Positions 1 to 64,000 of a stretch of 64,000 nt of DNA are shown here, piece after piece. A program made the translations under genes and the position numbers. Under the pieces are notes generated by a model. The model saw nothing but the letters and a program-made list of their open reading frames with translations. It ran no database searches and was not told where the DNA came from. Source of the DNA: Membranihabitans marinus (GTDB lineage Bacteria; Bacteroidota; Bacteroidia; Chitinophagales; Saprospiraceae); contig NZ_JAJQYA010000025.1 in NCBI RefSeq assembly GCF_021729155.1, forward strand, positions 1 to 64,000. The letters run 5' to 3'. Within the stretch, counting starts at the first letter, position 1, and the number at the start of each line of letters is the position of its first letter.

Positions 1-212
1 GTAGTCAATCTACCAATGACGAAGGCACCAAAGCCACTGGCTTTGGGTGGGTAAGCCGGATGAGAGAAGTCATGCCCCCTGCGGCATGACGACGCATCAT
101 TATTGGTAATAGTAAGTTAAATTATCGCTATCAAAAACATAATAATATGTCTCAATTTACAATATTTAAGCCACGACTGAGTATTCTAATCCATAAACCG
201 ATCTGATTTAAA
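1..212. repeat. Intergenic hairpins at window start
   Basis: No gene is visible here. Two short perfect inverted repeats are seen: CAAAGCC/GGCTTTG around 28-46 and GTCATGCC/GGCATGAC around 70-91. They resemble the GC-richer hairpins found at 18.2 kb and 43.3 kb and probably belong to the same class of intergenic palindromes. The function is unknown. Confidence 0.5.
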
Positions 213-253
213 TAAAAAAAAGGTCAGATTCCATTTCAGATTCTGACCTTTTA
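213..253 (-). terminator. Rho-independent terminator of groSL
   Basis: Read on the minus strand, an 11-bp stem (AAGGTCAGAAT-like arm pairing with its complement across a short loop) is followed by a run of T. It lies about 90-130 bp past the groL stop codon and nothing else on that strand is near, so it most likely ends the groS-groL transcript. Confidence 0.8.
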
Positions 254-340
254 TATATGTTGTGATTATTACGAAATACATTTTATTATGACGGAAAAGA
301 TTCCCGTTAATTATAAATGTATTCCGTATAAGAAGTCTGA

Positions 341-1999
<1,659 letters not shown>

Positions 2000-2044
2000 T
2001 TAAGATTTTACAAATTGTATTTAATACTTCTAAATGTTTGGATG

Positions 2045-2317
2045 TTAATCTTCTAAGATCACGAGAACATCATCTTCTCTCATGATTAGATAGTCAGATC
2101 CACCCCAAGAGATCTCCTGTCCAGCGTATTTGCCATACAGAACAATATCTCCTTCTTTAACAGTCATTAAATTACCATCCTTTCCAGGACCTACAGCCAC
2201 TATCTCACCACGTTGTGGTTTTTCTTTGGCAGTATCGGGAATTATGATTCCTCCTTTGGTTTTTTCATCAGCGGGAGCAGGTTTTACAACTACTCTGTCG
2301 TTGATTGGCTTCATCAT
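2045..2317 (-). CDS. groS: Co-chaperonin GroES (10 kDa)
   Basis: Heptameric lid of the GroEL chamber. The 90 residues begin [12 protein letters not shown], the classical GroES start, and contain the mobile loop region [15 protein letters not shown] (about residues 19-33) that contacts GroEL. Two Met codons in a row make the exact first residue uncertain by one. The gene is separated from secG upstream by a terminator, so it needs its own promoter. A GG-N10-GC sigma-54-like element lies about 50-70 bp upstream of the start; no CIRCE element was seen. Confidence 0.98.
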
Positions 2318-2367
2318 GTTAGCTATATTTTTTTTGTTAAAAAATAATTTAAATTCAATGATGGTTA

Positions 2368-2385
2368 TTGCACGTTTGATGCCAA
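2368..2385 (-). promoter_or_regulatory. Candidate sigma-54 promoter of groSL
   Basis: On the minus strand this reads TTGGCATCAAACGTGCAA. It keeps the invariant GG-N10-GC spacing and matches the -24/-12 consensus at 11 of 14 defined positions by eye. The predicted start of transcription is near 2358, about 40 nt before the groS ATG. No TAnnTTTG box was seen in the same gap. A 12-bp perfect palindrome (GACATATATGTC, 2390-2401) sits just upstream. Inference only; there is no experimental support. Confidence 0.45.
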
Positions 2386-2389
2386 TTGA

Positions 2390-2401
2390 GACATATATGT
2401 C
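2390..2401. promoter_or_regulatory. 12-bp palindrome upstream of groS
   Basis: GACATATATGTC is a perfect dyad located 4 bp upstream of the -24 element of the candidate sigma-54 promoter. It may be an operator or activator site, or it may be chance in AT-rich DNA. Confidence 0.35.
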
Positions 2402-2438
2402 ATTCTGTCAATAGAACGGAAATTTATGCAGGTATCAT

Positions 2439-2477
2439 CAAAAAAAAATGCCTTTACCCAGAGAGCAAAGACATTTT
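2439..2477 (-). terminator. Terminator after secG
   Basis: On the minus strand the arms AATGTCTTT and AAAGGCATT pair (one G-U), with a short loop, followed by nine T. It lies about 30 bp past the secG stop and separates the miaB-secG operon from groSL. Confidence 0.8.
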
Positions 2478-2504
2478 GACATTTATTTTCTATTATCGCC
2501 TTCC

Positions 2505-2771
2505 TTATTCCGAAAGCAATTGGATTCCGGTATCTCCTGTTGTATTACTGATGACAATCGTCGTAAGGATACATAGTACCACCAATACGATGGCCAATCC
2601 CCAAGTAGCCTTCTCTACCAAATTGGTACTCTTTGAAGCTCCAAACAATTGGTTGGCTCCTTGACCTCCTAATGTAGAATCAACTCCACCGCCTTTGGGG
2701 TTTTGTATCAAGATGACCAACATGAGTAGTACGCTTATGATGGCGATTAGTATTGTTAGTGCAGTTACCAT
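2505..2771 (-). CDS. secG: Preprotein translocase subunit SecG
   Basis: Small inner-membrane subunit of the SecYEG channel that helps export of unfolded proteins. The 88 residues show the family plan: a first membrane helix (residues 2-20), the conserved loop LIQNPKGGG and the following GGQGANQLFG segment, then a second membrane helix (about 57-76). It is the last gene of the miaB operon, 4 bp after the acidic protein gene, and is followed by a strong terminator. Confidence 0.96.
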   Translation of the reverse strand: MVTALTILIAIISVLLMLVILIQNPKGGGVDSTLGGQGANQLFGASKSTNLVEKATWGLAIVLVVLCILTTIVISNTTGDTGIQLLSE

Positions 2772-2775
2772 ATCT

Positions 2776-4701
2776 TTAACTTTTTTTGTCTGCTAATTCT
2801 TTTAATTTCGCTGCAAAGTAAATACTTTTTTCTGGATATTTCAAACTTAACTTTTCGTACATGGCTTGAGCACGGTCGATAAGTCCCTGCTTAACATATA
2901 ATTTGGCCAATGTTTCACTCACAACTTCATCGTTGACCTGTACACTTTCCGCTGCAAGTTTCTCCGCTTTAGACAATTTTTTTCTGCTAATCTTGGATTT
3001 TTTGACCTTTTTCTTTTTGACCTTCCACTCTTTGGCCGTTTCGGGATTTTCAGATAAAGTCGACAACCAGGTTTTAAAATCGACTACCATATCTTGGTTT
3101 GTTTTATCTATTTCTTTTCTTCTCTTTGCTGCAATTTTTTCAAATCTAGTTTTTTTCCTTTTTTCAGGATCCTCTGTATCCTCTGTATCTCCTGTATCTT
3201 CTGCATCCTCTGTATCGACCTTGGAATGAAGACTGATTACATTGTCGACCACTGGATTGATTTCAGATTCTTCGGCGTATCCATCTTCGATGTCATCTTC
3301 ACTACCATCGCTATCCTCATTATCCTCAATTTCTTCAAAATCTCTTGCGCCAATCATCAATGGATTTTCTAAATTTATGTCCTCCTCTGCCATTTTGGAT
3401 ACTTCGCTGTACTGGTCGTCCATTGATTCCGATGATTCATATTGACTCTCGGAGCTTACAGATTCGTCCTCCACAGTTACACTTTCTTCTGGATCGATGT
3501 GGTAGTCAAATCCCTCTATGTCATCGGATATTGCGTATTCCCCTGCATATTCGCTGGTGTCTATACTTTCTTTTTCAACCCCATTTCTGTCCTCATTGCT
3601 ATATAGGTCTGGTTCCGTATCCATATTCCCTTCCTCCGTTAATTCGTTATTCGCTTTAGCCATATATTCAATTCTCAAATCAGGGGCAGTGATTTCATCG
3701 CCTTCATTTTCAAATTTTTCCATGTCGTCGGTTTTTTCTATCCCCATATCCTCTATTATATTCCCTGTCAATTCAATGGTGCCAGGTATTAAATGCGCTA
3801 AATCATCGATATAAACGGCTTCATCGCTCTCTTCAATGTCAGTCTCATTACGGTCAAATACTGACAATGAAGCAGATTCATCCACGACTGTTGTGTCAGC
3901 GGGAACTTCGCTATCGTCGTCGGTTTTGTCCTCAGTCTCGTCTTCAAAACCTGTCCATGTCTCAACTTCGGAAGCCATTATTTCAGGATCAGAAGATTCG
4001 GGAAAACCATCTTGATCTTCCATCCCCAAATAATTATTAATGTCTTCTTCCGGATAATGATCAAAATCTTCGCTATTGATCTCATTACTATCTATTGTCG
4101 AGTCATCGGTATGGTCTATATTATAATAAGGGGATTCTTCTTCTTCCATTTCTGATGTATTCCCCTCAGTATCTACATTCCCCGCAGTATCCACATTTTC
4201 CCCAGTATCCAATTTATCTTCCCCAACCTCGGACATATGATCGTCGACAAAGATGGTCTTATCGGACTCGGTTTCCATTTTATCGGCAATGAATTCTTCA
4301 GTGTCATCAATATCTGTGGAGGAGTGATCTGCCGTTTCATTTACCTCTTCGATTCTTTCCACCAGGTTGTCGTCTACGCTGACTTCAGTGACATCAGACA
4401 TGGATTCTAAATCGAGGGATATGGTTTTGGCATCAGATTCCATAGAGGATTCAGGCTTTGATGGAAAGCTTTCTATAATGGCCAAATATCTATTGAGAAT
4501 GTTTTTATCATTGGTAGTGCTGATCAAGTGGTGAATCAATTCTTGATCGATATTGCCATAGGTATATTTCTGTTTTAATGCAGCCAGTAACTTTATTTCC
4601 GACCATGCAGGACGATCTTCCATGTAGAGCAATAGGTCTTCATAGTCTATCTCTTTTATGCGATCTGGTCGTTCCAAATAATAATAATAAGGTTGAATCA
4701 T
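2776..4701 (-). CDS. Very acidic protein of unknown function with C-terminal TPR-like repeat
   Basis: I do not recognise a named family. The 641-residue product has three parts: a compact N-terminal region (about 1-80, YYLERPDRIKEIDYEDLL...), a long low-complexity middle of about 430 residues dominated by Glu, Asp, Ser and Thr, with short internal repeats such as EDTGDTEDTED and NVDTAGNVDTEGN, and a basic Lys-rich patch followed by a final segment (about 585-635) that looks like one tetratricopeptide repeat (KLYVKQGLIDRAQAMYEKL). There is no signal peptide or membrane helix, so it is probably cytosolic. It lies between the LptE-family gene (2 bp gap) and secG (4 bp gap), so it is co-transcribed with envelope-related genes. 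A role in envelope assembly or secretion is only a guess from position. Confidence 0.85.
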   Translation of the reverse strand: MIQPYYYYLERPDRIKEIDYEDLLLYMEDRPAWSEIKLLAALKQKYTYGNIDQELIHHLISTTNDKNILNRYLAIIESFPSKPESSMESDAKTISLDLESMSDVTEVSVDDNLVERIEEVNETADHSSTDIDDTEEFIADKMETESDKTIFVDDHMSEVGEDKLDTGENVDTAGNVDTEGNTSEMEEEESPYYNIDHTDDSTIDSNEINSEDFDHYPEEDINNYLGMEDQDGFPESSDPEIMASEVETWTGFEDETEDKTDDDSEVPADTTVVDESASLSVFDRNETDIEESDEAVYIDDLAHLIPGTIELTGNIIEDMGIEKTDDMEKFENEGDEITAPDLRIEYMAKANNELTEEGNMDTEPDLYSNEDRNGVEKESIDTSEYAGEYAISDDIEGFDYHIDPEESVTVEDESVSSESQYESSESMDDQYSEVSKMAEEDINLENPLMIGARDFEEIEDNEDSDGSEDDIEDGYAEESEINPVVDNVISLHSKVDTEDAEDTGDTEDTEDPEKRKKTRFEKIAAKRRKEIDKTNQDMVVDFKTWLSTLSENPETAKEWKVKKKKVKKSKISRKKLSKAEKLAAESVQVNDEVVSETLAKLYVKQGLIDRAQAMYEKLSLKYPEKSIYFAAKLKELADKKS

Positions 4702-4703
4702 AG

Positions 4704-5297
4704 CTACCAGTTAGAAAAAGTTTGATTAAAAATATCCTCGCCAATTTGTTCAAAAATTTGATCTACTAACCCATCTTGAACATCTAAAAAGTTTTCACTT
4801 CTGTCAAAATTTCTAAAATCGGAAAAAGTTTTTTCCCAATCGTTTTCTTCGTCTCGATGATCCTTATAATTGACTTTAATGGAAATATCCAGTCGACTAA
4901 AAGCCGTAGTTTCATCGGGCTGGGGCGCTACGGATACAATGGCAAATCGATTGATTTCACCAGAAAACTCAATATCGGGATTTTCTTCGGAAAATGCCAA
5001 TCTCGACTCGCGTAATATTTGTTGTTTCAATTGATCGGCAAACTGAACCCCCAATTCTCGAGGAGCTTTTAGGGCGCGATTGCTAATTTTGAAATCGGGA
5101 ATATAAAATGTATTTACTTCTTGGGGGATACTGACACCCTTGAAAGAATAACAACTGATGAGACAACTATTGAAGACGAAGACCATCATCACAGCAATGA
5201 AAGGTAGTGATCTCAATAATTTATTGAGATTTATATTCCCCACAGTATTCGGACGAATAGTCGTCTTGTTTTGGTCTTTGCTTTTATTCCAATTCAT
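4704..5297 (-). CDS. lptE: LptE-family lipoprotein
   Basis: Likely the outer-membrane lipoprotein that partners LptD in lipopolysaccharide insertion, as annotated in many Bacteroidota next to secG and miaB. I chose the Met at 5297 (MNWNKSKDQ) rather than the longer frame from 5354, because it places the hydrophobic segment SLPFIAVMMVFVFNSC near the N-terminus. Two Cys could be the lipid anchor (NSC or LISC); LISC followed by YSFKGVSIP is the better lipobox. The chosen start overlaps the end of the upstream sigma-54 activator gene by 14 bp, which indicates coupling. The rest (about 160 residues) has the alternating pattern of the family. The assignment is at family level only. Confidence 0.8.
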   Translation of the reverse strand: MNWNKSKDQNKTTIRPNTVGNINLNKLLRSLPFIAVMMVFVFNSCLISCYSFKGVSIPQEVNTFYIPDFKISNRALKAPRELGVQFADQLKQQILRESRLAFSEENPDIEFSGEINRFAIVSVAPQPDETTAFSRLDISIKVNYKDHRDEENDWEKTFSDFRNFDRSENFLDVQDGLVDQIFEQIGEDIFNQTFSNW

Positions 5298-6558
5298 ATT
5301 GTTTGATTTTACGATACAAGGTTCGCTCCGAAATACCGAGTTCTTCTGAAGCATCCTTGCGTTTGCCTTGGTGCTTCTTTAAGGCCTTGCGAATCAATTC
5401 TTTCTCCATATGTTCCAACGATAAATTTTCTTCTACAGTTTCTGCAGAATCAAAATAATCGTGATCTTCTTTATGTATGATTATCGGATTTTTGGATTCC
5501 CGAGGCGGATATATATCGGCCACTTTGTGTTCGTGTTTCGAAGACAGGGTTTCCCATTGTTCGGTTTTATTTTCATTATGGCCGGCAGGTAATTGCAATA
5601 TTTTATTTCCTTCGGGAATGTCTAATTTATTTTCCTTGATCAATCCAAATACCAATGATTTCAATTCATTGAGGTCGGATTTCATGTCAAACAACAACTT
5701 GTAAAGGATTTCTCTTTCTTGAAATTGATCTCCACCCGATTTTTGAGTAGTTGTCGCCGGAAGAAAACGTTCGTTGAGTTGAGGTAATACCTTCAATAGA
5801 TCTTCACCATCAACCGTGCGTCGTTCAGACATGATGGATAATTGTTCGGCAATATTTTTGAGTTCTCGAATATTGCCCGGCCATTGATATCTCATCAACA
5901 GAGTTCGAGCTTCTGGAGTCAAGGATATCGGGTCTATTCTATACTTCTCGGCAATGTCGAGACTAAATTTTCTAAACAGCATCCAAGTGTCGTCCTTGCG
6001 TTCTCTCAAGGCAGGTACCTTGATGGGCACAGTATTGAGACGATAGTAGAGATCTCTCCTAAATTTTCCAGATTCTACATTGGTCAATAAGTCTACATTG
6101 GTGGCGGCAATGACCCTGACATCGGTGTGTAGTACTTTTGAAGATCCCACCCTTAAAAATTCACCAGATTCCAACACTCTAAGCAAATAGGATTGTGTGT
6201 CAGATGGCATCTCTCCAATTTCATCCAGAAAGATTGTCCCCCCATTGACGGTCTCAAAATACCCCTTTCTATCCGCTGTGGCTCCAGTAAATGAGCCCTT
6301 ATCATGACCAAATAATTCAGAATTAATTGTTCCTTCGGGAATGGCCCCGCAGTTGATGGCTATGAAAGGATTGTGTTTTCTGGGACTTTGTTGATGAATG
6401 ATTTTGGATATTACTTCCTTTCCCACACCACTTTCTCCAGTGATGAGTACAGTGAGGTCGGTGTTGGCTACACGCATAGCTTTTTCGAGGGCATCGTTTA
6501 ATCCCTCGGAATTGCCTATAATACCGTACCTACTTTTTATACCTTGTAATGTGCTCAT
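5284..6558 (-). CDS. Sigma-54 dependent transcriptional activator without receiver domain
   Basis: An enhancer-binding AAA+ protein that opens promoters with RNA polymerase-sigma-54. The 424 residues begin directly with the AAA+ domain: Walker A GESGVGKE (41-48), the sigma-54 contact loop GSFTGA (88-93) in place of the usual GAFTGA, and Walker B TIFLDEIGEM (about 107-116). A linker of about 130 residues leads to a Fis-type helix-turn-helix at the end (RKDASEELGISERTLYRKI, about 400-418). There is no receiver, GAF or PAS domain, so its input is unknown. It sits 2 bp after miaB and overlaps the LptE-family gene. Targets are unknown; the candidate sigma-54 promoter of groS is 3 kb away. Confidence 0.93.
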   Translation of the reverse strand: MSTLQGIKSRYGIIGNSEGLNDALEKAMRVANTDLTVLITGESGVGKEVISKIIHQQSPRKHNPFIAINCGAIPEGTINSELFGHDKGSFTGATADRKGYFETVNGGTIFLDEIGEMPSDTQSYLLRVLESGEFLRVGSSKVLHTDVRVIAATNVDLLTNVESGKFRRDLYYRLNTVPIKVPALRERKDDTWMLFRKFSLDIAEKYRIDPISLTPEARTLLMRYQWPGNIRELKNIAEQLSIMSERRTVDGEDLLKVLPQLNERFLPATTTQKSGGDQFQEREILYKLLFDMKSDLNELKSLVFGLIKENKLDIPEGNKILQLPAGHNENKTEQWETLSSKHEHKVADIYPPRESKNPIIIHKEDHDYFDSAETVEENLSLEHMEKELIRKALKKHQGKRKDASEELGISERTLYRKIKQYELE

Positions 6559-6560
6559 AC

Positions 6561-7988
6561 TTATGATACTATCTTTCCTATGAGGGTAGCACTTGTGGCT
6601 TCTTCTACGAAGACATTGACATAGTCCCCGACTTCAATTCCTTCCATTTTGGGAAAAACTATCATTGTGTTTTGAGAATTTCTTCCTTTGTAATCATCAG
6701 CCGATTTTTTGGAAATGCCTTCAATCAATACTCGATAGGTCTTGCCTATATCTTGTTGATTTCGATCGTATGAAATACTGTGTTGTTTGTCAATGATTTC
6801 GCTGAGCCTTCTTTTCTTGGCCTCAAGAGGGATGTCATCAGCATACTTTTTGGCGGCTAATGTTCCCGGTCTTTCTGAGTAATAAAACATATAGGATAAG
6901 CAGTATTGTGCATAATCCATCATGGTCAAGGTATCTTGATGCTCTTCCTCGGTCTCTGAGCAAAATCCTGTGATCATATCAGAACTGATGGCACAATCCG
7001 GAATTATCTCATAGATGCGATCAATCTTATTTTGATACCATTCTCTGTCATATGTTCGATTCATCAATTCCAATATTCGACTGTTGCCCGATTGCAACGG
7101 AAGGTGGATATAGTTGCATATGTTTTCGTAATCCCTAATGGCATATAATACTTCATCAGTGATGTCCTTAGGGTGAGACGTACTAAATCGGACCCGTAAA
7201 TCGGGATGAATGTCGGCTACCATGGTCATCAATTTGGCAAAGGAAACTTCGAATTCTTTATCCGGACTTTCCCATCGGTAACTGTCTACATTTTGTCCCA
7301 ATAAAGTAACTTCCTTGTATCCGTTTTCAAACAAGTCCCTCGCTTCAGCCACGACGCTGAAAGGATCTCTACTGCGCTCTCGTCCTCTAGTATAGGGCAC
7401 TACACAGAATGAACACATATTGTTGCAGCCCCTCATGATGGAGATCAATGCAGTGACTCCGTTGGAATTCAGTCGAATTGGTGCGATGTCGGCATAGGTT
7501 TCCTCTCTCGATAAAAACACATTGACTCCCTTGTCCCCATCGTCGGCTTGAGCTATTAATGCGGGTAGATCCCTGTAAGCATCTGGTCCGACAACCATAT
7601 CTACCAATCGCTCTTCTTCCAAGAATTTGGCTTTTAAACGCTCTGCCATACAACCCAATACTCCGACTAAAGTGCCTGGGCGTTGGCGTTTGTGTTTATC
7701 AAATATTCTCAGTCTTTTGCGAACCGTATCCTCCGCTTTTTCGCGAATAGAACAGGTGTTGATCAAAAGTAAATCTGCTTCTGATATTTCTTTTGTCGGC
7801 CCGTATCCTTGGCCTTGTAATATAGAGGCGACTATTTCGCTGTCGCTAAAATTCATTTGACAGCCATAACTCTCAATATAAAATGATTTCTTAAAATTCT
7901 TGTCTGTTCCTATTTCTGGAAAGACCTCACCCTGTCTATCATCCGATAACATTACTCTGGAATTCAATTCTTTTACTTGTTCAGTCAT
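6561..7988 (-). CDS. miaB: tRNA-2-methylthio-N6-dimethylallyladenosine synthase MiaB
   Basis: Radical-SAM methylthiotransferase that converts i6A37 to ms2i6A37 in tRNAs reading U-starting codons. The 475 residues have the three family domains: an N-terminal UPF0004 domain with the three cluster-binding Cys ([29 protein letters not shown]), the radical-SAM centre with CNNMCSFC followed by [11 protein letters not shown], and a C-terminal TRAM domain (roughly the last 65 residues). The N-terminus has about 30 extra residues before the first domain, common in Bacteroidota. It is the first gene of a five-gene operon; a TATCTTTG box lies about 50 bp upstream. Confidence 0.97.
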
Positions 7989-8037
7989 ATGAAATGTATA
8001 CTTTTACAGTCCTAACAATGGTTGTGTTTTGGCCGTA

Positions 8038-8045
8038 CAAAGATA
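8038..8045 (-). promoter_or_regulatory. Candidate -7 box of miaB operon (TATCTTTG)
   Basis: TATCTTTG on the minus strand fits the Bacteroidota -7 consensus TAnnTTTG and lies 50 bp before the miaB ATG in the divergent miaB/aroE gap. No convincing TTTG -33 box was found at the right distance. Confidence 0.45.
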
Positions 8046-8212
8046 AAATATATTTGTGACATTTTGTCAGATGTAGCCAAAATAAGGATATATCCAAGGG
8101 TTATTTCTACCCTGGGCTAATTCTTATAACAATGATTAAAATTATTTTTTTCAACAAAAAACGGTATTGACGATTTTGTGCAATGTTGATTATAGTTAAT
8201 TATAAATAGATT

Positions 8213-8953
8213 ATGAAAAATTTAGTTCTTTTAGGCAAAAAGTTGGGACATACTTTTTCACCTAGTTATTTCCAGAATAAATTTGAGACAGAAGGTATTC
8301 AAGGTTTTGATTATTCCACATTGGAGTTAGATGATATTAAAAAATTACCTCAGGCCTTAGCTGACAATCCCAGTATAATAGGATTTAATGTCACTATCCC
8401 CTATAAACAAGCGGTGATTCCATTTTTAGATGAATTGGATGTAACCTCAGAAGCTATTGGCGCTGTCAATACCGTTCAGCGATTCGATGGCAAATTAAAA
8501 GGTTACAACACCGACGTCATTGGGTTCGAGCAAACCCTGATGGCGTGGAAACCAACCTGTGTCCAATCCAAAGCCTTGGTACTGGGCACAGGGGGCGCGA
8601 GTAAAGCGGTGAAGTACGTGCTAGAAAAACACCAAATTCCCTATTACATGGTCAGTAGTAGCGGGCAAGCTGGAGCTCTATCCTATGAAGAATTGACAGC
8701 TGAAGTATTGCGAGATCATCTGTTAATCGTCAATACTACGCCCTTGGGTATGTACCCCAAAGTGGAAACAGCACCTAATTTGAATTATGACTTGTTGACC
8801 GAGGACCACTGTCTCTACGATTTGGTATACAATCCAGCAGAGACTACATTTATGATTAAAGGCAGAGAACAAGGTGCTTCTGTCAAGAATGGATACGACA
8901 TGTTGGTCGCCCAAGCCGAGGCCTCATGGCAAATATGGAATGAAGTTTTGTAA
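8213..8953 (+). CDS. aroE: Shikimate dehydrogenase
   Basis: NADPH-dependent reduction of 3-dehydroshikimate to shikimate in the chorismate pathway. The 246 residues are shorter than the E. coli enzyme (272) but typical for Bacteroidota. Visible are the substrate motif GHTFSPSYF (about 12-20), the catalytic Lys in NVTIPYKQAV (about 62-71), NTDVIGF (about 99-105) and the nucleotide-binding loop VLGTGGASKAV (about 122-132). A 67-bp gap separates it from the following aminotransferase gene on the same strand. Confidence 0.95.
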   Translation: MKNLVLLGKKLGHTFSPSYFQNKFETEGIQGFDYSTLELDDIKKLPQALADNPSIIGFNVTIPYKQAVIPFLDELDVTSEAIGAVNTVQRFDGKLKGYNTDVIGFEQTLMAWKPTCVQSKALVLGTGGASKAVKYVLEKHQIPYYMVSSSGQAGALSYEELTAEVLRDHLLIVNTTPLGMYPKVETAPNLNYDLLTEDHCLYDLVYNPAETTFMIKGREQGASVKNGYDMLVAQAEASWQIWNEVL

Positions 8954-9020
8954 AACACTTTTCAATTAAAAGCATTGTACAATTAGTGTTTTATAGAATG
9001 AAATTTTAAAATTAGTTAAA

Positions 9021-10190
9021 ATGAAATTGCAAATTTCTACTGAAAATTTTCCAATAAATAAGAATTACAGATACCTAGCTCATTGTGGTATTTCTCCCCT
9101 CTATGCCCCAGCGAAAGACAGAATGGTGGAATTGATGGAAACTCATAGCCAATTTGGGGACCGACTATTTATCGATCATTATACCCAAGAGCTCGACCTG
9201 TTTAAGGAATTGTTCTCCAATTTTATCGGTGCTCCATCCGATACCGTGGCTGCTGTTCGCAATACTACTGAAGCCATGTCTATAATTGCCAATGGTTTCC
9301 CTTTTGAACCGGGTGATGAAATCATTACTTATGAACACGAATATCCAGCCAATTTCTATCCGTGGAAAAGACTGGAACAAGATGGTGTGGTGGTCAAGCA
9401 AGTGAAGAATGTTCAGAATTTTTCCTCAATACCTGATACCATGCCAGGCAGTTGGTCGTGGGATGAGGTGGAGTCTCTGGTGGGGAAAAAAACCAAATTT
9501 ATTTGTTTAAGCCATGTACAATTTGTCAGTGGCTACAGAGCGGACTTGATGAAGTTGGGAGAATTTTGCAAGGAAAGAAATATCTTTCTTGTGGTTGATG
9601 CCGCTCAAAGTTTAGGTGCCCTGCCCTTAGATGTAGAAAAGTACAACATCTCTGCTATGGCGGGATCGGGGTGGAAATGGATGATGGGACCAGTGGGATC
9701 AGCCTTTTTCTATATCAGTAAAAAACTAATGCAATACGTTGAACCCAGTGTTGTAGGCGCTGAATCGATGAGACAATCCTTTGATTATTTGGACCATAGT
9801 TGGAGCCTCCAACCCACGGCCAAAAAATTTGAATACTCCACATCTTCAATTTATTCAATTGCAGGGCTCAATGTGATTTTAAAAGATATTTATTCGAAAT
9901 TGGACATGAATGATGTCGCCAAACACAATGAAGAACTACAGAAAATCTTTTTAGATCAACTTAATCATAGAGATTTTAAGCCTTTGATTTGGCCGAATAG
10001 GGATTTTTCTTCTATATTGTCGATCTATCACCCCAAACCCGAAGCAGTTGTAGAAGAATTGCGCCAAAAGAATATTATGATTACCACAAGAGGGGGATAC
10101 ATTAGAATAGCACCCCATTTATATAATACTGTAGAAGATATGGAAGCATTGGCCGAGGCCATCAATCAATATAGTGCAACAGTATATTAA
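9021..10190 (+). CDS. Class V aminotransferase (PLP-dependent)
   Basis: A fold-type I PLP enzyme of the cysteine desulfurase/isopenicillin N epimerase branch. In the 389 residues, the PLP ring contact region is VVDAAQSLG (about 193-201) and the Schiff-base Lys is probably the one in GSGWKWMMGP (about 215-224). The segment FVSGYRADL is usual in this branch. No signal peptide is present, so it is cytosolic. The substrate cannot be told from sequence; desulfurase function is not supported because the typical mobile Cys loop is not evident. It may share a transcript with aroE and the lipoprotein gene that follows. Confidence 0.9.
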   Translation: MKLQISTENFPINKNYRYLAHCGISPLYAPAKDRMVELMETHSQFGDRLFIDHYTQELDLFKELFSNFIGAPSDTVAAVRNTTEAMSIIANGFPFEPGDEIITYEHEYPANFYPWKRLEQDGVVVKQVKNVQNFSSIPDTMPGSWSWDEVESLVGKKTKFICLSHVQFVSGYRADLMKLGEFCKERNIFLVVDAAQSLGALPLDVEKYNISAMAGSGWKWMMGPVGSAFFYISKKLMQYVEPSVVGAESMRQSFDYLDHSWSLQPTAKKFEYSTSSIYSIAGLNVILKDIYSKLDMNDVAKHNEELQKIFLDQLNHRDFKPLIWPNRDFSSILSIYHPKPEAVVEELRQKNIMITTRGGYIRIAPHLYNTVEDMEALAEAINQYSATVY

Positions 10191-10204
10191 TTTTAAACAG
10201 GCCA

Positions 10205-10648
10205 ATGATTAGAAAGTCAATGTTGAAATATATTAAGGTATCCCTCTGGGGATTAATTTTTCCTTGGATTATGGTGACTTCATGTGCGCCCCAGCCATTT
10301 CTGTTGAGCGATCATCAACAGTTTTTGGTTTTTGGTGATGGAGGAGGATTTACTGGACAAATTCGCCAGTATTATATGCTGCCTAGTGGACAAGTGTATT
10401 ATTCCAACAATATTCATCAGCCACCAGAATATATTAAGAAAGTCTCAAAGGATGTTTTTGCTCAAATAGTATCCAATATCCATGCGTTGAATATGATTAA
10501 CCATCAGGTAGCTCAACCGGGAAATGTGTTTAAATTGATAGAGTATCATACCGCCCAAGCCACTTATAAATGGTTGTGGCAGAGTAAGGAAGATGCGCCC
10601 AATGCGCAGTTGATTTATAATAATTTTAAGCAATTAATCAATGAATAA
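10205..10648 (+). CDS. Lipoprotein of unknown function
   Basis: The 147-residue product starts with a basic stretch and a hydrophobic segment ending in VTSC, a plausible lipobox, followed by APQPFLLSD. The mature part (about 120 residues) is soluble, with an FGDGGGFTGQ glycine-rich turn near its start. No family was recognised. The gene begins 14 bp after the aminotransferase and its last 8 bp overlap the start of the M4 peptidase gene, so the three are probably co-transcribed. A second Met (10220) could be the true start. Confidence 0.8.
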   Translation: MIRKSMLKYIKVSLWGLIFPWIMVTSCAPQPFLLSDHQQFLVFGDGGGFTGQIRQYYMLPSGQVYYSNNIHQPPEYIKKVSKDVFAQIVSNIHALNMINHQVAQPGNVFKLIEYHTAQATYKWLWQSKEDAPNAQLIYNNFKQLINE

Positions 10649-13600
10649 GATATTTTTACTATTGAGTTTTTTTCTAATAGGCAGCATTAATTTCTCCTAT
10701 GGGCAATGGAAAACTGTCCTTGAAAATAGACCTGATGCCGATACTGCGCAAGTCGTAGAATTAAAAGTTGATTTTGAGAAATTGCCAGCCTATGTCGAAA
10801 ACCCAGGACGCCAAGTGGTCAGTCGACAGACAGTGGCTCCAGTATTTCAAGTAAGGAATATGGATAGCGACGATTATATTGTGAAAAAAGTAGGACGGTA
10901 TGGTCTACCACAATGGACGGAATGGCCAAATTCGATAGAGCTGCGTTCCCAAAATGATATAAATTCACTATGGCAAAGTCTAACGCAAAAAAGTGAGCCC
11001 AACCATACATTAGTTGGGGTTGAAGAATCCGGTGTAGAATTGAGGCAGGATGAATCTCATCAAACTTACACACAGTCTTATGCAGGTTACCCCATATACG
11101 ATTCTCCCGTAAAAATACATAGACTAAAAGATAAGATCTTGGTCAATAGTACAATGTTTCCCGAAATTGAAGTGGATCTTTCAAAGCTCAAAGTGATGGC
11201 TATTGAAGAATTGACCTCTAGAATGACCTCCGTTCTGGGGTTAAAAGTATATAAGGATAACGGTGACATGGGATTGTCCACTGGACTTCAATCGGCAGAT
11301 CTGCAATGGTATTACGATGAAGCTGGACACATTCACTTAGCTTATGTAGTAGATTATATCAAAGACTTACATCATCGATACCACGTCATCGCCGATGCTG
11401 AAACAGGTGAGGTTTTAGAGAAAAACAATATTGTATGTCATATCCACAACGATTTCCATGAGATCTCTGCTCACGATAAAGCAGTCGCCAAATCTCAAGT
11501 TTCCAAGACTGAAAGTTCGGTTTCTATTCTAGCCAATGAGATCGGATTGGGGACGGACCTCAACGGTGTAACTTATAATTTGCCGGTATGGGAAGAAGAT
11601 GGTACATATTACTTATTGGATGCCAGTGAATATATGTTCGATGCAGAAAATTCAGATATGCCATCATCCCCTCGAGGTGCTATTATCTCAGTTGATGGAA
11701 GAAATAAGAGTTTCGATGATGATGACTTCGGATTGTATTTCTTTTCGAGTAATACCAATACGTTTAATGAACCAGCAGGTGTTTCCGCTCAGGTCAATGC
11801 TATACTGAGTTACCGTTATTTTTTGGAAACATTTGGATTTAATTCTATTGATGGCAGTGGAGGAAATATTATTTCCATTGTAGATATTAGAGATGAAGAC
11901 AATTTGGAAATGGATAATGCATTCTGGAATGGATCATCCATATACTACGGCAATGGCAATACCGATTTTCATTCTCCATTGGCCCGATCATTGGACGTAG
12001 GGGCTCATGAATTGACCCATGGAGTAATTCAATCTACAGCTAATTTGAGATATGTAGGAGAATCCGGAGCCTTAAACGAGTCTTTTGCTGATGTATTTGC
12101 CGTGTTGATCGATCGAGATGATTATACCTTAGGGGAAGATGTGGTGAATACCTCTTTGTTTAAAACTCAAGCCTTGAGGGATTTGAGTGATCCCAACAAT
12201 GGGGGAAGTAGATTGGGTGATGGTGGTTGGCAACCCAAGCACGTCAATGAGCAGTATTTCGGAGATTTAGATGAAGGAGGAGTTCACATCAATAGCGGTA
12301 TTCCCAATCACGCCTTTTATCTTATTGCGGAAAACATAGGGAAAGAGAAAGCAGAGAAAATTTATTTTGAAGTTTTGATCAATTATATGACACCTCGATC
12401 GGACTTTAAAGATTTAAGAATTAGTGTCCTTGCCGAGGCAGAAAAGCAATATGGTATTTCGTCATCAGAATACAATGCATGCGTAAATGCTTTTGATGCC
12501 GTGGGGATTGTGGTGGAAACCGATCCGGGAAGTGAAACAATAGTAGAGGTTTTAACAGAAAATCCTGGAATCAGTCGAATGCTGGCAGTGGGAGATGCGA
12601 AAACAAGCATGATTCTTGCCGATTTAAGTGAGGGAAATGTTTCTCCAATTCAAGGAATAGAGAGTGTGTTTTCGAGACCATCGATTACTGATGATGGAAG
12701 TTTTGCCGTTTATGTGGATAATAGTAATCGGATTAAAATAATGGATGTGGATTGGGACAATTTGACCATCTCAATCGATTTCTTGGAATCCAATCCACAA
12801 ACTATTTGGCGCAACGCCGTAGTGTCTAGGGATGGGAGATTAATTGCCATAACCACTCAGAGTGTGATCGATGCCAATATTTATATATTAGATCGAAAAA
12901 CAGGGGAGGTAAAGGTTGTTGAATTATACAATCCTACAACTTCTTCAGATTTCTTTACCACCGACAACGTTCAATATGCCGATGCCATGGAGTTTGATCA
13001 TTCCGGTGAATATCTATTATATGATGCTTTCAATGAAGTAAGCGGTGTCTTTAGTATTGAGAACGCCACTTATTGGGATATTGGATTGATTCAAGTTTTT
13101 GATCGAGCATCTGATCAATTAATAGAAGATGGTCGAGTGGAGAAAGTTTTTCAAAATTTGGATCAAGATCTCAGCGTAGGTAATCCCACTTTTGCCAAAA
13201 ATCATGTCAATGTGATCGCCTTCGATTATGTAGATTTCGAAAACGATGAATATTATATCGGTACGGCCAATATCTCAACTGGTCTGGCCCAGCTTATTTA
13301 CAAGGGCAATACCATTATGTATCCCACCTACACAAAGGATGATCGATATATTCTGTTTAATGAAATCCAATCTGGTTCTACTACGAAGCTAGATGTACAT
13401 GGATTTAGAATGTCCGATGACGCCATGAGCCAGACGGTAGCGGATTTCGTACTTTTGGAAGAACATCAATGGGCTGTACCCTTTGCCAATGGAAGTAGAT
13501 CTCTGATATTGACCAACAATAGTGACTTGCCATGGGGCGACGCAGATGTTGCATTTGAATTGTACCCCAATCCGGCGATAGAGTATATAAATTTGCAATC

Positions 13601-13793
13601 AAAATTGCCCAGTTTAGAGATCCAATCGGTTGAAATCAGAGATGTGCAAGGACGAATAGTTTATCAACGAGAATGGGAAGTATCGGTGACCAATGCACGA
13701 TTGAACCTTCCTTCCTTGTCACCGGGGATATATGCCGTACAAATAGTGGATAATAAACAAGTGCAATACCTTAAAAAACTGGTTTTTCACTAA
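10641..13793 (+). CDS. Exported M4 (thermolysin-family) metallopeptidase with T9SS tail
   Basis: A secreted zinc endopeptidase. The 1050 residues show a signal peptide (about 1-21, ending SYG-Q), an FTP/PepSY-like propeptide (about 60-260), the M4 catalytic domain (about 300-630) with HELTH at 456-460 and the third zinc ligand Glu in GALNESFADVF shortly after, then a region of about 300 residues with WD/TolB-like beta strands, and a C-terminal sorting domain (about 970-1050: ELYPNP...LSPGIYAVQI...KKLVFH) typical of type IX secretion. All catalytic motifs are present, so it should be active. The 3' end overlaps the convergent isoprenoid-type gene by 23 bp. Confidence 0.95.
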   Translation: MNKIFLLLSFFLIGSINFSYGQWKTVLENRPDADTAQVVELKVDFEKLPAYVENPGRQVVSRQTVAPVFQVRNMDSDDYIVKKVGRYGLPQWTEWPNSIELRSQNDINSLWQSLTQKSEPNHTLVGVEESGVELRQDESHQTYTQSYAGYPIYDSPVKIHRLKDKILVNSTMFPEIEVDLSKLKVMAIEELTSRMTSVLGLKVYKDNGDMGLSTGLQSADLQWYYDEAGHIHLAYVVDYIKDLHHRYHVIADAETGEVLEKNNIVCHIHNDFHEISAHDKAVAKSQVSKTESSVSILANEIGLGTDLNGVTYNLPVWEEDGTYYLLDASEYMFDAENSDMPSSPRGAIISVDGRNKSFDDDDFGLYFFSSNTNTFNEPAGVSAQVNAILSYRYFLETFGFNSIDGSGGNIISIVDIRDEDNLEMDNAFWNGSSIYYGNGNTDFHSPLARSLDVGAHELTHGVIQSTANLRYVGESGALNESFADVFAVLIDRDDYTLGEDVVNTSLFKTQALRDLSDPNNGGSRLGDGGWQPKHVNEQYFGDLDEGGVHINSGIPNHAFYLIAENIGKEKAEKIYFEVLINYMTPRSDFKDLRISVLAEAEKQYGISSSEYNACVNAFDAVGIVVETDPGSETIVEVLTENPGISRMLAVGDAKTSMILADLSEGNVSPIQGIESVFSRPSITDDGSFAVYVDNSNRIKIMDVDWDNLTISIDFLESNPQTIWRNAVVSRDGRLIAITTQSVIDANIYILDRKTGEVKVVELYNPTTSSDFFTTDNVQYADAMEFDHSGEYLLYDAFNEVSGVFSIENATYWDIGLIQVFDRASDQLIEDGRVEKVFQNLDQDLSVGNPTFAKNHVNVIAFDYVDFENDEYYIGTANISTGLAQLIYKGNTIMYPTYTKDDRYILFNEIQSGSTTKLDVHGFRMSDDAMSQTVADFVLLEEHQWAVPFANGSRSLILTNNSDLPWGDADVAFELYPNPAIEYINLQSKLPSLEIQSVEIRDVQGRIVYQREWEVSVTNARLNLPSLSPGIYAVQIVDNKQVQYLKKLVFH

Positions 13794-14775
13794 AAAGTTG
13801 ACGCAATTTGCGGTCGTATTTAAACCATAATTTCGGATATATTGGGATACGGAGGCTCTGAATAATGGTTTTTTGAGGAATGTCATCAATATCAAACCTG
13901 TATTCTTTTGAGGTATGATGACCGTATAATTCCAGTGTGATTAAAGATCGAATGAGAATAATCCTTATTCTTGCGAGGTAGGGATTGCCGTCTTCCTCTT
14001 TGAATAGCCACCACAGATGGTTGACATCACGGATTTTTTCCCAAAATAGATCGGTAATTTTGGAGAGACTTAAATCCGATGTCATCAGGGTACTGCTGTG
14101 GTTTAACCTGTCCTTGAGGGCGTCGTTGATGTCGTTCGTCATTTGCATTAGGCCACCTAAAGCATAGAGGAAATCATGTTCTACAGGGTGGCAGACAGGT
14201 AAGATGGCAGATCGGTAAAATAACATGGCATAGCCTCCTTTTTCATAAGTGATTGATAAAATTTCTTCTAATCCAAGGGAGGACTGATTTTGAAGCTTAC
14301 TTCTTTCTTGTGCGAGAATTAATAGAGGAGTTATTTTTTGTAATAGATCGGGATTGGCCGCTTTACATTGGATGTTGTGAAATAAATATCGACAATACTG
14401 AGCCAGCGCGATCTCATCTTTTACAAGGGGAGAAGAATGAAATAGGATTCGATTTATATCTTCAATATTGTAATGGTAATCATCGATTAAGTCATCATAT
14501 ACTCCAGTAATCAGGGCTTGTAGGGTAGCTGTTTCCCGAATAGATGGCAATGGTATGCGGTGAATTGTCGCCAGGCAATGGTGTAAAACATTGGGCACTA
14601 GACAACCATAGAAAAGACTGTGTTTTTTGCGGTATAATACCTTTCGGTCTGATGGAGAAGCAATGTTTAAGGTTGCATTTGCTTGCCTTATAGTCGATAA
14701 TGTATAGTGGTATTGTCGTATACATTGTGGGGCTAGTCCTATGTATGGCTTTATGGTATGGTTGAAAAATGTCAT
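13771..14775 (-). CDS. Class 1 isoprenoid-fold enzyme (terpene synthase-like)
   Basis: An all-helical protein of 334 residues with two acidic metal-binding motifs like those of class I isoprenoid enzymes: DDLIDD at 94-99 and NDINDALKD at 214-222. Family knowledge: such motifs bind three Mg2+ and a prenyl diphosphate and are found in squalene/phytoene synthases and terpene cyclases. Overall similarity to squalene or phytoene synthase seems weak, so the substrate and product cannot be named. No membrane helix or signal peptide is evident. It starts 23 bp downstream of the VOC gene stop on the same strand, and its end overlaps the M4 peptidase gene end by 23 bp. Confidence 0.75.
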   Translation of the reverse strand: MTFFNHTIKPYIGLAPQCIRQYHYTLSTIRQANATLNIASPSDRKVLYRKKHSLFYGCLVPNVLHHCLATIHRIPLPSIRETATLQALITGVYDDLIDDYHYNIEDINRILFHSSPLVKDEIALAQYCRYLFHNIQCKAANPDLLQKITPLLILAQERSKLQNQSSLGLEEILSITYEKGGYAMLFYRSAILPVCHPVEHDFLYALGGLMQMTNDINDALKDRLNHSSTLMTSDLSLSKITDLFWEKIRDVNHLWWLFKEEDGNPYLARIRIILIRSLITLELYGHHTSKEYRFDIDDIPQKTIIQSLRIPIYPKLWFKYDRKLRQLFSEKPVF

Positions 14776-14798
14776 GGTGAAAATGGGGATGGCTGGCC

Positions 14799-15209
14799 CT
14801 AAGTGGTTTTGGAATAAGACGGATCGTTAAAAGTCTCATCGTTGGGTTCCCATAGTTCAATTTTACGCCCCTCTATATCCAAAATATGGACAAATTTGCC
14901 GTAGTCAAAGCTCTGAATTTCATCTAATATTGTTACTTTTTCAGCTCGAAGAATGTCCACTAAGGCGGTAAGATCAGCCACTCTATAATTGATCATATAA
15001 GATTGATCGGAAGGTTGAAAGTAGGTAGTGTTCTCCGGGAATGGGCTCCATTGTAGATATTGTTTACTTTGCTGATCATGGGAGTCACTGACAAAAAGAC
15101 TGCCGTAATCATCCATGATGAGTCCGAGGTGTTTTTCGTACCAGGCTTTAACTTTATCTACGTCTTTGCATTTAAAAAAAATGCCACCAATACCGGTTAC
15201 TCGTTTCAT
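14799..15209 (-). CDS. VOC-family (glyoxalase/bleomycin-resistance fold) protein
   Basis: A 136-residue single VOC unit. It begins with the usual GIGGIFFKCKDVDKVKAWYEKHLGL and ends with a strand HILDIEGRKIELWEPND, where the Glu would be a metal ligand in active members. The metal-binding set cannot be confirmed by eye. Likely cytosolic and dimeric. The gene is divergent from the S9 peptidase gene (58-bp gap) and precedes the isoprenoid-type gene. Confidence 0.9.
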   Translation of the reverse strand: MKRVTGIGGIFFKCKDVDKVKAWYEKHLGLIMDDYGSLFVSDSHDQQSKQYLQWSPFPENTTYFQPSDQSYMINYRVADLTALVDILRAEKVTILDEIQSFDYGKFVHILDIEGRKIELWEPNDETFNDPSYSKTT

Positions 15210-15267
15210 TTACTTATTTTTACGTGTAGCAATTTAGTCATTTTCTTTCATCCAACAAATTTGAATC

Positions 15268-17409
15268 ATGAGTCGCATTAACCTTTTTTTGATTACGTTT
15301 GCGAGTATTTTTACTATGACTTGTCAAAATAATGATGAAAATATGTCAATAACTGTAATGCCTTATCCAACTACGGTCAAGCAAGATGTAGTGGACAATT
15401 ATCACGGTACCGAAGTCGCCGATCCCTATCGATGGCTAGAAGTAGATACGGCCAAAGAGGTGGAAGCTTGGGTGAGAGCCCAGAATGAAGTAACTTTCGA
15501 TTATTTACATAAAATTCCATTTAGACAACAACTCAGGGATAGATACGAAGAGTTGTATAATTTTACAAAGCTGTCGGCTCCAAGAAGGGTTGGGAAATCC
15601 TTGGTATACTACAAGAATGATGGATTGCAGAATCAAGCCGTTATTTACATTGTCGATGAAAATGGTAGGGAAGAGGTATTACTCGATCCCAATACCTATT
15701 CGGAGGCTGGAACTACGGCTATCTCAATTGCAGGAATTTCAAAGGACGATAAATATATGGCTTTCTCCATTCAGGAAGCTGGATCAGATTGGCGAACCTT
15801 TAAAATTATGGATATTGCCAGTCGTGAGATGTTGGAAGATGAGTTGAATTGGGTGAAATTTTCAGGTGCTGCATGGCATAAGGACGGATTTTTTTACAGT
15901 CGATATCCAGAGCCAGAAGCGGGAACGGAGTTGTCCAAAGCCAATAGTTTTCACAGTGTATATTATCATCGCTTAGGCAGTGATCAAAGTGAAGATCAGT
16001 TAATCTATAGAGATGAGCAGCAACCGCGAATGTATCACAATACCAGTGTCACCGAGGATGGAGATTATTTGATTTTGTACAAGGCCAGTGGAACAGATGG
16101 TTATGAGACTTGGTATAAGCCGCTAAAAGAGGGGATAGCTGCCAATTTTCTTCCTTTATACCAGGGGTTTGAGCAGAAAAATAGTGTGATAGACCATCGG
16201 GATGGATATTTCTATGTTTTGACCGATGTCGATGCGCCAAACTATCGATTGGTTAAAGTGCCGGTGTCCAATCCAGGTGTGGATCATTGGAGCGAGGTGA
16301 TTCCGGAATCGGAGTTTTTATTGGAAAATGTACAGACTGGAGGGGGTAGATTGTATGGTCAATTTTTAGAGAAGGCCACTCATTCTATATACGAATACGA
16401 TTACGACGGACAGCAATTAAAGCAGATTTCTCTACCGGGTACGGGATCGGTTGGCGGTTTTGGGGGCAAAAAAGAAGATGAGGAATTTTATTATACCTAT
16501 ACTTCTTTTATTTACCCACCTACTATTTTCAAATACGATATGGAGTCTGGTGAGTCTGAGAAGTATTTCGAGAGCGATTTGGCTTTTAATCCCGAGGAAT
16601 ATGAGGAGAAGCAGGTATCATATCCCAGTTTGGATGGGACAATGGTTTCCATGTTTATTGTTCACAAAAAGGGCTTGGCATTGGATGGTCAACGACCTAC
16701 ATATTTATATGGCTACGGCGGATTCAATATTAGTTTAACCCCAAGTTTTTCAGCTTCAAGAATTTTGTTATTGGAAAATGGTGGTGTATTTGCCATGCCC
16801 AATCTTAGGGGTGGAGGAGAATATGGTGAAACCTGGCACGAGGCTGGAATGTTGGATAAGAAACAAAATGTATTCGACGATTTCATAGCTGCAGCCGAAT
16901 ATTTAAAGAAAGAAAACTATACTTCGACAGAGAAATTGGCCATCGCTGGAAGATCAAATGGTGGGCTATTGGTTGGGGCCTGTATGACTCAGCATCCGGA
17001 AATGTTTCAGGTCGCTTTCCCCGGTGTTGGGGTTTTGGATATGTTGCGATATCATAAATTTACCGTTGGTTGGGGCTGGGTGCCGGAGTATGGCAGCAGC
17101 GATGACGCGGAACAGTTTGCTTATTTGTATAAATATTCTCCGTTACACAATCTACAGGAAGGGCAGTCTTATCCTGCCACGATGATTACTACAGCGGATC
17201 ACGATGACCGAGTAGTTCCGGCTCATAGTTTTAAGTTTGCCGCTCGTTTGCAGGAAGTTCAAGCTGGATCTGCTCCAGTATTAATCCGCATCGACACCGA
17301 TGCCGGTCATGGGGCGGGCAAGCCGACCTCTATGATATTAGATGAACAGGCGGATTTATGGTCATTCTTTTTCTACCATACGGGAGGGGTGGAAATGGAT
17401 AATAAATAG
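15268..17409 (+). CDS. Prolyl oligopeptidase (S9A family), probable lipoprotein
   Basis: Serine peptidase cleaving after proline in short peptides. The 713 residues contain an N-terminal hydrophobic segment ending TMTC-QN (a lipobox-like site near residue 18), the PYPTTVKQDVVDNYHGTEVADPYRWLE start of the mature enzyme, a beta-propeller (about 100-430) and an alpha/beta hydrolase domain. The catalytic triad is visible: Ser563 in GRSNGG, Asp646 in DHDDRV and His681 in DAGHGAG. It is therefore probably an active, periplasmic or outer-membrane-attached enzyme. It stands alone on the plus strand. Confidence 0.95.
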   Translation: MSRINLFLITFASIFTMTCQNNDENMSITVMPYPTTVKQDVVDNYHGTEVADPYRWLEVDTAKEVEAWVRAQNEVTFDYLHKIPFRQQLRDRYEELYNFTKLSAPRRVGKSLVYYKNDGLQNQAVIYIVDENGREEVLLDPNTYSEAGTTAISIAGISKDDKYMAFSIQEAGSDWRTFKIMDIASREMLEDELNWVKFSGAAWHKDGFFYSRYPEPEAGTELSKANSFHSVYYHRLGSDQSEDQLIYRDEQQPRMYHNTSVTEDGDYLILYKASGTDGYETWYKPLKEGIAANFLPLYQGFEQKNSVIDHRDGYFYVLTDVDAPNYRLVKVPVSNPGVDHWSEVIPESEFLLENVQTGGGRLYGQFLEKATHSIYEYDYDGQQLKQISLPGTGSVGGFGGKKEDEEFYYTYTSFIYPPTIFKYDMESGESEKYFESDLAFNPEEYEEKQVSYPSLDGTMVSMFIVHKKGLALDGQRPTYLYGYGGFNISLTPSFSASRILLLENGGVFAMPNLRGGGEYGETWHEAGMLDKKQNVFDDFIAAAEYLKKENYTSTEKLAIAGRSNGGLLVGACMTQHPEMFQVAFPGVGVLDMLRYHKFTVGWGWVPEYGSSDDAEQFAYLYKYSPLHNLQEGQSYPATMITTADHDDRVVPAHSFKFAARLQEVQAGSAPVLIRIDTDAGHGAGKPTSMILDEQADLWSFFFYHTGGVEMDNK

Positions 17410-17508
17410 TTGATAATGGTCAATTATTAATGGTTGTCCTGTATGTCGACCCAAATGATTAATTGATGATTAACAATTAATAATTGATAATTAATAGCAA
17501 ATACGCAT

Positions 17509-17934
17509 ATGAAAAATAAAATATATCCTTGTTTATGGTTTGACGGACAGGCACTAGAGGCTGCAAAGTTCTATTGTTCTATTTTTAAAGATTCCAAAAT
17601 AATTGATGAAAATCCAATGGTAGTCCTCTTTGAATTAAATGGTAGCAAGTTTATGGGACTAAACGGTGGCCCCAACTTTAAATTCAATGAAGCTGTTTCG
17701 TTGGTTGTGGATTGTGAAAACCAAGCAGATATTGATGACTATTGGTCAAAGCTAACTTCGGATGGTGGGGTAGAGGGCAATTGTGGTTGGCTCAAAGACA
17801 AGTATGGGGTTTCTTGGCAAATTGTACCAACGATTCTTTCCAAACTCATGAATGACCCATTGAAATCCCAAAAGGTAATGGAAGTGTTTATGACGATGAA
17901 AAAGTTTGATATTCAAGCTCTTGAGAATGCATAG
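17509..17934 (+). CDS. VOC-family protein (PhnB-like)
   Basis: The 141-residue protein has the pattern of the PhnB/3-demethylubiquinone methyltransferase-like VOC group: IYPCLWFDGQALEAAKFYCSIFKDSKI at the start, FMGLNGGPNFKFNEAVSLVVDC in the middle and CGWLKDKYGVSWQIVP near the end. Members of this group have no proven common reaction. The AT-rich 99-bp gap upstream contains degenerate TAATTGATTAA-type repeats. No neighbour suggests a role. Confidence 0.9.
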   Translation: MKNKIYPCLWFDGQALEAAKFYCSIFKDSKIIDENPMVVLFELNGSKFMGLNGGPNFKFNEAVSLVVDCENQADIDDYWSKLTSDGGVEGNCGWLKDKYGVSWQIVPTILSKLMNDPLKSQKVMEVFMTMKKFDIQALENA

Positions 17935-18257
17935 GGGAAGAGGTTTTTTACTCTGCATCGAGGCATCACAACCATTGTATTGATCAGCTTTTATCTTGCG
18001 ATATACAGTGCAATCACGCTTGGTAGAGGCGCAAAATTTTGCGTCTAAATATAATTTACATAAATCGAAATTTTTATCCATTGATGCCAATAAAGATTAA
18101 CATGAAGTATTATTAATACCACACCGAAGCCAGTGGCAAAAAACCTGACGATATACAGGGCAGTCACGCCTCGGCACGGTGGCAAAAAATCTATCGAATG
18201 AGGTTGCAGTCACGCCTCGGCACGGTGGCCTCGGTTCCTTCATCTAGGCTCACCCAC
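17935..18257. repeat. Intergenic degenerate direct repeats and palindrome
   Basis: No gene is seen. The 23-bp unit CAGTCACGCCTCGGCACGGT(GGC) occurs at 18161-18183 and 18207-18229; a degenerate third copy lies near 18003-18040, where CGATATACAG precedes the unit as it does at 18150. The 14-bp palindrome CGCAAAATTTTGCG (about 18030-18043) is a motif often seen between genes in Bacteroidota. Confidence 0.7.
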
Positions 18258-18512
18258 CCGGAGCACAGTGGCTCCGGTTCCTTCATCCAATCCACATTTA
18301 CTGGATTGGGTTGTCCTCCGGACAACTTCATTCAGTCATCCTTTGGGCAACTACATTCAGTCATCTTCGCCAAATGCCGATTTACGGCATTTGGTTGCCC
18401 TAACGGGCAACTAAGCTCAGTCATCCTGAAGGGATGATATGTTATATCAGTGGGTTTCCAACCCACTGATAGGGGATAATCCTCGGTTGATTTGGCGGAC
18501 TTTTTGCCAAAT
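18258..18512. repeat. Array of eight different short hairpins
   Basis: Eight perfect short inverted repeats follow one another: CCGGAGC (18258), CCAATCC (18287), GTTGTCC (18310), CCAAATGCC (18370), GTTGCCC (18394), TCATCC (18421), ATCAGTGGGT (18446) and ATTTGGC (18490), each with its complement 2-16 nt later. The stems differ, but several are separated by the shared linker TTCATTCAGTCATC or a near copy. The 79-codon open frame across it is not credible. Confidence 0.8.
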
Positions 18513-18580
18513 GAGAATAAGTGAAACATGCTATCAATTGACAATATCACCAACCTTCTATAATATCTGATTGCAAAAAG

Positions 18581-18670
18581 TGTGACAAATCTCTAGTCAT
18601 TGCAATCTCAATAAACATGTTGGGATACCAAATGCCTTGGGTTCTCAATTAGCGGTATTGAAAGTCGCAA
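18581..18670 (+). repeat. Dispersed 90-bp repeat, truncated copy A
   Basis: From TGTGACAAATCTCTAGTCAT to GGTATTGAAAGTCGCAA this matches 43541-43629 with about 90% identity by eye. The right part of the longer element seen at 43.5 kb is missing or replaced by hairpin-rich DNA (18673-18775). Confidence 0.85.
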
Positions 18671-18843
18671 TGCCAACCCACCCGAAACACGGAGGTTTCT
18701 ACTCCTTCATCAAATGCCCATTAAAGGCATTTGGTAGACTTTCAGACTACTTCATTTAGTCGTGTCTCTATAATAATAAAACGAAAAATTTCAATCAATT
18801 ATAACTGTAATGCGTATAAATACAATTGAGTATTAGGCCTTTA
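18671..18843. other. Intergenic, hairpin remnants
   Basis: Contains one more hairpin (CAAATGCC/GGCATTTG, about 18713-18733) and a linker CTTCATTTAGTC like that of the array at 18.3 kb, then AT-rich DNA with a CAATTATAA...GTAT motif at 18795. No gene is seen. Confidence 0.5.
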
Positions 18844-19821
18844 TTATTTTACAGCTATTGAAAACTTTTCTACCACATTCTCTTTAGGTTCTAGCGTTTG
18901 TAGATAACCATATATGGCAGCCAAGTCCTCTGATTTCATTCCTGCATACATCGACCAAGGCATTATGGTTTGAAATTCACCTTCTTCAACCTTTTGGGGA
19001 AGATAAGTTGAATCTTGAAATATTTTAAATCGGTTAATAAAATCTTTTTCTGACCAACTTTTTATTCCTGTGTCATGTGGTGTAATATTGGAGGATCGAA
19101 CGATTCCTCCACTTAGAAGCTTAAATTCAAATCCGCCGGCAAAGTCATCGCCAATTATTTTTCCATCTTTTTGATTGGTATGGCAATCATAACATCCGGC
19201 TGCAGTAGTCATATACTTGCCATATTCGACAGTATTTTCTTTGGAAGGTATTTTTTCCAGAGTTTCTCCTTTGGTCGGTATGGTGTTTAAAATAAAGTTA
19301 AACGGGAAATAAGATACAGAAGGGGAAGGCGTATTTTCTATTGATGGCAATGACCTGATATAGGCAATAATGGAATAAATATCTTCTCTCGCCAATTGAC
19401 CAAAATTTTTATATGGCATGATTGGAAACAATGCCTTTCCATGCTTATTTACTCCGCTGGTAATCGCTCTAAAGATCTCTCCATCAGTCCAACTACTTAG
19501 ATTAAATGGTGTAATATTGGGAGATACATAGTTTCCAGGGAAGCCTAGATCTTCATTAAAGATTTCTCCTCCCATTCCATTGCTCCCTTCTTTTAGGGGG
19601 CCGCTAAATACATCCCATTCACGAGTAGAGTGACAATCCATACATAAAGTCACATGATTGGCTAAATACTCACCCCTTTCTAATCTCTTATCGGTTATTT
19701 CAATTTTAATATCTTCTGGTGGGCCTACGTTGGGAAGTGCTAATTTTACATAACTTAAAACCACACCTAATCCTATTAATAAAATCATTACACTAATTAA
19801 TAATATTCGTTTAATGTTCAT
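18844..19821 (-). CDS. Membrane-anchored diheme cytochrome c
   Basis: The 325 residues begin with an uncleaved-looking membrane helix (about 5-27) and then carry two cytochrome c domains, each with a CxxCH haem site: CMDCH at 60-64 and CYDCH at 210-214. Candidate Met ligands are in FPIMPY (about 135) and TIMPWSMY (about 287). This layout is that of electron-transfer subunits attached to the periplasmic face of the inner membrane, for instance with alcohol or sugar dehydrogenases, but no such enzyme gene is adjacent. It stands alone between two gene-poor stretches. Confidence 0.93.
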   Translation of the reverse strand: MNIKRILLISVMILLIGLGVVLSYVKLALPNVGPPEDIKIEITDKRLERGEYLANHVTLCMDCHSTREWDVFSGPLKEGSNGMGGEIFNEDLGFPGNYVSPNITPFNLSSWTDGEIFRAITSGVNKHGKALFPIMPYKNFGQLAREDIYSIIAYIRSLPSIENTPSPSVSYFPFNFILNTIPTKGETLEKIPSKENTVEYGKYMTTAAGCYDCHTNQKDGKIIGDDFAGGFEFKLLSGGIVRSSNITPHDTGIKSWSEKDFINRFKIFQDSTYLPQKVEEGEFQTIMPWSMYAGMKSEDLAAIYGYLQTLEPKENVVEKFSIAVK

Positions 19822-21788
19822 AATTATTGATTTAAGATGAGGGGAAGGAAGAGTTTTTTATATTTAAAAATATAAATTTAATCAAATTTATATAAATATA
19901 GTTTTGTTGGTTGGTAATTATTTGTAAAAATTAAAATATTATATTATAAAAATAGGATAGGACTGTAATTGATTTGGATAAGTGATTGTTCACCTCCACC
20001 TTGTGACCATCTTAATGGATCCGACCCCAACAACATTCAAATAAATCGATAGTTTACAGTCAATTATAAATGCATTAGGGATATATAGTTAAATATTATG
20101 ATTATATATAAGTAATTTATAATCAATATGTTATTAAGTGTTTGATATCACAGTAAGTCTGAATGGGCAACGCTTTGCATAAATCTTATTTGACTGTCAT
20201 GTTAATCTTATGGTTTTTTCCTGTATTGTAGAGTCTGCTATTAGTGCGGCTCGGAGTTAATGATAAAGATTTTGATTTGGCGTTGTTATTGTCCACCTTA
20301 GATCTGTATTATTAAATTGTGTTTTTAAAATATATTTTTCTGATTGGCAAAACAGAAACCATGACAAATCAACTTTTGACCAATCATTTTCCTCCGTTGG
20401 AGCTCTTTATGATTCATTGCCATCCTTCATTGTGTCCACTGAAAGATCCTTGTGTTCTTAGTGGTGAAATTATTAAATAATCCATCTGATTGTTAAAATG
20501 CATACGGTATTTAAAATCAAATGATTACAATTGGTTGTAAATATAGTTCGTATAAGTGAAGTTGTTGATAGAATAATGTCTTATGGTAGTATTATGACAA
20601 GTGATACTTATATATGCTACATGGAAAAACAAGATGGGGTCATAAGGATATGCTGGCGTTCATTCTACAAGTCAATTCAAATTTTTTGTTAGATAGTCAA
20701 TTTTGCTCCACATTTTTACATTGTCCTCGATCTATTTCTTTTTTCATTCTTTTCATTGAACTATTGCAGCTGACCTATGGCTGTGAATAATACGAGAATA
20801 ATCTAGGGTTTACCTTCCGTCATGCCTATAGCAACCCTGTTTGCTTTTTCTTGTGAAAGCAACATTTAATAGACTATCCATTTTTATAAAAAATACCCAA
20901 AATTTTTAATGAAATACTAATCTAAATTTGTTAATAGGTAGCATTAACATGGGGAAGAAGTCAGATGAGACCCTAATTTGTGACAAATTTATTGTAAAAT
21001 TTTATCAGAACAGATATCGGTTTAAAGAAAAGAAAAAATAGGAATAGACTCTTGAGGCTTAAAATAAATCGTACAGGTATTAGCAGTTTTAAAATCAACC
21101 AGGTTATTGCTCTCGCAGTGGTTGTAAATGGAATGGAAAGGACAAAGTCTCTGATTTTGGGTGGGTTTGCTAAATCCCCTCCGAGACTTCCATATAGGTG
21201 AAATGATAATAGCTTTTATGCTGACGAAGTTATAGCTGCTTATATTTCAGATGGGCCACTTCCATTCCGATTAGGGCGAAGACCTTCAGTTTTGCATAGT
21301 CTTACTTAACCAAGGCTAATATTTATTACCCTCGATTCTAATTAATCCACAAGAAAGCACTCTGGACTATTATTTTTCCGATCTGCTGAGACTTATTTCT
21401 TCTAAGCTTTAATTGAATAGAGTATTTAGTGACCTCTATTAATATACATACATTTTTGTATATCTGCTGACTTAGTTAAAAAATTATTTAACTAATTGTG
21501 TGTTTATTTTATAATATAATCAATTGTTTTTATTTAAAATTTGGTTTTGTTTTTTCTTGTTGATTTTGTAGATGTTTAATATGAGTATTTTATATTGCGT
21601 GGTGTTTTTGATTAATATAATATATTGTAGACTGTTGTAGAAGCGGGGGTGTTGAATTTATTGTTTTGTTTTTGAAAATATGCTTCTGTGTGTAATTGAA
21701 TTGTTTTATATTTTATAAATTTTGATTATTATAATATTTGAGTATTATTTGTATTTTTACTATTATTTAATGTATTAAATTAATTGAT
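19822..21788. other. 2-kb gene-poor, AT-rich region
   Basis: I see no credible coding frame on either strand. Contents: a CAATTATAAATGCATTAGGGATA motif (20063) and a related one near 20530, a segment around 20434-20480 resembling the CTTGTGTTCTTAGTGGTGAAAT-type remnants common between genes in Bacteroidota, and an extremely AT-rich last 350 bp leading to the phase-variable lipoprotein. It may hold decayed genes too degraded to read by eye. Confidence 0.6.
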
Positions 21789-21793
21789 ATGAA

Positions 21794-21842
21794 ATCAAAC
21801 ATCAAACATCAAACATCAAACATCAAACATCAAACATCAAAC
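21794..21842 (+). repeat. Heptanucleotide tandem repeat (ATCAAAC)7
   Basis: Seven perfect copies of ATCAAAC start 5 bp after the A of an ATG (21789). Seven is not a multiple of three, so each gain or loss of a copy shifts the frame. With the present seven copies the ATG leads to a stop at 21861-21863 after 24 codons. With 2, 5 or 8 copies the ATG would join the lipoprotein frame and complete a normal signal peptide. This is the classical layout of slipped-strand phase variation. Confidence 0.9.
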
Positions 21843-21856
21843 ACATTAGTGTTTGT

Positions 21857-22852
21857 TTGTTAGTGGTGATTTCATTTTTATTTTCAGGATGTAATAAAGA
21901 TGAATTAGCGATTACTCGATCCGAAACTAGTATGCCTATTCTTGCATTTGAAAATGCTGAATCATTAGAGCGTTTCATAGTCAAAAATCAGGAAGGTACG
22001 ATATCTGGTAAGGATATTAAATCTGGTTTTGTAAGTGCCCAAGAGCGCTATGATGAAAAACTTGCGGAATTAGAAAAGATAGAATTATCGGGAACAGATG
22101 AAGAATATTGGGCATTTATTGAACAAAATGAGGACAAAATCTGGTATTTTGATGAAGAAGATAAAATGCAACCAGTTTACTCCTTTGATGCCTATCCTAA
22201 TTTTGTGAACGAAAAGGGAATCGTCGAAATTGAGGGGAAAATCATAAAGATATACAAAGATAAATTGTATTCTTTTCCCAAAAGTATGAAAAGTAAAGTG
22301 CTTACTATGGATAATACTGAATTAAAATTACATGAGGAGTATTTGGAACAAGATCAAAAGCAGAATAACTTTGAGTTAAGAGGAACATGTACAGAAAGAA
22401 TTTTTAAGGATGCATTTAATAAAAATGCGGACAGAAGAATAGATTTGTGGATTTATAACGGATATAATCGTTGGGGTAGTGGAATTAGACCATATATTGC
22501 TATAAAAACACAAACATTTAAGGAAAAGAAAAGATTGTTTGGAGGGTATAAGTGGGTGAATTACAATAATTTGCATTATCGAAAAGAAACTAAATTAAGA
22601 TCTAAAGAATTTGCTTATATAGGAATTAATACGATTCTTAAAATTGATGTAAATAATGTAACTGAAAGAACTCATAATGGGGGTACTTTTTTAGAATTAT
22701 TTTACCCTACACAACCAGGGTATATTAACACTAATGGAAATCATCCGAATAACTATGTCCCAGATATTGCTCATGCCAGTGCGAAAGTTACCTCTCAAGG
22801 GGTGATTGGAAATCCTGAAATTTGGGCTCACTTAATTCATAATTGTTATTAA
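21857..22852 (+). CDS. Phase-variable lipoprotein of unknown function (ATG at 21789 currently out of frame)
   Basis: The open frame as it stands can only start at TTG 21857, giving 331 residues that begin in the middle of a signal peptide (LLVVISFLFSGC, lipobox FSGC). The natural start is probably ATG 21789: removing five or adding one ATCAAAC unit would give MKSNIKH...ISVCLLVVISF in frame. The mature part (about 315 residues) has a Glu/Lys-rich N-terminal half and a C-terminal half rich in aromatic residues (RRIDLWIYNGYNRWGSG, GGYKWVNYNNLHYR). No family was recognised. It is followed by a beta-barrel gene 53 bp downstream on the same strand, so it may be co-expressed with outer-membrane proteins. 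Surface exposure is inference. Confidence 0.8.
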   Translation: MLVVISFLFSGCNKDELAITRSETSMPILAFENAESLERFIVKNQEGTISGKDIKSGFVSAQERYDEKLAELEKIELSGTDEEYWAFIEQNEDKIWYFDEEDKMQPVYSFDAYPNFVNEKGIVEIEGKIIKIYKDKLYSFPKSMKSKVLTMDNTELKLHEEYLEQDQKQNNFELRGTCTERIFKDAFNKNADRRIDLWIYNGYNRWGSGIRPYIAIKTQTFKEKKRLFGGYKWVNYNNLHYRKETKLRSKEFAYIGINTILKIDVNNVTERTHNGGTFLELFYPTQPGYINTNGNHPNNYVPDIAHASAKVTSQGVIGNPEIWAHLIHNCY

Positions 22853-22905
22853 TTTATTATTATCGAACCTTATATTAGTTTTCTTTCAATTATAAATTTA
22901 TTATT

Positions 22906-23562
22906 ATGAGATTTTACATAGGTTTTTTATGTCTGGTAATAGTATGTAGAGTAGAAGCACAATCTCCCTTTGAGTTTACATTGTCATTCAATGCCACCAA
23001 GGTGCAAACCGTTCATAAAAATAGTGAAATAAAGCGAGATATTTGGGGCCCTGCAACCAATGCATTTGACAATACTTTGAAGCCCACTTTTGGCTTGACA
23101 GCTGGACTTGAAATGTCATTGCTGAGAAAGGAAAATCTGCGGATGCAATCTGGACTTCGATACAATTTAATGGGGAGTAGGGCGGATGTAGAATTACCTA
23201 ATCTTGATAATTTTGTAATGCATAAATCAGTTTATGCCCACTACCTACAGATACCGCTATCTGTTCAAGTTACCATCTTGGATCCGTTTTATTTTTATGC
23301 AGGGGCCTCTTATAATTATGCCTTTAATTTTGGGAAAGATTTTAGTGAGATATACAGTCCTTACTTAAATAGATCTGATGTACGAGTAATGGGAGGTCTG
23401 GGCTGGAAACTCATTAAGTTTTCCATTTTTGCTGAATATGAAGAAAGTTTATTTCATTATGGAAAAATACTTAAGGATATCGATAGTTCAGTCGTAGAAC
23501 CAATCAGTAAAAATCTCCGCATAGGTATTTCAATTCCTTTAGATTCCATAAAATCGAAATAA
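22906..23562 (+). CDS. Outer-membrane beta-barrel protein, copy 1
   Basis: The 218 residues have a signal peptide (about 1-18, ending VEA-Q) and a mature part with alternating strands of the porin/PorT-like outer membrane beta-barrel group (LRMQSGLRYNLMG, FYFYAGASYNYAFNFG, VRVMGGLGWKL, LRIGISIPL). It is a near copy of the next gene: the mature parts differ at only about 11 of 200 positions, while the signal peptides are very different. A perfect terminator hairpin follows the stop. Ligand unknown. Confidence 0.9.
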   Translation: MRFYIGFLCLVIVCRVEAQSPFEFTLSFNATKVQTVHKNSEIKRDIWGPATNAFDNTLKPTFGLTAGLEMSLLRKENLRMQSGLRYNLMGSRADVELPNLDNFVMHKSVYAHYLQIPLSVQVTILDPFYFYAGASYNYAFNFGKDFSEIYSPYLNRSDVRVMGGLGWKLIKFSIFAEYEESLFHYGKILKDIDSSVVEPISKNLRIGISIPLDSIKSK

Positions 23563-23579
23563 ATTTTATTGAAATGTTG

Positions 23580-23611
23580 TGAGCGAACTGAAAAACAGTT
23601 CGCTCATTTTT
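23580..23611 (+). terminator. Rho-independent terminator between duplicated barrel genes
   Basis: An 11-bp perfect stem (TGAGCGAACTG / CAGTTCGCTCA) with an AAAAA loop is followed by ATTTTTT. The next start codon lies only 7-13 bp later, so the terminator overlaps the translation start region of copy 2. Confidence 0.9.
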
Positions 23612-23624
23612 TAATTATATGACT

Positions 23625-24281
23625 ATGCGAATTTTTATTGTCCTTTTATATACGATGATGGTAGAGAGTGTAACTGCTCAATCCCTCTTTGAATTTACAT
23701 TGTCACTCAATGCGACCAAGGTTCAAACTGTTCATAAAAACAGGGAAATTAAGCGAGATATTTGGGGGCCTGCAACTAATGCATTTGACAATACTTTGAA
23801 ACCCACCTTTGGCTTGACAACTGGACTTGAAGTGTCTTTGTTGAGAAAGGAAAATCTGCGGATACAATCTGGGCTCAGATACAACTTAATGGGGAGTAGA
23901 GCGGATGTAGAATTACCTAATCTTGATAATTTTGTAATGCATAAATCAGTTTATGCCCACTACCTACAGATACCGCTATCTGTTCAAGTGACCATCTTGG
24001 ATCCGTTTTATTTTTATGCGGGTGCCTCTTATAATTATGCCTTTAATTTTGGGAAAGATTTTAGTGAGATCTACAGTCCTTACTTAAATAGATCTGATGT
24101 ACGAGTAATGGGAGGTCTGGGCTGGAACCTCAATAAGTTTTCCATTTTTGCTGAATATGAAGAAAGTTTATTTCATTATGGAAAAAAACTTAAAGATATC
24201 GATAGTTCAGTCGTAGAACCAATCAATAAAAATCTCCGCATAGGTATTTCACTTCCTTTAGATTCCATAAAATCCAAATAA
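23625..24281 (+). CDS. Outer-membrane beta-barrel protein, copy 2
   Basis: Same length (218 residues from the second Met) and nearly the same mature sequence as copy 1. I prefer ATG 23625 to ATG 23619 because it makes the two signal peptides equal in length (19 residues up to AQS). The signal peptide, MRIFIVLLYTMMVESVTA, is unrelated in detail to that of copy 1 and instead resembles the MRIFI starts of the following TonB receptor and DUF4249 genes. The stop codon TAA is followed directly by the ATG of the TonB receptor (no gap), so copy 2 belongs to that operon. Confidence 0.9.
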   Translation: MRIFIVLLYTMMVESVTAQSLFEFTLSLNATKVQTVHKNREIKRDIWGPATNAFDNTLKPTFGLTTGLEVSLLRKENLRIQSGLRYNLMGSRADVELPNLDNFVMHKSVYAHYLQIPLSVQVTILDPFYFYAGASYNYAFNFGKDFSEIYSPYLNRSDVRVMGGLGWNLNKFSIFAEYEESLFHYGKKLKDIDSSVVEPINKNLRIGISLPLDSIKSK

Positions 24282-26606
24282 ATGAGGATATTTATTATAA
24301 TACTATGGCTGCTTTTGACCTCCTTTCAGGTAGAAGTGAAAGCACAAAATAGCGCATTAGAGGGAAGGGTCATCGATGCCTTGTCCCAAAATCCACTGTA
24401 TGGAGCTCATATTTATTTCCCTGATTTGAAAACTGGAACTTCTAGTAATGAGGAAGGACATTTTCAGATGTATATCCCCGCTGGCCAACATCGAATGCGA
24501 ATATCTTATATTGGGTATGACGATATCGACACCACTATTATTATCGATCAAACAAAATCGGTCACTTTTATGATGCGATCTCGGTTGCTAAAGGAAGTAA
24601 AGATAGTGGCGGATAAATTAATCCCTTTTAATAGAAAAGACGCACAAGGGGGCAGTGTTTTGTCTTTGGAAAGAGCGCAGTTTTTACCTTCTTTTACCGG
24701 TTATCCGGATCCAGTGAAAGCGAGCCTGTATTTGCCAGGCGTGAGTTCGAGCAGAGACGGCGCGTCGAGAATAGTGATTCGAGGGACGGAATACGATCAC
24801 CATATACTGGCAGTCGATGGTGTGGCATTGCCAGAATACAGTCATTTATTTGGACTAATGTCGGTGATGAATCCCGATTTGGTCCAAGATGTAAGAGTAT
24901 TTAAAGGAGCCAAACCAATGGTGTATTCCAATGTGTTGGGAGGAGTGATCGATGTTCGAGTGGCATCGGGAAGTGGAGAAAAAACATCTAATTTTACGCT
25001 GGGACTTTTGAATAGCGGTTATCAACAATCGGGGCAATTGGGCAAAGGAAGTTATAATGTAGGTGCTAGAATTAGTTATTTTGACATCATCAACCTTTAT
25101 CCACTACTAAAAAATATAAGAGAAAAAAGCAATTTTGAAATTAGGTTTGCAGATGCTATCGATGTGGGATTTAAGACTCAGCAACCTTTTCTTTCGGGGC
25201 AGCTATCTATGACGGTCTTGGGCGCTTTTAGCAATTTGGGTTCTAAGGGTGAGGATTTAGAAAATTATGGTGGCGGGTATGATTTTGAAAATTATCATTA
25301 TATCCAAAATAATTGGGTTGGATTGGCCAGTATTAAATCACTACATGAGATCCATTCACATTGGACATGGTCTAATCACTTGTATGTGAATGCCAATAGG
25401 CCTCGTTTGTTAGGTGAAGATGAAGGTAGGAACAATGCTAATGACAATCAATTCGATCGATATTTTGACAATTCCGATCAGTATCAATCTCATCGTAACA
25501 TGGGATACAGGAGCGAATGGATTAGGAGAAATTCCGAAAATCAAAAGTTAAGTCTCGGTGCACAGATAGAATCAGGGCATTTAATTACTTATAAAGAATT
25601 TTCAGAAGGATTGATTACTCTACAAGAAAAAAGTTCGACTAGCGCCACATTTGGCCCCTTTGAGAATCAACAATCTTGGACCTCTTTGTACGCAAATTAT
25701 GGAGGTAGTCAAGAGAAGTGGAATTATGAGGGGGGAATAAAAGCCATGTATTACTTCAATCAAGGTCAAACCATTTTACTACCCAAAGTCTCATTGTCTT
25801 ATCTTTTAAGTGGACATAGCAATTTGTATTTTAATTATGAGGCCAGTAGTCAAAACAAACACATACCCTATGGCGATCATTTGTTACTAGAATATCCGCA
25901 ATAGATATTTGTGGAAAAAGAAGAAAAAATAAGTCAATCCCAGCGTTTTAATTTGGGGTATAATAATAATCTAGTGTCCGGTTGGGAGGGTAATGTGGAA
26001 GCTTTTTACCAGTCATTTACGAATCTGAGTTATTATTCAATTATCGACAATAGTGATCAATACTATTCTTTGGAGGCATCGGGTGGCGAGGGGTATAATT
26101 ATGGGATGGAATTGTCTCTATCCAAAGCATGGAGGAATAAAAGCAATCTCCAGTTGGGCTATACTTGGATTAAGTCAGAAAGACAATATGAAAATATCAA
26201 TAATGGCAACAGTTTTAGAGCGGATTATGGAAGAGAACATGAATTGAAAATTCAATTTATTTTTCCCTACAAAAAACTATTGATCGGCAGTCAGTGGACC
26301 ATGGCTAGTGGATTTCCTTTTACTATACCTAATGCAGTAGTTCACAGTAATCTATTGCGTAACTATAATTATATATCAGGGAAGAACAATTTCTCTTTAC
26401 CGTTATACCATCGATTGGATCTTTCTATTAGTAGGACTTTGGAAAGTAAAAAAGGCAGGAAATCAATCTTTAGTTTCAATCTTTTTAATGCTTATAATCG
26501 ATTCAATGCTGACCATATTATACCTGATTTTCCCTCTAAGAAAATAAAGAAGATTTCCAATTTTGGAGTGGTGCCTAGTTTTTATTATAAATTATATATC
26601 AAGTAA
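24282..26606 (+). pseudogene. TonB-dependent receptor interrupted by an in-frame TAG
   Basis: An outer-membrane active-transport receptor. The reading frame runs from ATG 24282 to TAG 25902-25904 (540 residues) and resumes in the same frame to 26606; together about 774 residues, a normal length. Part 1 has a signal peptide (to VKA-Q), a carboxypeptidase-regulatory-like domain (about 24-110), a plug domain (VKASLYLPGVSSSRDGASR..., then VLGGVIDVRVASGSG) and half of the barrel. Part 2 begins after EYPQ-stop-IFVEKEEK and contains the last strands with the terminal YYKLYIK. Only one base change is needed to restore a sense codon. It is either a recent nonsense mutation, a suppressed stop or a sequencing error. 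Confidence 0.85.
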
Positions 26607-26612
26607 ATTAAT

Positions 26613-27431
26613 ATGAGAATATTCATTAGGTCGTTGTTTGCCATCAGTTGGTTTTGGATTGGTGGCTGTCAAACTGAGTTAAACACAAATATTGATCTTC
26701 CCGCTGGTGAAAAAGAACCTGTGATACACGTAATTATTGAGAATACACGAATTCGAGGGGAGGTGGTTGCCGCCAGTACTAATTTTGAAAATATTGAAAT
26801 TAAAATAGTTGATGGTGAAGAGGTTAGAACCTATGTATTGAATAGCATAGGGGGAGTTGAAATAGAGATTTGGGATAATAGTGGTAATAGTCAAAAATTT
26901 GTCGCCGATTCAATGGGAGTATTTGAGGGTGAAATACAAATAGATGAAAATGAATCGTATCAATTGAGGTGTGATTACAAAGGCGAGATATTTGTTTCGA
27001 ATTGGATATCTCCTTTGCCTAAGACAATAGATACCGAGGTTCAGAAGCTGGTGCTCGACGGTTATAATTTATTCGCTGGATTTAAAAGCTCTCTTTCGCG
27101 AGGATATTTTAGTTTTGGACCTAAGACTTATTTTGAAGGTAGCATAACAGATAGCATTCAGCCTATTGGATTGGCATATAACAACTGGATAGAGTTTGAA
27201 GGCGGTCTCATTGAATTTCCTGGGATGGAAATATCAAAATATCAAGAATTTGATAGTGTTGTGTTGGAGGTCGTTTATGCCGATTCAGAGTATCAACGTT
27301 TTTTTGAAAATTTGGGAAGAAATGTCATAGGAGAAAGCTATACTTCGTATGAGCCAGCCTATTCCAATATTGGTATGGGCAATGGATTGTTTTGTTTTGC
27401 CTATCGCGACACTTTTAATATGAAATTCTAG
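26613..27431 (+). CDS. DUF4249-type lipoprotein paired with TonB receptor
   Basis: The 272 residues have a short signal peptide with lipobox IGGC (about residue 19), followed by TELNTNIDLPAGEKEPVIHVIIEN, the usual start of DUF4249 proteins. Family knowledge: DUF4249 proteins are encoded directly after TonB receptors in Bacteroidota and are thought to sit on the outer membrane as partners of the receptor; their ligands are unknown. The gene begins 6 bp after the receptor stop. A shorter product than the second family member in this window (331 residues). Confidence 0.8.
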   Translation: MRIFIRSLFAISWFWIGGCQTELNTNIDLPAGEKEPVIHVIIENTRIRGEVVAASTNFENIEIKIVDGEEVRTYVLNSIGGVEIEIWDNSGNSQKFVADSMGVFEGEIQIDENESYQLRCDYKGEIFVSNWISPLPKTIDTEVQKLVLDGYNLFAGFKSSLSRGYFSFGPKTYFEGSITDSIQPIGLAYNNWIEFEGGLIEFPGMEISKYQEFDSVVLEVVYADSEYQRFFENLGRNVIGESYTSYEPAYSNIGMGNGLFCFAYRDTFNMKF

Positions 27432-27858
27432 CATGGATGAATATCATATGCATTTAAAATGAATTAATGAGGTTACTTTAACCAACAACTTCGCTTAGTT
27501 AGCCTGTCAGTAAACTGCCACCTCTTCTGAATAGGGAATTAGGCTATCGATGTTGTTTAGCTTAATCTACTGTCTGTTTTTTGGGGATAAGATCAACCTG
27601 TAATACCAATTTTCTCATTTTCTTATATTCTTAAATTAAGAAACCATTTGGCTGCAAATATATGTGCAGCTTTTCGGTTTCGAAATTTTATTCTTAAATT
27701 TTTTTTGAGGTCTGGTTACAATTCTCTGTCTTGGTGGGGCATCTTTACTATCAATAAATCGAAACATAACCGATAATCATGAAGGAATTTGATATAAACT
27801 CCCTCTGATAGTCTTTGATTAGGGGTATGTGTGGATTTTCAATCCTATGTATTAAAAA
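27432..27858. other. Intergenic region, one hairpin
   Basis: No gene is seen in 427 bp. A hairpin GCTGCA/TGCAGC followed by TTTT at 27651-27674 could be a weak terminator for the plus-strand operon, but it lies 220 bp past the last stop. Confidence 0.4.
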
Positions 27859-28371
27859 TTATGTCAATGTCTTTTCATACACATAATCGTCCATTACAAA
27901 ACCATTTCCGATGTCGATTACTTCTTCCGCTATTTTCTTAAATCCAGATTTTTCATAAAATGTAATAGCTGGATTAAATTTATTGACATTCAGTGTCAAT
28001 TGTTTACAATTTTCTGAAATTGCTTGATTTTCAGCGAACCATATTAACTTCTGTCCAAGTCCTTGATTTTGGGCTGAAGGCAGGATATATATTTTGTGAA
28101 TTTTGGCCAAGATTGGGCTGGGGTAGTGACAGGCCAACTCCAAATAGCCCAAAGCGCGATGCTTATCTTCAATGAGGTAAAAATCTTGATTTTGAATTTT
28201 CATTCTACGACATAATTCTTCTTCACTGTACATTAGATCCAACATGTAGTCGATTTGATCTATAGAGAGAATATTCTTAAAGGTCGATGGCCATATTTTG
28301 TAAGCCATTTCTCTTATAATGCCGACATCTTCTCGATTGGCCTTTCGAATTGCAAAATGATTATTCATCAA
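27859..28371 (-). CDS. GNAT-family N-acetyltransferase
   Basis: The 170-residue protein shows the acetyl-CoA binding pattern of the GNAT fold: IYILPSAQNQGLGQKLIWFAENQA (about 91-114; the QNQGLG turn matches the Q/RxxGxG/A motif) and the late strand AITFYEKSGFKKI. The N-terminus FAIRKANREDVGIIREMAYKIW is also typical. Substrate unknown. It lies downstream of the RRM gene on the same strand but is separated from it by a terminator. Confidence 0.93.
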   Translation of the reverse strand: MMNNHFAIRKANREDVGIIREMAYKIWPSTFKNILSIDQIDYMLDLMYSEEELCRRMKIQNQDFYLIEDKHRALGYLELACHYPSPILAKIHKIYILPSAQNQGLGQKLIWFAENQAISENCKQLTLNVNKFNPAITFYEKSGFKKIAEEVIDIGNGFVMDDYVYEKTLT

Positions 28372-28388
28372 TTTTTGAGTTGTAAAAT

Positions 28389-28420
28389 AAAAAAAGCCCT
28401 CGGTTTAGGAGAGCTTTTTA
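28389..28420 (-). terminator. Terminator of the RRM protein gene
   Basis: On the minus strand AAAAAGCTCTC pairs with GAGGGCTTTTT (one G-U) across a short loop and is followed by more T. It lies about 50-80 bp past the stop of the RRM gene. Confidence 0.8.
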
Positions 28421-28472
28421 AATAATTCTCTAAAGAGAAGAATATGGATTGAATTTCAAGTTCGATCGAGGA

Positions 28473-28814
28473 TTAATATCCTGAATTTCCTCTTGAAAAA
28501 CCACCACGGCCTCCGCCGCCACCGCGATTGCGGTTGAAACCTCCACGTGCTCCTCCGCCACCACCGCGATTCTCTCTCGGTTTTGCTTCTTTAACTACAA
28601 TGGTACTACCGTCTAATTCAGAATTGTCCAAAGCTGCAATTGCTTCTTTGGCTTCTTCTTCCTCATACATTTCTACGAATCCGAAACATTTGGAATTACC
28701 CGTTTCTCGATCCATAATTACTTTGGCTGATTTAATTTCACCAAATTGACTGAAAGCCTGCTCTAATTCGTAATCAGATGTGTTGCGACTAAGTTTTGCT
28801 ACAAAAATGTTCAT
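28473..28814 (-). CDS. RNA-binding protein with one RRM and glycine-rich tail
   Basis: The 113 residues carry one RNA recognition motif (1-78) with RNP2 IFVAKL at 3-8 and RNP1 KCFGFVEM at about 43-50, followed by a 30-residue Gly/Arg-rich tail (RGGGGGARGGFNRNRG-like). Such small RRM proteins occur in cyanobacteria and Bacteroidota and bind single-stranded RNA; in Bacteroidota they are implicated in post-transcriptional control. The 5' leader appears long (about 105 nt from a TATCTTTG box at 28927-28934), which leaves room for self-regulation. It is monocistronic, with its own terminator. Confidence 0.95.
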   Translation of the reverse strand: MNIFVAKLSRNTSDYELEQAFSQFGEIKSAKVIMDRETGNSKCFGFVEMYEEEEAKEAIAALDNSELDGSTIVVKEAKPRENRGGGGGARGGFNRNRGGGGGRGGFSRGNSGY

Positions 28815-28926
28815 TATAAAAATATTAAAATAAAAAAAAATACAAAATACGTATAATTAGGTTGATAGTCTCATAGCAAAGTTCTCGCGCAATCCGTCTA
28901 AAATTACTACTAATATCAAACTAACA

Positions 28927-28934
28927 CAAAGATA
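28927..28934 (-). promoter_or_regulatory. Candidate -7 box of RRM gene (TATCTTTG)
   Basis: TATCTTTG on the minus strand fits TAnnTTTG, about 115 bp before the RRM start codon. The same octamer is found before miaB. No clear -33 element is present. Confidence 0.4.
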
Positions 28935-28957
28935 TTCTAATTGTCAACAATTATGTG

Positions 28958-30019
28958 TTAATTTTTAAAAATAAAATTAACAATAAAAGTTCCAACTTCT
29001 GAACATTTTTTTGCAGAATCTGGATTTATATCCACTGTCGCATAATTATTTTGCAAACAATTGTCTATGGCTCTTTTTATTTCTTGAGCTTCATCGTATA
29101 ATCCCCAGTGTTCCAACATCATCGCAGCAGATAATATGGCCGCCATTGGATTGGCTATATCCTTTCCCTTGGCTTGAGGGTAGGATCCGTGAATGGGCTC
29201 AAACATAGAATGGCCATTACCCACTGATGCACTGGGCAATAATCCCAATGAACCACTAATGGTAGACGCTTCGTCTGAAATAATATCCCCAAACATATTC
29301 GATGTCAAGACTACATCGAATTGGGCAGGGTTTAAGATGACTTGCATAGCTGCATTGTCTACAAATAAATAATCCAATGTCACATCGGGATAGTCAGATG
29401 CCATCTTTTGAACTACCTTTCTCCACAACCTCGAAGATGCCAATACATTGGCTTTGTCTATTAGGGTCAATTTCTTTTTTCGATTTTGGGCTGCCTCAAA
29501 TGCCAATTTGGCAATGCGCTCAATCTCAAAATCGTGGTAGGACATCAAATCCGAAGCAGTACCGCTACCGTCGTCTTCTTTCTTTTCTCCAAAATATATA
29601 CCCCCAGTCAACTCTCGGTATATTATAAAATCGGCACCTTTAATTCGCTCTTCTCTCAATGGAGATAAATGCAATATCGAATCAAATGCCATGACGGGAC
29701 GCAAATTGGCAAATAATTGCAATTCCTTTCGCAGTTTTAACAATCCCTGTTCCGGTCTTACTTTGGCATCGGGATTGTTGTCGTATTTAGGATCTCCTAT
29801 CGCTCCGAAAAGTACGGCATCGGATTCTTTACAGGTCTTAAGAGTGGCCTCCGGTAGAGGATCTCCGTGAAGATCTATGGCCATGGCTCCCGTGTCGGCT
29901 TCATGATATATAAACTCATGATTATACTTCTTAGCAATCGCATCCAAGACCTTTCTCGCCTCTCGAATAACTTCAGGTCCTATTCCGTCTCCAGCCAGTA
30001 CGGCAATATTTTTTTTCAT
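28958..30019 (-). CDS. leuB: 3-isopropylmalate dehydrogenase
   Basis: NAD-dependent oxidative decarboxylation of 3-isopropylmalate to 2-oxoisocaproate, third step of leucine synthesis. The 353 residues show the family signatures: IAVLAGDGIGPEV at the start, RPEQGLLKLRKEL (about 88-100), YRELTGGIYFG (about 134-144), LIDKANVLASSRLWR and the metal-binding NMFGDIISDEAS (about 240-251), and GSAPQ-like GSYPQAKGKDIANP. It is the last gene of leuA-leuC-leuD-leuB, 22 bp after leuD. Confidence 0.97.
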   Translation of the reverse strand: MKKNIAVLAGDGIGPEVIREARKVLDAIAKKYNHEFIYHEADTGAMAIDLHGDPLPEATLKTCKESDAVLFGAIGDPKYDNNPDAKVRPEQGLLKLRKELQLFANLRPVMAFDSILHLSPLREERIKGADFIIYRELTGGIYFGEKKEDDGSGTASDLMSYHDFEIERIAKLAFEAAQNRKKKLTLIDKANVLASSRLWRKVVQKMASDYPDVTLDYLFVDNAAMQVILNPAQFDVVLTSNMFGDIISDEASTISGSLGLLPSASVGNGHSMFEPIHGSYPQAKGKDIANPMAAILSAAMMLEHWGLYDEAQEIKRAIDNCLQNNYATVDINPDSAKKCSEVGTFIVNFIFKN

Positions 30020-30041
30020 CGTTGTTTTTTTATTTCAGGGA

Positions 30042-30653
30042 TTATTTTCTGATGGTTTTATGAACATAACTTCGATTGCTCTCAAAGTCTTTGATCTTAT
30101 CTTCCAAACTCAATAAATAGTCGATATCGTCGTATCCGTTGAGAAGACACATTTTCTTATAATCGTCAATTTCAAATTTTTCTCGGTGTCCATCTGGCAG
30201 TAATTGCACGTATTGTTCCTCTAGGTTGACTTCTATCTCTGTATTGGGATCAGTACTTAATCGATCGAGAATTAAGTCTAAATATTCAGGACTTACCTGA
30301 AGGGGAAGCAATCCGTTGTTTAGGGCATTCCCTTTGAATATGTCGGCGAAATAACTGGATATTACCACTCGAAACCCATATCCAAACAAGGCCCAAGCTG
30401 CGTGTTCTCTACTTGAACCACAACCAAAGTTTTTTCCCGCTACCAAAATCGATCCACTGTATATTGGATTGTTTAGGATAAATGAGGAATTGGGTTTATC
30501 GTTTTTATCGTATCTCCAATCGTAAAATAAATTGTCGCCAAATCCTTTTTTGTCGATAGCTTTTAAAAATCGAGCCGGAATGATTTGATCTGTATCGATA
30601 TCCTCCATCGGCATGGGCACTGCCGTATCTTTTAATAACACTAATTTTTCCAT
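30042..30653 (-). CDS. leuD: 3-isopropylmalate dehydratase small subunit
   Basis: Swivel domain of the isopropylmalate isomerase that works with LeuC. The 203 residues include [14 protein letters not shown] (about 19-32) and the substrate-binding loop [17 protein letters not shown] (about 73-89). Lies 3 bp after leuC and 22 bp before leuB in the same operon. Confidence 0.97.
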
Positions 30654-30656
30654 ACT

Positions 30657-32045
30657 TTAGTTTTCTCTTGGGTCTACAATTTTACCGTGAATAGCTGCTG
30701 CTGCCGCTGTTAATGGGCTGGCTAAGATGGTTCTCGCCCCCGGGCCTTGTCGGCCTTCAAAGTTTCTGTTGGAAGTGGATACACAATATTCTCCCATTGG
30801 GATTTTATCCTCATTCATTCCCAAACACGCAGAACAACCTGCCTCTCTAAATTCAAATCCCGCTTCTGTAAATATTTTATCTAATCCCTCAGCTATGGCT
30901 TGCTTACTCACTTGTTGGGATCCCGGTACTATCATCGCTCGTACTCCTTCTTTAACTTTTTTACCCTGGACATACTTTGCCGCTATTCGCAAGTCTTCCA
31001 TTCGCGAATTGGTACAACTCCCTATAAATACATTCTGAATCGCTAAGCCCTGTATCGGTTGATCGGCTTGCAATCCCATATATTCCAAGGACTTGGAAAA
31101 AGACTCCTGTTTAGAGGAAGACAATCCACTAGGTATATTTTCGGTTACTTTTAACCCCATACCAGGATTTGTACCATAGGTTACCATGGGCTCAATGTCG
31201 GATGCTTGGAAGGTATACTCCAAATCGAATTCGGCGTCGCTATCCGTTTTCAATGTTTTCCAGTAGGCTAGGGCTTCAGTCCACTCCTGACCACTAGGGG
31301 CATAATCTCTTCCCTGGATATAGTCAAATGTTTTTTGGTCAGGGGCAATTAAACCGCCTCGAGCTCCCATCTCGATACTCATATTACATATGGTCATTCT
31401 AGCTTCCATAGATAATGATTCGATGGCCTCACCGGCATATTCTATAAAGTATCCCGTACCGCCACCAGCCGTCAGTTTGGCTAGGAGATACAGAATGATA
31501 TCTTTGGACAATACACCTTCAGACAATTGTCCTTCGATGTTAATGCGCATTTTTTTCGGTTTGCTAACCAATAGGGTTTGGGTGGCAAAAACTTGCTCTA
31601 CCTGACTGGTCCCAATTCCAAAAGCAATGGTTCCAAATGCCCCGTGAGTAGAGGTATGACTATCCCCACAAACTATGGTCATGCCGGGTTGAGTAATTCC
31701 TAATTCTGGTCCGATAACGTGGACTATCCCTTGGTTTTCATGACCCAATCCAAAAAGATTGACATCGAATTCAGCACAATTCTTTGTCAGGGTCTCTACT
31801 TGAATTCTACTCAACGGCTCTTCGATCGGTAGATGTTGATTGATGGTCGGTACGTTGTGATCGGCCGTCGCTACGGTTTGATCTTTTCTAAACAAACCAA
31901 TTCCGCGGTCTCTAAGACCTGCAAATGCCTGTGGACTCGTCACTTCATGAATAAAATGACGGTCTATATACAATACTTCTTGTGATGCGTTTACCGCGTG
32001 AACCACGTGTGCATCCCAAATCTTGTCAAATAGTGTTTTTCCCAT
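30657..32045 (-). CDS. leuC: 3-isopropylmalate dehydratase large subunit
   Basis: Catalytic subunit with a [4Fe-4S] cluster. The 462 residues contain [18 protein letters not shown] (first cluster Cys), [13 protein letters not shown] (second) and [15 protein letters not shown] (third cluster Cys region), as in functional enzymes. Length is normal. It follows leuA by 2 bp. Confidence 0.97.
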
Positions 32046-32047
32046 AA

Positions 32048-33217
32048 TTATTTTGCGTAATCTGCGTAAATACTGTCTTTATTTTCAGCAAGAAACATAA
32101 GTTCAGTCTCTCCTATCTCTTTCTTAACGTCTGCAAGCTCTAAAAATTTGGCATAAAGTGCATCTAATTCCAATTTGGTCACTTCACAGCCCAATTCTTT
32201 CAATCGATAGGCTAGTGCAGCTCGACCACTTCGAGCAGTTAAAACGATGGAAGATTTGTCTACGCCAACTTCAGCTGGATCAATGATTTCATAGGTCGAT
32301 CGTTCCTTAATTACTCCGTCTTGGTGAATACCAGATGAGTGAGCAAAAGCGTTGGATCCTACGATAGCCTTATTGGGTTGAATGATCATACCCATTTCAT
32401 GAGATACCATTTGACTGGTAGTATGCAACAATTGGGTTCGAATATTGGTCTCAAATCCCAATTCTGGATGTTGTTTCAACGTCATTACACATTCTTCGAG
32501 AGAAGTATTCCCCGCTCTTTCTCCAATGCCGTTGATGGTACACTCTATTTGTCGAGCTCCATTGATAACACCAAATATACTGTTGGCAGTAGCCAGACCT
32601 AAATCGTTGTGACAGTGTGTGGAAATAACTACGTGTTCCAGTCCTGTTAGATTGGCAGCCAAATAGGCTATTTTTTCACCGTATTCTTGGGGAAGACAAT
32701 ACCCAGTAGTATCTGGAATATTGAGGACGGTAGCACCTGCATCGATGGCTACTTGACAAGCCCGAGCTAAAAATTCATTTCTCGTTCTTCCGGCATCTTC
32801 CGCATAAAACTCAATGTCTTCAACAAATTTTTTAGCATAGGAAATGGATTGTTTGATCCGTTCTAGAATTTTATCCTCAGTACTTTTAAATTTATATTTG
32901 ATGTGGTTTTCAGAAGTTCCGATACCAGTGTGTATTCTTGGTCGAACGGCTTCTTTTAGCGCTTCAGCGGCCACTTCAATATCTTTTTCTACAGCGCGCG
33001 ACAACCCGCAAACCGTACTGTCTTTTATAGTTCTGGCTATGGCTCGAACCGATTCAAAATCCCCTGGTGAGGAAATAGGGAATCCCGCCTCGATGATATC
33101 GACGCCCAATGACTCCAGTTGTTTAGCCAATACTATTTTTTGATCTTGGTTCAATTTACAGCCAGGCACTTGCTCTCCGTCCCTTAATGTGGTATCGAAA
33201 ATATGTATTTTCGTCAT
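32048..33217 (-). CDS. leuA: 2-isopropylmalate synthase, short form
   Basis: Condenses acetyl-CoA with 2-oxoisovalerate, first step of leucine synthesis. The 389 residues cover the HMGL-like TIM barrel: [13 protein letters not shown] (7-19), the HxH metal motif [11 protein letters not shown] (about 199-209) and [14 protein letters not shown]. The C-terminal leucine-binding regulatory domain of the long form (about 510 residues) is absent, as in other short Bacteroidota proteins. The operon partner genes support leucine rather than homocitrate or citramalate synthesis. First gene of the operon; a divergent gap of 133 bp holds two TAAAGCCTTA boxes. Confidence 0.95.
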
Positions 33218-33257
33218 ATTGATTTAACTTTTGTATATTTTACATTACTAAAATAGG

Positions 33258-33299
33258 TAAAGCCTTATATTTGTTCACACTAATTGAAATAAAGCCTTA
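33258..33299. promoter_or_regulatory. Two TAAAGCCTTA boxes in the leuA divergent gap
   Basis: The 10-bp sequence TAAAGCCTTA occurs at 33258-33267 and again at 33290-33299, 32 bp apart (about three helical turns), between leuA and the divergent helical-protein gene. It is nearly palindromic. This is the arrangement expected of a protein-binding operator pair; the binding protein is unknown. Confidence 0.45.
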
Positions 33300-33350
33300 C
33301 AAGAGATAAGTCAACAAAATTACACATAATAATCTGAATTTCAATTTTTA

Positions 33351-34913
33351 ATGAAATTTATTAATACAACACCCAGTTCCAAATCAGATGCATTGCTTCA
33401 ATTGATAAAGTCAATGTCTAAAGCCGAAAAACGCGCTTTTTCGATATATGTTCAGCGCGGAAGTAACTCGGCGGACAATACTTTTTATTACAATGTGTTT
33501 ATGGAAATCAATAAACGCAAACGTTTTGACGATGATCAATTGGTCAAGCAAATTCCCGGTTTGAAGAGAAGTCAATTGCCCAATATTCGAGCCAATTTAT
33601 ACAATCAAATTTTAAGCTGCCTTAGAAATTTGTATTCCAAAAAAGAAGTGTTTGGTCTGTTGGAAGGCTTTGATTTTGCCAGAATCCTCTACGACAAAGG
33701 CCTGTATATTCAGAGTCTAGATCAATTGCAAAAGGTGAAGCTCAGAGCCATTGATTTGCAAGAGTTTTTCATCATCAGCGATATCATTCAATTTGAAAAG
33801 TTTATTGAAAGTCAATACATTACTAGTAGTGTAGGGGATAGGGCTTCCAATCTGTCCATGGAGTCAGAACTCTATTTTCAAAAAACATATCATATCAATG
33901 TATTGTCGAATAAGGCCTTGCACCTCTACGATTGGTATTTGAAATACGGCTATATTAAGAATATTGAAGAAAAGGAATTGGTACAGAGGTTTTTTTATAG
34001 AGACTTTATCGACCTCGATGTCACTACAGCTTCCTTCTATGAGTTGATATTTTATCATCAATGCTATATGTGGTATTACTATATCATTCAGGATTTTCAA
34101 AATTATTACCGGCACTGTCTCAAATTCGTAGATGCGTTTGACTCATTCCCTCAAATGAAATCCATTAAATTGCCGATCTACATGAAGGCCATGCACAACC
34201 TTTGCAATGCCCTGTTTTTTTTGGATAGTTACGATCGGTACAACGCCAGGTTTAAAAAATTTGAAGAGATTAAACCGATGATAAAATCAGATAAGGCCAA
34301 TTTGGAAGGCTTGTATTATCTGTATTTTTATTTGCATAAAATAGATTTACACATCCTCGAAGGGACCTTTCAAAAATCTTGGCGCTGGTTGGACGATTTA
34401 ATCGAAATGGTCACATTAAATCCCTACAATTGGGATGTACATCGATTAATGGTGTTTTATTACAAGATCGCCTGTCTCTTCTTTGGCGGAGGGGACTACA
34501 ATCGCACTATTGATTTTCTAAATCTCATTATCAATCACAAATCATACGATGTAAGAGTAGATATTCAAAGCTATGCTCGTATCCTAAACTTAATTGCTCA
34601 TTACGAACTCGGAAATCAACGATTGTTGCAATATCAGGTTAAATCAGTATATCGATTCTTGGGTAAAATGGAAGAATTGCAGAAAGTACATCAGTTTATA
34701 TTTTCCTTCTTAAGAAAACTACCCACGATGAAGTTAATGGAAGTAAAAGACCACTTTAAGCAATTGAAAACCGACCTTCAAAATTTGGAAAATGACCCTA
34801 TTGAGAATCGATTTTTCTTGTATCTAGATATTATTTCTTGGTTGGAGAGTAAGATTCAGAATAGGAGTGTGGAATCTATTATTCACGAAAAATTTAATCA
34901 GAAAATTCACTGA
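33351..34913 (+). CDS. Large helical protein of unknown function
   Basis: The 520-residue product has no signal peptide or membrane helix and is rich in Leu, Phe, Tyr and Lys with the periodicity of stacked helices; TPR-like pairs are possible (ALFFLDSYDRYNARFKKFEEI, IACLFFGGGDYNRTIDFLNLI) but no textbook repeat is clear. The N-terminal KSDALLQLIKSMSKAEKRAFSIYVQR is the most basic and probably best conserved part. I do not recognise a characterised family. It is divergent from leuA, with a TATATTTG box about 80 bp upstream. Confidence 0.88.
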   Translation: MKFINTTPSSKSDALLQLIKSMSKAEKRAFSIYVQRGSNSADNTFYYNVFMEINKRKRFDDDQLVKQIPGLKRSQLPNIRANLYNQILSCLRNLYSKKEVFGLLEGFDFARILYDKGLYIQSLDQLQKVKLRAIDLQEFFIISDIIQFEKFIESQYITSSVGDRASNLSMESELYFQKTYHINVLSNKALHLYDWYLKYGYIKNIEEKELVQRFFYRDFIDLDVTTASFYELIFYHQCYMWYYYIIQDFQNYYRHCLKFVDAFDSFPQMKSIKLPIYMKAMHNLCNALFFLDSYDRYNARFKKFEEIKPMIKSDKANLEGLYYLYFYLHKIDLHILEGTFQKSWRWLDDLIEMVTLNPYNWDVHRLMVFYYKIACLFFGGGDYNRTIDFLNLIINHKSYDVRVDIQSYARILNLIAHYELGNQRLLQYQVKSVYRFLGKMEELQKVHQFIFSFLRKLPTMKLMEVKDHFKQLKTDLQNLENDPIENRFFLYLDIISWLESKIQNRSVESIIHEKFNQKIH

Positions 34914-35032
34914 TATTTTTCTCGCTCAAGATGGAAGACATGAATTTTATCAAATACTCTAGGTATGTTGTCGATTGGTTTTATAAATATAGAACCATAT
35001 CCTTTTTTACATGTATTGATTTGGAATAGACC

Positions 35033-35251
35033 TTATTTTTCTGGCGTTGATGTTTGGGCTATATATACAATGACGATTCCCATAATGGCCATAAACAACT
35101 TTACTCCGAAGGCGATATACCCACCCCAATTTTCAATAAAGCTCAAAAATGAAAATCTAACTCCTATTAATGATAGAAAAATAGACATCATTCCCAATAA
35201 AAACAGGATGAAACCTGCAAGGGTAAGTAAATCTGACTTGTTGATTTTCAA
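35033..35251 (-). CDS. Small two-helix membrane protein
   Basis: The 72 residues form two membrane helices (about 7-29 and 45-65) with a short connecting loop IGVRFSFLSFIENWGG and a polar tail. It starts 8 bp after the stop of the haem peroxidase gene on the same strand, so it is probably co-transcribed with it. Function unknown. Confidence 0.75.
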   Translation of the reverse strand: MKINKSDLLTLAGFILFLLGMMSIFLSLIGVRFSFLSFIENWGGYIAFGVKLFMAIMGIVIVYIAQTSTPEK

Positions 35252-35259
35252 TATATCGC

Positions 35260-37167
35260 TTAGTTGGTTTTTATAAATTTAATCAATCCCGTTCGGCTTT
35301 GATCGCTGATTGAAACAAAATACATGCCAGCGGAAAGTGAAGGATTTACAGTGCACTTAACGATGTTCATACCTTGTTCTACTTCTACGATTTGATCGCT
35401 AATGACCTTGCCATAAGTATCGATAATCTTAAGATTGACTGGGCCATTTATTCTTGAAAATAGAGATATGTCCATTTCATTCACCACTGGATTGGGAAAG
35501 ACCATACCGGACAAATGTGTATCGATGATTTCTCCTTTAAAACATCGGGGTTCGCTTTTAAACACATTCTCCTGAATAAATGAAATATTGGTGTTATTGG
35601 TCAAGATGTCGACCATTTTTGTATTTCTAATCAAATTCTTTTCAGTTTCTGACAGGGTTTCATCATTCTCAAAGTAATATCGATCGCCATTTCGTATTCT
35701 AGAAAATTGATCTCGAATTAATATGTTTAGGGTTTCACCGAGCATCGACTTGGGAAAGTGATCCTCAGCAATTATACCTACCCATGGATCAATATTGTAG
35801 ATGTTGCTGTAGAGTTCTTTTAACTTATTTTGGATAGTGATATTGGAGGTGATTTCAGAAAAACTTTCGATAGGAGCTAATCCCAATTCCATTCTCATGG
35901 TATTGTAGTCGGGTAAACCTCTTTCTCGAGCCCTCATAATATCCATGGCAATCCAGTCGGTTTTAATTTCAATGTTGTCCGATCTGAGTTCAAAATTGCG
36001 AATTCCATCCACTACTTCATAATCCATATTCAGTTGTCGTTCACTGGCCAAGCCTTTCATCAAAGGATCGATATCAATCTGCAACAAAGACAGGGGATCG
36101 TGAAGTAAATCATTGAAGGCAATACTGCCAAATCGATCGGTCTCGCATCTGTCGTCCATTAAGGATATCCTTTCGTTTTGGAGGGTATTCCATATTTTAA
36201 AACCAGCGGCACAAAATTCATTTGAAACATCGGGGTCAATGTTGGGATTATAGCCTTGGTATTCTTCCAAATAAATACCAATAGATGGCAACCATTCATT
36301 GTATGTGATATTCTGAATCATACCAGAAACCAAACTCCTAGCTTTTTGATAAATCTGTTCGTCAGTTAGACCTGGACTTTCTAAGGCGATTACATCGCAT
36401 AATCTATTGTGTTCTCGCAAAAACAAAGTGACCATGGAGGCTATCACTAAATTTTGATTGATTCTAGGATCGCCAGAAACAAAGTATCGATAGAGGCCTG
36501 GATCCATCAATTCCATAGCTGGTGCTTGGGCATCGGTTATTCCATTGAGGTTTCCAGAAATGGTATTAAAAGGCAAGAAATTACCTTCAGATACTTTTAA
36601 TTTACCCCCTTCCAAACTTCTTAAATACAGGGCTGTTTTTTCGTCGGTTCCGTACAAGACTGAGGCATCTATCCACGCTGTGCTATAGTTGGTCACATTT
36701 CTAGGATTGTCGATGTCAGTGCCCGATCCAGCTCTTGTTTCGAATCTATCAATAACAATTTCCTCTCGACCCGTACAATTGGGATCGAAGAAAGGATCGC
36801 ATTGAGGAATCTTAATCTTTATTTGATCAGAGGTTGAAGATTTAAAATGAGTGATTTCGTGTTCCAAAAATTTGCCAAAAGCCCACACGAGATTACTTAA
36901 ATTATGTACATCTGGTGTATTGTCAACAGCAGCAAACATTTCATTGGAAATGATTCTCGCATTGGGTCGATTGATGCCGCCAGGACTGTTGATGCCGTCG
37001 CTGTACTGCAAACTGGTCAACACTTTGACCGCATGTAAACTAGCCCCATATTCTGGAAAGTCAATATTGTTCCCACTACCGTCGTAGGATCGGTAGGTTT
37101 GGGCAAATATTGAACTTGTGGCTAATAAAGCAAATAGTATAATAAGTCGGGTTCTTGGAATGTTCAT
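35260..37167 (-). CDS. Exported animal-type haem peroxidase with T9SS tail
   Basis: The 635 residues start with a signal peptide (to IFA-Q) and then resemble the peroxidase-cyclooxygenase superfamily: the distal region FGKFLEHEITHF (about 94-105, where the usual DHD is HE), the RSASGTDIDNPRNVTNYSTAWIDASVLYG-like stretch, and the proximal haem-ligand motif LFLREHNRLCD (about 247-257). The last 80 residues (VFPNPVVNEMD...LSAGMYFVSI) form a T9SS sorting domain, so the enzyme should be secreted or surface-bound. Family knowledge: such enzymes oxidise halides or phenols with H2O2; the actual substrate is unknown. Followed by the small membrane protein gene. Confidence 0.92.
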   Translation of the reverse strand: MNIPRTRLIILFALLATSSIFAQTYRSYDGSGNNIDFPEYGASLHAVKVLTSLQYSDGINSPGGINRPNARIISNEMFAAVDNTPDVHNLSNLVWAFGKFLEHEITHFKSSTSDQIKIKIPQCDPFFDPNCTGREEIVIDRFETRAGSGTDIDNPRNVTNYSTAWIDASVLYGTDEKTALYLRSLEGGKLKVSEGNFLPFNTISGNLNGITDAQAPAMELMDPGLYRYFVSGDPRINQNLVIASMVTLFLREHNRLCDVIALESPGLTDEQIYQKARSLVSGMIQNITYNEWLPSIGIYLEEYQGYNPNIDPDVSNEFCAAGFKIWNTLQNERISLMDDRCETDRFGSIAFNDLLHDPLSLLQIDIDPLMKGLASERQLNMDYEVVDGIRNFELRSDNIEIKTDWIAMDIMRARERGLPDYNTMRMELGLAPIESFSEITSNITIQNKLKELYSNIYNIDPWVGIIAEDHFPKSMLGETLNILIRDQFSRIRNGDRYYFENDETLSETEKNLIRNTKMVDILTNNTNISFIQENVFKSEPRCFKGEIIDTHLSGMVFPNPVVNEMDISLFSRINGPVNLKIIDTYGKVISDQIVEVEQGMNIVKCTVNPSLSAGMYFVSISDQSRTGLIKFIKTN

Positions 37168-37274
37168 TGGTCTACAACTTTATTCTCGCTTTATCTCATC
37201 AGCTAAATTAAGAATATTTTTCAATAATTCTGTAAAAAGGACGTTGGGAATCCATAAATCGCTTGTTTTTTTAC

Positions 37275-38669
37275 TTAAAGATGGATTACTTCATCGTAAG
37301 CAGCCGCTGTAGCTTCCATCACAGCCTCACTCATAGTCGGATGTGGATGGATGGATTTTATAATTTCGTGACCGGTAGTTTCCAATTTTCTGGCGACAAC
37401 CGCTTCTGCGATGATTTCCGTTACATTGGCACCTATCATATGACATCCTAACCATTCTCCGTATTTGGCATCGAAGATTACTTTGACAAATCCTTCTGGT
37501 GATCCAGCAGCTTTAGCCTTTCCAGACGCTCCAAATGGGAATTTGCCAACCTTGATGTCATACCCTGCTTCTTTAGCTTGACTTTCAGTCAATCCTACAG
37601 AAGCTACCTCAGGTGCACAATAGGTACAAGATGGTATGTTGTTGTAATTAATGGGGATAGGGGATTGACCGGCTATCTTTTCAACACATAAGATTCCTTC
37701 TGCGCTCGCTACATGGGCCAATGCTGGTCCTGGGATAACATCGCCAATAGCATATATACCGTCTACATTGGTTCGGTAAAATTCATCTACCACTATCATG
37801 TTTCTATCAGTCTTAATGCCCAATCCTTCTAGTCCAATGTTTTCTGTATTGGGAGCAATTCCAATGGCACTCAATACCACATCGCAATCCAATGTCTCTT
37901 TTTTACCTTTTTTGACATCTTCTATCTCAACCAATAGAGATTTACCGTCTCTTCTAACCGCATTTACTTTGGTTGAAGATTTTACAGTAATTCCTGATTT
38001 CTTAAAGACTTTGTTCAATTCTTTGGAAACCTCGGCATCCTCTCTCGGAAGAAGACCTTGATCTAAAAACTCCACAACGGTTACTTCTGTCCCTATGGAA
38101 TTGTAAAAATATGCAAATTCTACTCCGATGGCACCTGCACCCATTACTACCATTTTCTTGGGTTGCGATTTTAAGTTCATTGCTTCTCGGTAACCTATGA
38201 CGTCTTTGTGATCGATGGGGATATTGGGCAATTCTTTGCTTCGCCCACCGGTGGCTATGATTATATTTTTGGCTTGGTAGGATTTTTTCTGTCCGTCTTT
38301 TTCGACTTCTACCGTTTTACCCGGTTTTAGAAAACCATTGCCTTGCAATATATCAATCTTATTCTTTTTAAATAAAAACGATATCCCCTTACTCATACCG
38401 TTGGCTACATCTCGACTTCTGCTTATAATTTTGTCGAAATCCGGTTGAGAACCTTCTACACTGATACCATAATCCTCTGCATGTTGAAGATAGTTAAATA
38501 CTTGGGCACTCTTCAGCAATGCTTTTGTAGGAATGCAACCCCAGTTTAAGCATATTCCTCCCAATGCATCTCTTTCCACTACGGCTACATTCATTCCCAA
38601 TTGAGCAGCACGAATTGCCGCTACGTAACCGCCGGGTCCACTTCCTAAAACAATCAGATCGTAGGTCAT
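37275..38669 (-). CDS. lpdA: Dihydrolipoyl dehydrogenase (E3)
   Basis: FAD flavoenzyme that reoxidises lipoamide in 2-oxoacid dehydrogenase complexes. I start at MTYDLIVLGSGPGGYVAA (38669) since the 36 upstream codons of the open frame do not fit the family. The resulting 464 residues contain the FAD loop GSGPGG, the redox disulfide in GGICLNWGCIPTKALL (about 36-51), the NAD loop GAGAIGVEFA, and the C-terminal active-site HPHPTMSEAVMEA (His-Glu pair near the end). Not in an operon with E1/E2 genes here. A TATATTTG box lies at 38704-38711. Confidence 0.97.
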   Translation of the reverse strand: MTYDLIVLGSGPGGYVAAIRAAQLGMNVAVVERDALGGICLNWGCIPTKALLKSAQVFNYLQHAEDYGISVEGSQPDFDKIISRSRDVANGMSKGISFLFKKNKIDILQGNGFLKPGKTVEVEKDGQKKSYQAKNIIIATGGRSKELPNIPIDHKDVIGYREAMNLKSQPKKMVVMGAGAIGVEFAYFYNSIGTEVTVVEFLDQGLLPREDAEVSKELNKVFKKSGITVKSSTKVNAVRRDGKSLLVEIEDVKKGKKETLDCDVVLSAIGIAPNTENIGLEGLGIKTDRNMIVVDEFYRTNVDGIYAIGDVIPGPALAHVASAEGILCVEKIAGQSPIPINYNNIPSCTYCAPEVASVGLTESQAKEAGYDIKVGKFPFGASGKAKAAGSPEGFVKVIFDAKYGEWLGCHMIGANVTEIIAEAVVARKLETTGHEIIKSIHPHPTMSEAVMEATAAAYDEVIHL

Positions 38670-39052
38670 ATATTTGTGATTTTTCGTATTTACATAATTC
38701 TGGCAAATATATACTTTTACTAGTATGAATAGAAATTTTAGCACAGTATTAATGCAATTTTTTACTGAATAGCACAAGTATATATATTGATTTTATCATA
38801 TATGAATTGATGATAAACTGTTTTTATTTTTGCCACAATATATTACCCTGGCATTAAATTTTACACTGTCTTGTATTTATCTCGTCAATATTTTAAGGAT
38901 GGATTCTTTCATTTACTTTCGTCAATTTTTCTTTTGGGATTATTTTTTTATCTGAATTAATTATTTGTTATTCCCTGTCTTTGTTTAAAAATATAGAATG
39001 GTATTTTTTATTATATTGCGTCGCAGTGAGTTTAACCTAATCTCTGATTTTT
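38670..39052. other. Divergent lpd/coaD intergenic region
   Basis: 383 bp of AT-rich DNA with the lpd -7 box and an imperfect dyad TATCAT/ATGATA near 38796-38817. No gene is seen. Confidence 0.5.
38704..38711 (-). promoter_or_regulatory. Candidate -7 box of lpd (TATATTTG)
   Basis: TATATTTG on the minus strand, 35 bp before the chosen lpd ATG, fits TAnnTTTG. Its position inside the longer open frame supports the shorter start of lpd. Confidence 0.4.
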
Positions 39053-39520
39053 ATGAAAATTGCCGTATTTCCTGGTTCTTTTGATCCGATAACCAAAGGT
39101 CATGTCGATATTGTTATGAGAGCTTTGCCTTTATTCGATAAAATAATAGTGGCTATAGGTATCAATAGTCAAAAGACTTATTTGTATTCACTAGAACAAA
39201 GGATGGCTTGGTTGACAGAAGTGTTTCAAGATAAAGAAAATGTAGAAATTGATTATTTTGAAGGACTAACTGCTCATTTTTGCAATAAAATAGGTGCACA
39301 ATACCTGATTCGTGGTTTGAGAAGTGCAGCTGATTTCGATTATGAAAAAACAATTTCACAATTAAATAATATAGTAGGAAAAGACCTTGAAACTGTATTT
39401 TTAATTAGCCAACCTCAGTATTCTCATATTTCTTCTACCATTGTTCGAGAATTAATTATTGGTGAAGGTGATGCTTCTCCTTTTATACCCGATGTAGTGT
39501 CTAATGATTTGTCAAAATAA
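39053..39520 (+). CDS. coaD: Phosphopantetheine adenylyltransferase
   Basis: Transfers AMP from ATP to 4'-phosphopantetheine, the fourth step of coenzyme A synthesis. The 155 residues have the nucleotidyltransferase motif FPGSFDPITKGHVD (6-19; T/HxGH), Arg/Lys positions in GINSQKTYLYSLEQR, LIRGLRSAADFDYE (about 86-99) and the C-terminal ISSTIVREL. Complete and normal in length. No operon partner is evident. Confidence 0.96.
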   Translation: MKIAVFPGSFDPITKGHVDIVMRALPLFDKIIVAIGINSQKTYLYSLEQRMAWLTEVFQDKENVEIDYFEGLTAHFCNKIGAQYLIRGLRSAADFDYEKTISQLNNIVGKDLETVFLISQPQYSHISSTIVRELIIGEGDASPFIPDVVSNDLSK

Positions 39521-39833
39521 TTGAAAAATTATTATTTTTTTCGAGAGGGTAAGAAGCGTTTTTGCGTTGATATCGTTTTAAAATTATATTTAATAGCTAA
39601 ATACCCCTTTTGTTATTGAAGAATGTTGTCAATATTTTACAATAAATAAATTTTAGTTAAGCTTTTCCCCATATAATTATAATCGTATTTGGTTTTAGTG
39701 CTAGGATAGAGTACAGATCAATGACTAGATTGATACAATTGTATTTAGTGATCTATACAGCATGGTTTGTATTGGCCCCATCGATTAGAATCATATTTTA
39801 ATTAATTGTGTTTTGTATACTGAATTTATACTC
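39521..39833. other. Intergenic region before second TonB receptor
   Basis: About 310 bp, AT-rich, no gene, no strong hairpin and no exact TAnnTTTG box recognised. Confidence 0.4.
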
Positions 39834-42176
39834 ATGAAAAGATTGTTATTTCACTTGTCCATGGTTGGGGCTATTTTATTCCTCAGTCGTCAAACAACCA
39901 TTGCTCAAACAGCTACCGTCAGCGGTTATATTGAAGAGACAGGTTCCGGAGAGAAAATTATCGGTGCCAATATCTTAGAAATGAATTCTCTAAAAGGAAC
40001 GGTATCTAACATCTATGGCTTTTATAGCCTTTCACTGCCTGTGGGACAACAGCGATTGATCTTTAGTTATGTAGGTTATCAGTCGGACACCATAGTCTTG
40101 AATGTAAGCAGAGATACTTCAATAAATTTGAGAATGAGTGATGCTGTTCAATTGGCTGCCTTGGAAGTCAAGGCCGATCGAGCACGGCGAATCGAGGAAG
40201 AAAGTCAGATGAGTAAGAATGATATTCCAGTCGATCAAATTAAAAAATTACCGGCCTTTCTAGGGGAAACCGATGTGCTTAAGACCTTGCAGCTCTTGCC
40301 CGGGGTCCAGAGTGGGAGTGAAGGTACATCAGGTATCTTTGTCAGAGGAGGGAGTATCGATCAAAATCTAATTTTGGTGGATGGAGTTCCCATATATAAT
40401 CCTACACATGTATTGGGAATATTCAGTTCCTTCAACGCCGATGCAATTAAAAGTGTCAGTATTACCAAAGGTGGATTCCCCGCGAGGTATGGAGGCAGGC
40501 TGTCATCAGTGGTGGAAGTCAACACCAAGGACGGTCATATGAATGAGTATCATGGAGCTGGTCAGATCGGGTTGATGTCGTCAAAATTATTGGTGGAAGG
40601 ACCTATAGTGCCAGAAAAAAGTTCTTTTGTAATCTCTGGCCGAAGGTCATATATTGATGTGATTGCCCGTCCTATCGCCAAAATAAGCCAAAAAGGACTG
40701 GATGAAAAAGTGTTACCTACGGCGTTTTTTTACGATTTCAATGGCAAATTGAATTATCGCTTCAATGAAGATCACCGCTTGATTTTGAGTACTTATTTGG
40801 GCTCTGATAAATACGGAATAAATTATCAATTTAATCGAGCCGATGCAAGCTATCAAGAAGATACCAATGCCGCTATTAAATGGGGGAATTTTGTGGGTTC
40901 GTTAAATTGGAATCACAAGTGGAATCCCAGAACCTTCGCCAATACTACATTGACGTATTCTAAGTATCAATTAGACAACAATATTGAATACAATTATAAG
41001 GACGAGACGGGTTCGGAGGAATTTCATTCTTTATATTTTTCTGGCATAACCGACTTTGGATTGAAGTACAGCGTGGATTATTTGCCCAATTCGATTCATT
41101 CTATTAAGGCGGGCAGTAATTGGACCCATCATACTTACGAACCTGGGGCTCTGACCTATGAGTTGAATTACGACGATGAAAATGAAATCTCTGATTTTCC
41201 ACAAGATTCCGAAAAGTCGATTGAAGCAGCGTATTTTATCGAAGATGATATCAATTGGGGGCGATTGCGGATGAATATTGGACTTCACTACTCACAGTTT
41301 TTTACCAATGATCAATTTTATCATTCCCTGCAGCCGAGATGGAGTATGAGTTATTTGCTGCCAGATCGTTGGGCGGTGAAGGCCTCCTATGCTTCTATGG
41401 CTCAATATGTAAACCTGCTGTCCAATGAGGCGTTGAGTTTGCCTACCGATTTATGGGTGCCCAGTACCGAGAATATCGTTCCGCAAAAGAGTTGGCAAGT
41501 GGCGCTTGGTGTGGCCAAGACGGTGTGGAATGACTATGAATTTTCAATAGAAGGCTACTACAAAGAAATGGACAATGTGTTGTCTTATCGACCTGGAGTG
41601 AGTTTTATCCTCGGAGCCGATACCGATTGGGAGGATAAAATAACCCAAGGTAGGGGCAATTCCTATGGATTGGAAATGTTATTCCAGAAAAAATTTGGAA
41701 AAACGACGGGATGGATTGCTTATACCCTGTCTTGGAACAATAGGCAGTTTGATGAGATCAATCGGGGGCGATGGTATCCCTATAAGTTTGATCGCAGACA
41801 CGACATTAGTGTGGTTCTTTCCCATGAGATTTCTAAAAAGTGGAGTATGTCCACAGCTTGGATCTATGGAACTGGGAATGCCTACAGTGTGCCGGAGGCC
41901 AGTTATCGTTTTCCAAATCGATATTATTTCGGAAGTTATACCTACTCCTTTTACAACGCAAAAAACAATTATAGGATGTCGGATTACCATCGTTTAGACA
42001 TTTCATTTAAAAGAGAGAAAGTCAAGAAAAGAATGACTACGTCTTGGACTTTTGGAGCATATAATACTTATTTCAGGAAAAATCCATTCTTTATCCAACA
42101 GGATTTCGATGGCAAATTAAAGGAGATTACCATTCTACCTATTATTCCTTATTTCACTTGGGGTTTTAAATTTTAA
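39834..42176 (+). CDS. TonB-dependent receptor, intact
   Basis: Outer-membrane active-transport receptor of 780 residues from ATG 39834 (a TTG 21 bp earlier is less likely). It has a signal peptide ending TIA-QT, a carboxypeptidase-regulatory-like domain (about 25-110), a plug domain with LKTLQLLPGVQSGSEGTSG and VRGGSIDQNLILVDGVPIYN (about 150-190), GGFPARYGGRLSSVVEV, and a 22-strand type barrel ending in FTWGFKF with the required C-terminal Phe. The DUF4249 gene follows with an ATG 6 bp after the stop. Ligand unknown. Same architecture as the broken receptor at 24.3 kb. Confidence 0.95.
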   Translation: MKRLLFHLSMVGAILFLSRQTTIAQTATVSGYIEETGSGEKIIGANILEMNSLKGTVSNIYGFYSLSLPVGQQRLIFSYVGYQSDTIVLNVSRDTSINLRMSDAVQLAALEVKADRARRIEEESQMSKNDIPVDQIKKLPAFLGETDVLKTLQLLPGVQSGSEGTSGIFVRGGSIDQNLILVDGVPIYNPTHVLGIFSSFNADAIKSVSITKGGFPARYGGRLSSVVEVNTKDGHMNEYHGAGQIGLMSSKLLVEGPIVPEKSSFVISGRRSYIDVIARPIAKISQKGLDEKVLPTAFFYDFNGKLNYRFNEDHRLILSTYLGSDKYGINYQFNRADASYQEDTNAAIKWGNFVGSLNWNHKWNPRTFANTTLTYSKYQLDNNIEYNYKDETGSEEFHSLYFSGITDFGLKYSVDYLPNSIHSIKAGSNWTHHTYEPGALTYELNYDDENEISDFPQDSEKSIEAAYFIEDDINWGRLRMNIGLHYSQFFTNDQFYHSLQPRWSMSYLLPDRWAVKASYASMAQYVNLLSNEALSLPTDLWVPSTENIVPQKSWQVALGVAKTVWNDYEFSIEGYYKEMDNVLSYRPGVSFILGADTDWEDKITQGRGNSYGLEMLFQKKFGKTTGWIAYTLSWNNRQFDEINRGRWYPYKFDRRHDISVVLSHEISKKWSMSTAWIYGTGNAYSVPEASYRFPNRYYFGSYTYSFYNAKNNYRMSDYHRLDISFKREKVKKRMTTSWTFGAYNTYFRKNPFFIQQDFDGKLKEITILPIIPYFTWGFKF

Positions 42177-42182
42177 TTGACT

Positions 42183-43172
42183 ATGAATTATATATATACA
42201 TTTTTTATCGCAGTTGTAGTTGTTTCTTGTGATGGGGCATTTACAAAGGAAATCGATTTGGATATTTCTAATTTCGAGTCCAAAGGTGTATTGGTCGGAT
42301 TGTTTGCCAATTACGAAGATGTGGATACATTATTTACCAATTATTGGTATTGGTCTCCAGCCGATAGCACGGAAAGATTAAAGAAAAATAGAGTTTACAT
42401 CACGCAAAGTTCTCCCGCGGGGCAACCAGTATATTTTGATTTTTATGAAGCCGATGTCAATTTGATAACTCCTACAGAAATCGTGGCTTTGCCATTTTCT
42501 GCCTCTGAGGGTTCTTTTAGTGATGTAAAATTTCACCATTCAGATGAAATTTTTGAGAGTGGAGTAGAATATGAGATCAAAGCCAATTACTTGCCGACAT
42601 CAGGTTCTACAGGGTGGAGTGAGATTAGTGCCAAAGATGTAATGCCAGCCCAAATTGATTTTGAAATTGAAGACTTAAATATTCACTTCCCTGATGGCAA
42701 TAGATTTGAATTTGGAGGGAGTATGAGATTGGCCATAGAGGACGAAACAGATCGCGATAATTATTATCAGGTAGATGTAGTGGCTATAGTCACTGATCTG
42801 GAAGGTAATACAGATATTGTGTCTAGTTATTTGGAGATTAAAGGGGTGTCCAGTGGGTTTTTAGAAGAGGATGTTGATGTATCCAATTTCGATGATACGC
42901 ACTTGAGTGAAGATGGTAAAATAAGAGTGGATTTTGACTTTAATTCCGTTTCTAGTTTTTATGAAGAGCCTGGGGTTGAGGTTCATTTATTTTGTCGTTT
43001 AAGCAATTTGTCTCAAAATTATGCGAAGTATAAGCAGAGTGCAGAGCAGTTTAGAAACAATGACGGCAATCCATTTGCAGAACCTGTGGAGATTTATTCT
43101 AATGTAGAAGATGGATATGGAATATTTGCATTTACGGCCAATTCCTATAGAGAGAAAATCATAGTCCACTAA
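42183..43172 (+). CDS. DUF4249-type lipoprotein
   Basis: The 329 residues from ATG 42183 have a short signal peptide with lipobox VVSC (about residue 15), followed by DGAFTKEIDLDISNFESKGVLVGLFANYED, the form of DUF4249 N-termini. The rest is beta-rich (about 300 residues). It is paired with the TonB receptor 6 bp upstream, as usual for this family, and is the second such pair in the window. The precise role is unknown. Confidence 0.85.
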   Translation: MNYIYTFFIAVVVVSCDGAFTKEIDLDISNFESKGVLVGLFANYEDVDTLFTNYWYWSPADSTERLKKNRVYITQSSPAGQPVYFDFYEADVNLITPTEIVALPFSASEGSFSDVKFHHSDEIFESGVEYEIKANYLPTSGSTGWSEISAKDVMPAQIDFEIEDLNIHFPDGNRFEFGGSMRLAIEDETDRDNYYQVDVVAIVTDLEGNTDIVSSYLEIKGVSSGFLEEDVDVSNFDDTHLSEDGKIRVDFDFNSVSSFYEEPGVEVHLFCRLSNLSQNYAKYKQSAEQFRNNDGNPFAEPVEIYSNVEDGYGIFAFTANSYREKIIVH

Positions 43173-43537
43173 TGATTTAAATGGATTTGAAATACTGTGA
43201 TTTGCAGCGATTTTTATTTGCTAAGGTATTTTTTCTCCGCCCCTAGCTAGTGGACTACATAGGAAAGCCCTGAAAGGGCGACATATGTTAGGGCGGGACG
43301 AAGTCCTGTCGTAGTTATGTTACATCGAAATTAAGTCCTGAAGGGACGACATTACTTTAATTTTCTCACTGACAACATACGGGGTATTCACGTGGCGACG
43401 CAATTTTGGTAATACTGCAAAACCGAATAGATCTATAGTGGTAGAATACTTCGCTCTGCATTATTAGATTATCAAAACTCTTTTTTAAGTGTATTTTATT
43501 GATATTGTCTGAATAACCAGAAAATGGATAGGGCAAT
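43173..43537. repeat. Intergenic hairpin repeats
   Basis: No gene is seen. Short palindromes of the CCTGAAAGGG-CGACAT type are present at about 43270-43283 and again at 43336-43352 (CCTGAAGGGACGACAT), with GGGCGGGACGAAGTCCTGTC between them. Repeats of this style are frequent between genes in Bacteroidota. Confidence 0.65.
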
Positions 43538-43785
43538 TATTGTGACAAATCTCTAGTCATTGCAATTTCAATAAACATGTTGGGATACCCAATGTTTTGC
43601 GTCTCAATTGGCGGTATTGAAAGTCGCAAAATCTTGGGACTCTACGACAATAATTCAAAAGGTAACCGACAATTATAAACGCATTTGGTATTATTAGTTC
43701 GGTTATCAATGCATTTCGTAAATGGTATAAGACGACAAGTAAATTCGGAAATAAAATTGTGAAAAACGCTGAACTTGTCACAATA
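43538..43785 (+). mobile_element. MITE-like element, 248 bp
   Basis: The ends are 11-bp perfect inverted repeats TATTGTGACAA (43538-43548) and TTGTCACAATA (43775-43785), beginning and ending with TA. The left 89 bp (43541-43629) recur at 18581-18670 with about 90% identity. No coding frame is credible. TIRs with TA at the edges and no transposase fit a miniature element moved in trans by an IS630/Tc1-like transposase; that link is inference and no such transposase is in the window. Confidence 0.55.
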
Positions 43786-43789
43786 CTTG

Positions 43790-44671
43790 CTAATATTCAC
43801 AGGAACTGGGATTGGATTTAATATAATGAGGACGGTAGTTTTTGGCATTTTCATCCATGCATCCTTCTAAATTCAACAATTCTACTTTTCTGAAATCAAT
43901 AGGCTGACCTTCGCTCTGCAATGCGATAAAGCCGGTTTTTAAAGCTTGTCTATCGATCTTTATTTTGGGATCGTATCTTTTGACTACCCCTCCTCCTATG
44001 GTTGGATGGCTGTATTGCAGCACTGTATCCCCATTGACTATGTGGGTAATCAGAGAATCTCCTAATATGACGGCCTCAGCTCGAACCCATTGATCACCGT
44101 AATAAGTATCCGATGTGGAATTGATGCAATGTCTAGGATCAACCTTGCCCTCGAATTCTACATTGGTGCCCGGAGAACACATATTTCCCGTAGGTCTGGA
44201 CTTTCCCGGCTCAATACCAGCCAAAAATTGCATTTCTACCGATATGGGCCAATCTTGTTCCTTGAGCATGGTTCTAGGATCTTGTGAATGAAACATGACT
44301 CCACTATTTTTTAGGGTGTAACTCGGTGCTCCTGGATGTAATTCACCGACGAATCGATATTCCACAACCAAATGATAGTAGGAGTAGGGCGTGTCATAGT
44401 ACAAATGACCAAATCGATCGTTAAATGGACCTTCGTATTGATCGTACCGCACTTGAATCACACTATCTCTTACACGAAATGTCTCTCCGTGATTGTCTCC
44501 GACATCGTAATGATGGATTTTTACTGTCCAATGATCTAAGTTTTTACCATTAAATAAGGATTGCCATTCACCGTTAGAATTTGAGCTCAACTGCCTGGAA
44601 GTACTGCAGGAAGAAAGTATGATTAATAATGCCATTATACCAAAGAAACCTTGGTGGGATATCGATACCAT
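43790..44671 (-). CDS. DUF1080 (3-keto-disaccharide hydrolase fold) lipoprotein
   Basis: The 293 residues have a signal peptide with lipobox LSSC (about residue 22), then one concanavalin-like jelly-roll domain recognised by WQSLFNGKNLDHWTV, YYDTPYSYYHLVVEYRF, NSGVMFHSQDP and the late HIVNGDTVLQY...GFIALQSEGQPIDFRKVELLNL. Family knowledge: DUF1080 proteins bind or hydrolyse 3-keto sugars or other glycans. After this domain comes GCMDENAKNY...SCEY, the short motif often found at the end of exported Bacteroidota proteins. It stands alone, flanked by repeats on both sides. Confidence 0.92.
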   Translation of the reverse strand: MVSISHQGFFGIMALLIILSSCSTSRQLSSNSNGEWQSLFNGKNLDHWTVKIHHYDVGDNHGETFRVRDSVIQVRYDQYEGPFNDRFGHLYYDTPYSYYHLVVEYRFVGELHPGAPSYTLKNSGVMFHSQDPRTMLKEQDWPISVEMQFLAGIEPGKSRPTGNMCSPGTNVEFEGKVDPRHCINSTSDTYYGDQWVRAEAVILGDSLITHIVNGDTVLQYSHPTIGGGVVKRYDPKIKIDRQALKTGFIALQSEGQPIDFRKVELLNLEGCMDENAKNYRPHYIKSNPSSCEY

Positions 44672-44785
44672 ATTCTTTTTTATTTTAGATTTAATTGATT
44701 AAAAGTAATAAATTTTTCGGTCTACGATAATTCGGTCTACTTATTAATAATTGCATTTATATTTGACGGTTGTATAGTTATCCGG

Positions 44786-44908
44786 TTAGATCATTCCCCA
44801 CAAAGAAGACAAAGGCTTTTACTGTGGACACAAAGTGATAGTAGTATGTTAAATAGGACAACTTCATTCGTTCACCTCCAAGGGAGGGAGGATTAGCCAA
44901 AAAGTGTG
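44786..44908 (+). repeat. 120-bp direct repeat, copy 1
   Basis: Matches 45016-45137 at about 88% by eye, from TTAGAT-ATTC through AAAGAAGACAAAGGCTTT, CACAAAGTGAT and ACTTCATTCGTTCACCTCC to GATTAGCCAAAAA. It includes a CCTCC/GGGAGG hairpin after the linker ACTTCATTCGTTCA, which recalls the linkers of the array at 18.3 kb. Confidence 0.85.
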
Positions 44909-45015
44909 TTAGATCGTGGCGGGCAATTATTAATGGTTAATTATCAATGTATAATTGTTAATTTTTGATTATCGATGGTGAATTGCACATGTGTCTAAAA
45001 TACAAGCGTGGCCGC
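44909..45015. other. AT-rich spacer between direct repeats
   Basis: Contains a run of TAATTATTAATGGTTAATTATCAATG-like AT-rich words, also seen before the VOC gene at 17.4 kb. No gene. Confidence 0.4.
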
Positions 45016-45137
45016 TTAGATGATTCACCAAAAAGAAGACAAAGGCTTTCACTATGGTCACAAAGTGATGGTAGTATGTTGCATAGTATAACTTCATTCG
45101 TTCACCTCCAAGGGAGGGGGATTAGCCAAAAAATGTG
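45016..45137 (+). repeat. 120-bp direct repeat, copy 2
   Basis: Second copy of the repeat at 44786-44908, in the same orientation, 230 bp away. Between this copy and the ALDH stop (45209) no gene is seen. Confidence 0.85.
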
Positions 45138-45208
45138 ATCAATCGGGATTTGGTCGATGGTAATTCGTACGACATTCCGTCTTTTGATGTATTTCGTATT
45201 TATCTTAT

Positions 45209-46741
45209 TTACAGATTGAATTTTATTCCTTGCGCCAACGGAAGTTTTTTACTCCAATTGGATGTGCAAGTTTGTCTTCTCATGTAGGCCTTCCAAGAAT
45301 CTGAACCGCTCTCTCGACCACCGCCAGTTTCTTTTTCTCCACCAAAAGCTCCACCGATTTCCGCTCCCGATGTACCGATGTTGACATTGGCTATTCCACA
45401 ATCCGACCCTCTGTGAGAAAGAAATGTTTCAGCTTCTCTCATATTGAGTGTGAAAATAGCAGATGATAGACCTTGTTTTACTTCATTTTGAATCTCAATG
45501 GCCTCTTCTAAGCTGTGATAAGTCAAGAGATATAAGATAGGGGCAAAGGTCTCTTCTTGAACTATAGGTGCGTGAGAAGGAATCTGAATCAATGTCGGTC
45601 TCACATAGCAACCAGAATGGTATTCATGACCAGAAAGGACTTCATTGCCAGTCAATACCTTGCCTTTTTGTAATTGTGCTTGGTGGATGGCAGATTTGTA
45701 TTTTTCCACAGCGTGAACATCGATTAATGGCCCCATATGGTTGTTGATATCTAAAGGAGAACCTATTTTTATCTGATGATAAGCAGTGATCAGCTTTTCA
45801 ACCACAGTGGGGTAAATGTCCTTGTGGATGATGAGTCTGCGTGTCGATGTGCACCTTTGACCAGAAGTTCCAACAGCGCCGAAGACTATGGCGGGGATGG
45901 CCAATTGGAGATCGGCATCTGGTGTAATAATAATGGCGTTGTTTCCACCCAATTCCAACAGTGATTTACCTAGTCTGGCAGCTACTGATTGAGCGACTTG
46001 CTTGCCCATAACAGTAGAACCCGTTGCAGAAATAAGGTCGATGGCTGGATTGCTGGCCAGAGCGGCTCCGATCCTTCGATCACCGATAATAAGATTGATT
46101 AGACCTTCTGGTAAATCGTTGTCTTCCAATACTTCTTGTATAATGTGTTGACAGGCCAATGCCGAAAATGGTGTCTTTTCAGAGGGCTTCCAAATACATA
46201 CGTTGCCGCAAACTAAGGAAATCATGGCATTCCAAGCCCAAACAGCAACGGGAAAATTAAATGCCGAAATAATACCGACTAAACCCAGAGGATGCCATTG
46301 TTCATACATGCGATGATCGGCACGCTCAGAATGCATGGTTAGTCCATACAACTGTCGAGATAGCCCGACAGCAAAATCGCATATATCGATGACTTCTTGA
46401 ACTTCACCCCAACTCTCTTGTAGACTTTTGCCCATTTCATAACTAATCAAATAGCCGAGATCTTCTTTGTGATTTCGAAAGGCATTGCCAATTTGCCTGA
46501 CTATATCCCCTCGTTCGGGAGCTGGTTTGTCCATCCATATTTTGGAAGCTATTCGAGCCGATTGAATGACTTTGTTGAGATCGATTGAAGTAGCCACCTT
46601 CACTTCTCCCAGTTTGCCTCCGTCTACAGGTGATACAATGGCGCGAGAATCCCCTTCACCTCGCCAACCCTTGCGGCCTGTAGATACACTGGCATATGGT
46701 GATCTTAATGAGAATCGATGCAATGGATTAACCGTTTTCAT
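45209..46741 (-). CDS. Aldehyde dehydrogenase, ALDH7/antiquitin type (alpha-aminoadipic semialdehyde dehydrogenase)
   Basis: NAD-dependent oxidation of an aldehyde; ALDH7 enzymes act on alpha-aminoadipic semialdehyde (P6C). The 510 residues contain the general base Glu in SLLELGGNNAII (about 267), the catalytic Cys in GTSGQRCTSTRR (about 302), and the ALDH7 hallmark near the C-terminus, GGEKETGGGRESGSDSWKAY followed by MRRQT. It is third in a minus-strand operon after saccharopine dehydrogenase and the DUF1338 protein (3 bp gap), which fits lysine degradation. Confidence 0.93.
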   Translation of the reverse strand: MKTVNPLHRFSLRSPYASVSTGRKGWRGEGDSRAIVSPVDGGKLGEVKVATSIDLNKVIQSARIASKIWMDKPAPERGDIVRQIGNAFRNHKEDLGYLISYEMGKSLQESWGEVQEVIDICDFAVGLSRQLYGLTMHSERADHRMYEQWHPLGLVGIISAFNFPVAVWAWNAMISLVCGNVCIWKPSEKTPFSALACQHIIQEVLEDNDLPEGLINLIIGDRRIGAALASNPAIDLISATGSTVMGKQVAQSVAARLGKSLLELGGNNAIIITPDADLQLAIPAIVFGAVGTSGQRCTSTRRLIIHKDIYPTVVEKLITAYHQIKIGSPLDINNHMGPLIDVHAVEKYKSAIHQAQLQKGKVLTGNEVLSGHEYHSGCYVRPTLIQIPSHAPIVQEETFAPILYLLTYHSLEEAIEIQNEVKQGLSSAIFTLNMREAETFLSHRGSDCGIANVNIGTSGAEIGGAFGGEKETGGGRESGSDSWKAYMRRQTCTSNWSKKLPLAQGIKFNL

Positions 46742-46744
46742 AGG

Positions 46745-47665
46745 TTACGTTTTCTTTTTTATTTGTGTTAAATATGTACTTTCAAATATTTTGTCGGCAT
46801 TTTGGGTTTCGAATCCTTCTCGTCGGTGATGGCGCTCTATGTGGTCGGGTTTTATATTTCTAAACTCAGGTAAAATCTCTCGGTAAGCAAACTCCACATA
46901 GCTCCCCGGTACCAATTTGGTTTCTCCATCTTTGAACCTTGCTTCAACCATCCCAGCTAGGGTACTGCTCTGAGCCAATAGTCCATCTCCACTGACTTTA
47001 ATTTTGCCTCCAGCACTGTTGAGCTGAATGCCGAGATCTTCAACGAATTGGTTAAAGGTTTCTAATTTATGGAATGGCGAGGGTAAGTTGTGTACAGCTA
47101 TGGTGAAGTGATTGAGATAATATCTGTTATATATAACCCATGCAGCATATTCACTTTCTGTGGCTAAATTATCATAGTCAGACAAACTGGGTACTTCCCA
47201 AAGTGATTTGTGTAGCCAATGGCTGATGGCAGTCTCATCGTCTAGAGAAAAAAGATCTAATGAGTCGGTCTTTATATTCTTGGTATATTTCTCAATAATG
47301 TGTTGACTGGGAAGAGACATTTCTTTCACTCGAAGTTCGCTAATAAATATCCTCGGCCACCGCGGCACGGGGGGAGAATACCAATAGGCATTTAAATGTT
47401 TGTGGTCGAAATAATAGTAGTCTTTTTTTTCATAGCCATAGTGGAGAAATATTTTTTCCATCGAGGCAATTCCCAGGTGGGGTAGGCCTAAGCTGCGAAA
47501 TGCAATATGATCGTTTTCAATATCGCTTCCAGAATTTATCATTCCTTTGGCCACCATGGCATCGATAATGGTATTTACCTGGGGAACTCTATCCCGATAT
47601 TGATTCAATAAACTATTGAGAATAGTTTCAAACTTCGATTTTTTACTGTGCGAGATATTTTCCAT
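46745..47665 (-). CDS. DUF1338 protein, probable 2-oxoadipate dioxygenase/decarboxylase
   Basis: The 306 residues match the DUF1338/HglS family: NDHIAFRSLGLPHLGIASME near residue 51, YEKKDYYYFDHKHLNAYWYSPP, PRIFISELRV, NHFTIAVHNL, and VEFAYREI near the C-terminus. His53, a His in NHFTIAVH and the Glu in VEFAYRE are the expected iron ligands of the vicinal-oxygen-chelate-like core. Family knowledge: HglS converts 2-oxoadipate to D-2-hydroxyglutarate in lysine breakdown. Its first 23 bp overlap the saccharopine dehydrogenase gene and it is 3 bp before the ALDH7 gene, so all three are translated as one unit. Confidence 0.88.
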   Translation of the reverse strand: MENISHSKKSKFETILNSLLNQYRDRVPQVNTIIDAMVAKGMINSGSDIENDHIAFRSLGLPHLGIASMEKIFLHYGYEKKDYYYFDHKHLNAYWYSPPVPRWPRIFISELRVKEMSLPSQHIIEKYTKNIKTDSLDLFSLDDETAISHWLHKSLWEVPSLSDYDNLATESEYAAWVIYNRYYLNHFTIAVHNLPSPFHKLETFNQFVEDLGIQLNSAGGKIKVSGDGLLAQSSTLAGMVEARFKDGETKLVPGSYVEFAYREILPEFRNIKPDHIERHHRREGFETQNADKIFESTYLTQIKKKT

Positions 47666-48704
47666 AATCTGTGTTCAAAAATTCATTAAAATCTATATCC
47701 TCTTGTTTGATATATCCCTGCTGTGGTAACAATCCATCGGCAACCATCGATACTACGGCTGCAACCGAAGCCGCAGTAGTCCATGAAATGGCTCGCCACT
47801 GTTTTCCTTTGATTAGGCGAGGATAAAATGCCTTGTAGTATTCGTCACGCAACAACTGATTGTCCTTCCAACCCTCTACTACAGCATATACATAGACAAC
47901 ATCCTCTTTTACTGGAGGTTTTGCCTGCGACAATATTTTTTCAAGTTGATGTTTATCTTCTTTCATGATCAACTCATACATGAGAAATCTCATGAGTTTG
48001 CCGTGTCCGGGATATCTTATGGTCTTGTAATTTAAGGTGTCGACCCTGCCGGCAAAGGTCTCGCACATGGTTCCCAATCCACCAGATGTAGAGAAAGCTT
48101 CCAATTCTCTACCTTCAATATTGATATATTCTATACCATCCAATGAAGGCACCTTTTTGCGCTCTCCATTGTGAATGATTTCGGCATCGTTGAGGTATTC
48201 GTTGATGACTCCGGCCGGTGACCATGTAAAAGAATAGGCCAATTGACCATTGGGGTAGCGAGGTAGGGCACCGACTCGCAATTCGATATCTCGCAAACGG
48301 TCGAATCCATTGGCTAAATGGCCGCCTAAAATGGCTATAAATCCAGGGGCGAGTCCACATTGCGGTATTACACTTGCTTGAGCGTCATTGGCCATTTGTC
48401 TCAGGAGTTGACTACTTTTTAAATCTTCGGTTAAATCGAAATAATGAATGTTGTGTCCCAATGCTTTTTCTGCAATTTTCTTATTGAGGTAATAGGGCAA
48501 TGCCGAGACAACAGCATCGAAACTGGGCAATAGTGTAGTCAAAAGATGATCGGAGGTAACATCTCCCTTAAGTATTTCAAATCCGTAATCCAAGGTGTAG
48601 TGAGGACTGGTTTTGTCCAATCCAGTAACTTCAAATCGCTGACTCAATAATTCTGCGACCAAGGTGCCTACCTTTCCCAATCCTATGACTAGTATTTTTT
48701 TCAT
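47643..48704 (-). CDS. Saccharopine dehydrogenase family protein
   Basis: The 353 residues begin with a Rossmann dinucleotide loop (ILVIGLGKVGTLVAELL, 4-20), followed by the saccharopine reductase pattern: VVSALPYYLNKKIAEKAL, NIHYFDLTED, IPQCGLAPGFIAILGGHLA, and the C-terminal domain with YSFTWSPAGVINEYLNDAE and TLNYKTIRYPGHGK. Expected reaction: saccharopine + NAD to glutamate + alpha-aminoadipic semialdehyde, the substrate of the ALDH7 encoded two genes later. A lysine-ketoglutarate reductase gene is not in the window. First gene of the operon, overlapping the DUF1338 gene by 23 bp. Confidence 0.9.
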   Translation of the reverse strand: MKKILVIGLGKVGTLVAELLSQRFEVTGLDKTSPHYTLDYGFEILKGDVTSDHLLTTLLPSFDAVVSALPYYLNKKIAEKALGHNIHYFDLTEDLKSSQLLRQMANDAQASVIPQCGLAPGFIAILGGHLANGFDRLRDIELRVGALPRYPNGQLAYSFTWSPAGVINEYLNDAEIIHNGERKKVPSLDGIEYINIEGRELEAFSTSGGLGTMCETFAGRVDTLNYKTIRYPGHGKLMRFLMYELIMKEDKHQLEKILSQAKPPVKEDVVYVYAVVEGWKDNQLLRDEYYKAFYPRLIKGKQWRAISWTTAASVAAVVSMVADGLLPQQGYIKQEDIDFNEFLNTDYGKYLAQ

Positions 48705-49043
48705 ATGTCAAATTAACTTAAGTAATAAATATACTAAATTATAATGACTTGTTGAGATGGTTTAATGAATTATTATTTTTATTTTATGTGGAAATGCAGT
48801 GTATTTTACTTGTTGTGAATAGTCTTTAATGCAGACTAGCTTTTCCTCACTCAACTTCTATTTATTTCAGAATTTTAGACTTTGAAATTTTTCTTTTACT
48901 AAATTCTTATGGCTAGTGGATGGCCTTGACTCCATAGGAGTTTAGTTGATTGTCCATAAATTCGAGACTCAAGAGAAATTAAATATTTTGTCCTATTTCC
49001 ATTGAAAATATCCGTTAATCCTATATGAGGCATTTGTAGAAAA
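48705..49043. other. Intergenic region upstream of tandem repeats
   Basis: AT-rich, no credible gene. Around 48980-49035 there is a partial, degenerate likeness to the 180-bp unit that follows (AATATTTTGTCC..., AAATATCCGTTAATCC). Confidence 0.4.
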
Positions 49044-49560
49044 AATATTCCATATTTTCCTCCATTAGGAGACGATGGCATCTTCCCTATGTCAATAAAT
49101 ATGAAGTTACTCAACGGTTATTATCCGTTATTAACGGTTAACTTTATTTTGGTGGTTTAAAGTGTTGTTAATCAATTTAATGAGATGTTGTGTGTTAATC
49201 AAATATACATTAGTTAAGGAAAGAATATTCCATATTTCCGGTTCATGGGTGATAATGGCATCTTATCCATTACAATAATGCATGAAGTTACTCAACGGTT
49301 AATATCCGTTATTAACGGTTAACTTTATTATGGTAGTTTAAGGTGTTGTTAATCAGAATTATGTGGCGTTGTATGGTAATCCAATATTTACTGTTGAAGG
49401 TTAGAATATTCCACATTTCCCTTCATGAAATAATACGGTAAACTTCCAATATAAAGAGATATGAAATTCCTCAACGCTTATTATCCGTTGTTAACGCTTA
49501 GGATTAATTAGATAGCATAAGGTTTTATTAATCAACAATTTATGGTCTTTTCTATTCTGC
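49044..49560 (+). repeat. Three tandem copies of a 180-bp unit
   Basis: Units start at AATATTCC(A) 49044, 49224 and 49405 (periods 180 and 181). Each holds, about 67 bp in, the compact core CAACGGTTATTATCCGTTAT followed by TAACGGTTA (cores at 49111, 49292 and 49471), with AACGG/CCGTT inverted words, then a GTTGTTAATCA-like segment. Copies 1 and 2 are closest; copy 3 is more diverged (CAACGCTTA). Frames across the unit are broken differently in each copy, so it is not coding. Confidence 0.9.
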
Positions 49561-49581
49561 GCTTTGTAACATTAAGGGCGT

Positions 49582-50628
49582 CTAATGCTCGGCATCGAAA
49601 TAGATTTTGTAAAACTTTCTCCCATCTTCATCCTTGCCTTTTTCTATGAGGCGACGATCGCCATGTACATAAATGTGGAAGTTTTTATCCAATTTTATGA
49701 TACTCTTAAACACTTTATTTTGTTGTTTAACCGCTGCATTGGAGATGGGAAAACTATCTTCCAACTGAATATTGTTTTCTTCTTGGTATTCACTGACATA
49801 TTCTTCAAAGGCCTGTTGGACCTGGGGCTCTTGAAACATTTTTTCCTGATATTCGGTCTGACTAAAATCTTCTGACTTTTGGAAAAATTCCTTGGAGCGA
49901 TGCATTATGGCTGCTTCTTCACTCTTGTCAATTTCTTCCAGTGGCTTAAGTCGTTCATCGACAAAGGATTTTGTGATTTGAATCATTTGTTTGGTTTGGA
50001 AAAAATCATTGGTTTTGGGAGTAAGTCCTAGAAAGTGTTCCTTCCAATACAAAGCTTCTTGACCCCGATTGGATCGATCCAATGACAGTACCTTGAATCC
50101 GTGTTCTTCGTCAGTATTGAATATAAGGGCAGCCTTGTCAATTTTGTTGAGGGCAATGCCCATGTCTTGATTGATATCTGCTGTTTTTTGATCCCAGTTC
50201 ATAGTGAGAAACAAATCTTTGTTTTCAGATTTAAAGATAGCAATGGCATCTATTAATTCGTCATCTACCAGAACATCGTGTAAGTAAGCTATCAAAAGAT
50301 CACCTGATTTAATGTTGGGGTGGGCAGATTTTTCATATAGATAACTGGCTATAGATATCGATGTTTCATGGAGTAAGTCGGGATCTTGAAATATCTTTTT
50401 TGCATATTGAAATACGGGGTTGAGTTGGACTTCTCCATTGTTAAAAGTGAATTGGTGAAATTCTGGCGTCTTCCAAGAATTAATAAAATAGGTCAATAAG
50501 GCCTGCATGAGATCGGCATCATCGATGTAAATGCTGGATTCAGAATATTGAGCCAATTCGTTGTCGGCTTTATTGCCTATGTAGTGGATGGACAGTTGTG
50601 GAACCGTTGCTTCGCTGTAAAATATCAT
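49582..50628 (-). CDS. Nucleoid-associated protein (NdpA/37-kDa family)
   Basis: The 348 residues match the plan of the 37-kDa nucleoid-associated family, here in its Bacteroidota form: an N-terminal VPQLSIHYIGNK start, a middle with SGDLLIAYLHDVLVDDELIDAIAIFKSENK, LNKIDKAALIFN, ALYWKEHFLGLTPKTNDFFQTKQ, and a helical C-terminal half with FVDERL. Family members bind DNA loosely over the chromosome; the exact role is unclear. The gene overlaps the end of tex by 4 bp (ATGA), so the two are coupled. Confidence 0.9.
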   Translation of the reverse strand: MIFYSEATVPQLSIHYIGNKADNELAQYSESSIYIDDADLMQALLTYFINSWKTPEFHQFTFNNGEVQLNPVFQYAKKIFQDPDLLHETSISIASYLYEKSAHPNIKSGDLLIAYLHDVLVDDELIDAIAIFKSENKDLFLTMNWDQKTADINQDMGIALNKIDKAALIFNTDEEHGFKVLSLDRSNRGQEALYWKEHFLGLTPKTNDFFQTKQMIQITKSFVDERLKPLEEIDKSEEAAIMHRSKEFFQKSEDFSQTEYQEKMFQEPQVQQAFEEYVSEYQEENNIQLEDSFPISNAAVKQQNKVFKSIIKLDKNFHIYVHGDRRLIEKGKDEDGRKFYKIYFDAEH

Positions 50629-52766
50629 TTTGTGAGATCTTTCATGGTCAATTGAATTCTTTTTCTTTCAAGGTCAATGCTCTGCACACCTACCTCTACT
50701 TTTTGTCCCAGGTGAAGTACTTCTGCTGGATCTTTGATAAATCGATTGGTGATTTGAGATACGTGAACAAGGCCATTTTCTTTAATCCCAATATCGACAA
50801 ATGCCCCAAATTTGGTGAGATTGGTCACGATACCAGGCAATACCAAGCCTTCGTACAAATCATTGATCTGACGGATACTTTGGGAAAAAGAGAATACTTC
50901 CGCCTTCCCTCTGGGATCCAAACCCGGTTTTTTTAATTCCTGAGCTATGTCCTTCAGTGTGGGCATGCCCAATTCGGGGCTTTGATATTTTTTCCAATCA
51001 ATCTGCTGAATGATGGCTTCATTGCCTACAATATTGTCTATAGAGGTTTGATGAGATTGGGCAATTTGTTTTATGAAATCATATCTTTCGGGGTGAATAG
51101 CACTGTCGTCCAGCGGTTGACTACCATTTTTTATTCGAAGAAATCCTGCGGCTTGTTCATATGCTTTAGCACCTAATCCCTTTACTTTTTTGAGTTCTTT
51201 TCGATTGGTGAAATCTCCATTTTCATCCCGGTAAGCCACTATGTTTTTTGCCAATACTGGTCCTATCCCCGATACATAGGATAGTAGGGGGGCGCTGGCG
51301 GTATTGACATTGATGCCCACTTGATTGACACAGGATATCACTTGATGGTCTAGTGCTTCGCGCAAGGCTACTTGATGTACATCGTGTTGATATTGACCGA
51401 CGCCTATGGATTTGGCATCTATTTTTACCAATTCAGCCAATGGATCCATCAGTCTCCGTCCAATGGAAATAGCTCCTCGAACGGTAAGATCTAGGTCGGG
51501 AAACTCTTCTCGGGCAATTTCGGAAGCAGAATAAATCGACGCTCCTGCTTCGCTAATGAGGTAAACTTCAGGACGATGTTTTAGTTGGGCGATGGCATGG
51601 TTGACAAAATCTTCCGTTTCTCGGCCAGCCGTCCCATTGCCAATGGCTATAGCTTCGACACCGTGCCTCTCTATCAAAGTAATGATGGTCTTCTCCGCAT
51701 TGGCCTTTTGCATTTGAGGCGGATGGGGAAAAATAGTTTGATATTCCCCAAATTGGCCATTTTTATTGAGTACGGCAACCTTACATCCCGTTCTAAAACC
51801 GGGGTCGATGGCCAATGTAGCTCTTTGTCCCAATGGGGGTTCCAGCAACAATTGCCTTAGATTATTGGAAAATACTTCGATGGCTTCTAGATCTGCCTTG
51901 GACTTTGAAATTTTGGCAAACTCATTTTCAAGAGATGGGGATAGAAGTCTGGACCATGCATCTTTGCCTGCTTCTATGATTTGCTCAGCAGTGGGATGAT
52001 GTTTTTTTACAAATTTACGCTCAATAATGTCCAGGGCTTCATCGGTATCTATATTTATCTGAACCCGCAGTAAACCCTCTGATTCACCCCGTCTTATGGC
52101 CAGTAATCGATGTGATGGAATCCTCTGAAGACTTTCCGAAAACTCCCAGTAGTCCTTGTATTGTTGGGCTTCTGTTTTTTTACTGGCAATTACCTTGGAC
52201 GAAATCACAGCACTGCGTTCATACCTTCTACGCAACCTGTTTCTCACTTGTAAGTCCTCATTCATCCATTCGGCGATAATGTGGCGAGCTCCCTCCAATG
52301 CAGATTCTACATCGACTACATTGTCGTTGAGGTATTGAGCGGCTCTCTGCTCCAATGATGTTCCCCCTTGTTGACTTAAAATGAATTTGGCTAAGCCTTC
52401 AAGACCATTGGATCGCGCCGTGTCTGCTTTGGTTTTTCGTTTTCGCTTATAGGGTAGATACAGGTCTTCAAGATGTTGTGCATCCCAACAGTCATTTATT
52501 TTTTCGGCCAATTCAGCCGTCCATTTTCCCTGTTCTTCGATTGATTTTTGGATGCTTTCTTTTCGTTGAATAAGGGTCTTTATTTCATTTTGAGATTTTT
52601 CTATTGCCCTGATTTCTGTTTCATCTAGGCTGTGAGTCAGCTCTTTGCGATAGCGTGCGATAAAAGGGATGGTGGCTCCGCTGTTCAACAATTGCAAGGT
52701 GGCCCGTATGGACTGATTTTTAAGTCCAGTGTGTTTTTCTATCCACGAAATAATAGTTCTTTCCAT
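50625..52766 (-). CDS. tex: RNA-binding transcription accessory protein Tex
   Basis: The 713 residues have the Tex domain order: N-terminal helical domain with TIPFIARYRKELT (about 32-44), YqgF/RNase H-like domain with ATLAIDPGFRTGCKVAV (about 320-336) and IGNGTAGRETEDF, tandem helix-hairpin-helix (LSYVSGIGPVLAKNIVAYR and KKVKGLGAKAYEQAAGFLRI), and a C-terminal S1 domain (GIVTNLTKFGAFVDIGIKEN, about 645-712). Tex proteins bind nucleic acids and affect transcription and stress tolerance; the biochemical role is poorly defined. Start of a two-gene operon with the nucleoid-associated protein. Confidence 0.96.
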   Translation of the reverse strand: MERTIISWIEKHTGLKNQSIRATLQLLNSGATIPFIARYRKELTHSLDETEIRAIEKSQNEIKTLIQRKESIQKSIEEQGKWTAELAEKINDCWDAQHLEDLYLPYKRKRKTKADTARSNGLEGLAKFILSQQGGTSLEQRAAQYLNDNVVDVESALEGARHIIAEWMNEDLQVRNRLRRRYERSAVISSKVIASKKTEAQQYKDYWEFSESLQRIPSHRLLAIRRGESEGLLRVQINIDTDEALDIIERKFVKKHHPTAEQIIEAGKDAWSRLLSPSLENEFAKISKSKADLEAIEVFSNNLRQLLLEPPLGQRATLAIDPGFRTGCKVAVLNKNGQFGEYQTIFPHPPQMQKANAEKTIITLIERHGVEAIAIGNGTAGRETEDFVNHAIAQLKHRPEVYLISEAGASIYSASEIAREEFPDLDLTVRGAISIGRRLMDPLAELVKIDAKSIGVGQYQHDVHQVALREALDHQVISCVNQVGINVNTASAPLLSYVSGIGPVLAKNIVAYRDENGDFTNRKELKKVKGLGAKAYEQAAGFLRIKNGSQPLDDSAIHPERYDFIKQIAQSHQTSIDNIVGNEAIIQQIDWKKYQSPELGMPTLKDIAQELKKPGLDPRGKAEVFSFSQSIRQINDLYEGLVLPGIVTNLTKFGAFVDIGIKENGLVHVSQITNRFIKDPAEVLHLGQKVEVGVQSIDLERKRIQLTMKDLTK

Positions 52767-52870
52767 AATGAGACAAATCTAAGGAAATAAATGTTTACTG
52801 CATATTCCTGTCTAAAGATGACTGTAGGACTCCATATGGAATTTTGCAATGATAGGGTGAAATTTTTTGT

Positions 52871-54145
52871 TTAGAAATACATTTGGAATGTAGTGACTCC
52901 TCTTTCCGAACTCAGACTGTACCGGACTTGATGGTTGGATAAAATTTCCCGCACCATGGTTAATCCAATTCCCTGGCCATGGGTTTTGTTGCTGAAAAAA
53001 GGCTTAAAAAGTTCTTGTTTTACTTCATCAGTAATTCCCATCCCCGTGTCGATTATTTCGATTCCGCTCGGTTGATTTTTTACAACCATATCAATTTGTC
53101 CATCTCCTTCTATGGCCTCAGCAGCATTGAGGATTACATTGATGAGGACTTGTTCTAACTGGGATCTATCTGCCCATACCAACACGGGCTGAGAGGAGAG
53201 ATGAAGTTTGAAGTCTATGTCGGGACGATTTATTTTTAAGCGCATTAAAAGGAACATATCATTGCATATATCATTGAGGTTTATTTCTCGCAATGTAGGT
53301 TCAGGGATTTTTACAAGGTTGGCAAAATTTGACATAAAAATATTGAGTCTTTCATTGCGATTCAATACCATGGGCAAATAGGTGGACACATCCTCACGAC
53401 TATGTCCTGCTAATAGTGACTCCATTATCGAATTGACTGCACCTACGGTATTGTTGACCTCGTGGGCCATCATTCTAATGATTTTACTGTATATCTGTTT
53501 TTCTGTACGAATAATCTCATTGCTCACTTCTTCGATAAGGATAAATTTTCTGGGAAATCCGCGGTGCATAAATCGGTTGGAGATACACCTCATATATCGG
53601 CCATCGGAAGTGCGCAGCTGATGGGGTTGATTGAAGGGGAGGGTGATCAATCCTTCGACGTAATCAGAAGGCAAACTCGATAAATGAAGTCCGATGGATG
53701 ATTGGTTGAGATCAAGAAGTTGACTGGCCATGGGATTGAATTCACTGATCTTGTCTTCAAAGTCTAAAATAAGTATGCCAATGGGCAAGGCTTCCATCAA
53801 CTGCTGGAGAAAGTAGTGCTGTTCTTGTTGAAAGGTTCGTTCTTGTCTAATGCGGTCAATGATTTCGTTATAAATCTCAATAAAGCCGTTTATTTCTTTA
53901 GAATTGGTGTAAACGAGTTTGTTGTTGAAGTCGTGATCATTTAGGGCGTCCCTTCCCAATGTCAAACTTTTAAGGGGGCGAAATATAGAATTGTATATAT
54001 TGATGGCTATCACAATAAGGAGAAGTAATACAAATTCGCCTATGAAAAAATAGAATAAGGCTTCTTGAAATACCCAATACAGCAATCCGGTAATGGAGGC
54101 GATAAGAAAACCAACAAATAGACCGTACTGCCACTTAAGATTCAT
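52871..54145 (-). CDS. Sensor histidine kinase of NtrB type
   Basis: The 424 residues begin with two membrane helices close together (about 8-26 and 30-50), a HAMP-like linker (FRPLKSLTLGRDALNDHDFNN), a PAS-like domain (about 115-205; MEALPIGILILDFEDKI), the dimerisation helix with the phosphorylated His in MMAHEVNNTVGAVNSIM (about 226), and the ATPase domain with N-box NVILNAAEAI, G1 IDTGMGI and G2 GQGIGLTMV. There is almost no periplasmic loop, so it probably senses the membrane or cytosol. Its start overlaps the end of the regulator gene by 11 bp: one two-component pair. Confidence 0.94.
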   Translation of the reverse strand: MNLKWQYGLFVGFLIASITGLLYWVFQEALFYFFIGEFVLLLLIVIAINIYNSIFRPLKSLTLGRDALNDHDFNNKLVYTNSKEINGFIEIYNEIIDRIRQERTFQQEQHYFLQQLMEALPIGILILDFEDKISEFNPMASQLLDLNQSSIGLHLSSLPSDYVEGLITLPFNQPHQLRTSDGRYMRCISNRFMHRGFPRKFILIEEVSNEIIRTEKQIYSKIIRMMAHEVNNTVGAVNSIMESLLAGHSREDVSTYLPMVLNRNERLNIFMSNFANLVKIPEPTLREINLNDICNDMFLLMRLKINRPDIDFKLHLSSQPVLVWADRSQLEQVLINVILNAAEAIEGDGQIDMVVKNQPSGIEIIDTGMGITDEVKQELFKPFFSNKTHGQGIGLTMVREILSNHQVRYSLSSERGVTTFQMYF

Positions 54146-55487
54146 ATTGCAATTGGTGTTTTTGGAGCCGTCGATAGAGAGCAGATCTTGTGATGCCTAG
54201 GGAGCGAGCAACCCGACTTATATTGCCGTTGTGAAAATTTAGACTTTGTTGAATCATGGTTTTTTCCATCTCGTCTAAAGTCATGTCAGTCAGATGGAAA
54301 GGACTAGATCCCTGAAGTTTAATCGATTCAAAGTGGGGTTGAAAATCCCTGATCGTCAATCGGCCATGGTTAGCCAGCAAGCCAGTTCGCTCTACTATAT
54401 TTTTGAGTTGTCTGATATTGCCTGGATATTGTTGTTTGGATAGCCATATTAAGGTGTCTTCATCCACGGGTTCTAGTGCTTTGCCGTAGCTGCGTTCCAA
54501 TCCATTGACAAAGGATTGTACTAAAATGGGAATATCTTGTCTGCGCTGGTGAAGATTGGGCAATTGGATCTGCAGAAGATTTAGTCGATAGTAGAGATCT
54601 TCGCGGAATTTTTGTTGTGTCACTGCTTGTTGTAGAGGTCTATGGGTAGCCGAGATCACTCTAACATTGCTCTTGGTGGTAGATGATGAACCAATGGCTT
54701 CAAAGGTTTTTTCCTGTAGTACACGCAGTAATTTTACTTGAGCATCTTTTTCCAAATCGCCAATTTCATCTAAAAAAATGGTGCCTTTTTGGGCGAGTTG
54801 GAAGCGTCCTTTTCGATCGGTATAGGCTCCTGTGAAGGCACCTTTTTTATGTCCGAACATTTCACTTTCAAAGAGGTCGCTCGGTATACTGCCCAGATTG
54901 ACCTTGACAAAGGGGTGATCTCTTCGATGACTGTTGTCGTGGATGGCTTCTGCCACCAATTCTTTGCCCGTTCCACTTTCTCCGGTAATGAGGACTGTAG
55001 CATCTGTTGGGGCAATTTTTTGAATGGTTTTTTTAACTTGTTGAATGGCTTCTGAATTGCCGATAATGGCATCTAGGGCTTCGACATCTTGAGCAGAACC
55101 ATTGATGTCTGAACATAGTTTTAATTGGGTTGTTACCGCTGCCAATATGGTGGCGTTGTCCCAAGGTTTGGTGATAAAGTCTACTGCACCCAGTTTCATG
55201 CCTTCAACTGCAATCTCTAGGCTTCCCCAAGCAGTAATCAATACGACAGGAGTGGTAATATTTTGAGCTTTGATTTGCCCCAGAATTTCCAAACCTTGTC
55301 TGCCCGATGTGGCAATGGTAAAATTGAGATCTAATAGGATAAGGTTGGGTTCGAAAGACCTGATATATTCCAATGCGTTTAAAGGATTGAAGATGCCTTG
55401 AACTTCATATCCTTGTTTGCTCAATAACAATTTGAGGGAGTGGAACAAGGTCTTGTCGTCATCGATAATTAAAATCTTGTCTGGCAT
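54135..55487 (-). CDS. NtrC-family response regulator, sigma-54 activator
   Basis: The 450 residues have a receiver domain (1-120; acidic pocket IIDDDKT, phospho-Asp in LILLDLNF at about 52, Lys in FITKPWDN), an AAA+ domain with Walker A GESGTGKE (about 169-176), the sigma-54 loop GAFTGA (about 217-222), Walker B TIFLDEIGDL, and a C-terminal Fis-type helix-turn-helix (ISRVARSLGITRSALYRRL). All key residues are present. It follows the efflux genes after a 95-bp gap on the same strand, so it most likely controls them through a sigma-54 promoter. Confidence 0.95.
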   Translation of the reverse strand: MPDKILIIDDDKTLFHSLKLLLSKQGYEVQGIFNPLNALEYIRSFEPNLILLDLNFTIATSGRQGLEILGQIKAQNITTPVVLITAWGSLEIAVEGMKLGAVDFITKPWDNATILAAVTTQLKLCSDINGSAQDVEALDAIIGNSEAIQQVKKTIQKIAPTDATVLITGESGTGKELVAEAIHDNSHRRDHPFVKVNLGSIPSDLFESEMFGHKKGAFTGAYTDRKGRFQLAQKGTIFLDEIGDLEKDAQVKLLRVLQEKTFEAIGSSSTTKSNVRVISATHRPLQQAVTQQKFREDLYYRLNLLQIQLPNLHQRRQDIPILVQSFVNGLERSYGKALEPVDEDTLIWLSKQQYPGNIRQLKNIVERTGLLANHGRLTIRDFQPHFESIKLQGSSPFHLTDMTLDEMEKTMIQQSLNFHNGNISRVARSLGITRSALYRRLQKHQLQYES

Positions 55488-55582
55488 TTAATTCTTCTGT
55501 GAAAATGGTTATGTTAATTTATTTTTTGGCCACAACTGTACTAAATTAATAAAATAATTGTGGTAATTCGGTTCTGAATTAG

Positions 55583-56764
55583 CTATTCTTCATGTAGTGC
55601 TGTGGCCGCTTCCACTTGAGCCGCATGGTGACTGGGAAAAAAGCTGCATATTGCTACAATTCCGTATATTAAAACCAAGGAAGTTAAGATGGCCCAGCCA
55701 TATACCATACTGTCGGTTAGCAGTACATCCAGAAGCGGGAGTTGGATCGCAAAGATCATTCCGATAGACAATGCCATTGTGGTAATAACCATCATTTCCC
55801 CCATGAATTGTAGCCTTATATATTTGGCAGAAGCTCCCAATGCTTTTCGAAGACCTATTTCCGGTCGTCTTCTGCTAATATTGTACCTCAAGATACCGAA
55901 TAGGCCCATGGCAATGTTGATGACTAAGAATAGGGAAATACAAAACAAACTGATGATGGGTATCCATCCGCTTTTGGATTTATGGCGCCTAGCCATATCT
56001 ATATTCTTGATCTTGAAGTCGAAATTTTTAGTGACTTTGGCTACTACATCATAGATGGATTTGAGGGCTGTTTTGGCACTGCCTGGTTGAATAGCAATCG
56101 TGAGGGCGGATAAATTCTCCCATTGGGTCGATAGCGGCAATAGGGCAACAGGAATTTCCTCTTCAAATTTTCCCTGAAATTTAAAATGATCCAAGATGCC
56201 TACGATTTTAACATTGTTATCTTGCATTTGAAAGCTGAATCCCAAGGCTGTTGTGTCCTTTAGAAATTGATCGACAAATTTTTGAGACACCACTATGGGG
56301 GTGTATTTGTCGATAAGATCTTCAGTATTAAAAAATTTGCCTTCTTTGAAATGTGGCTGCCATACCTCGTCGTAGTTTTCGTCACATAGGATGTAGTCGG
56401 TCTTGTAGGCAAAACCATTTTCGTCACCATCTCCATTGCCAGTAATCCATCGGCTGTCTCCATAAGGCGTTACTTCTGAGCTGTAACTGGCATTTTTCAC
56501 CTCGGGAAGTGCGAGAATTTCAGCCTTCAACCTTTCCTTGGTTCGATGGTGGACAATAGAGTCGTTTTCTAATTCCTGCATAGACAGGGATACTACGTAA
56601 ATGTTTTCGGTCTGAAAACCATCCTCCACTTGTAGTTTTTTAATTTGTTTGAACGCAAAGGTGAATACACCGCAGACTACCAGAAAAGAAAGTGCCAATT
56701 CTAGGATTAGAAAAGTGTTTTTGCGTCTTTGATTCCATATGATTTTAAAAAAATGACTGATCAT
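55583..56764 (-). CDS. ABC transporter permease, MacB/FtsX type (second)
   Basis: Inner-membrane permease of 393 residues with the MacB plan: a first membrane helix (about 17-37), a large periplasmic MacB-PCD domain (about 40-265), and three C-terminal helices (about 280-300, 325-347, 360-382) in the FtsX domain with the RRRPEIGLRKALGAS coupling segment. Overlaps the previous permease gene by 4 bp (ATGA). The two permeases probably form a heterodimer with the ATPase encoded upstream. Confidence 0.93.
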   Translation of the reverse strand: MISHFFKIIWNQRRKNTFLILELALSFLVVCGVFTFAFKQIKKLQVEDGFQTENIYVVSLSMQELENDSIVHHRTKERLKAEILALPEVKNASYSSEVTPYGDSRWITGNGDGDENGFAYKTDYILCDENYDEVWQPHFKEGKFFNTEDLIDKYTPIVVSQKFVDQFLKDTTALGFSFQMQDNNVKIVGILDHFKFQGKFEEEIPVALLPLSTQWENLSALTIAIQPGSAKTALKSIYDVVAKVTKNFDFKIKNIDMARRHKSKSGWIPIISLFCISLFLVINIAMGLFGILRYNISRRRPEIGLRKALGASAKYIRLQFMGEMMVITTMALSIGMIFAIQLPLLDVLLTDSMVYGWAILTSLVLIYGIVAICSFFPSHHAAQVEAATALHEE

Positions 56765-58098
56765 ATTCTACTGGTTTTAATGGTTGATGCGATTTGTTTT
56801 TTCGACATACGCCATGCGGGAATAATGCCGGAACATAAGCCAAAGAATAAAGTGATAATGATGCTGGTGAAAAATATTTTAGAGTTAAATTGAAGATGAC
56901 TGTTCTCTATTATTTTCGCTTCATTGAGTCCATTGATAATGAGAAGGGTCATTATAAACCCAATGATACCGCCCAAAAAAGTCAATATCATATTTTCAAA
57001 AATGAATTGAAAGAGTAAGTCTTTGGATTGAGCCCCAAAGGCTTTGCGCAATCCTATTTCTGAAGAACGTTCATAGATTCTGGTCATATTGAGGTTGATA
57101 AGATTGATGGTAGGAATAAGGAGAAATAATCCAAGGATGGTAAATATGATCCATAGAAATTTTTGACCAGATCTATTGTTATTGCTTTTGAATAATGGTT
57201 GAGCATATAGGTCGACTAAGTTGCTGGCATGGATGGTTAAAATATCGAAATCGTCCTTCATTTCAATATTATTCTCTATTTGCTTCAATTCATTGATTAC
57301 CACATTTTCTGATTGTCCTTTTTTGTTTAAGATGACGGCATTGCAACCACCAAAGTATCCTAAATCATGGTCTTTGAATTTGTCTGGGAAAAGGGATATG
57401 GGCATAAAAATATCAGGGCTAACCACAAAATTGGAAGTATTGGGCTTTGCTACCACGCCTACGACGGTATACTTTTCATAACCCCAGGTTATTTCCCTAT
57501 TTAGATAGCTGTCCGAATGACCAAAGTATTGTTCTGCTGCCACCTCTGTCATGACCATGCTGCGAGCTTGGTTGTCGACCGTCGATTCATCAAATCCATG
57601 GCCTTCAATAAATTCAAAATCGAAGATTAACCAAAAATTGGCATCGACCATGGATGCGTTCAATTCCAGCCTTTCATTGTCGGGGTAAACTTCGATCTGG
57701 CCGCCTGGTGCAAAGATACTGACCAATGCAGGTGAAGCCATTGTCGATATATGTTCTACACAAAAAGTATATCCCAGTCCTGTATTCGAACTCCAGTAAG
57801 GTTGGCCTACCAGTGGTGTTTCCACTATCGTAGTGTCGTATTTAATACTATCTCCTACAGCTATGGTGTCTATGGTAGTTGTGGTCTTCCTTTCCCATCT
57901 CTTCATCTCTAAATTGGGAAGAAATAAGATGTCGTCTTTATTGGACAAAGGGCGATTACTGCCCAATTCGTTGTCCAAAAATGCAGTGACAACCATCAAG
58001 ACCATGAGGGTGAAACTAATGCCAAATAAGCTGACAAAGGTGTAAAATTTGTTGCGCATTAGCACTTTATAGGTAGTTTTTAAATAGTTTTTCAACAT
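56761..58098 (-). CDS. ABC transporter permease, MacB/FtsX type (first)
   Basis: 445 residues with the same plan as the following gene: N-terminal helix (about 18-40), periplasmic domain of about 270 residues, then three helices, and the cytosolic coupling segment YERSSEIGLRKAFGAQ after the second helix. Longer periplasmic domain than its partner. It lies 24 bp after the ATPase gene and overlaps the second permease gene. Confidence 0.93.
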   Translation of the reverse strand: MLKNYLKTTYKVLMRNKFYTFVSLFGISFTLMVLMVVTAFLDNELGSNRPLSNKDDILFLPNLEMKRWERKTTTTIDTIAVGDSIKYDTTIVETPLVGQPYWSSNTGLGYTFCVEHISTMASPALVSIFAPGGQIEVYPDNERLELNASMVDANFWLIFDFEFIEGHGFDESTVDNQARSMVMTEVAAEQYFGHSDSYLNREITWGYEKYTVVGVVAKPNTSNFVVSPDIFMPISLFPDKFKDHDLGYFGGCNAVILNKKGQSENVVINELKQIENNIEMKDDFDILTIHASNLVDLYAQPLFKSNNNRSGQKFLWIIFTILGLFLLIPTINLINLNMTRIYERSSEIGLRKAFGAQSKDLLFQFIFENMILTFLGGIIGFIMTLLIINGLNEAKIIENSHLQFNSKIFFTSIIITLFFGLCSGIIPAWRMSKKQIASTIKTSRI

Positions 58099-58122
58099 GA
58101 TATAATCATTGTGTTTTGTGAA

Positions 58123-58788
58123 TTAGTTGACCAAACTTCCGTCGTATAATCTAATGATCCGATGAGTCATATTGGCCATGTTTTCATCGTGGGTTACCAT
58201 GACTACGGTGACTTTTTTGCTTTCATTCAAGTCCATTAATATTTTCATGACTTCCAAACCGAGTACACTGTCGAGATTTCCTGTGGGTTCATCGGCCATG
58301 ATAATGCTGGGTTGGCCAATTATGGCTCTTGCTATCGCTACCCGTTGTCTTTGTCCACCAGACAATTGGTTGGGGTAGTGGTTCTTACGATGACTAAGTC
58401 CTACTTGTTCTAGAGCTTCTTCTGCCCGCCATCTTCTTTCCTTGGATGATGTTTTTCGATAGAGTAGGGGAAGTTCTACATTGTCGATGACGGGGAGGTC
58501 TCCGATAAGGTGAAAGCTCTGAAATATAAATCCCAGGTGTTGGTTTCTAAATTTGGCTATTTTGTTTTCTTTCTCCATCTGAAGGTTTTGACCACCTATG
58601 ATAACTTCTCCCTCACTGGGCTTGTCTAATAATCCCATTAAGTTGAGTAGGGTCGACTTTCCACAGCCAGAAGGTCCCATTATGGAAATAAATTCACCTT
58701 CATTTACGGTTAAGTTGATATTGTTGAGTGCTAGGGTCTCTACCAAATCGGACTGGTATGTTTTCTGTATGTTTTTTAATTGAATCAT
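58123..58788 (-). CDS. ABC transporter ATP-binding protein (LolD/MacB type)
   Basis: 221-residue ATPase with Walker A GPSGCGKST (about 38-46), Q-loop IFQSFHLIGDLPV, signature LSGGQRQRVAIARAI (about 142-156), Walker B IIMADEPTGNLDS and H-loop VMVTHDE. All are intact. It is the energy unit for the two FtsX-type permeases encoded directly downstream, and it follows the TolC-like gene by 12 bp. Confidence 0.97.
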   Translation of the reverse strand: MIQLKNIQKTYQSDLVETLALNNINLTVNEGEFISIMGPSGCGKSTLLNLMGLLDKPSEGEVIIGGQNLQMEKENKIAKFRNQHLGFIFQSFHLIGDLPVIDNVELPLLYRKTSSKERRWRAEEALEQVGLSHRKNHYPNQLSGGQRQRVAIARAIIGQPSIIMADEPTGNLDSVLGLEVMKILMDLNESKKVTVVMVTHDENMANMTHRIIRLYDGSLVN

Positions 58789-58800
58789 TTAAATGGTTTT

Positions 58801-60249
58801 TTATTGATTGATGGTATTGTCAGTGGTGAAATCGAATAAGGTCAGTTGCCTAATAATGTAATAATTGACCCAATATGCTTGCAATATATCGATGTAATTT
58901 CGCCAGGCTTGATCTCTTTCAGAAAAAGCGAGGGTTAGATCGGTTATACTGATGTCGTTGAGCACAAATCTTTGATTGACAATGTTGTATCGCTCACGCG
59001 CTATAGAGTAACTGGTGTGTGCCAACTGAACTTCGTTTTGCAATTGATTGATCTGTTCTACCAATTGTCTAATTTTTTGTTTAAATACCGCTTCATCGTA
59101 GTCGTTTTGGCGCTTGATAAAGTCGGATTCTAGTTTGGCTATTTCTATGGATTTTCGCCGAAAACCTCCATCGACAATGGGGATGGATATGCCAATTTGG
59201 ATAAGGGCTTCTATCTGTGGGTCTGAATAGGCATTCGACAGATTAATCCCACTGCCAACGTATCCCAAATTCGCACGAAAACTGGCTTGCCAGCCATTGG
59301 ATTTGTCTGCGAGATCTATAGCTCTCTGAGCCTGTAGAAGTAACTTTTCCATTTCCTTGGCTTCGGGCCTGTGTAACCAAGCCAATTCGGCTGCCTGTAA
59401 TCCATTGATATATAAAGATTCATCAATAGTTGGAGGACTTACCTGGATTATTTCATCGCTGGACAACTCGTGGTTTAATTCTGTTTTTAAGTTGGCATTG
59501 GCTTCTAGTACTGATCGATAAGCACTGAGCTCGGATTGTACGGCGGAATTAAGCCCTAATTGCAATTGAAGTAATTCACTTTTCGAAATTTTCCCCAATC
59601 GGTATCGTTCTTCGGCCAATTCATAGAGAATTTCATTGTTTGCTTTATTGGATTGGGCGATTTCTCGATTGACTTGTGCTCGAAGTAACTCAAAATAGGC
59701 TTGAGTAACCTCTGCGGCTATTTTTTCACGGTTTACGTTTAGTTCGATATTGGCTATTTTACGGTCTAATTTTGCGATTTTTTCATCCCATTTTAGGCTG
59801 TTGAATTGGTGTACTCCCTGTTCAATGCCCAAGGTAATAGGAATGACATTGTAGCTGGTAAATCCTTGGTGGAAATCGTGAAAACGCTGATTGGACATTT
59901 GGGCATAGACGGAGGTGTTGGAAGAGAGAAATCTTTTACTGCCTCTGATATTGATAATGCTGTTGTCTTGAGAAATCGGTTGAAACTGGATACTGCCATC
60001 TGGTTGGGTAATGGCAGCCGAACTGCGATATATATTGGGTATTTGAGCATCCATCCTCACTTGGGGTTTGAGTTGGGCATAGACTAGTTCTAGATTTAAG
60101 TCTGCTACTGCGGCTGTTTTTTGACCTTGGGCGGCCACTATTCCTTTGTGTTGAGCCAGGGTAATGGCTTGTGCTAAGGATAGAGTTCCTTGCGCATAGA
60201 TATAAGCGCTTAGGAAACAAAAACATAGTATTTGCATTATTAATCTCAT
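58801..60249 (-). CDS. TolC-family outer-membrane channel
   Basis: 482 residues with a signal peptide (to IYA-Q) and two outer efflux protein repeats: long amphipathic helices with the usual start GTLSLAQAITLAQHKG (about 21-36) and a second unit around 280-470 (PEAKEMEKLLLQAQRAIDLA..., FVLNDISITDLTLAFSERDQAWRNYI). Forms the trimeric channel of a tripartite exporter with the adaptor (4-bp overlap upstream) and the ABC permeases downstream. Confidence 0.95.
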   Translation of the reverse strand: MRLIMQILCFCFLSAYIYAQGTLSLAQAITLAQHKGIVAAQGQKTAAVADLNLELVYAQLKPQVRMDAQIPNIYRSSAAITQPDGSIQFQPISQDNSIINIRGSKRFLSSNTSVYAQMSNQRFHDFHQGFTSYNVIPITLGIEQGVHQFNSLKWDEKIAKLDRKIANIELNVNREKIAAEVTQAYFELLRAQVNREIAQSNKANNEILYELAEERYRLGKISKSELLQLQLGLNSAVQSELSAYRSVLEANANLKTELNHELSSDEIIQVSPPTIDESLYINGLQAAELAWLHRPEAKEMEKLLLQAQRAIDLADKSNGWQASFRANLGYVGSGINLSNAYSDPQIEALIQIGISIPIVDGGFRRKSIEIAKLESDFIKRQNDYDEAVFKQKIRQLVEQINQLQNEVQLAHTSYSIARERYNIVNQRFVLNDISITDLTLAFSERDQAWRNYIDILQAYWVNYYIIRQLTLFDFTTDNTINQ

Positions 60250-61490
60250 TTGATTTTTATTTTTTGGAATTGTTCGTAGACTGACATATCTGATAAAATA
60301 ATGGTTTCACCAGCTGATAACCCACTAAGGATTTCTACTCTTTCTGGAGTGATCATACCTAGATTTACAGATCGTGCTACTGCTTCCTGATCTTGAAGTA
60401 CAAATATTTTACTTGTTTTTCGACCTCTAAAGGCCGTTCCGTTGGCTACGGTTAACACCTGTGATTTGGTGGCGGTGATAATGCGCACATCGACTTCCAT
60501 ATTGGGGCGCCATCGAGGAGAGCTTTCATCTTCCAATTTTATTCTAAACTGGATGGTATTATTTTCGAGGGCTGGTCGGATTTGTTCTATGCTGCCTTTC
60601 ATTATTTCATCACCCAATCGGATTTGGACATTTTGTCCCAATTGGATTTTATCTGAATGCATATCAGAAGCTTCCCCCTCAATGCTGTAGCTGTGTAGAT
60701 CGGCGATTCTCACAATGGGGTCACCTTCTCGAACTTGTTTACCAATGGTTTGGTCTATCCAAGTAATGACGCCAGATAGAGGGGCTGTGACATTGGCCAA
60801 TTTAATTTTGGTTTTCAACTCATCAATACGCTTTTTTTGAATGGAGGAGGTAATCTTTTCATTGCTGACATCCATATGGATGGACGCTTGTCGATAGCTA
60901 AGTTCATTTTCCAATTTTGATTTTTCCAATTCAGCGATTTTTAACCGTTGTTGGGCTTGTTCTACTTCTTCTTCGGTAGCACCTCCGAGGTCAAATAACC
61001 TTTGGGCATCTGATAGTTGACCTTCTAGATTTTTCAATTCAAGGGCTTTTATTTCATCGTCAAGTTGGAGTTCTCTTATGTCTTTTTCCAAGGATAGTTG
61101 GAGTCGGTTGACATTGTTTTGTTTGAGTTGCAACTCGTCTTGTAGGCGTTCGTTTTCGAGGGTGAGGAAGGAGACATCAAGGTTCATTATAGCATCATTG
61201 GTGGAAACTAAGCTGCCATTTTCTAGAGCAATAGATTGTATTTTAGAATCAATTGGGCTATTGATGACTAGTTCAGACGAAGGTTTTACGATGCCGGTTG
61301 CCGTGACCATATTTTGAATTTCTCCTACGATGACGGTATCTGTAGTCAGTTGGTTGAGGTCGATAGAGGGATTGAGCCATTTTCTTGCGATGAGCAAGAC
61401 GCTAATCAATCCTAGTCCAAGGACTATGATTTTAATTATGCGGTAGTATTTTTTTTTCCGCTGTTCTTTGATGGTTATAGGTCTGTCCAT
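60246..61490 (-). CDS. Periplasmic adaptor (membrane-fusion protein) of MacA/HlyD type
   Basis: Links the inner-membrane ABC permeases to the TolC-like channel. I start at ATG 61490 (MDRPITIKEQRKKK) rather than at the TTG 18 bp earlier; this gives 414 residues. A membrane anchor (about 17-36) is followed by a biotinyl-lipoyl half motif (TGIVKPSSELVINSPIDSKI), a long coiled-coil hairpin (about 105-215, rich in Leu, Glu and Gln), the second lipoyl half (VTAPLSGVITWIDQTIGKQV) and a beta-barrel domain (about 255-345). The start overlaps nothing upstream and the stop overlaps the TolC gene by 4 bp. First gene of the seven-gene unit. Confidence 0.93.
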   Translation of the reverse strand: MDRPITIKEQRKKKYYRIIKIIVLGLGLISVLLIARKWLNPSIDLNQLTTDTVIVGEIQNMVTATGIVKPSSELVINSPIDSKIQSIALENGSLVSTNDAIMNLDVSFLTLENERLQDELQLKQNNVNRLQLSLEKDIRELQLDDEIKALELKNLEGQLSDAQRLFDLGGATEEEVEQAQQRLKIAELEKSKLENELSYRQASIHMDVSNEKITSSIQKKRIDELKTKIKLANVTAPLSGVITWIDQTIGKQVREGDPIVRIADLHSYSIEGEASDMHSDKIQLGQNVQIRLGDEIMKGSIEQIRPALENNTIQFRIKLEDESSPRWRPNMEVDVRIITATKSQVLTVANGTAFRGRKTSKIFVLQDQEAVARSVNLGMITPERVEILSGLSAGETIILSDMSVYEQFQKIKIK

Positions 61491-61499
61491 ACGGTATGA

Positions 61500-61517
61500 G
61501 AATACCAACCATGTGCC
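61500..61517 (-). promoter_or_regulatory. Weak sigma-54-like element before the efflux operon
   Basis: On the minus strand TTTTTGGCAC has a perfect -24 half, and 10 bp after its GG comes GT instead of GC (TGGTA in place of TTGCA). The predicted start would be almost on the ATG at 61490, implying a leaderless message. The match is therefore partial, although the operon encodes its own sigma-54 activator. Confidence 0.25.
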
Positions 61518-61570
61518 AAAAAATATTCAATTGATTATAGGTTGGTTATGTATTTGTATTTATTATATAT

Positions 61571-61586
61571 TGTCCGATATCGGACA
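61571..61586. promoter_or_regulatory. Perfect 16-bp palindrome, probable activator site
   Basis: TGTCCGATATCGGACA is a perfect dyad 81 bp upstream of the adaptor ATG and about 55 bp upstream of the sigma-54-like -24 half. This is where an NtrC-type activator would bind; the operon encodes such a regulator. It could also serve cas6 on the other strand, which starts 144 bp away. Confidence 0.55.
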
Positions 61587-61729
61587 GGTGTGTTCGAAAA
61601 TGAAATAGAAACATGTTTGGGTTATCATATTAATTATATCGAATTAAATTTTTTTTTACAATAAAAAAAGGTGTATTCTTCTTTATTGTAATTAAATTTC
61701 AATATTTTGATGTTAACTAAAGTGATAAT

Positions 61730-62503
61730 ATGAGATTGAAATTGGAATTAGCTCACTTGCCACAACAAAAATTACCGATCAACTATCAACATCTTATTTC
61801 GAATTGGTTGTTTCAGATACTGTATTTAAGCGATCCTAAATTATCAGAATGGTTACACGATAATGGTTATGATTATGGAAAAAATACCTATAATTATTTT
61901 TGTTATACCATGTTGAAGCCAGCGATGTATACCTTGGATTTGGAGAATGAAAGTTTTGAAATGACGAAGGGACCTACCTCTTTAGAGGTGTCATTTTATT
62001 TGCCTCAAAAGATGGAGGATAGGTTAACAGGAGTCCTTCGAGATCGAAAATTTGCCTTAAAGAATGGTGTGTATCAAGTGGATTTTCAGGTTAAATACAT
62101 TAAGCGAATTAGGGAGCCTCAATTTTATCCTTTTATGAAGTTTTCGTGTGTTACGCCGATCTGTATATCTAAAGGTGCACCGGATTCTCTTCATCCCAAT
62201 TACATTGAACCGGGAGAGGAGGGCTATGCTGAATGGTTTATTAAAACCGTGGTTAAAAATGCCAACGATTATCTAGGTCATGAGAAGTTTAGTACTGAGG
62301 GGATAAGGTGGCGTATGATGGGCAAAAAGATTAATAGTAAGAAATGGCAGTTGAATGACATAGAGGTAAAAGGGAAGCTCTATGATTTTGAATGGTTTGC
62401 CCCTGTAGAATTAACGCGAATTGCTTATTATGCTGGTTTTGGGATACAAAATGCGACTTTGGGTATGGGCATGGTCAGGATCTATCGAAACAGCAAACGT
62501 TGA
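61730..62503 (+). CDS. cas6: CRISPR-associated endoribonuclease Cas6
   Basis: Cas6 cuts precursor CRISPR RNA inside the repeat. The 257 residues fit the family: a first ferredoxin-like half with LPINYQHLISNWLFQIL (15-31), the conserved EWLHDNGY (40-47) in which His43 is the likely catalytic His, YFCYTML, and a C-terminal Gly-rich loop YYAGFGIQNATLGMGMV (about 233-249). Length is typical. No other cas gene and no CRISPR array lie in the 2.3 kb that remain downstream or in the efflux operon upstream, so it is a solitary copy in this view. Shadow frames aside, the gene is intact and probably functional. Confidence 0.92.
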   Translation: MRLKLELAHLPQQKLPINYQHLISNWLFQILYLSDPKLSEWLHDNGYDYGKNTYNYFCYTMLKPAMYTLDLENESFEMTKGPTSLEVSFYLPQKMEDRLTGVLRDRKFALKNGVYQVDFQVKYIKRIREPQFYPFMKFSCVTPICISKGAPDSLHPNYIEPGEEGYAEWFIKTVVKNANDYLGHEKFSTEGIRWRMMGKKINSKKWQLNDIEVKGKLYDFEWFAPVELTRIAYYAGFGIQNATLGMGMVRIYRNSKR

Positions 62504-63053
62504 AAGAATTCATATGTCGCAAACGCCTAAAGTCAATAATATCATTCGATCGCTTTAGAAGTGTAAGCGAGGTTGATTTATTAAAGAATTTCCATTGAGT
62601 TTGAATTTATAGTAAATCATCATCTAATTCTTTTGTGATAGGGTTTAGGTAATAACTCGGCCTTTTCAATAGCTAGGATATTTCTTATACTGCAGATTAA
62701 ATGTTTAGTTGTTTTTATTATAAAACGCTTGTTTGGCCATTTGACTTCTAATCGGTAGGTCAACGTCTAGTGCTAAATATTGGATTTTATGGACACCTGC
62801 CTTGATAGGGCAGATGTCAGTGGGGGGTAATTATGAGCATATATGAGTTGAATTAAAGCATTTTTTTCACTATGCATCTGAAGACTAGCGAACATATCAA
62901 CCTACCCTTTGCGGATAGAGATATGAAAACCAAGCCAATGACAAAATGATTATTTGTTTTTTACTAAATCAATAAAAATTAGATATAATCAAAAGATTGT
63001 AGTTATCCATTTTATTCTAAGGTGTCGAGAATGTTATTCTTTATTGGTGGAAG
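62504..63053. other. Intergenic region after cas6
   Basis: No gene and no direct repeats with regular spacing, so no CRISPR array. One hairpin is present at about 62792-62819 (GACA-C-CTGCC / GGCAG-A-TGTC). Confidence 0.6.
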
Positions 63054-64000
63054 CTATGGTCCAACATATATTTTGTATCGATACTGATGGTTGATAGACA
63101 ATATGTATATATCTGGGATAAGGGTAGGGATGGTTAGGTCATTTACCGTACTGCCTTGAAGTCCATCCTTTGATAATAGGACTTGACCCGTTTTGGAAAT
63201 GAGTTGCGCTGAGGTGATTTTTGCCTTGGGATTAAATTGTATGGCATCGCCTTGTCTGTATAGAGTTTGGTCTATAAAACTGGATTCTTCGCTGTCTATA
63301 TGGACTTCCACTGTTTGGGAATATTCTATTTTATTATTTGTCTGTACTTGGGCAACTCGGTAATACAGTTTGTTATTTTGATAATGGAGGTCGAGTGGGT
63401 GTGTAAATTCATAGGTATTAACTTGGTCTGGACCCTGAGTCATCAGTCGACCTATTTCATAATAACGTTGACCATCTTCACTACATTCTACGGTGTAGTA
63501 GTGGACGTTGGTGAGGTCGATGGTTTTCCATTCGAGTAATACTACATTTTTTTCTTCTTCTGCTGATAAAGAGATTAAATTTAGAGGGAGAGCGATAGCG
63601 CAATAGGATAAATCCATAATGCCATATCCGGGCTCGGTATCTTCATCCATGACATCGGATAAAGGATCAAAATCTATTGAAAAGTCAATGGTGACTTCAT
63701 CGACAGGGGATATAAATTCGACATTTAAATTGCCATTTCCGGAAAAATTTGACGACGTGGCGATACCTGTAGCTGTGTTTCCCACTATGGACACTGAGCT
63801 ACCTCCAGTGAGATTGGGTGAGACATTATTGACTCCATTTTTGCCATTGATAACGAAGATTTCGTTGCGATTGGGACCGGTCTCTGTTACCGTATTGGCA
63901 TCGACGTCGTATAGAATAAAACTTAAATTGTCTACTGGAGTTGAGAAGGAAAAGGTAACGGTAATCCAATTAATTTGATCGCCCATAGCAATCCCTTCAC
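63054..64000 (-). CDS. Exported protein with C-terminal sorting-like domain, 5' end outside window
   Basis: The frame is open to the window edge, so the true start lies beyond 64000; only the last 315 residues are seen. The visible N-terminal part (about 130 residues) is a beta-sandwich with VTFSFSTPVDNLSFILYDVD and GYGIMDLSYC. It is followed by a fibronectin-like segment usual in exported Bacteroidota proteins (ALPLNLISLSAEEEKNVVLLEWKT...YYTVECSEDGQRYYEIGR...YYRVAQVQTN), and a final 75 residues resembling a T9SS sorting domain (AQLISKTGQVLL...IPDIYILSI...YKIYVGP). Probably secreted or surface-attached. Function unknown. Confidence 0.85.
   Translation of the reverse strand, partial: EGIAMGDQINWITVTFSFSTPVDNLSFILYDVDANTVTETGPNRNEIFVINGKNGVNNVSPNLTGGSSVSIVGNTATGIATSSNFSGNGNLNVEFISPVDEVTIDFSIDFDPLSDVMDEDTEPGYGIMDLSYCAIALPLNLISLSAEEEKNVVLLEWKTIDLTNVHYYTVECSEDGQRYYEIGRLMTQGPDQVNTYEFTHPLDLHYQNNKLYYRVAQVQTNNKIEYSQTVEVHIDSEESSFIDQTLYRQGDAIQFNPKAKITSAQLISKTGQVLLSKDGLQGSTVNDLTIPTLIPDIYILSINHQYRYKIYVGP

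Follow-up and report, generated by a model that had tools for sequence, protein, structure and literature searches.

Several described systems rely on short DNA sites that are repeated in arrays or clusters. RctB is known to bind iterons, and iteron arrays are represented by those of RctB on Vibrio chromosome 2 and those of plasmid Rep proteins. In parS/ParB-like site clusters, the cognate gene stands beside one cluster and further clusters are located elsewhere. A third type of array is formed by the attC sites of integrons, for which an IntI-specific additional domain serves as a criterion (PMC9668308). Finally, direct repeats of the heptamer TAACTGA are short, intergenic and patchily distributed, occur also in five Bacteroidetes and are possible protein-binding sites (PMC4679880).

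We analyzed a stretch of 64,000 nucleotides of Membranihabitans marinus (contig NZ_JAJQYA010000025.1, here C17), hereafter the window, which contains a repeat array that partly resembles each of these systems. As in iteron arrays, short sites are repeated near a gene whose product has RctB domain 3 as its best, though weak, fold match (Z 5.8); here, however, the arrays are dispersed in the chromosome, present periods of ~97-240 bp and are composed of half-sites grouped in threes. As with parS/ParB-like clusters, a candidate cognate gene lies beside one array and further arrays lie elsewhere, but the protein and the site are different and the arrays were found in some species only. The likeness to integrons consists of a tyrosine recombinase related to XerA and integron types, a hairpin that follows its gene in some loci and attC-like hairpins in one genome. 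In contrast to integrons, the recombinase lacks the IntI-specific stretch (as judged from the protein of one relative, G040), the units of the window contain no listed gene and the repeated core is not an attC hairpin, since it folds no better than shuffled sequences (z -0.65 and -1.03). The TAACTGA repeats are likewise short, patchy and intergenic with possible protein binding, but they are direct 7-mer repeats and the consulted passages of PMC4679880 link no such gene to them. A literature search, mostly of open papers, returned no description of the present arrays or of the gene pair associated with them.

The array of the window spans positions 49039-49560 of the forward strand as delimited by repeat and period detection, with period detection covering 49039-49427 (period 181 bp, 2.2 copies). 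An earlier note on this DNA had described three tandem non-coding units of ~180 bp with disagreeing frames, a conserved segment and a similarity falling from left to right, and all of these features were recovered. Indeed, a 90-nt block representing a single repeat family starts at 49086, 49267 and 49446 (181 and 179 bp apart), copies 2 and 3 are 83% and 76% identical to copy 1, the segment GTTGTTAATCA is present in the units, and none of the listed ORFs of at least 50 aa recurs along with the copies. One 71-aa ORF of the minus strand (48899-49114) reaches into the first unit. The units share a 28-bp core, AACGGTTANTANCCGTTATTAACGGTTA, consisting of three alternating half-sites of ~9 bp (forward, reverse, forward) at 10-bp steps, each following the pattern TAAC(S)G(W)TA. 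With up to three mismatches allowed, this core was found in the window only at 49113, 49294 and 49473, compared to a mean of 0 across 100 shuffles. Core 1 (49113-49140, forward strand) is composed of AACGGTTA, TATCCGTTA and TAACGGTTA, core 2 (49294-49321, forward strand) matches the pattern with 0 mismatches and core 3 (49473-49500, forward strand) presents 3 mismatches, with half-sites 1 and 3 both altered from AACGG to AACGC. The cores are separated by spacer 1 (49141-49293), which has diverged relative to the spacers of other arrays, and spacer 2 (49322-49472), both read on the forward strand. Repeated sites in phase, as in iteron origins, are present in the form of half-sites at 10-bp steps, and no replication initiator gene was detected among the five nearest genes scanned, which belong to the families PF04245, Tex, saccharopine dehydrogenase, HGLS and aldehyde dehydrogenase. 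Elsewhere in the window (21794-21843), the heptamer ATCAAAC is repeated seven times with 100% matches.

Searching the genome for the unit, as had been proposed earlier, revealed further arrays: DNA searches with the array of the window recovered two more places, on contigs C11 and C25. Overall, 14 cores with at most three mismatches are distributed over three dispersed intergenic arrays located between unlike genes, with 8 cores on C11 (steps of 199-201 bp), 3 on C17 and 3 on C25, and the control yielded 0 matches. The stretch around spacer 2 (49285-49480) shares 83% identity with part of the C25 array, and the later C25 spacers, judged by eye, resemble C17 spacer sequence in reverse complement. 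An additional place on C25 (L010:6414-7050) lacks ~20 bp between the first and third half-sites of its core, as would result from recombination between direct half-sites. The core is nearly invariant while the spacers drift. Between the arrays of this genome, mean identity reaches 0.92 for the cores and 0.42 for the 60 bases 3' of them (57 pairs, ungapped). Departures from the consensus amount to 0/168 core letters and 53/1026 outside letters in six 199-bp units of C11, and to 1/576 and 153/1725 in an array of the relative G440; these tests treat letters as independent, whereas copies within one array are not.

The earlier note had also raised the possibility of tandem small RNA genes. Folding offers some indications in this direction: five of 24 folds have z < -2, two of which are overlapping stretches of C17 unit 2, and the strongest (z -4.21) involves an odd C11 spacer. 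In addition, a promoter box follows one of the eight C11 cores and lies on the opposite side of four of them. We nevertheless regard small RNA genes as very improbable. No low-z fold was observed to recur among the copies, the window has no Rfam match at the gathering score, and the box TAnnTTTG is absent by all cores of C17 (3/3, those of the window), C25 (3/3), G440 (26/26) and G438 (5/5).

In G040, the core is flanked on one side by a tyrosine recombinase gene and on the other by a divergent gene encoding a cysteine-rich protein of ~125 aa. M. marinus has a relative of this cysteine-rich gene (57% identity), hereafter the partner gene, and the start of that gene is ~230 bp away from where the C11 array begins. 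The partner gene exists in two forms, one common and diverged, the other close and patchy, the close form being detected in 28 of 100 family genomes (E <=1e-20). Our family alignment search yielded 79 loci, all labelled Bacteroidota except one labelled only 'bacterium'. The protein model (pLDDT 95.5) presents a cysteine-rich start, a long helix at residues 21-57 and a mixed C-terminal domain. Its best fold match is RctB domain 3, with Z scores of 5.8 (rmsd 3.4 over 74 residues) and 5.1, which is weak (Z <8), followed by further weak matches to Stn1 (4.3 and 4.0), CtsR (3.5) and CodY (3.3); sliding clamps and other unlike folds are mixed among the matches at Z ~3 to 3.7. RctB, Stn1, CtsR and CodY share a common winged-helix type. 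Foldseek returned no match against PDB and BFVD at E <=0.001, which is not evidence of a new fold. The treble clef of PF09889 (DUF2116) is matched by 37 of 53 members at E values up to 1 (best 2.8e-6), and one member scored 14.4 bits, under the curated cut-off of 26.8. The median pI of the 53 members is 9.88. The protein is thus basic, and probably of treble-clef/winged-helix architecture and DNA-binding. This protein had no match in phages, two partial matches in viral contigs and four weak matches in plasmids (<32% identity), and one partner protein and one recombinase submitted to PADLOC gave no match.

Half-sites recur upstream of the partner gene. At least two strict half-sites at 9-11 bp were found in 22 of 58 gene-upstream regions, compared to 6/2900 shuffles and 1/1376 other windows (control rates of 0.1-0.2%); the 36 remaining regions failed this strict test. 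Using a looser unit, at least three half-sites were found in 18/58 regions, 0/2900 shuffles and 2/1376 other windows. These 58 regions come from 57 of the 79 loci plus M. marinus, after those with a short upstream sequence or an unclear start were dropped, and include a few near-duplicates, and the half-site pattern itself had been drawn up visually using a subset of these data. The TAnnTTTG box showed a modest excess, with 11/57 upstream regions against 4.9% of simple shuffles. The same motif occurs in three arrays of one genome and beside the partner gene in relatives, which suggests that the cores are probably landing sites for the partner protein. On balance, we lean toward the interpretation that the array of the window is a binding-site cluster, most likely for the treble-clef/winged-helix protein of ~125 aa encoded on C11, where an array of 8 cores adjoins its gene. 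Trimeric half-sites one helical turn (10 bp) apart would allow several subunits to bind on one face of the DNA. Cores located at the partner gene, and at the divergent recombinase of relatives, would probably constitute an operator through which the protein may regulate its own gene, and distant arrays such as that of the window may be extra clusters for the same protein, serving titration, DNA bridging or the nucleation of a complex. Several observations weigh against this interpretation: gene conversion within arrays could likewise keep the cores alike, the intergenic region is often shared with the recombinase, which could itself be the binder, and the fold match is weak. The earlier idea of an iteron-like protein-binding array is supported in its anatomy (phased half-sites, a near-invariant core and recurrence by a predicted DNA-binding gene), but it loses the partner that had been suggested for it, the neighboring nucleoid-associated protein.

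That suggestion was based on the gene at 49582-50628 (minus strand), which adjoins the repeats of the window and matches PF04245, the 37-kDa nucleoid-associated protein. This gene faces the repeats with its 3' end and not with its promoter, and the listed neighbors of the C11 and C25 arrays do not look like PF04245 (as judged by eye and not by profile scan). The protein was found in 8 of 11 relatives searched, and six of these eight are among the 99 relatives searched for the core, of which only G040, not one of the eight, has a core with at most three mismatches. In a comparison meant to reveal an empty site, three other neighbors from the window were tested in ~4-kb stretches around the PF04245 gene of the eight relatives, and none was found. 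It is hardly credible that the arrays are sites for this protein, and the position of its gene beside the array of the window looks coincidental.

Bacteroidales genomes repeat the layout seen in M. marinus, with cores around the partner gene and further arrays elsewhere. Seven of the 79 loci (L195, L197, L198, L200, L207, L209 and L211; six Bacteroidales and one Dysgonamonadaceae) present at least two cores by the gene and no recombinase match in the stretch examined, which covered ~0.5 kb of upstream DNA for L197, ~0.4 kb for L207 and ~3 kb or more for the other five. Four of these loci are regularly spaced (116, 97, 97 and 238 bp). When ten genomes were searched with Bacteroidales cores, seven matched (0 control matches), and further core places were found elsewhere in G437 to G441, the genomes of five of the seven loci. 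These include 26 cores over 2.6 kb on contig C97 of G440, at distances of 95-97 bp and with a run of N inside, and 5 cores at 96-97 bp on contig C203 of G438. Across ten such stretches (L269-L278), a copy of the partner gene was absent in seven and present in three. Among 12 genomes, the upstream region of the genome's own partner gene was the best match for four of five arrays tested, although these regions may themselves contain array cores. The match is thus 4/5 and not 5/5, which also counts against the partner protein as the binder; the exception is the core on G438 C203, which is closer to G440 (27 versus 21 of 28). A more ambitious scenario, which we hold to be possible although unlikely, is that the treble-clef/winged-helix protein, carried along with the integron-like recombinase, seeds several chromosomal arrays of phased trimeric sites and assembles on them into a chromosome-organizing or partition-like complex, with the letters of the site co-varying with the protein by lineage. 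If the arrays are indeed sites of the partner protein, this would give a widespread protein family that has no name both a target and a role open to testing, connect a class of so far unexplained Bacteroidota tandem repeats to a factor acting in trans and link an integron-like recombinase to its likely regulator.

The frequent presence of the recombinase suggests an alternative in which this enzyme uses the core for recombination or as an arm site and the arrays are small non-coding cassettes inserted serially at the core. In 52 of the 79 loci, the opposite strand upstream of the partner gene contains a recombinase match within the stretch examined, often but not always adjacent and sometimes >1 kb away. 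The six 199-bp units of C11, similar to one another, are bounded by two cores with mutually similar outer neighbors, as if they had been inserted at a core. Dispersed cores of G105 carry a fragment from the 3' end of the recombinase, and G302 carries core elements among attC-like hairpins and small genes. Related recombinases were also present in all 13 genomes searched when distant Xer-like matches are counted, including array genomes with no recombinase at the array, a point that weakens the case for the partner protein. The best E values elsewhere in the genome were 5e-68 (G437), 3e-48 (G439), 6e-56 (G442) and 1e-63 (G443), and 2e-26 to 8e-33 in G438, G440 and G441. The cores of G105 and G302 and the recombinases of array genomes keep this alternative alive, yet we judge it rather doubtful. 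No recombinase match was found for the five multi-core loci with ~3 kb or more of upstream DNA, what comes nearest to the close recombinase in M. marinus consists of broken pieces, the two intact matches there being 28-32% identical, and the core folds no better than shuffles. Moreover, several recombinase genes have a hairpin at their 3' end, which is a likelier crossover site: by eye, several of 23 folded downstream stretches show a hairpin ending in GTTA or GTTG followed by an ORF. Further copies of this hairpin in 21 loci were unconvincing (best in L203, 23 bases on the opposite strand, E 1.7e-4). The recombinase itself most resembles XerA/integron types, although it scores below the curated cut-offs (190.9 bits for TIGR02249, cut-off 265), and the G040 protein, the only one compared, has 19 residues where IntI4 has 62 in the IntI-specific stretch. 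In L132 (G302 contig C283), four attC-like hairpin repeats of ~60 bp (146-206, 982-1042, 1678-1735 and 2446-2505) alternate with small ORFs of one strand, including two that on visual inspection resemble a toxin-antitoxin pair, and three copies of the core-bearing or a related element are also present. In M. marinus itself (L081:2031-5404, contig C43 of G000), genes matching the AbiL defence pair (AbiLi and AbiLii) are neighbors of a broken recombinase relative.

Across 100 genomes searched, M. marinus included, the core with at most three mismatches was detected only in M. marinus and G040, and no arrays were found in two genomes of the same genus. Absence from close relatives and the lack of a conserved core had been named earlier as signs of neutral tandem duplication. 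The first was observed in both same-genus genomes, but the core is strongly conserved where present, and of the partner gene these two genomes carry only the diverged form (32% and 35% identity), not the close one. Neutral satellite DNA, generated by tandem duplication and unequal exchange and devoid of function, would fit this distribution and the duplicated, diverged spacers. We find it improbable: in separate arrays, and also in a Bacteroidales genome, the letters of the core are kept whereas the spacers drift, and half-sites recur upstream of one gene family.

A degenerate pattern of three half-sites was found in 43 of 398 family genomes, compared to 7 for the reversed control. Several genomes, e.g., G105, G242, G177 and G408, have a core version of their own on several contigs. 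Sites were located <1 kb from a contig end in 17 of 40 chosen contigs (7.2 expected), as expected of repeats that break assemblies. Only 20 of the 43 pattern genomes, a heterogeneous set that includes simple 10-mer repeats, carry the close partner gene (E <=1e-20), which argues against the partner protein as the binder; among the 100 genomes searched for both, the gene was found in 7/11 pattern genomes and 21/89 others (Fisher p 0.01). Similar 10-bp repeats without a close copy of the partner gene were found in G242, G408, G048 and G137. The exact core pattern had 0 matches in a genome-contig collection and 0 in viral contigs, collections that may exclude the records of M. marinus itself; the shortened Bacteroidales core matched 20 viral contigs, once each. 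Repeats of 10 bp with the sequence GTTGATAACGG were observed in L119, L120 and L121 (G408) and in L134 (G048), where the partner gene match is absent, and those of G408 form large inverted repeats. Finally, G154, G279, G313 and G340 contain long head-to-tail runs of the 10-mer AACGGATTAG, with 66 matches on each strand in G154.
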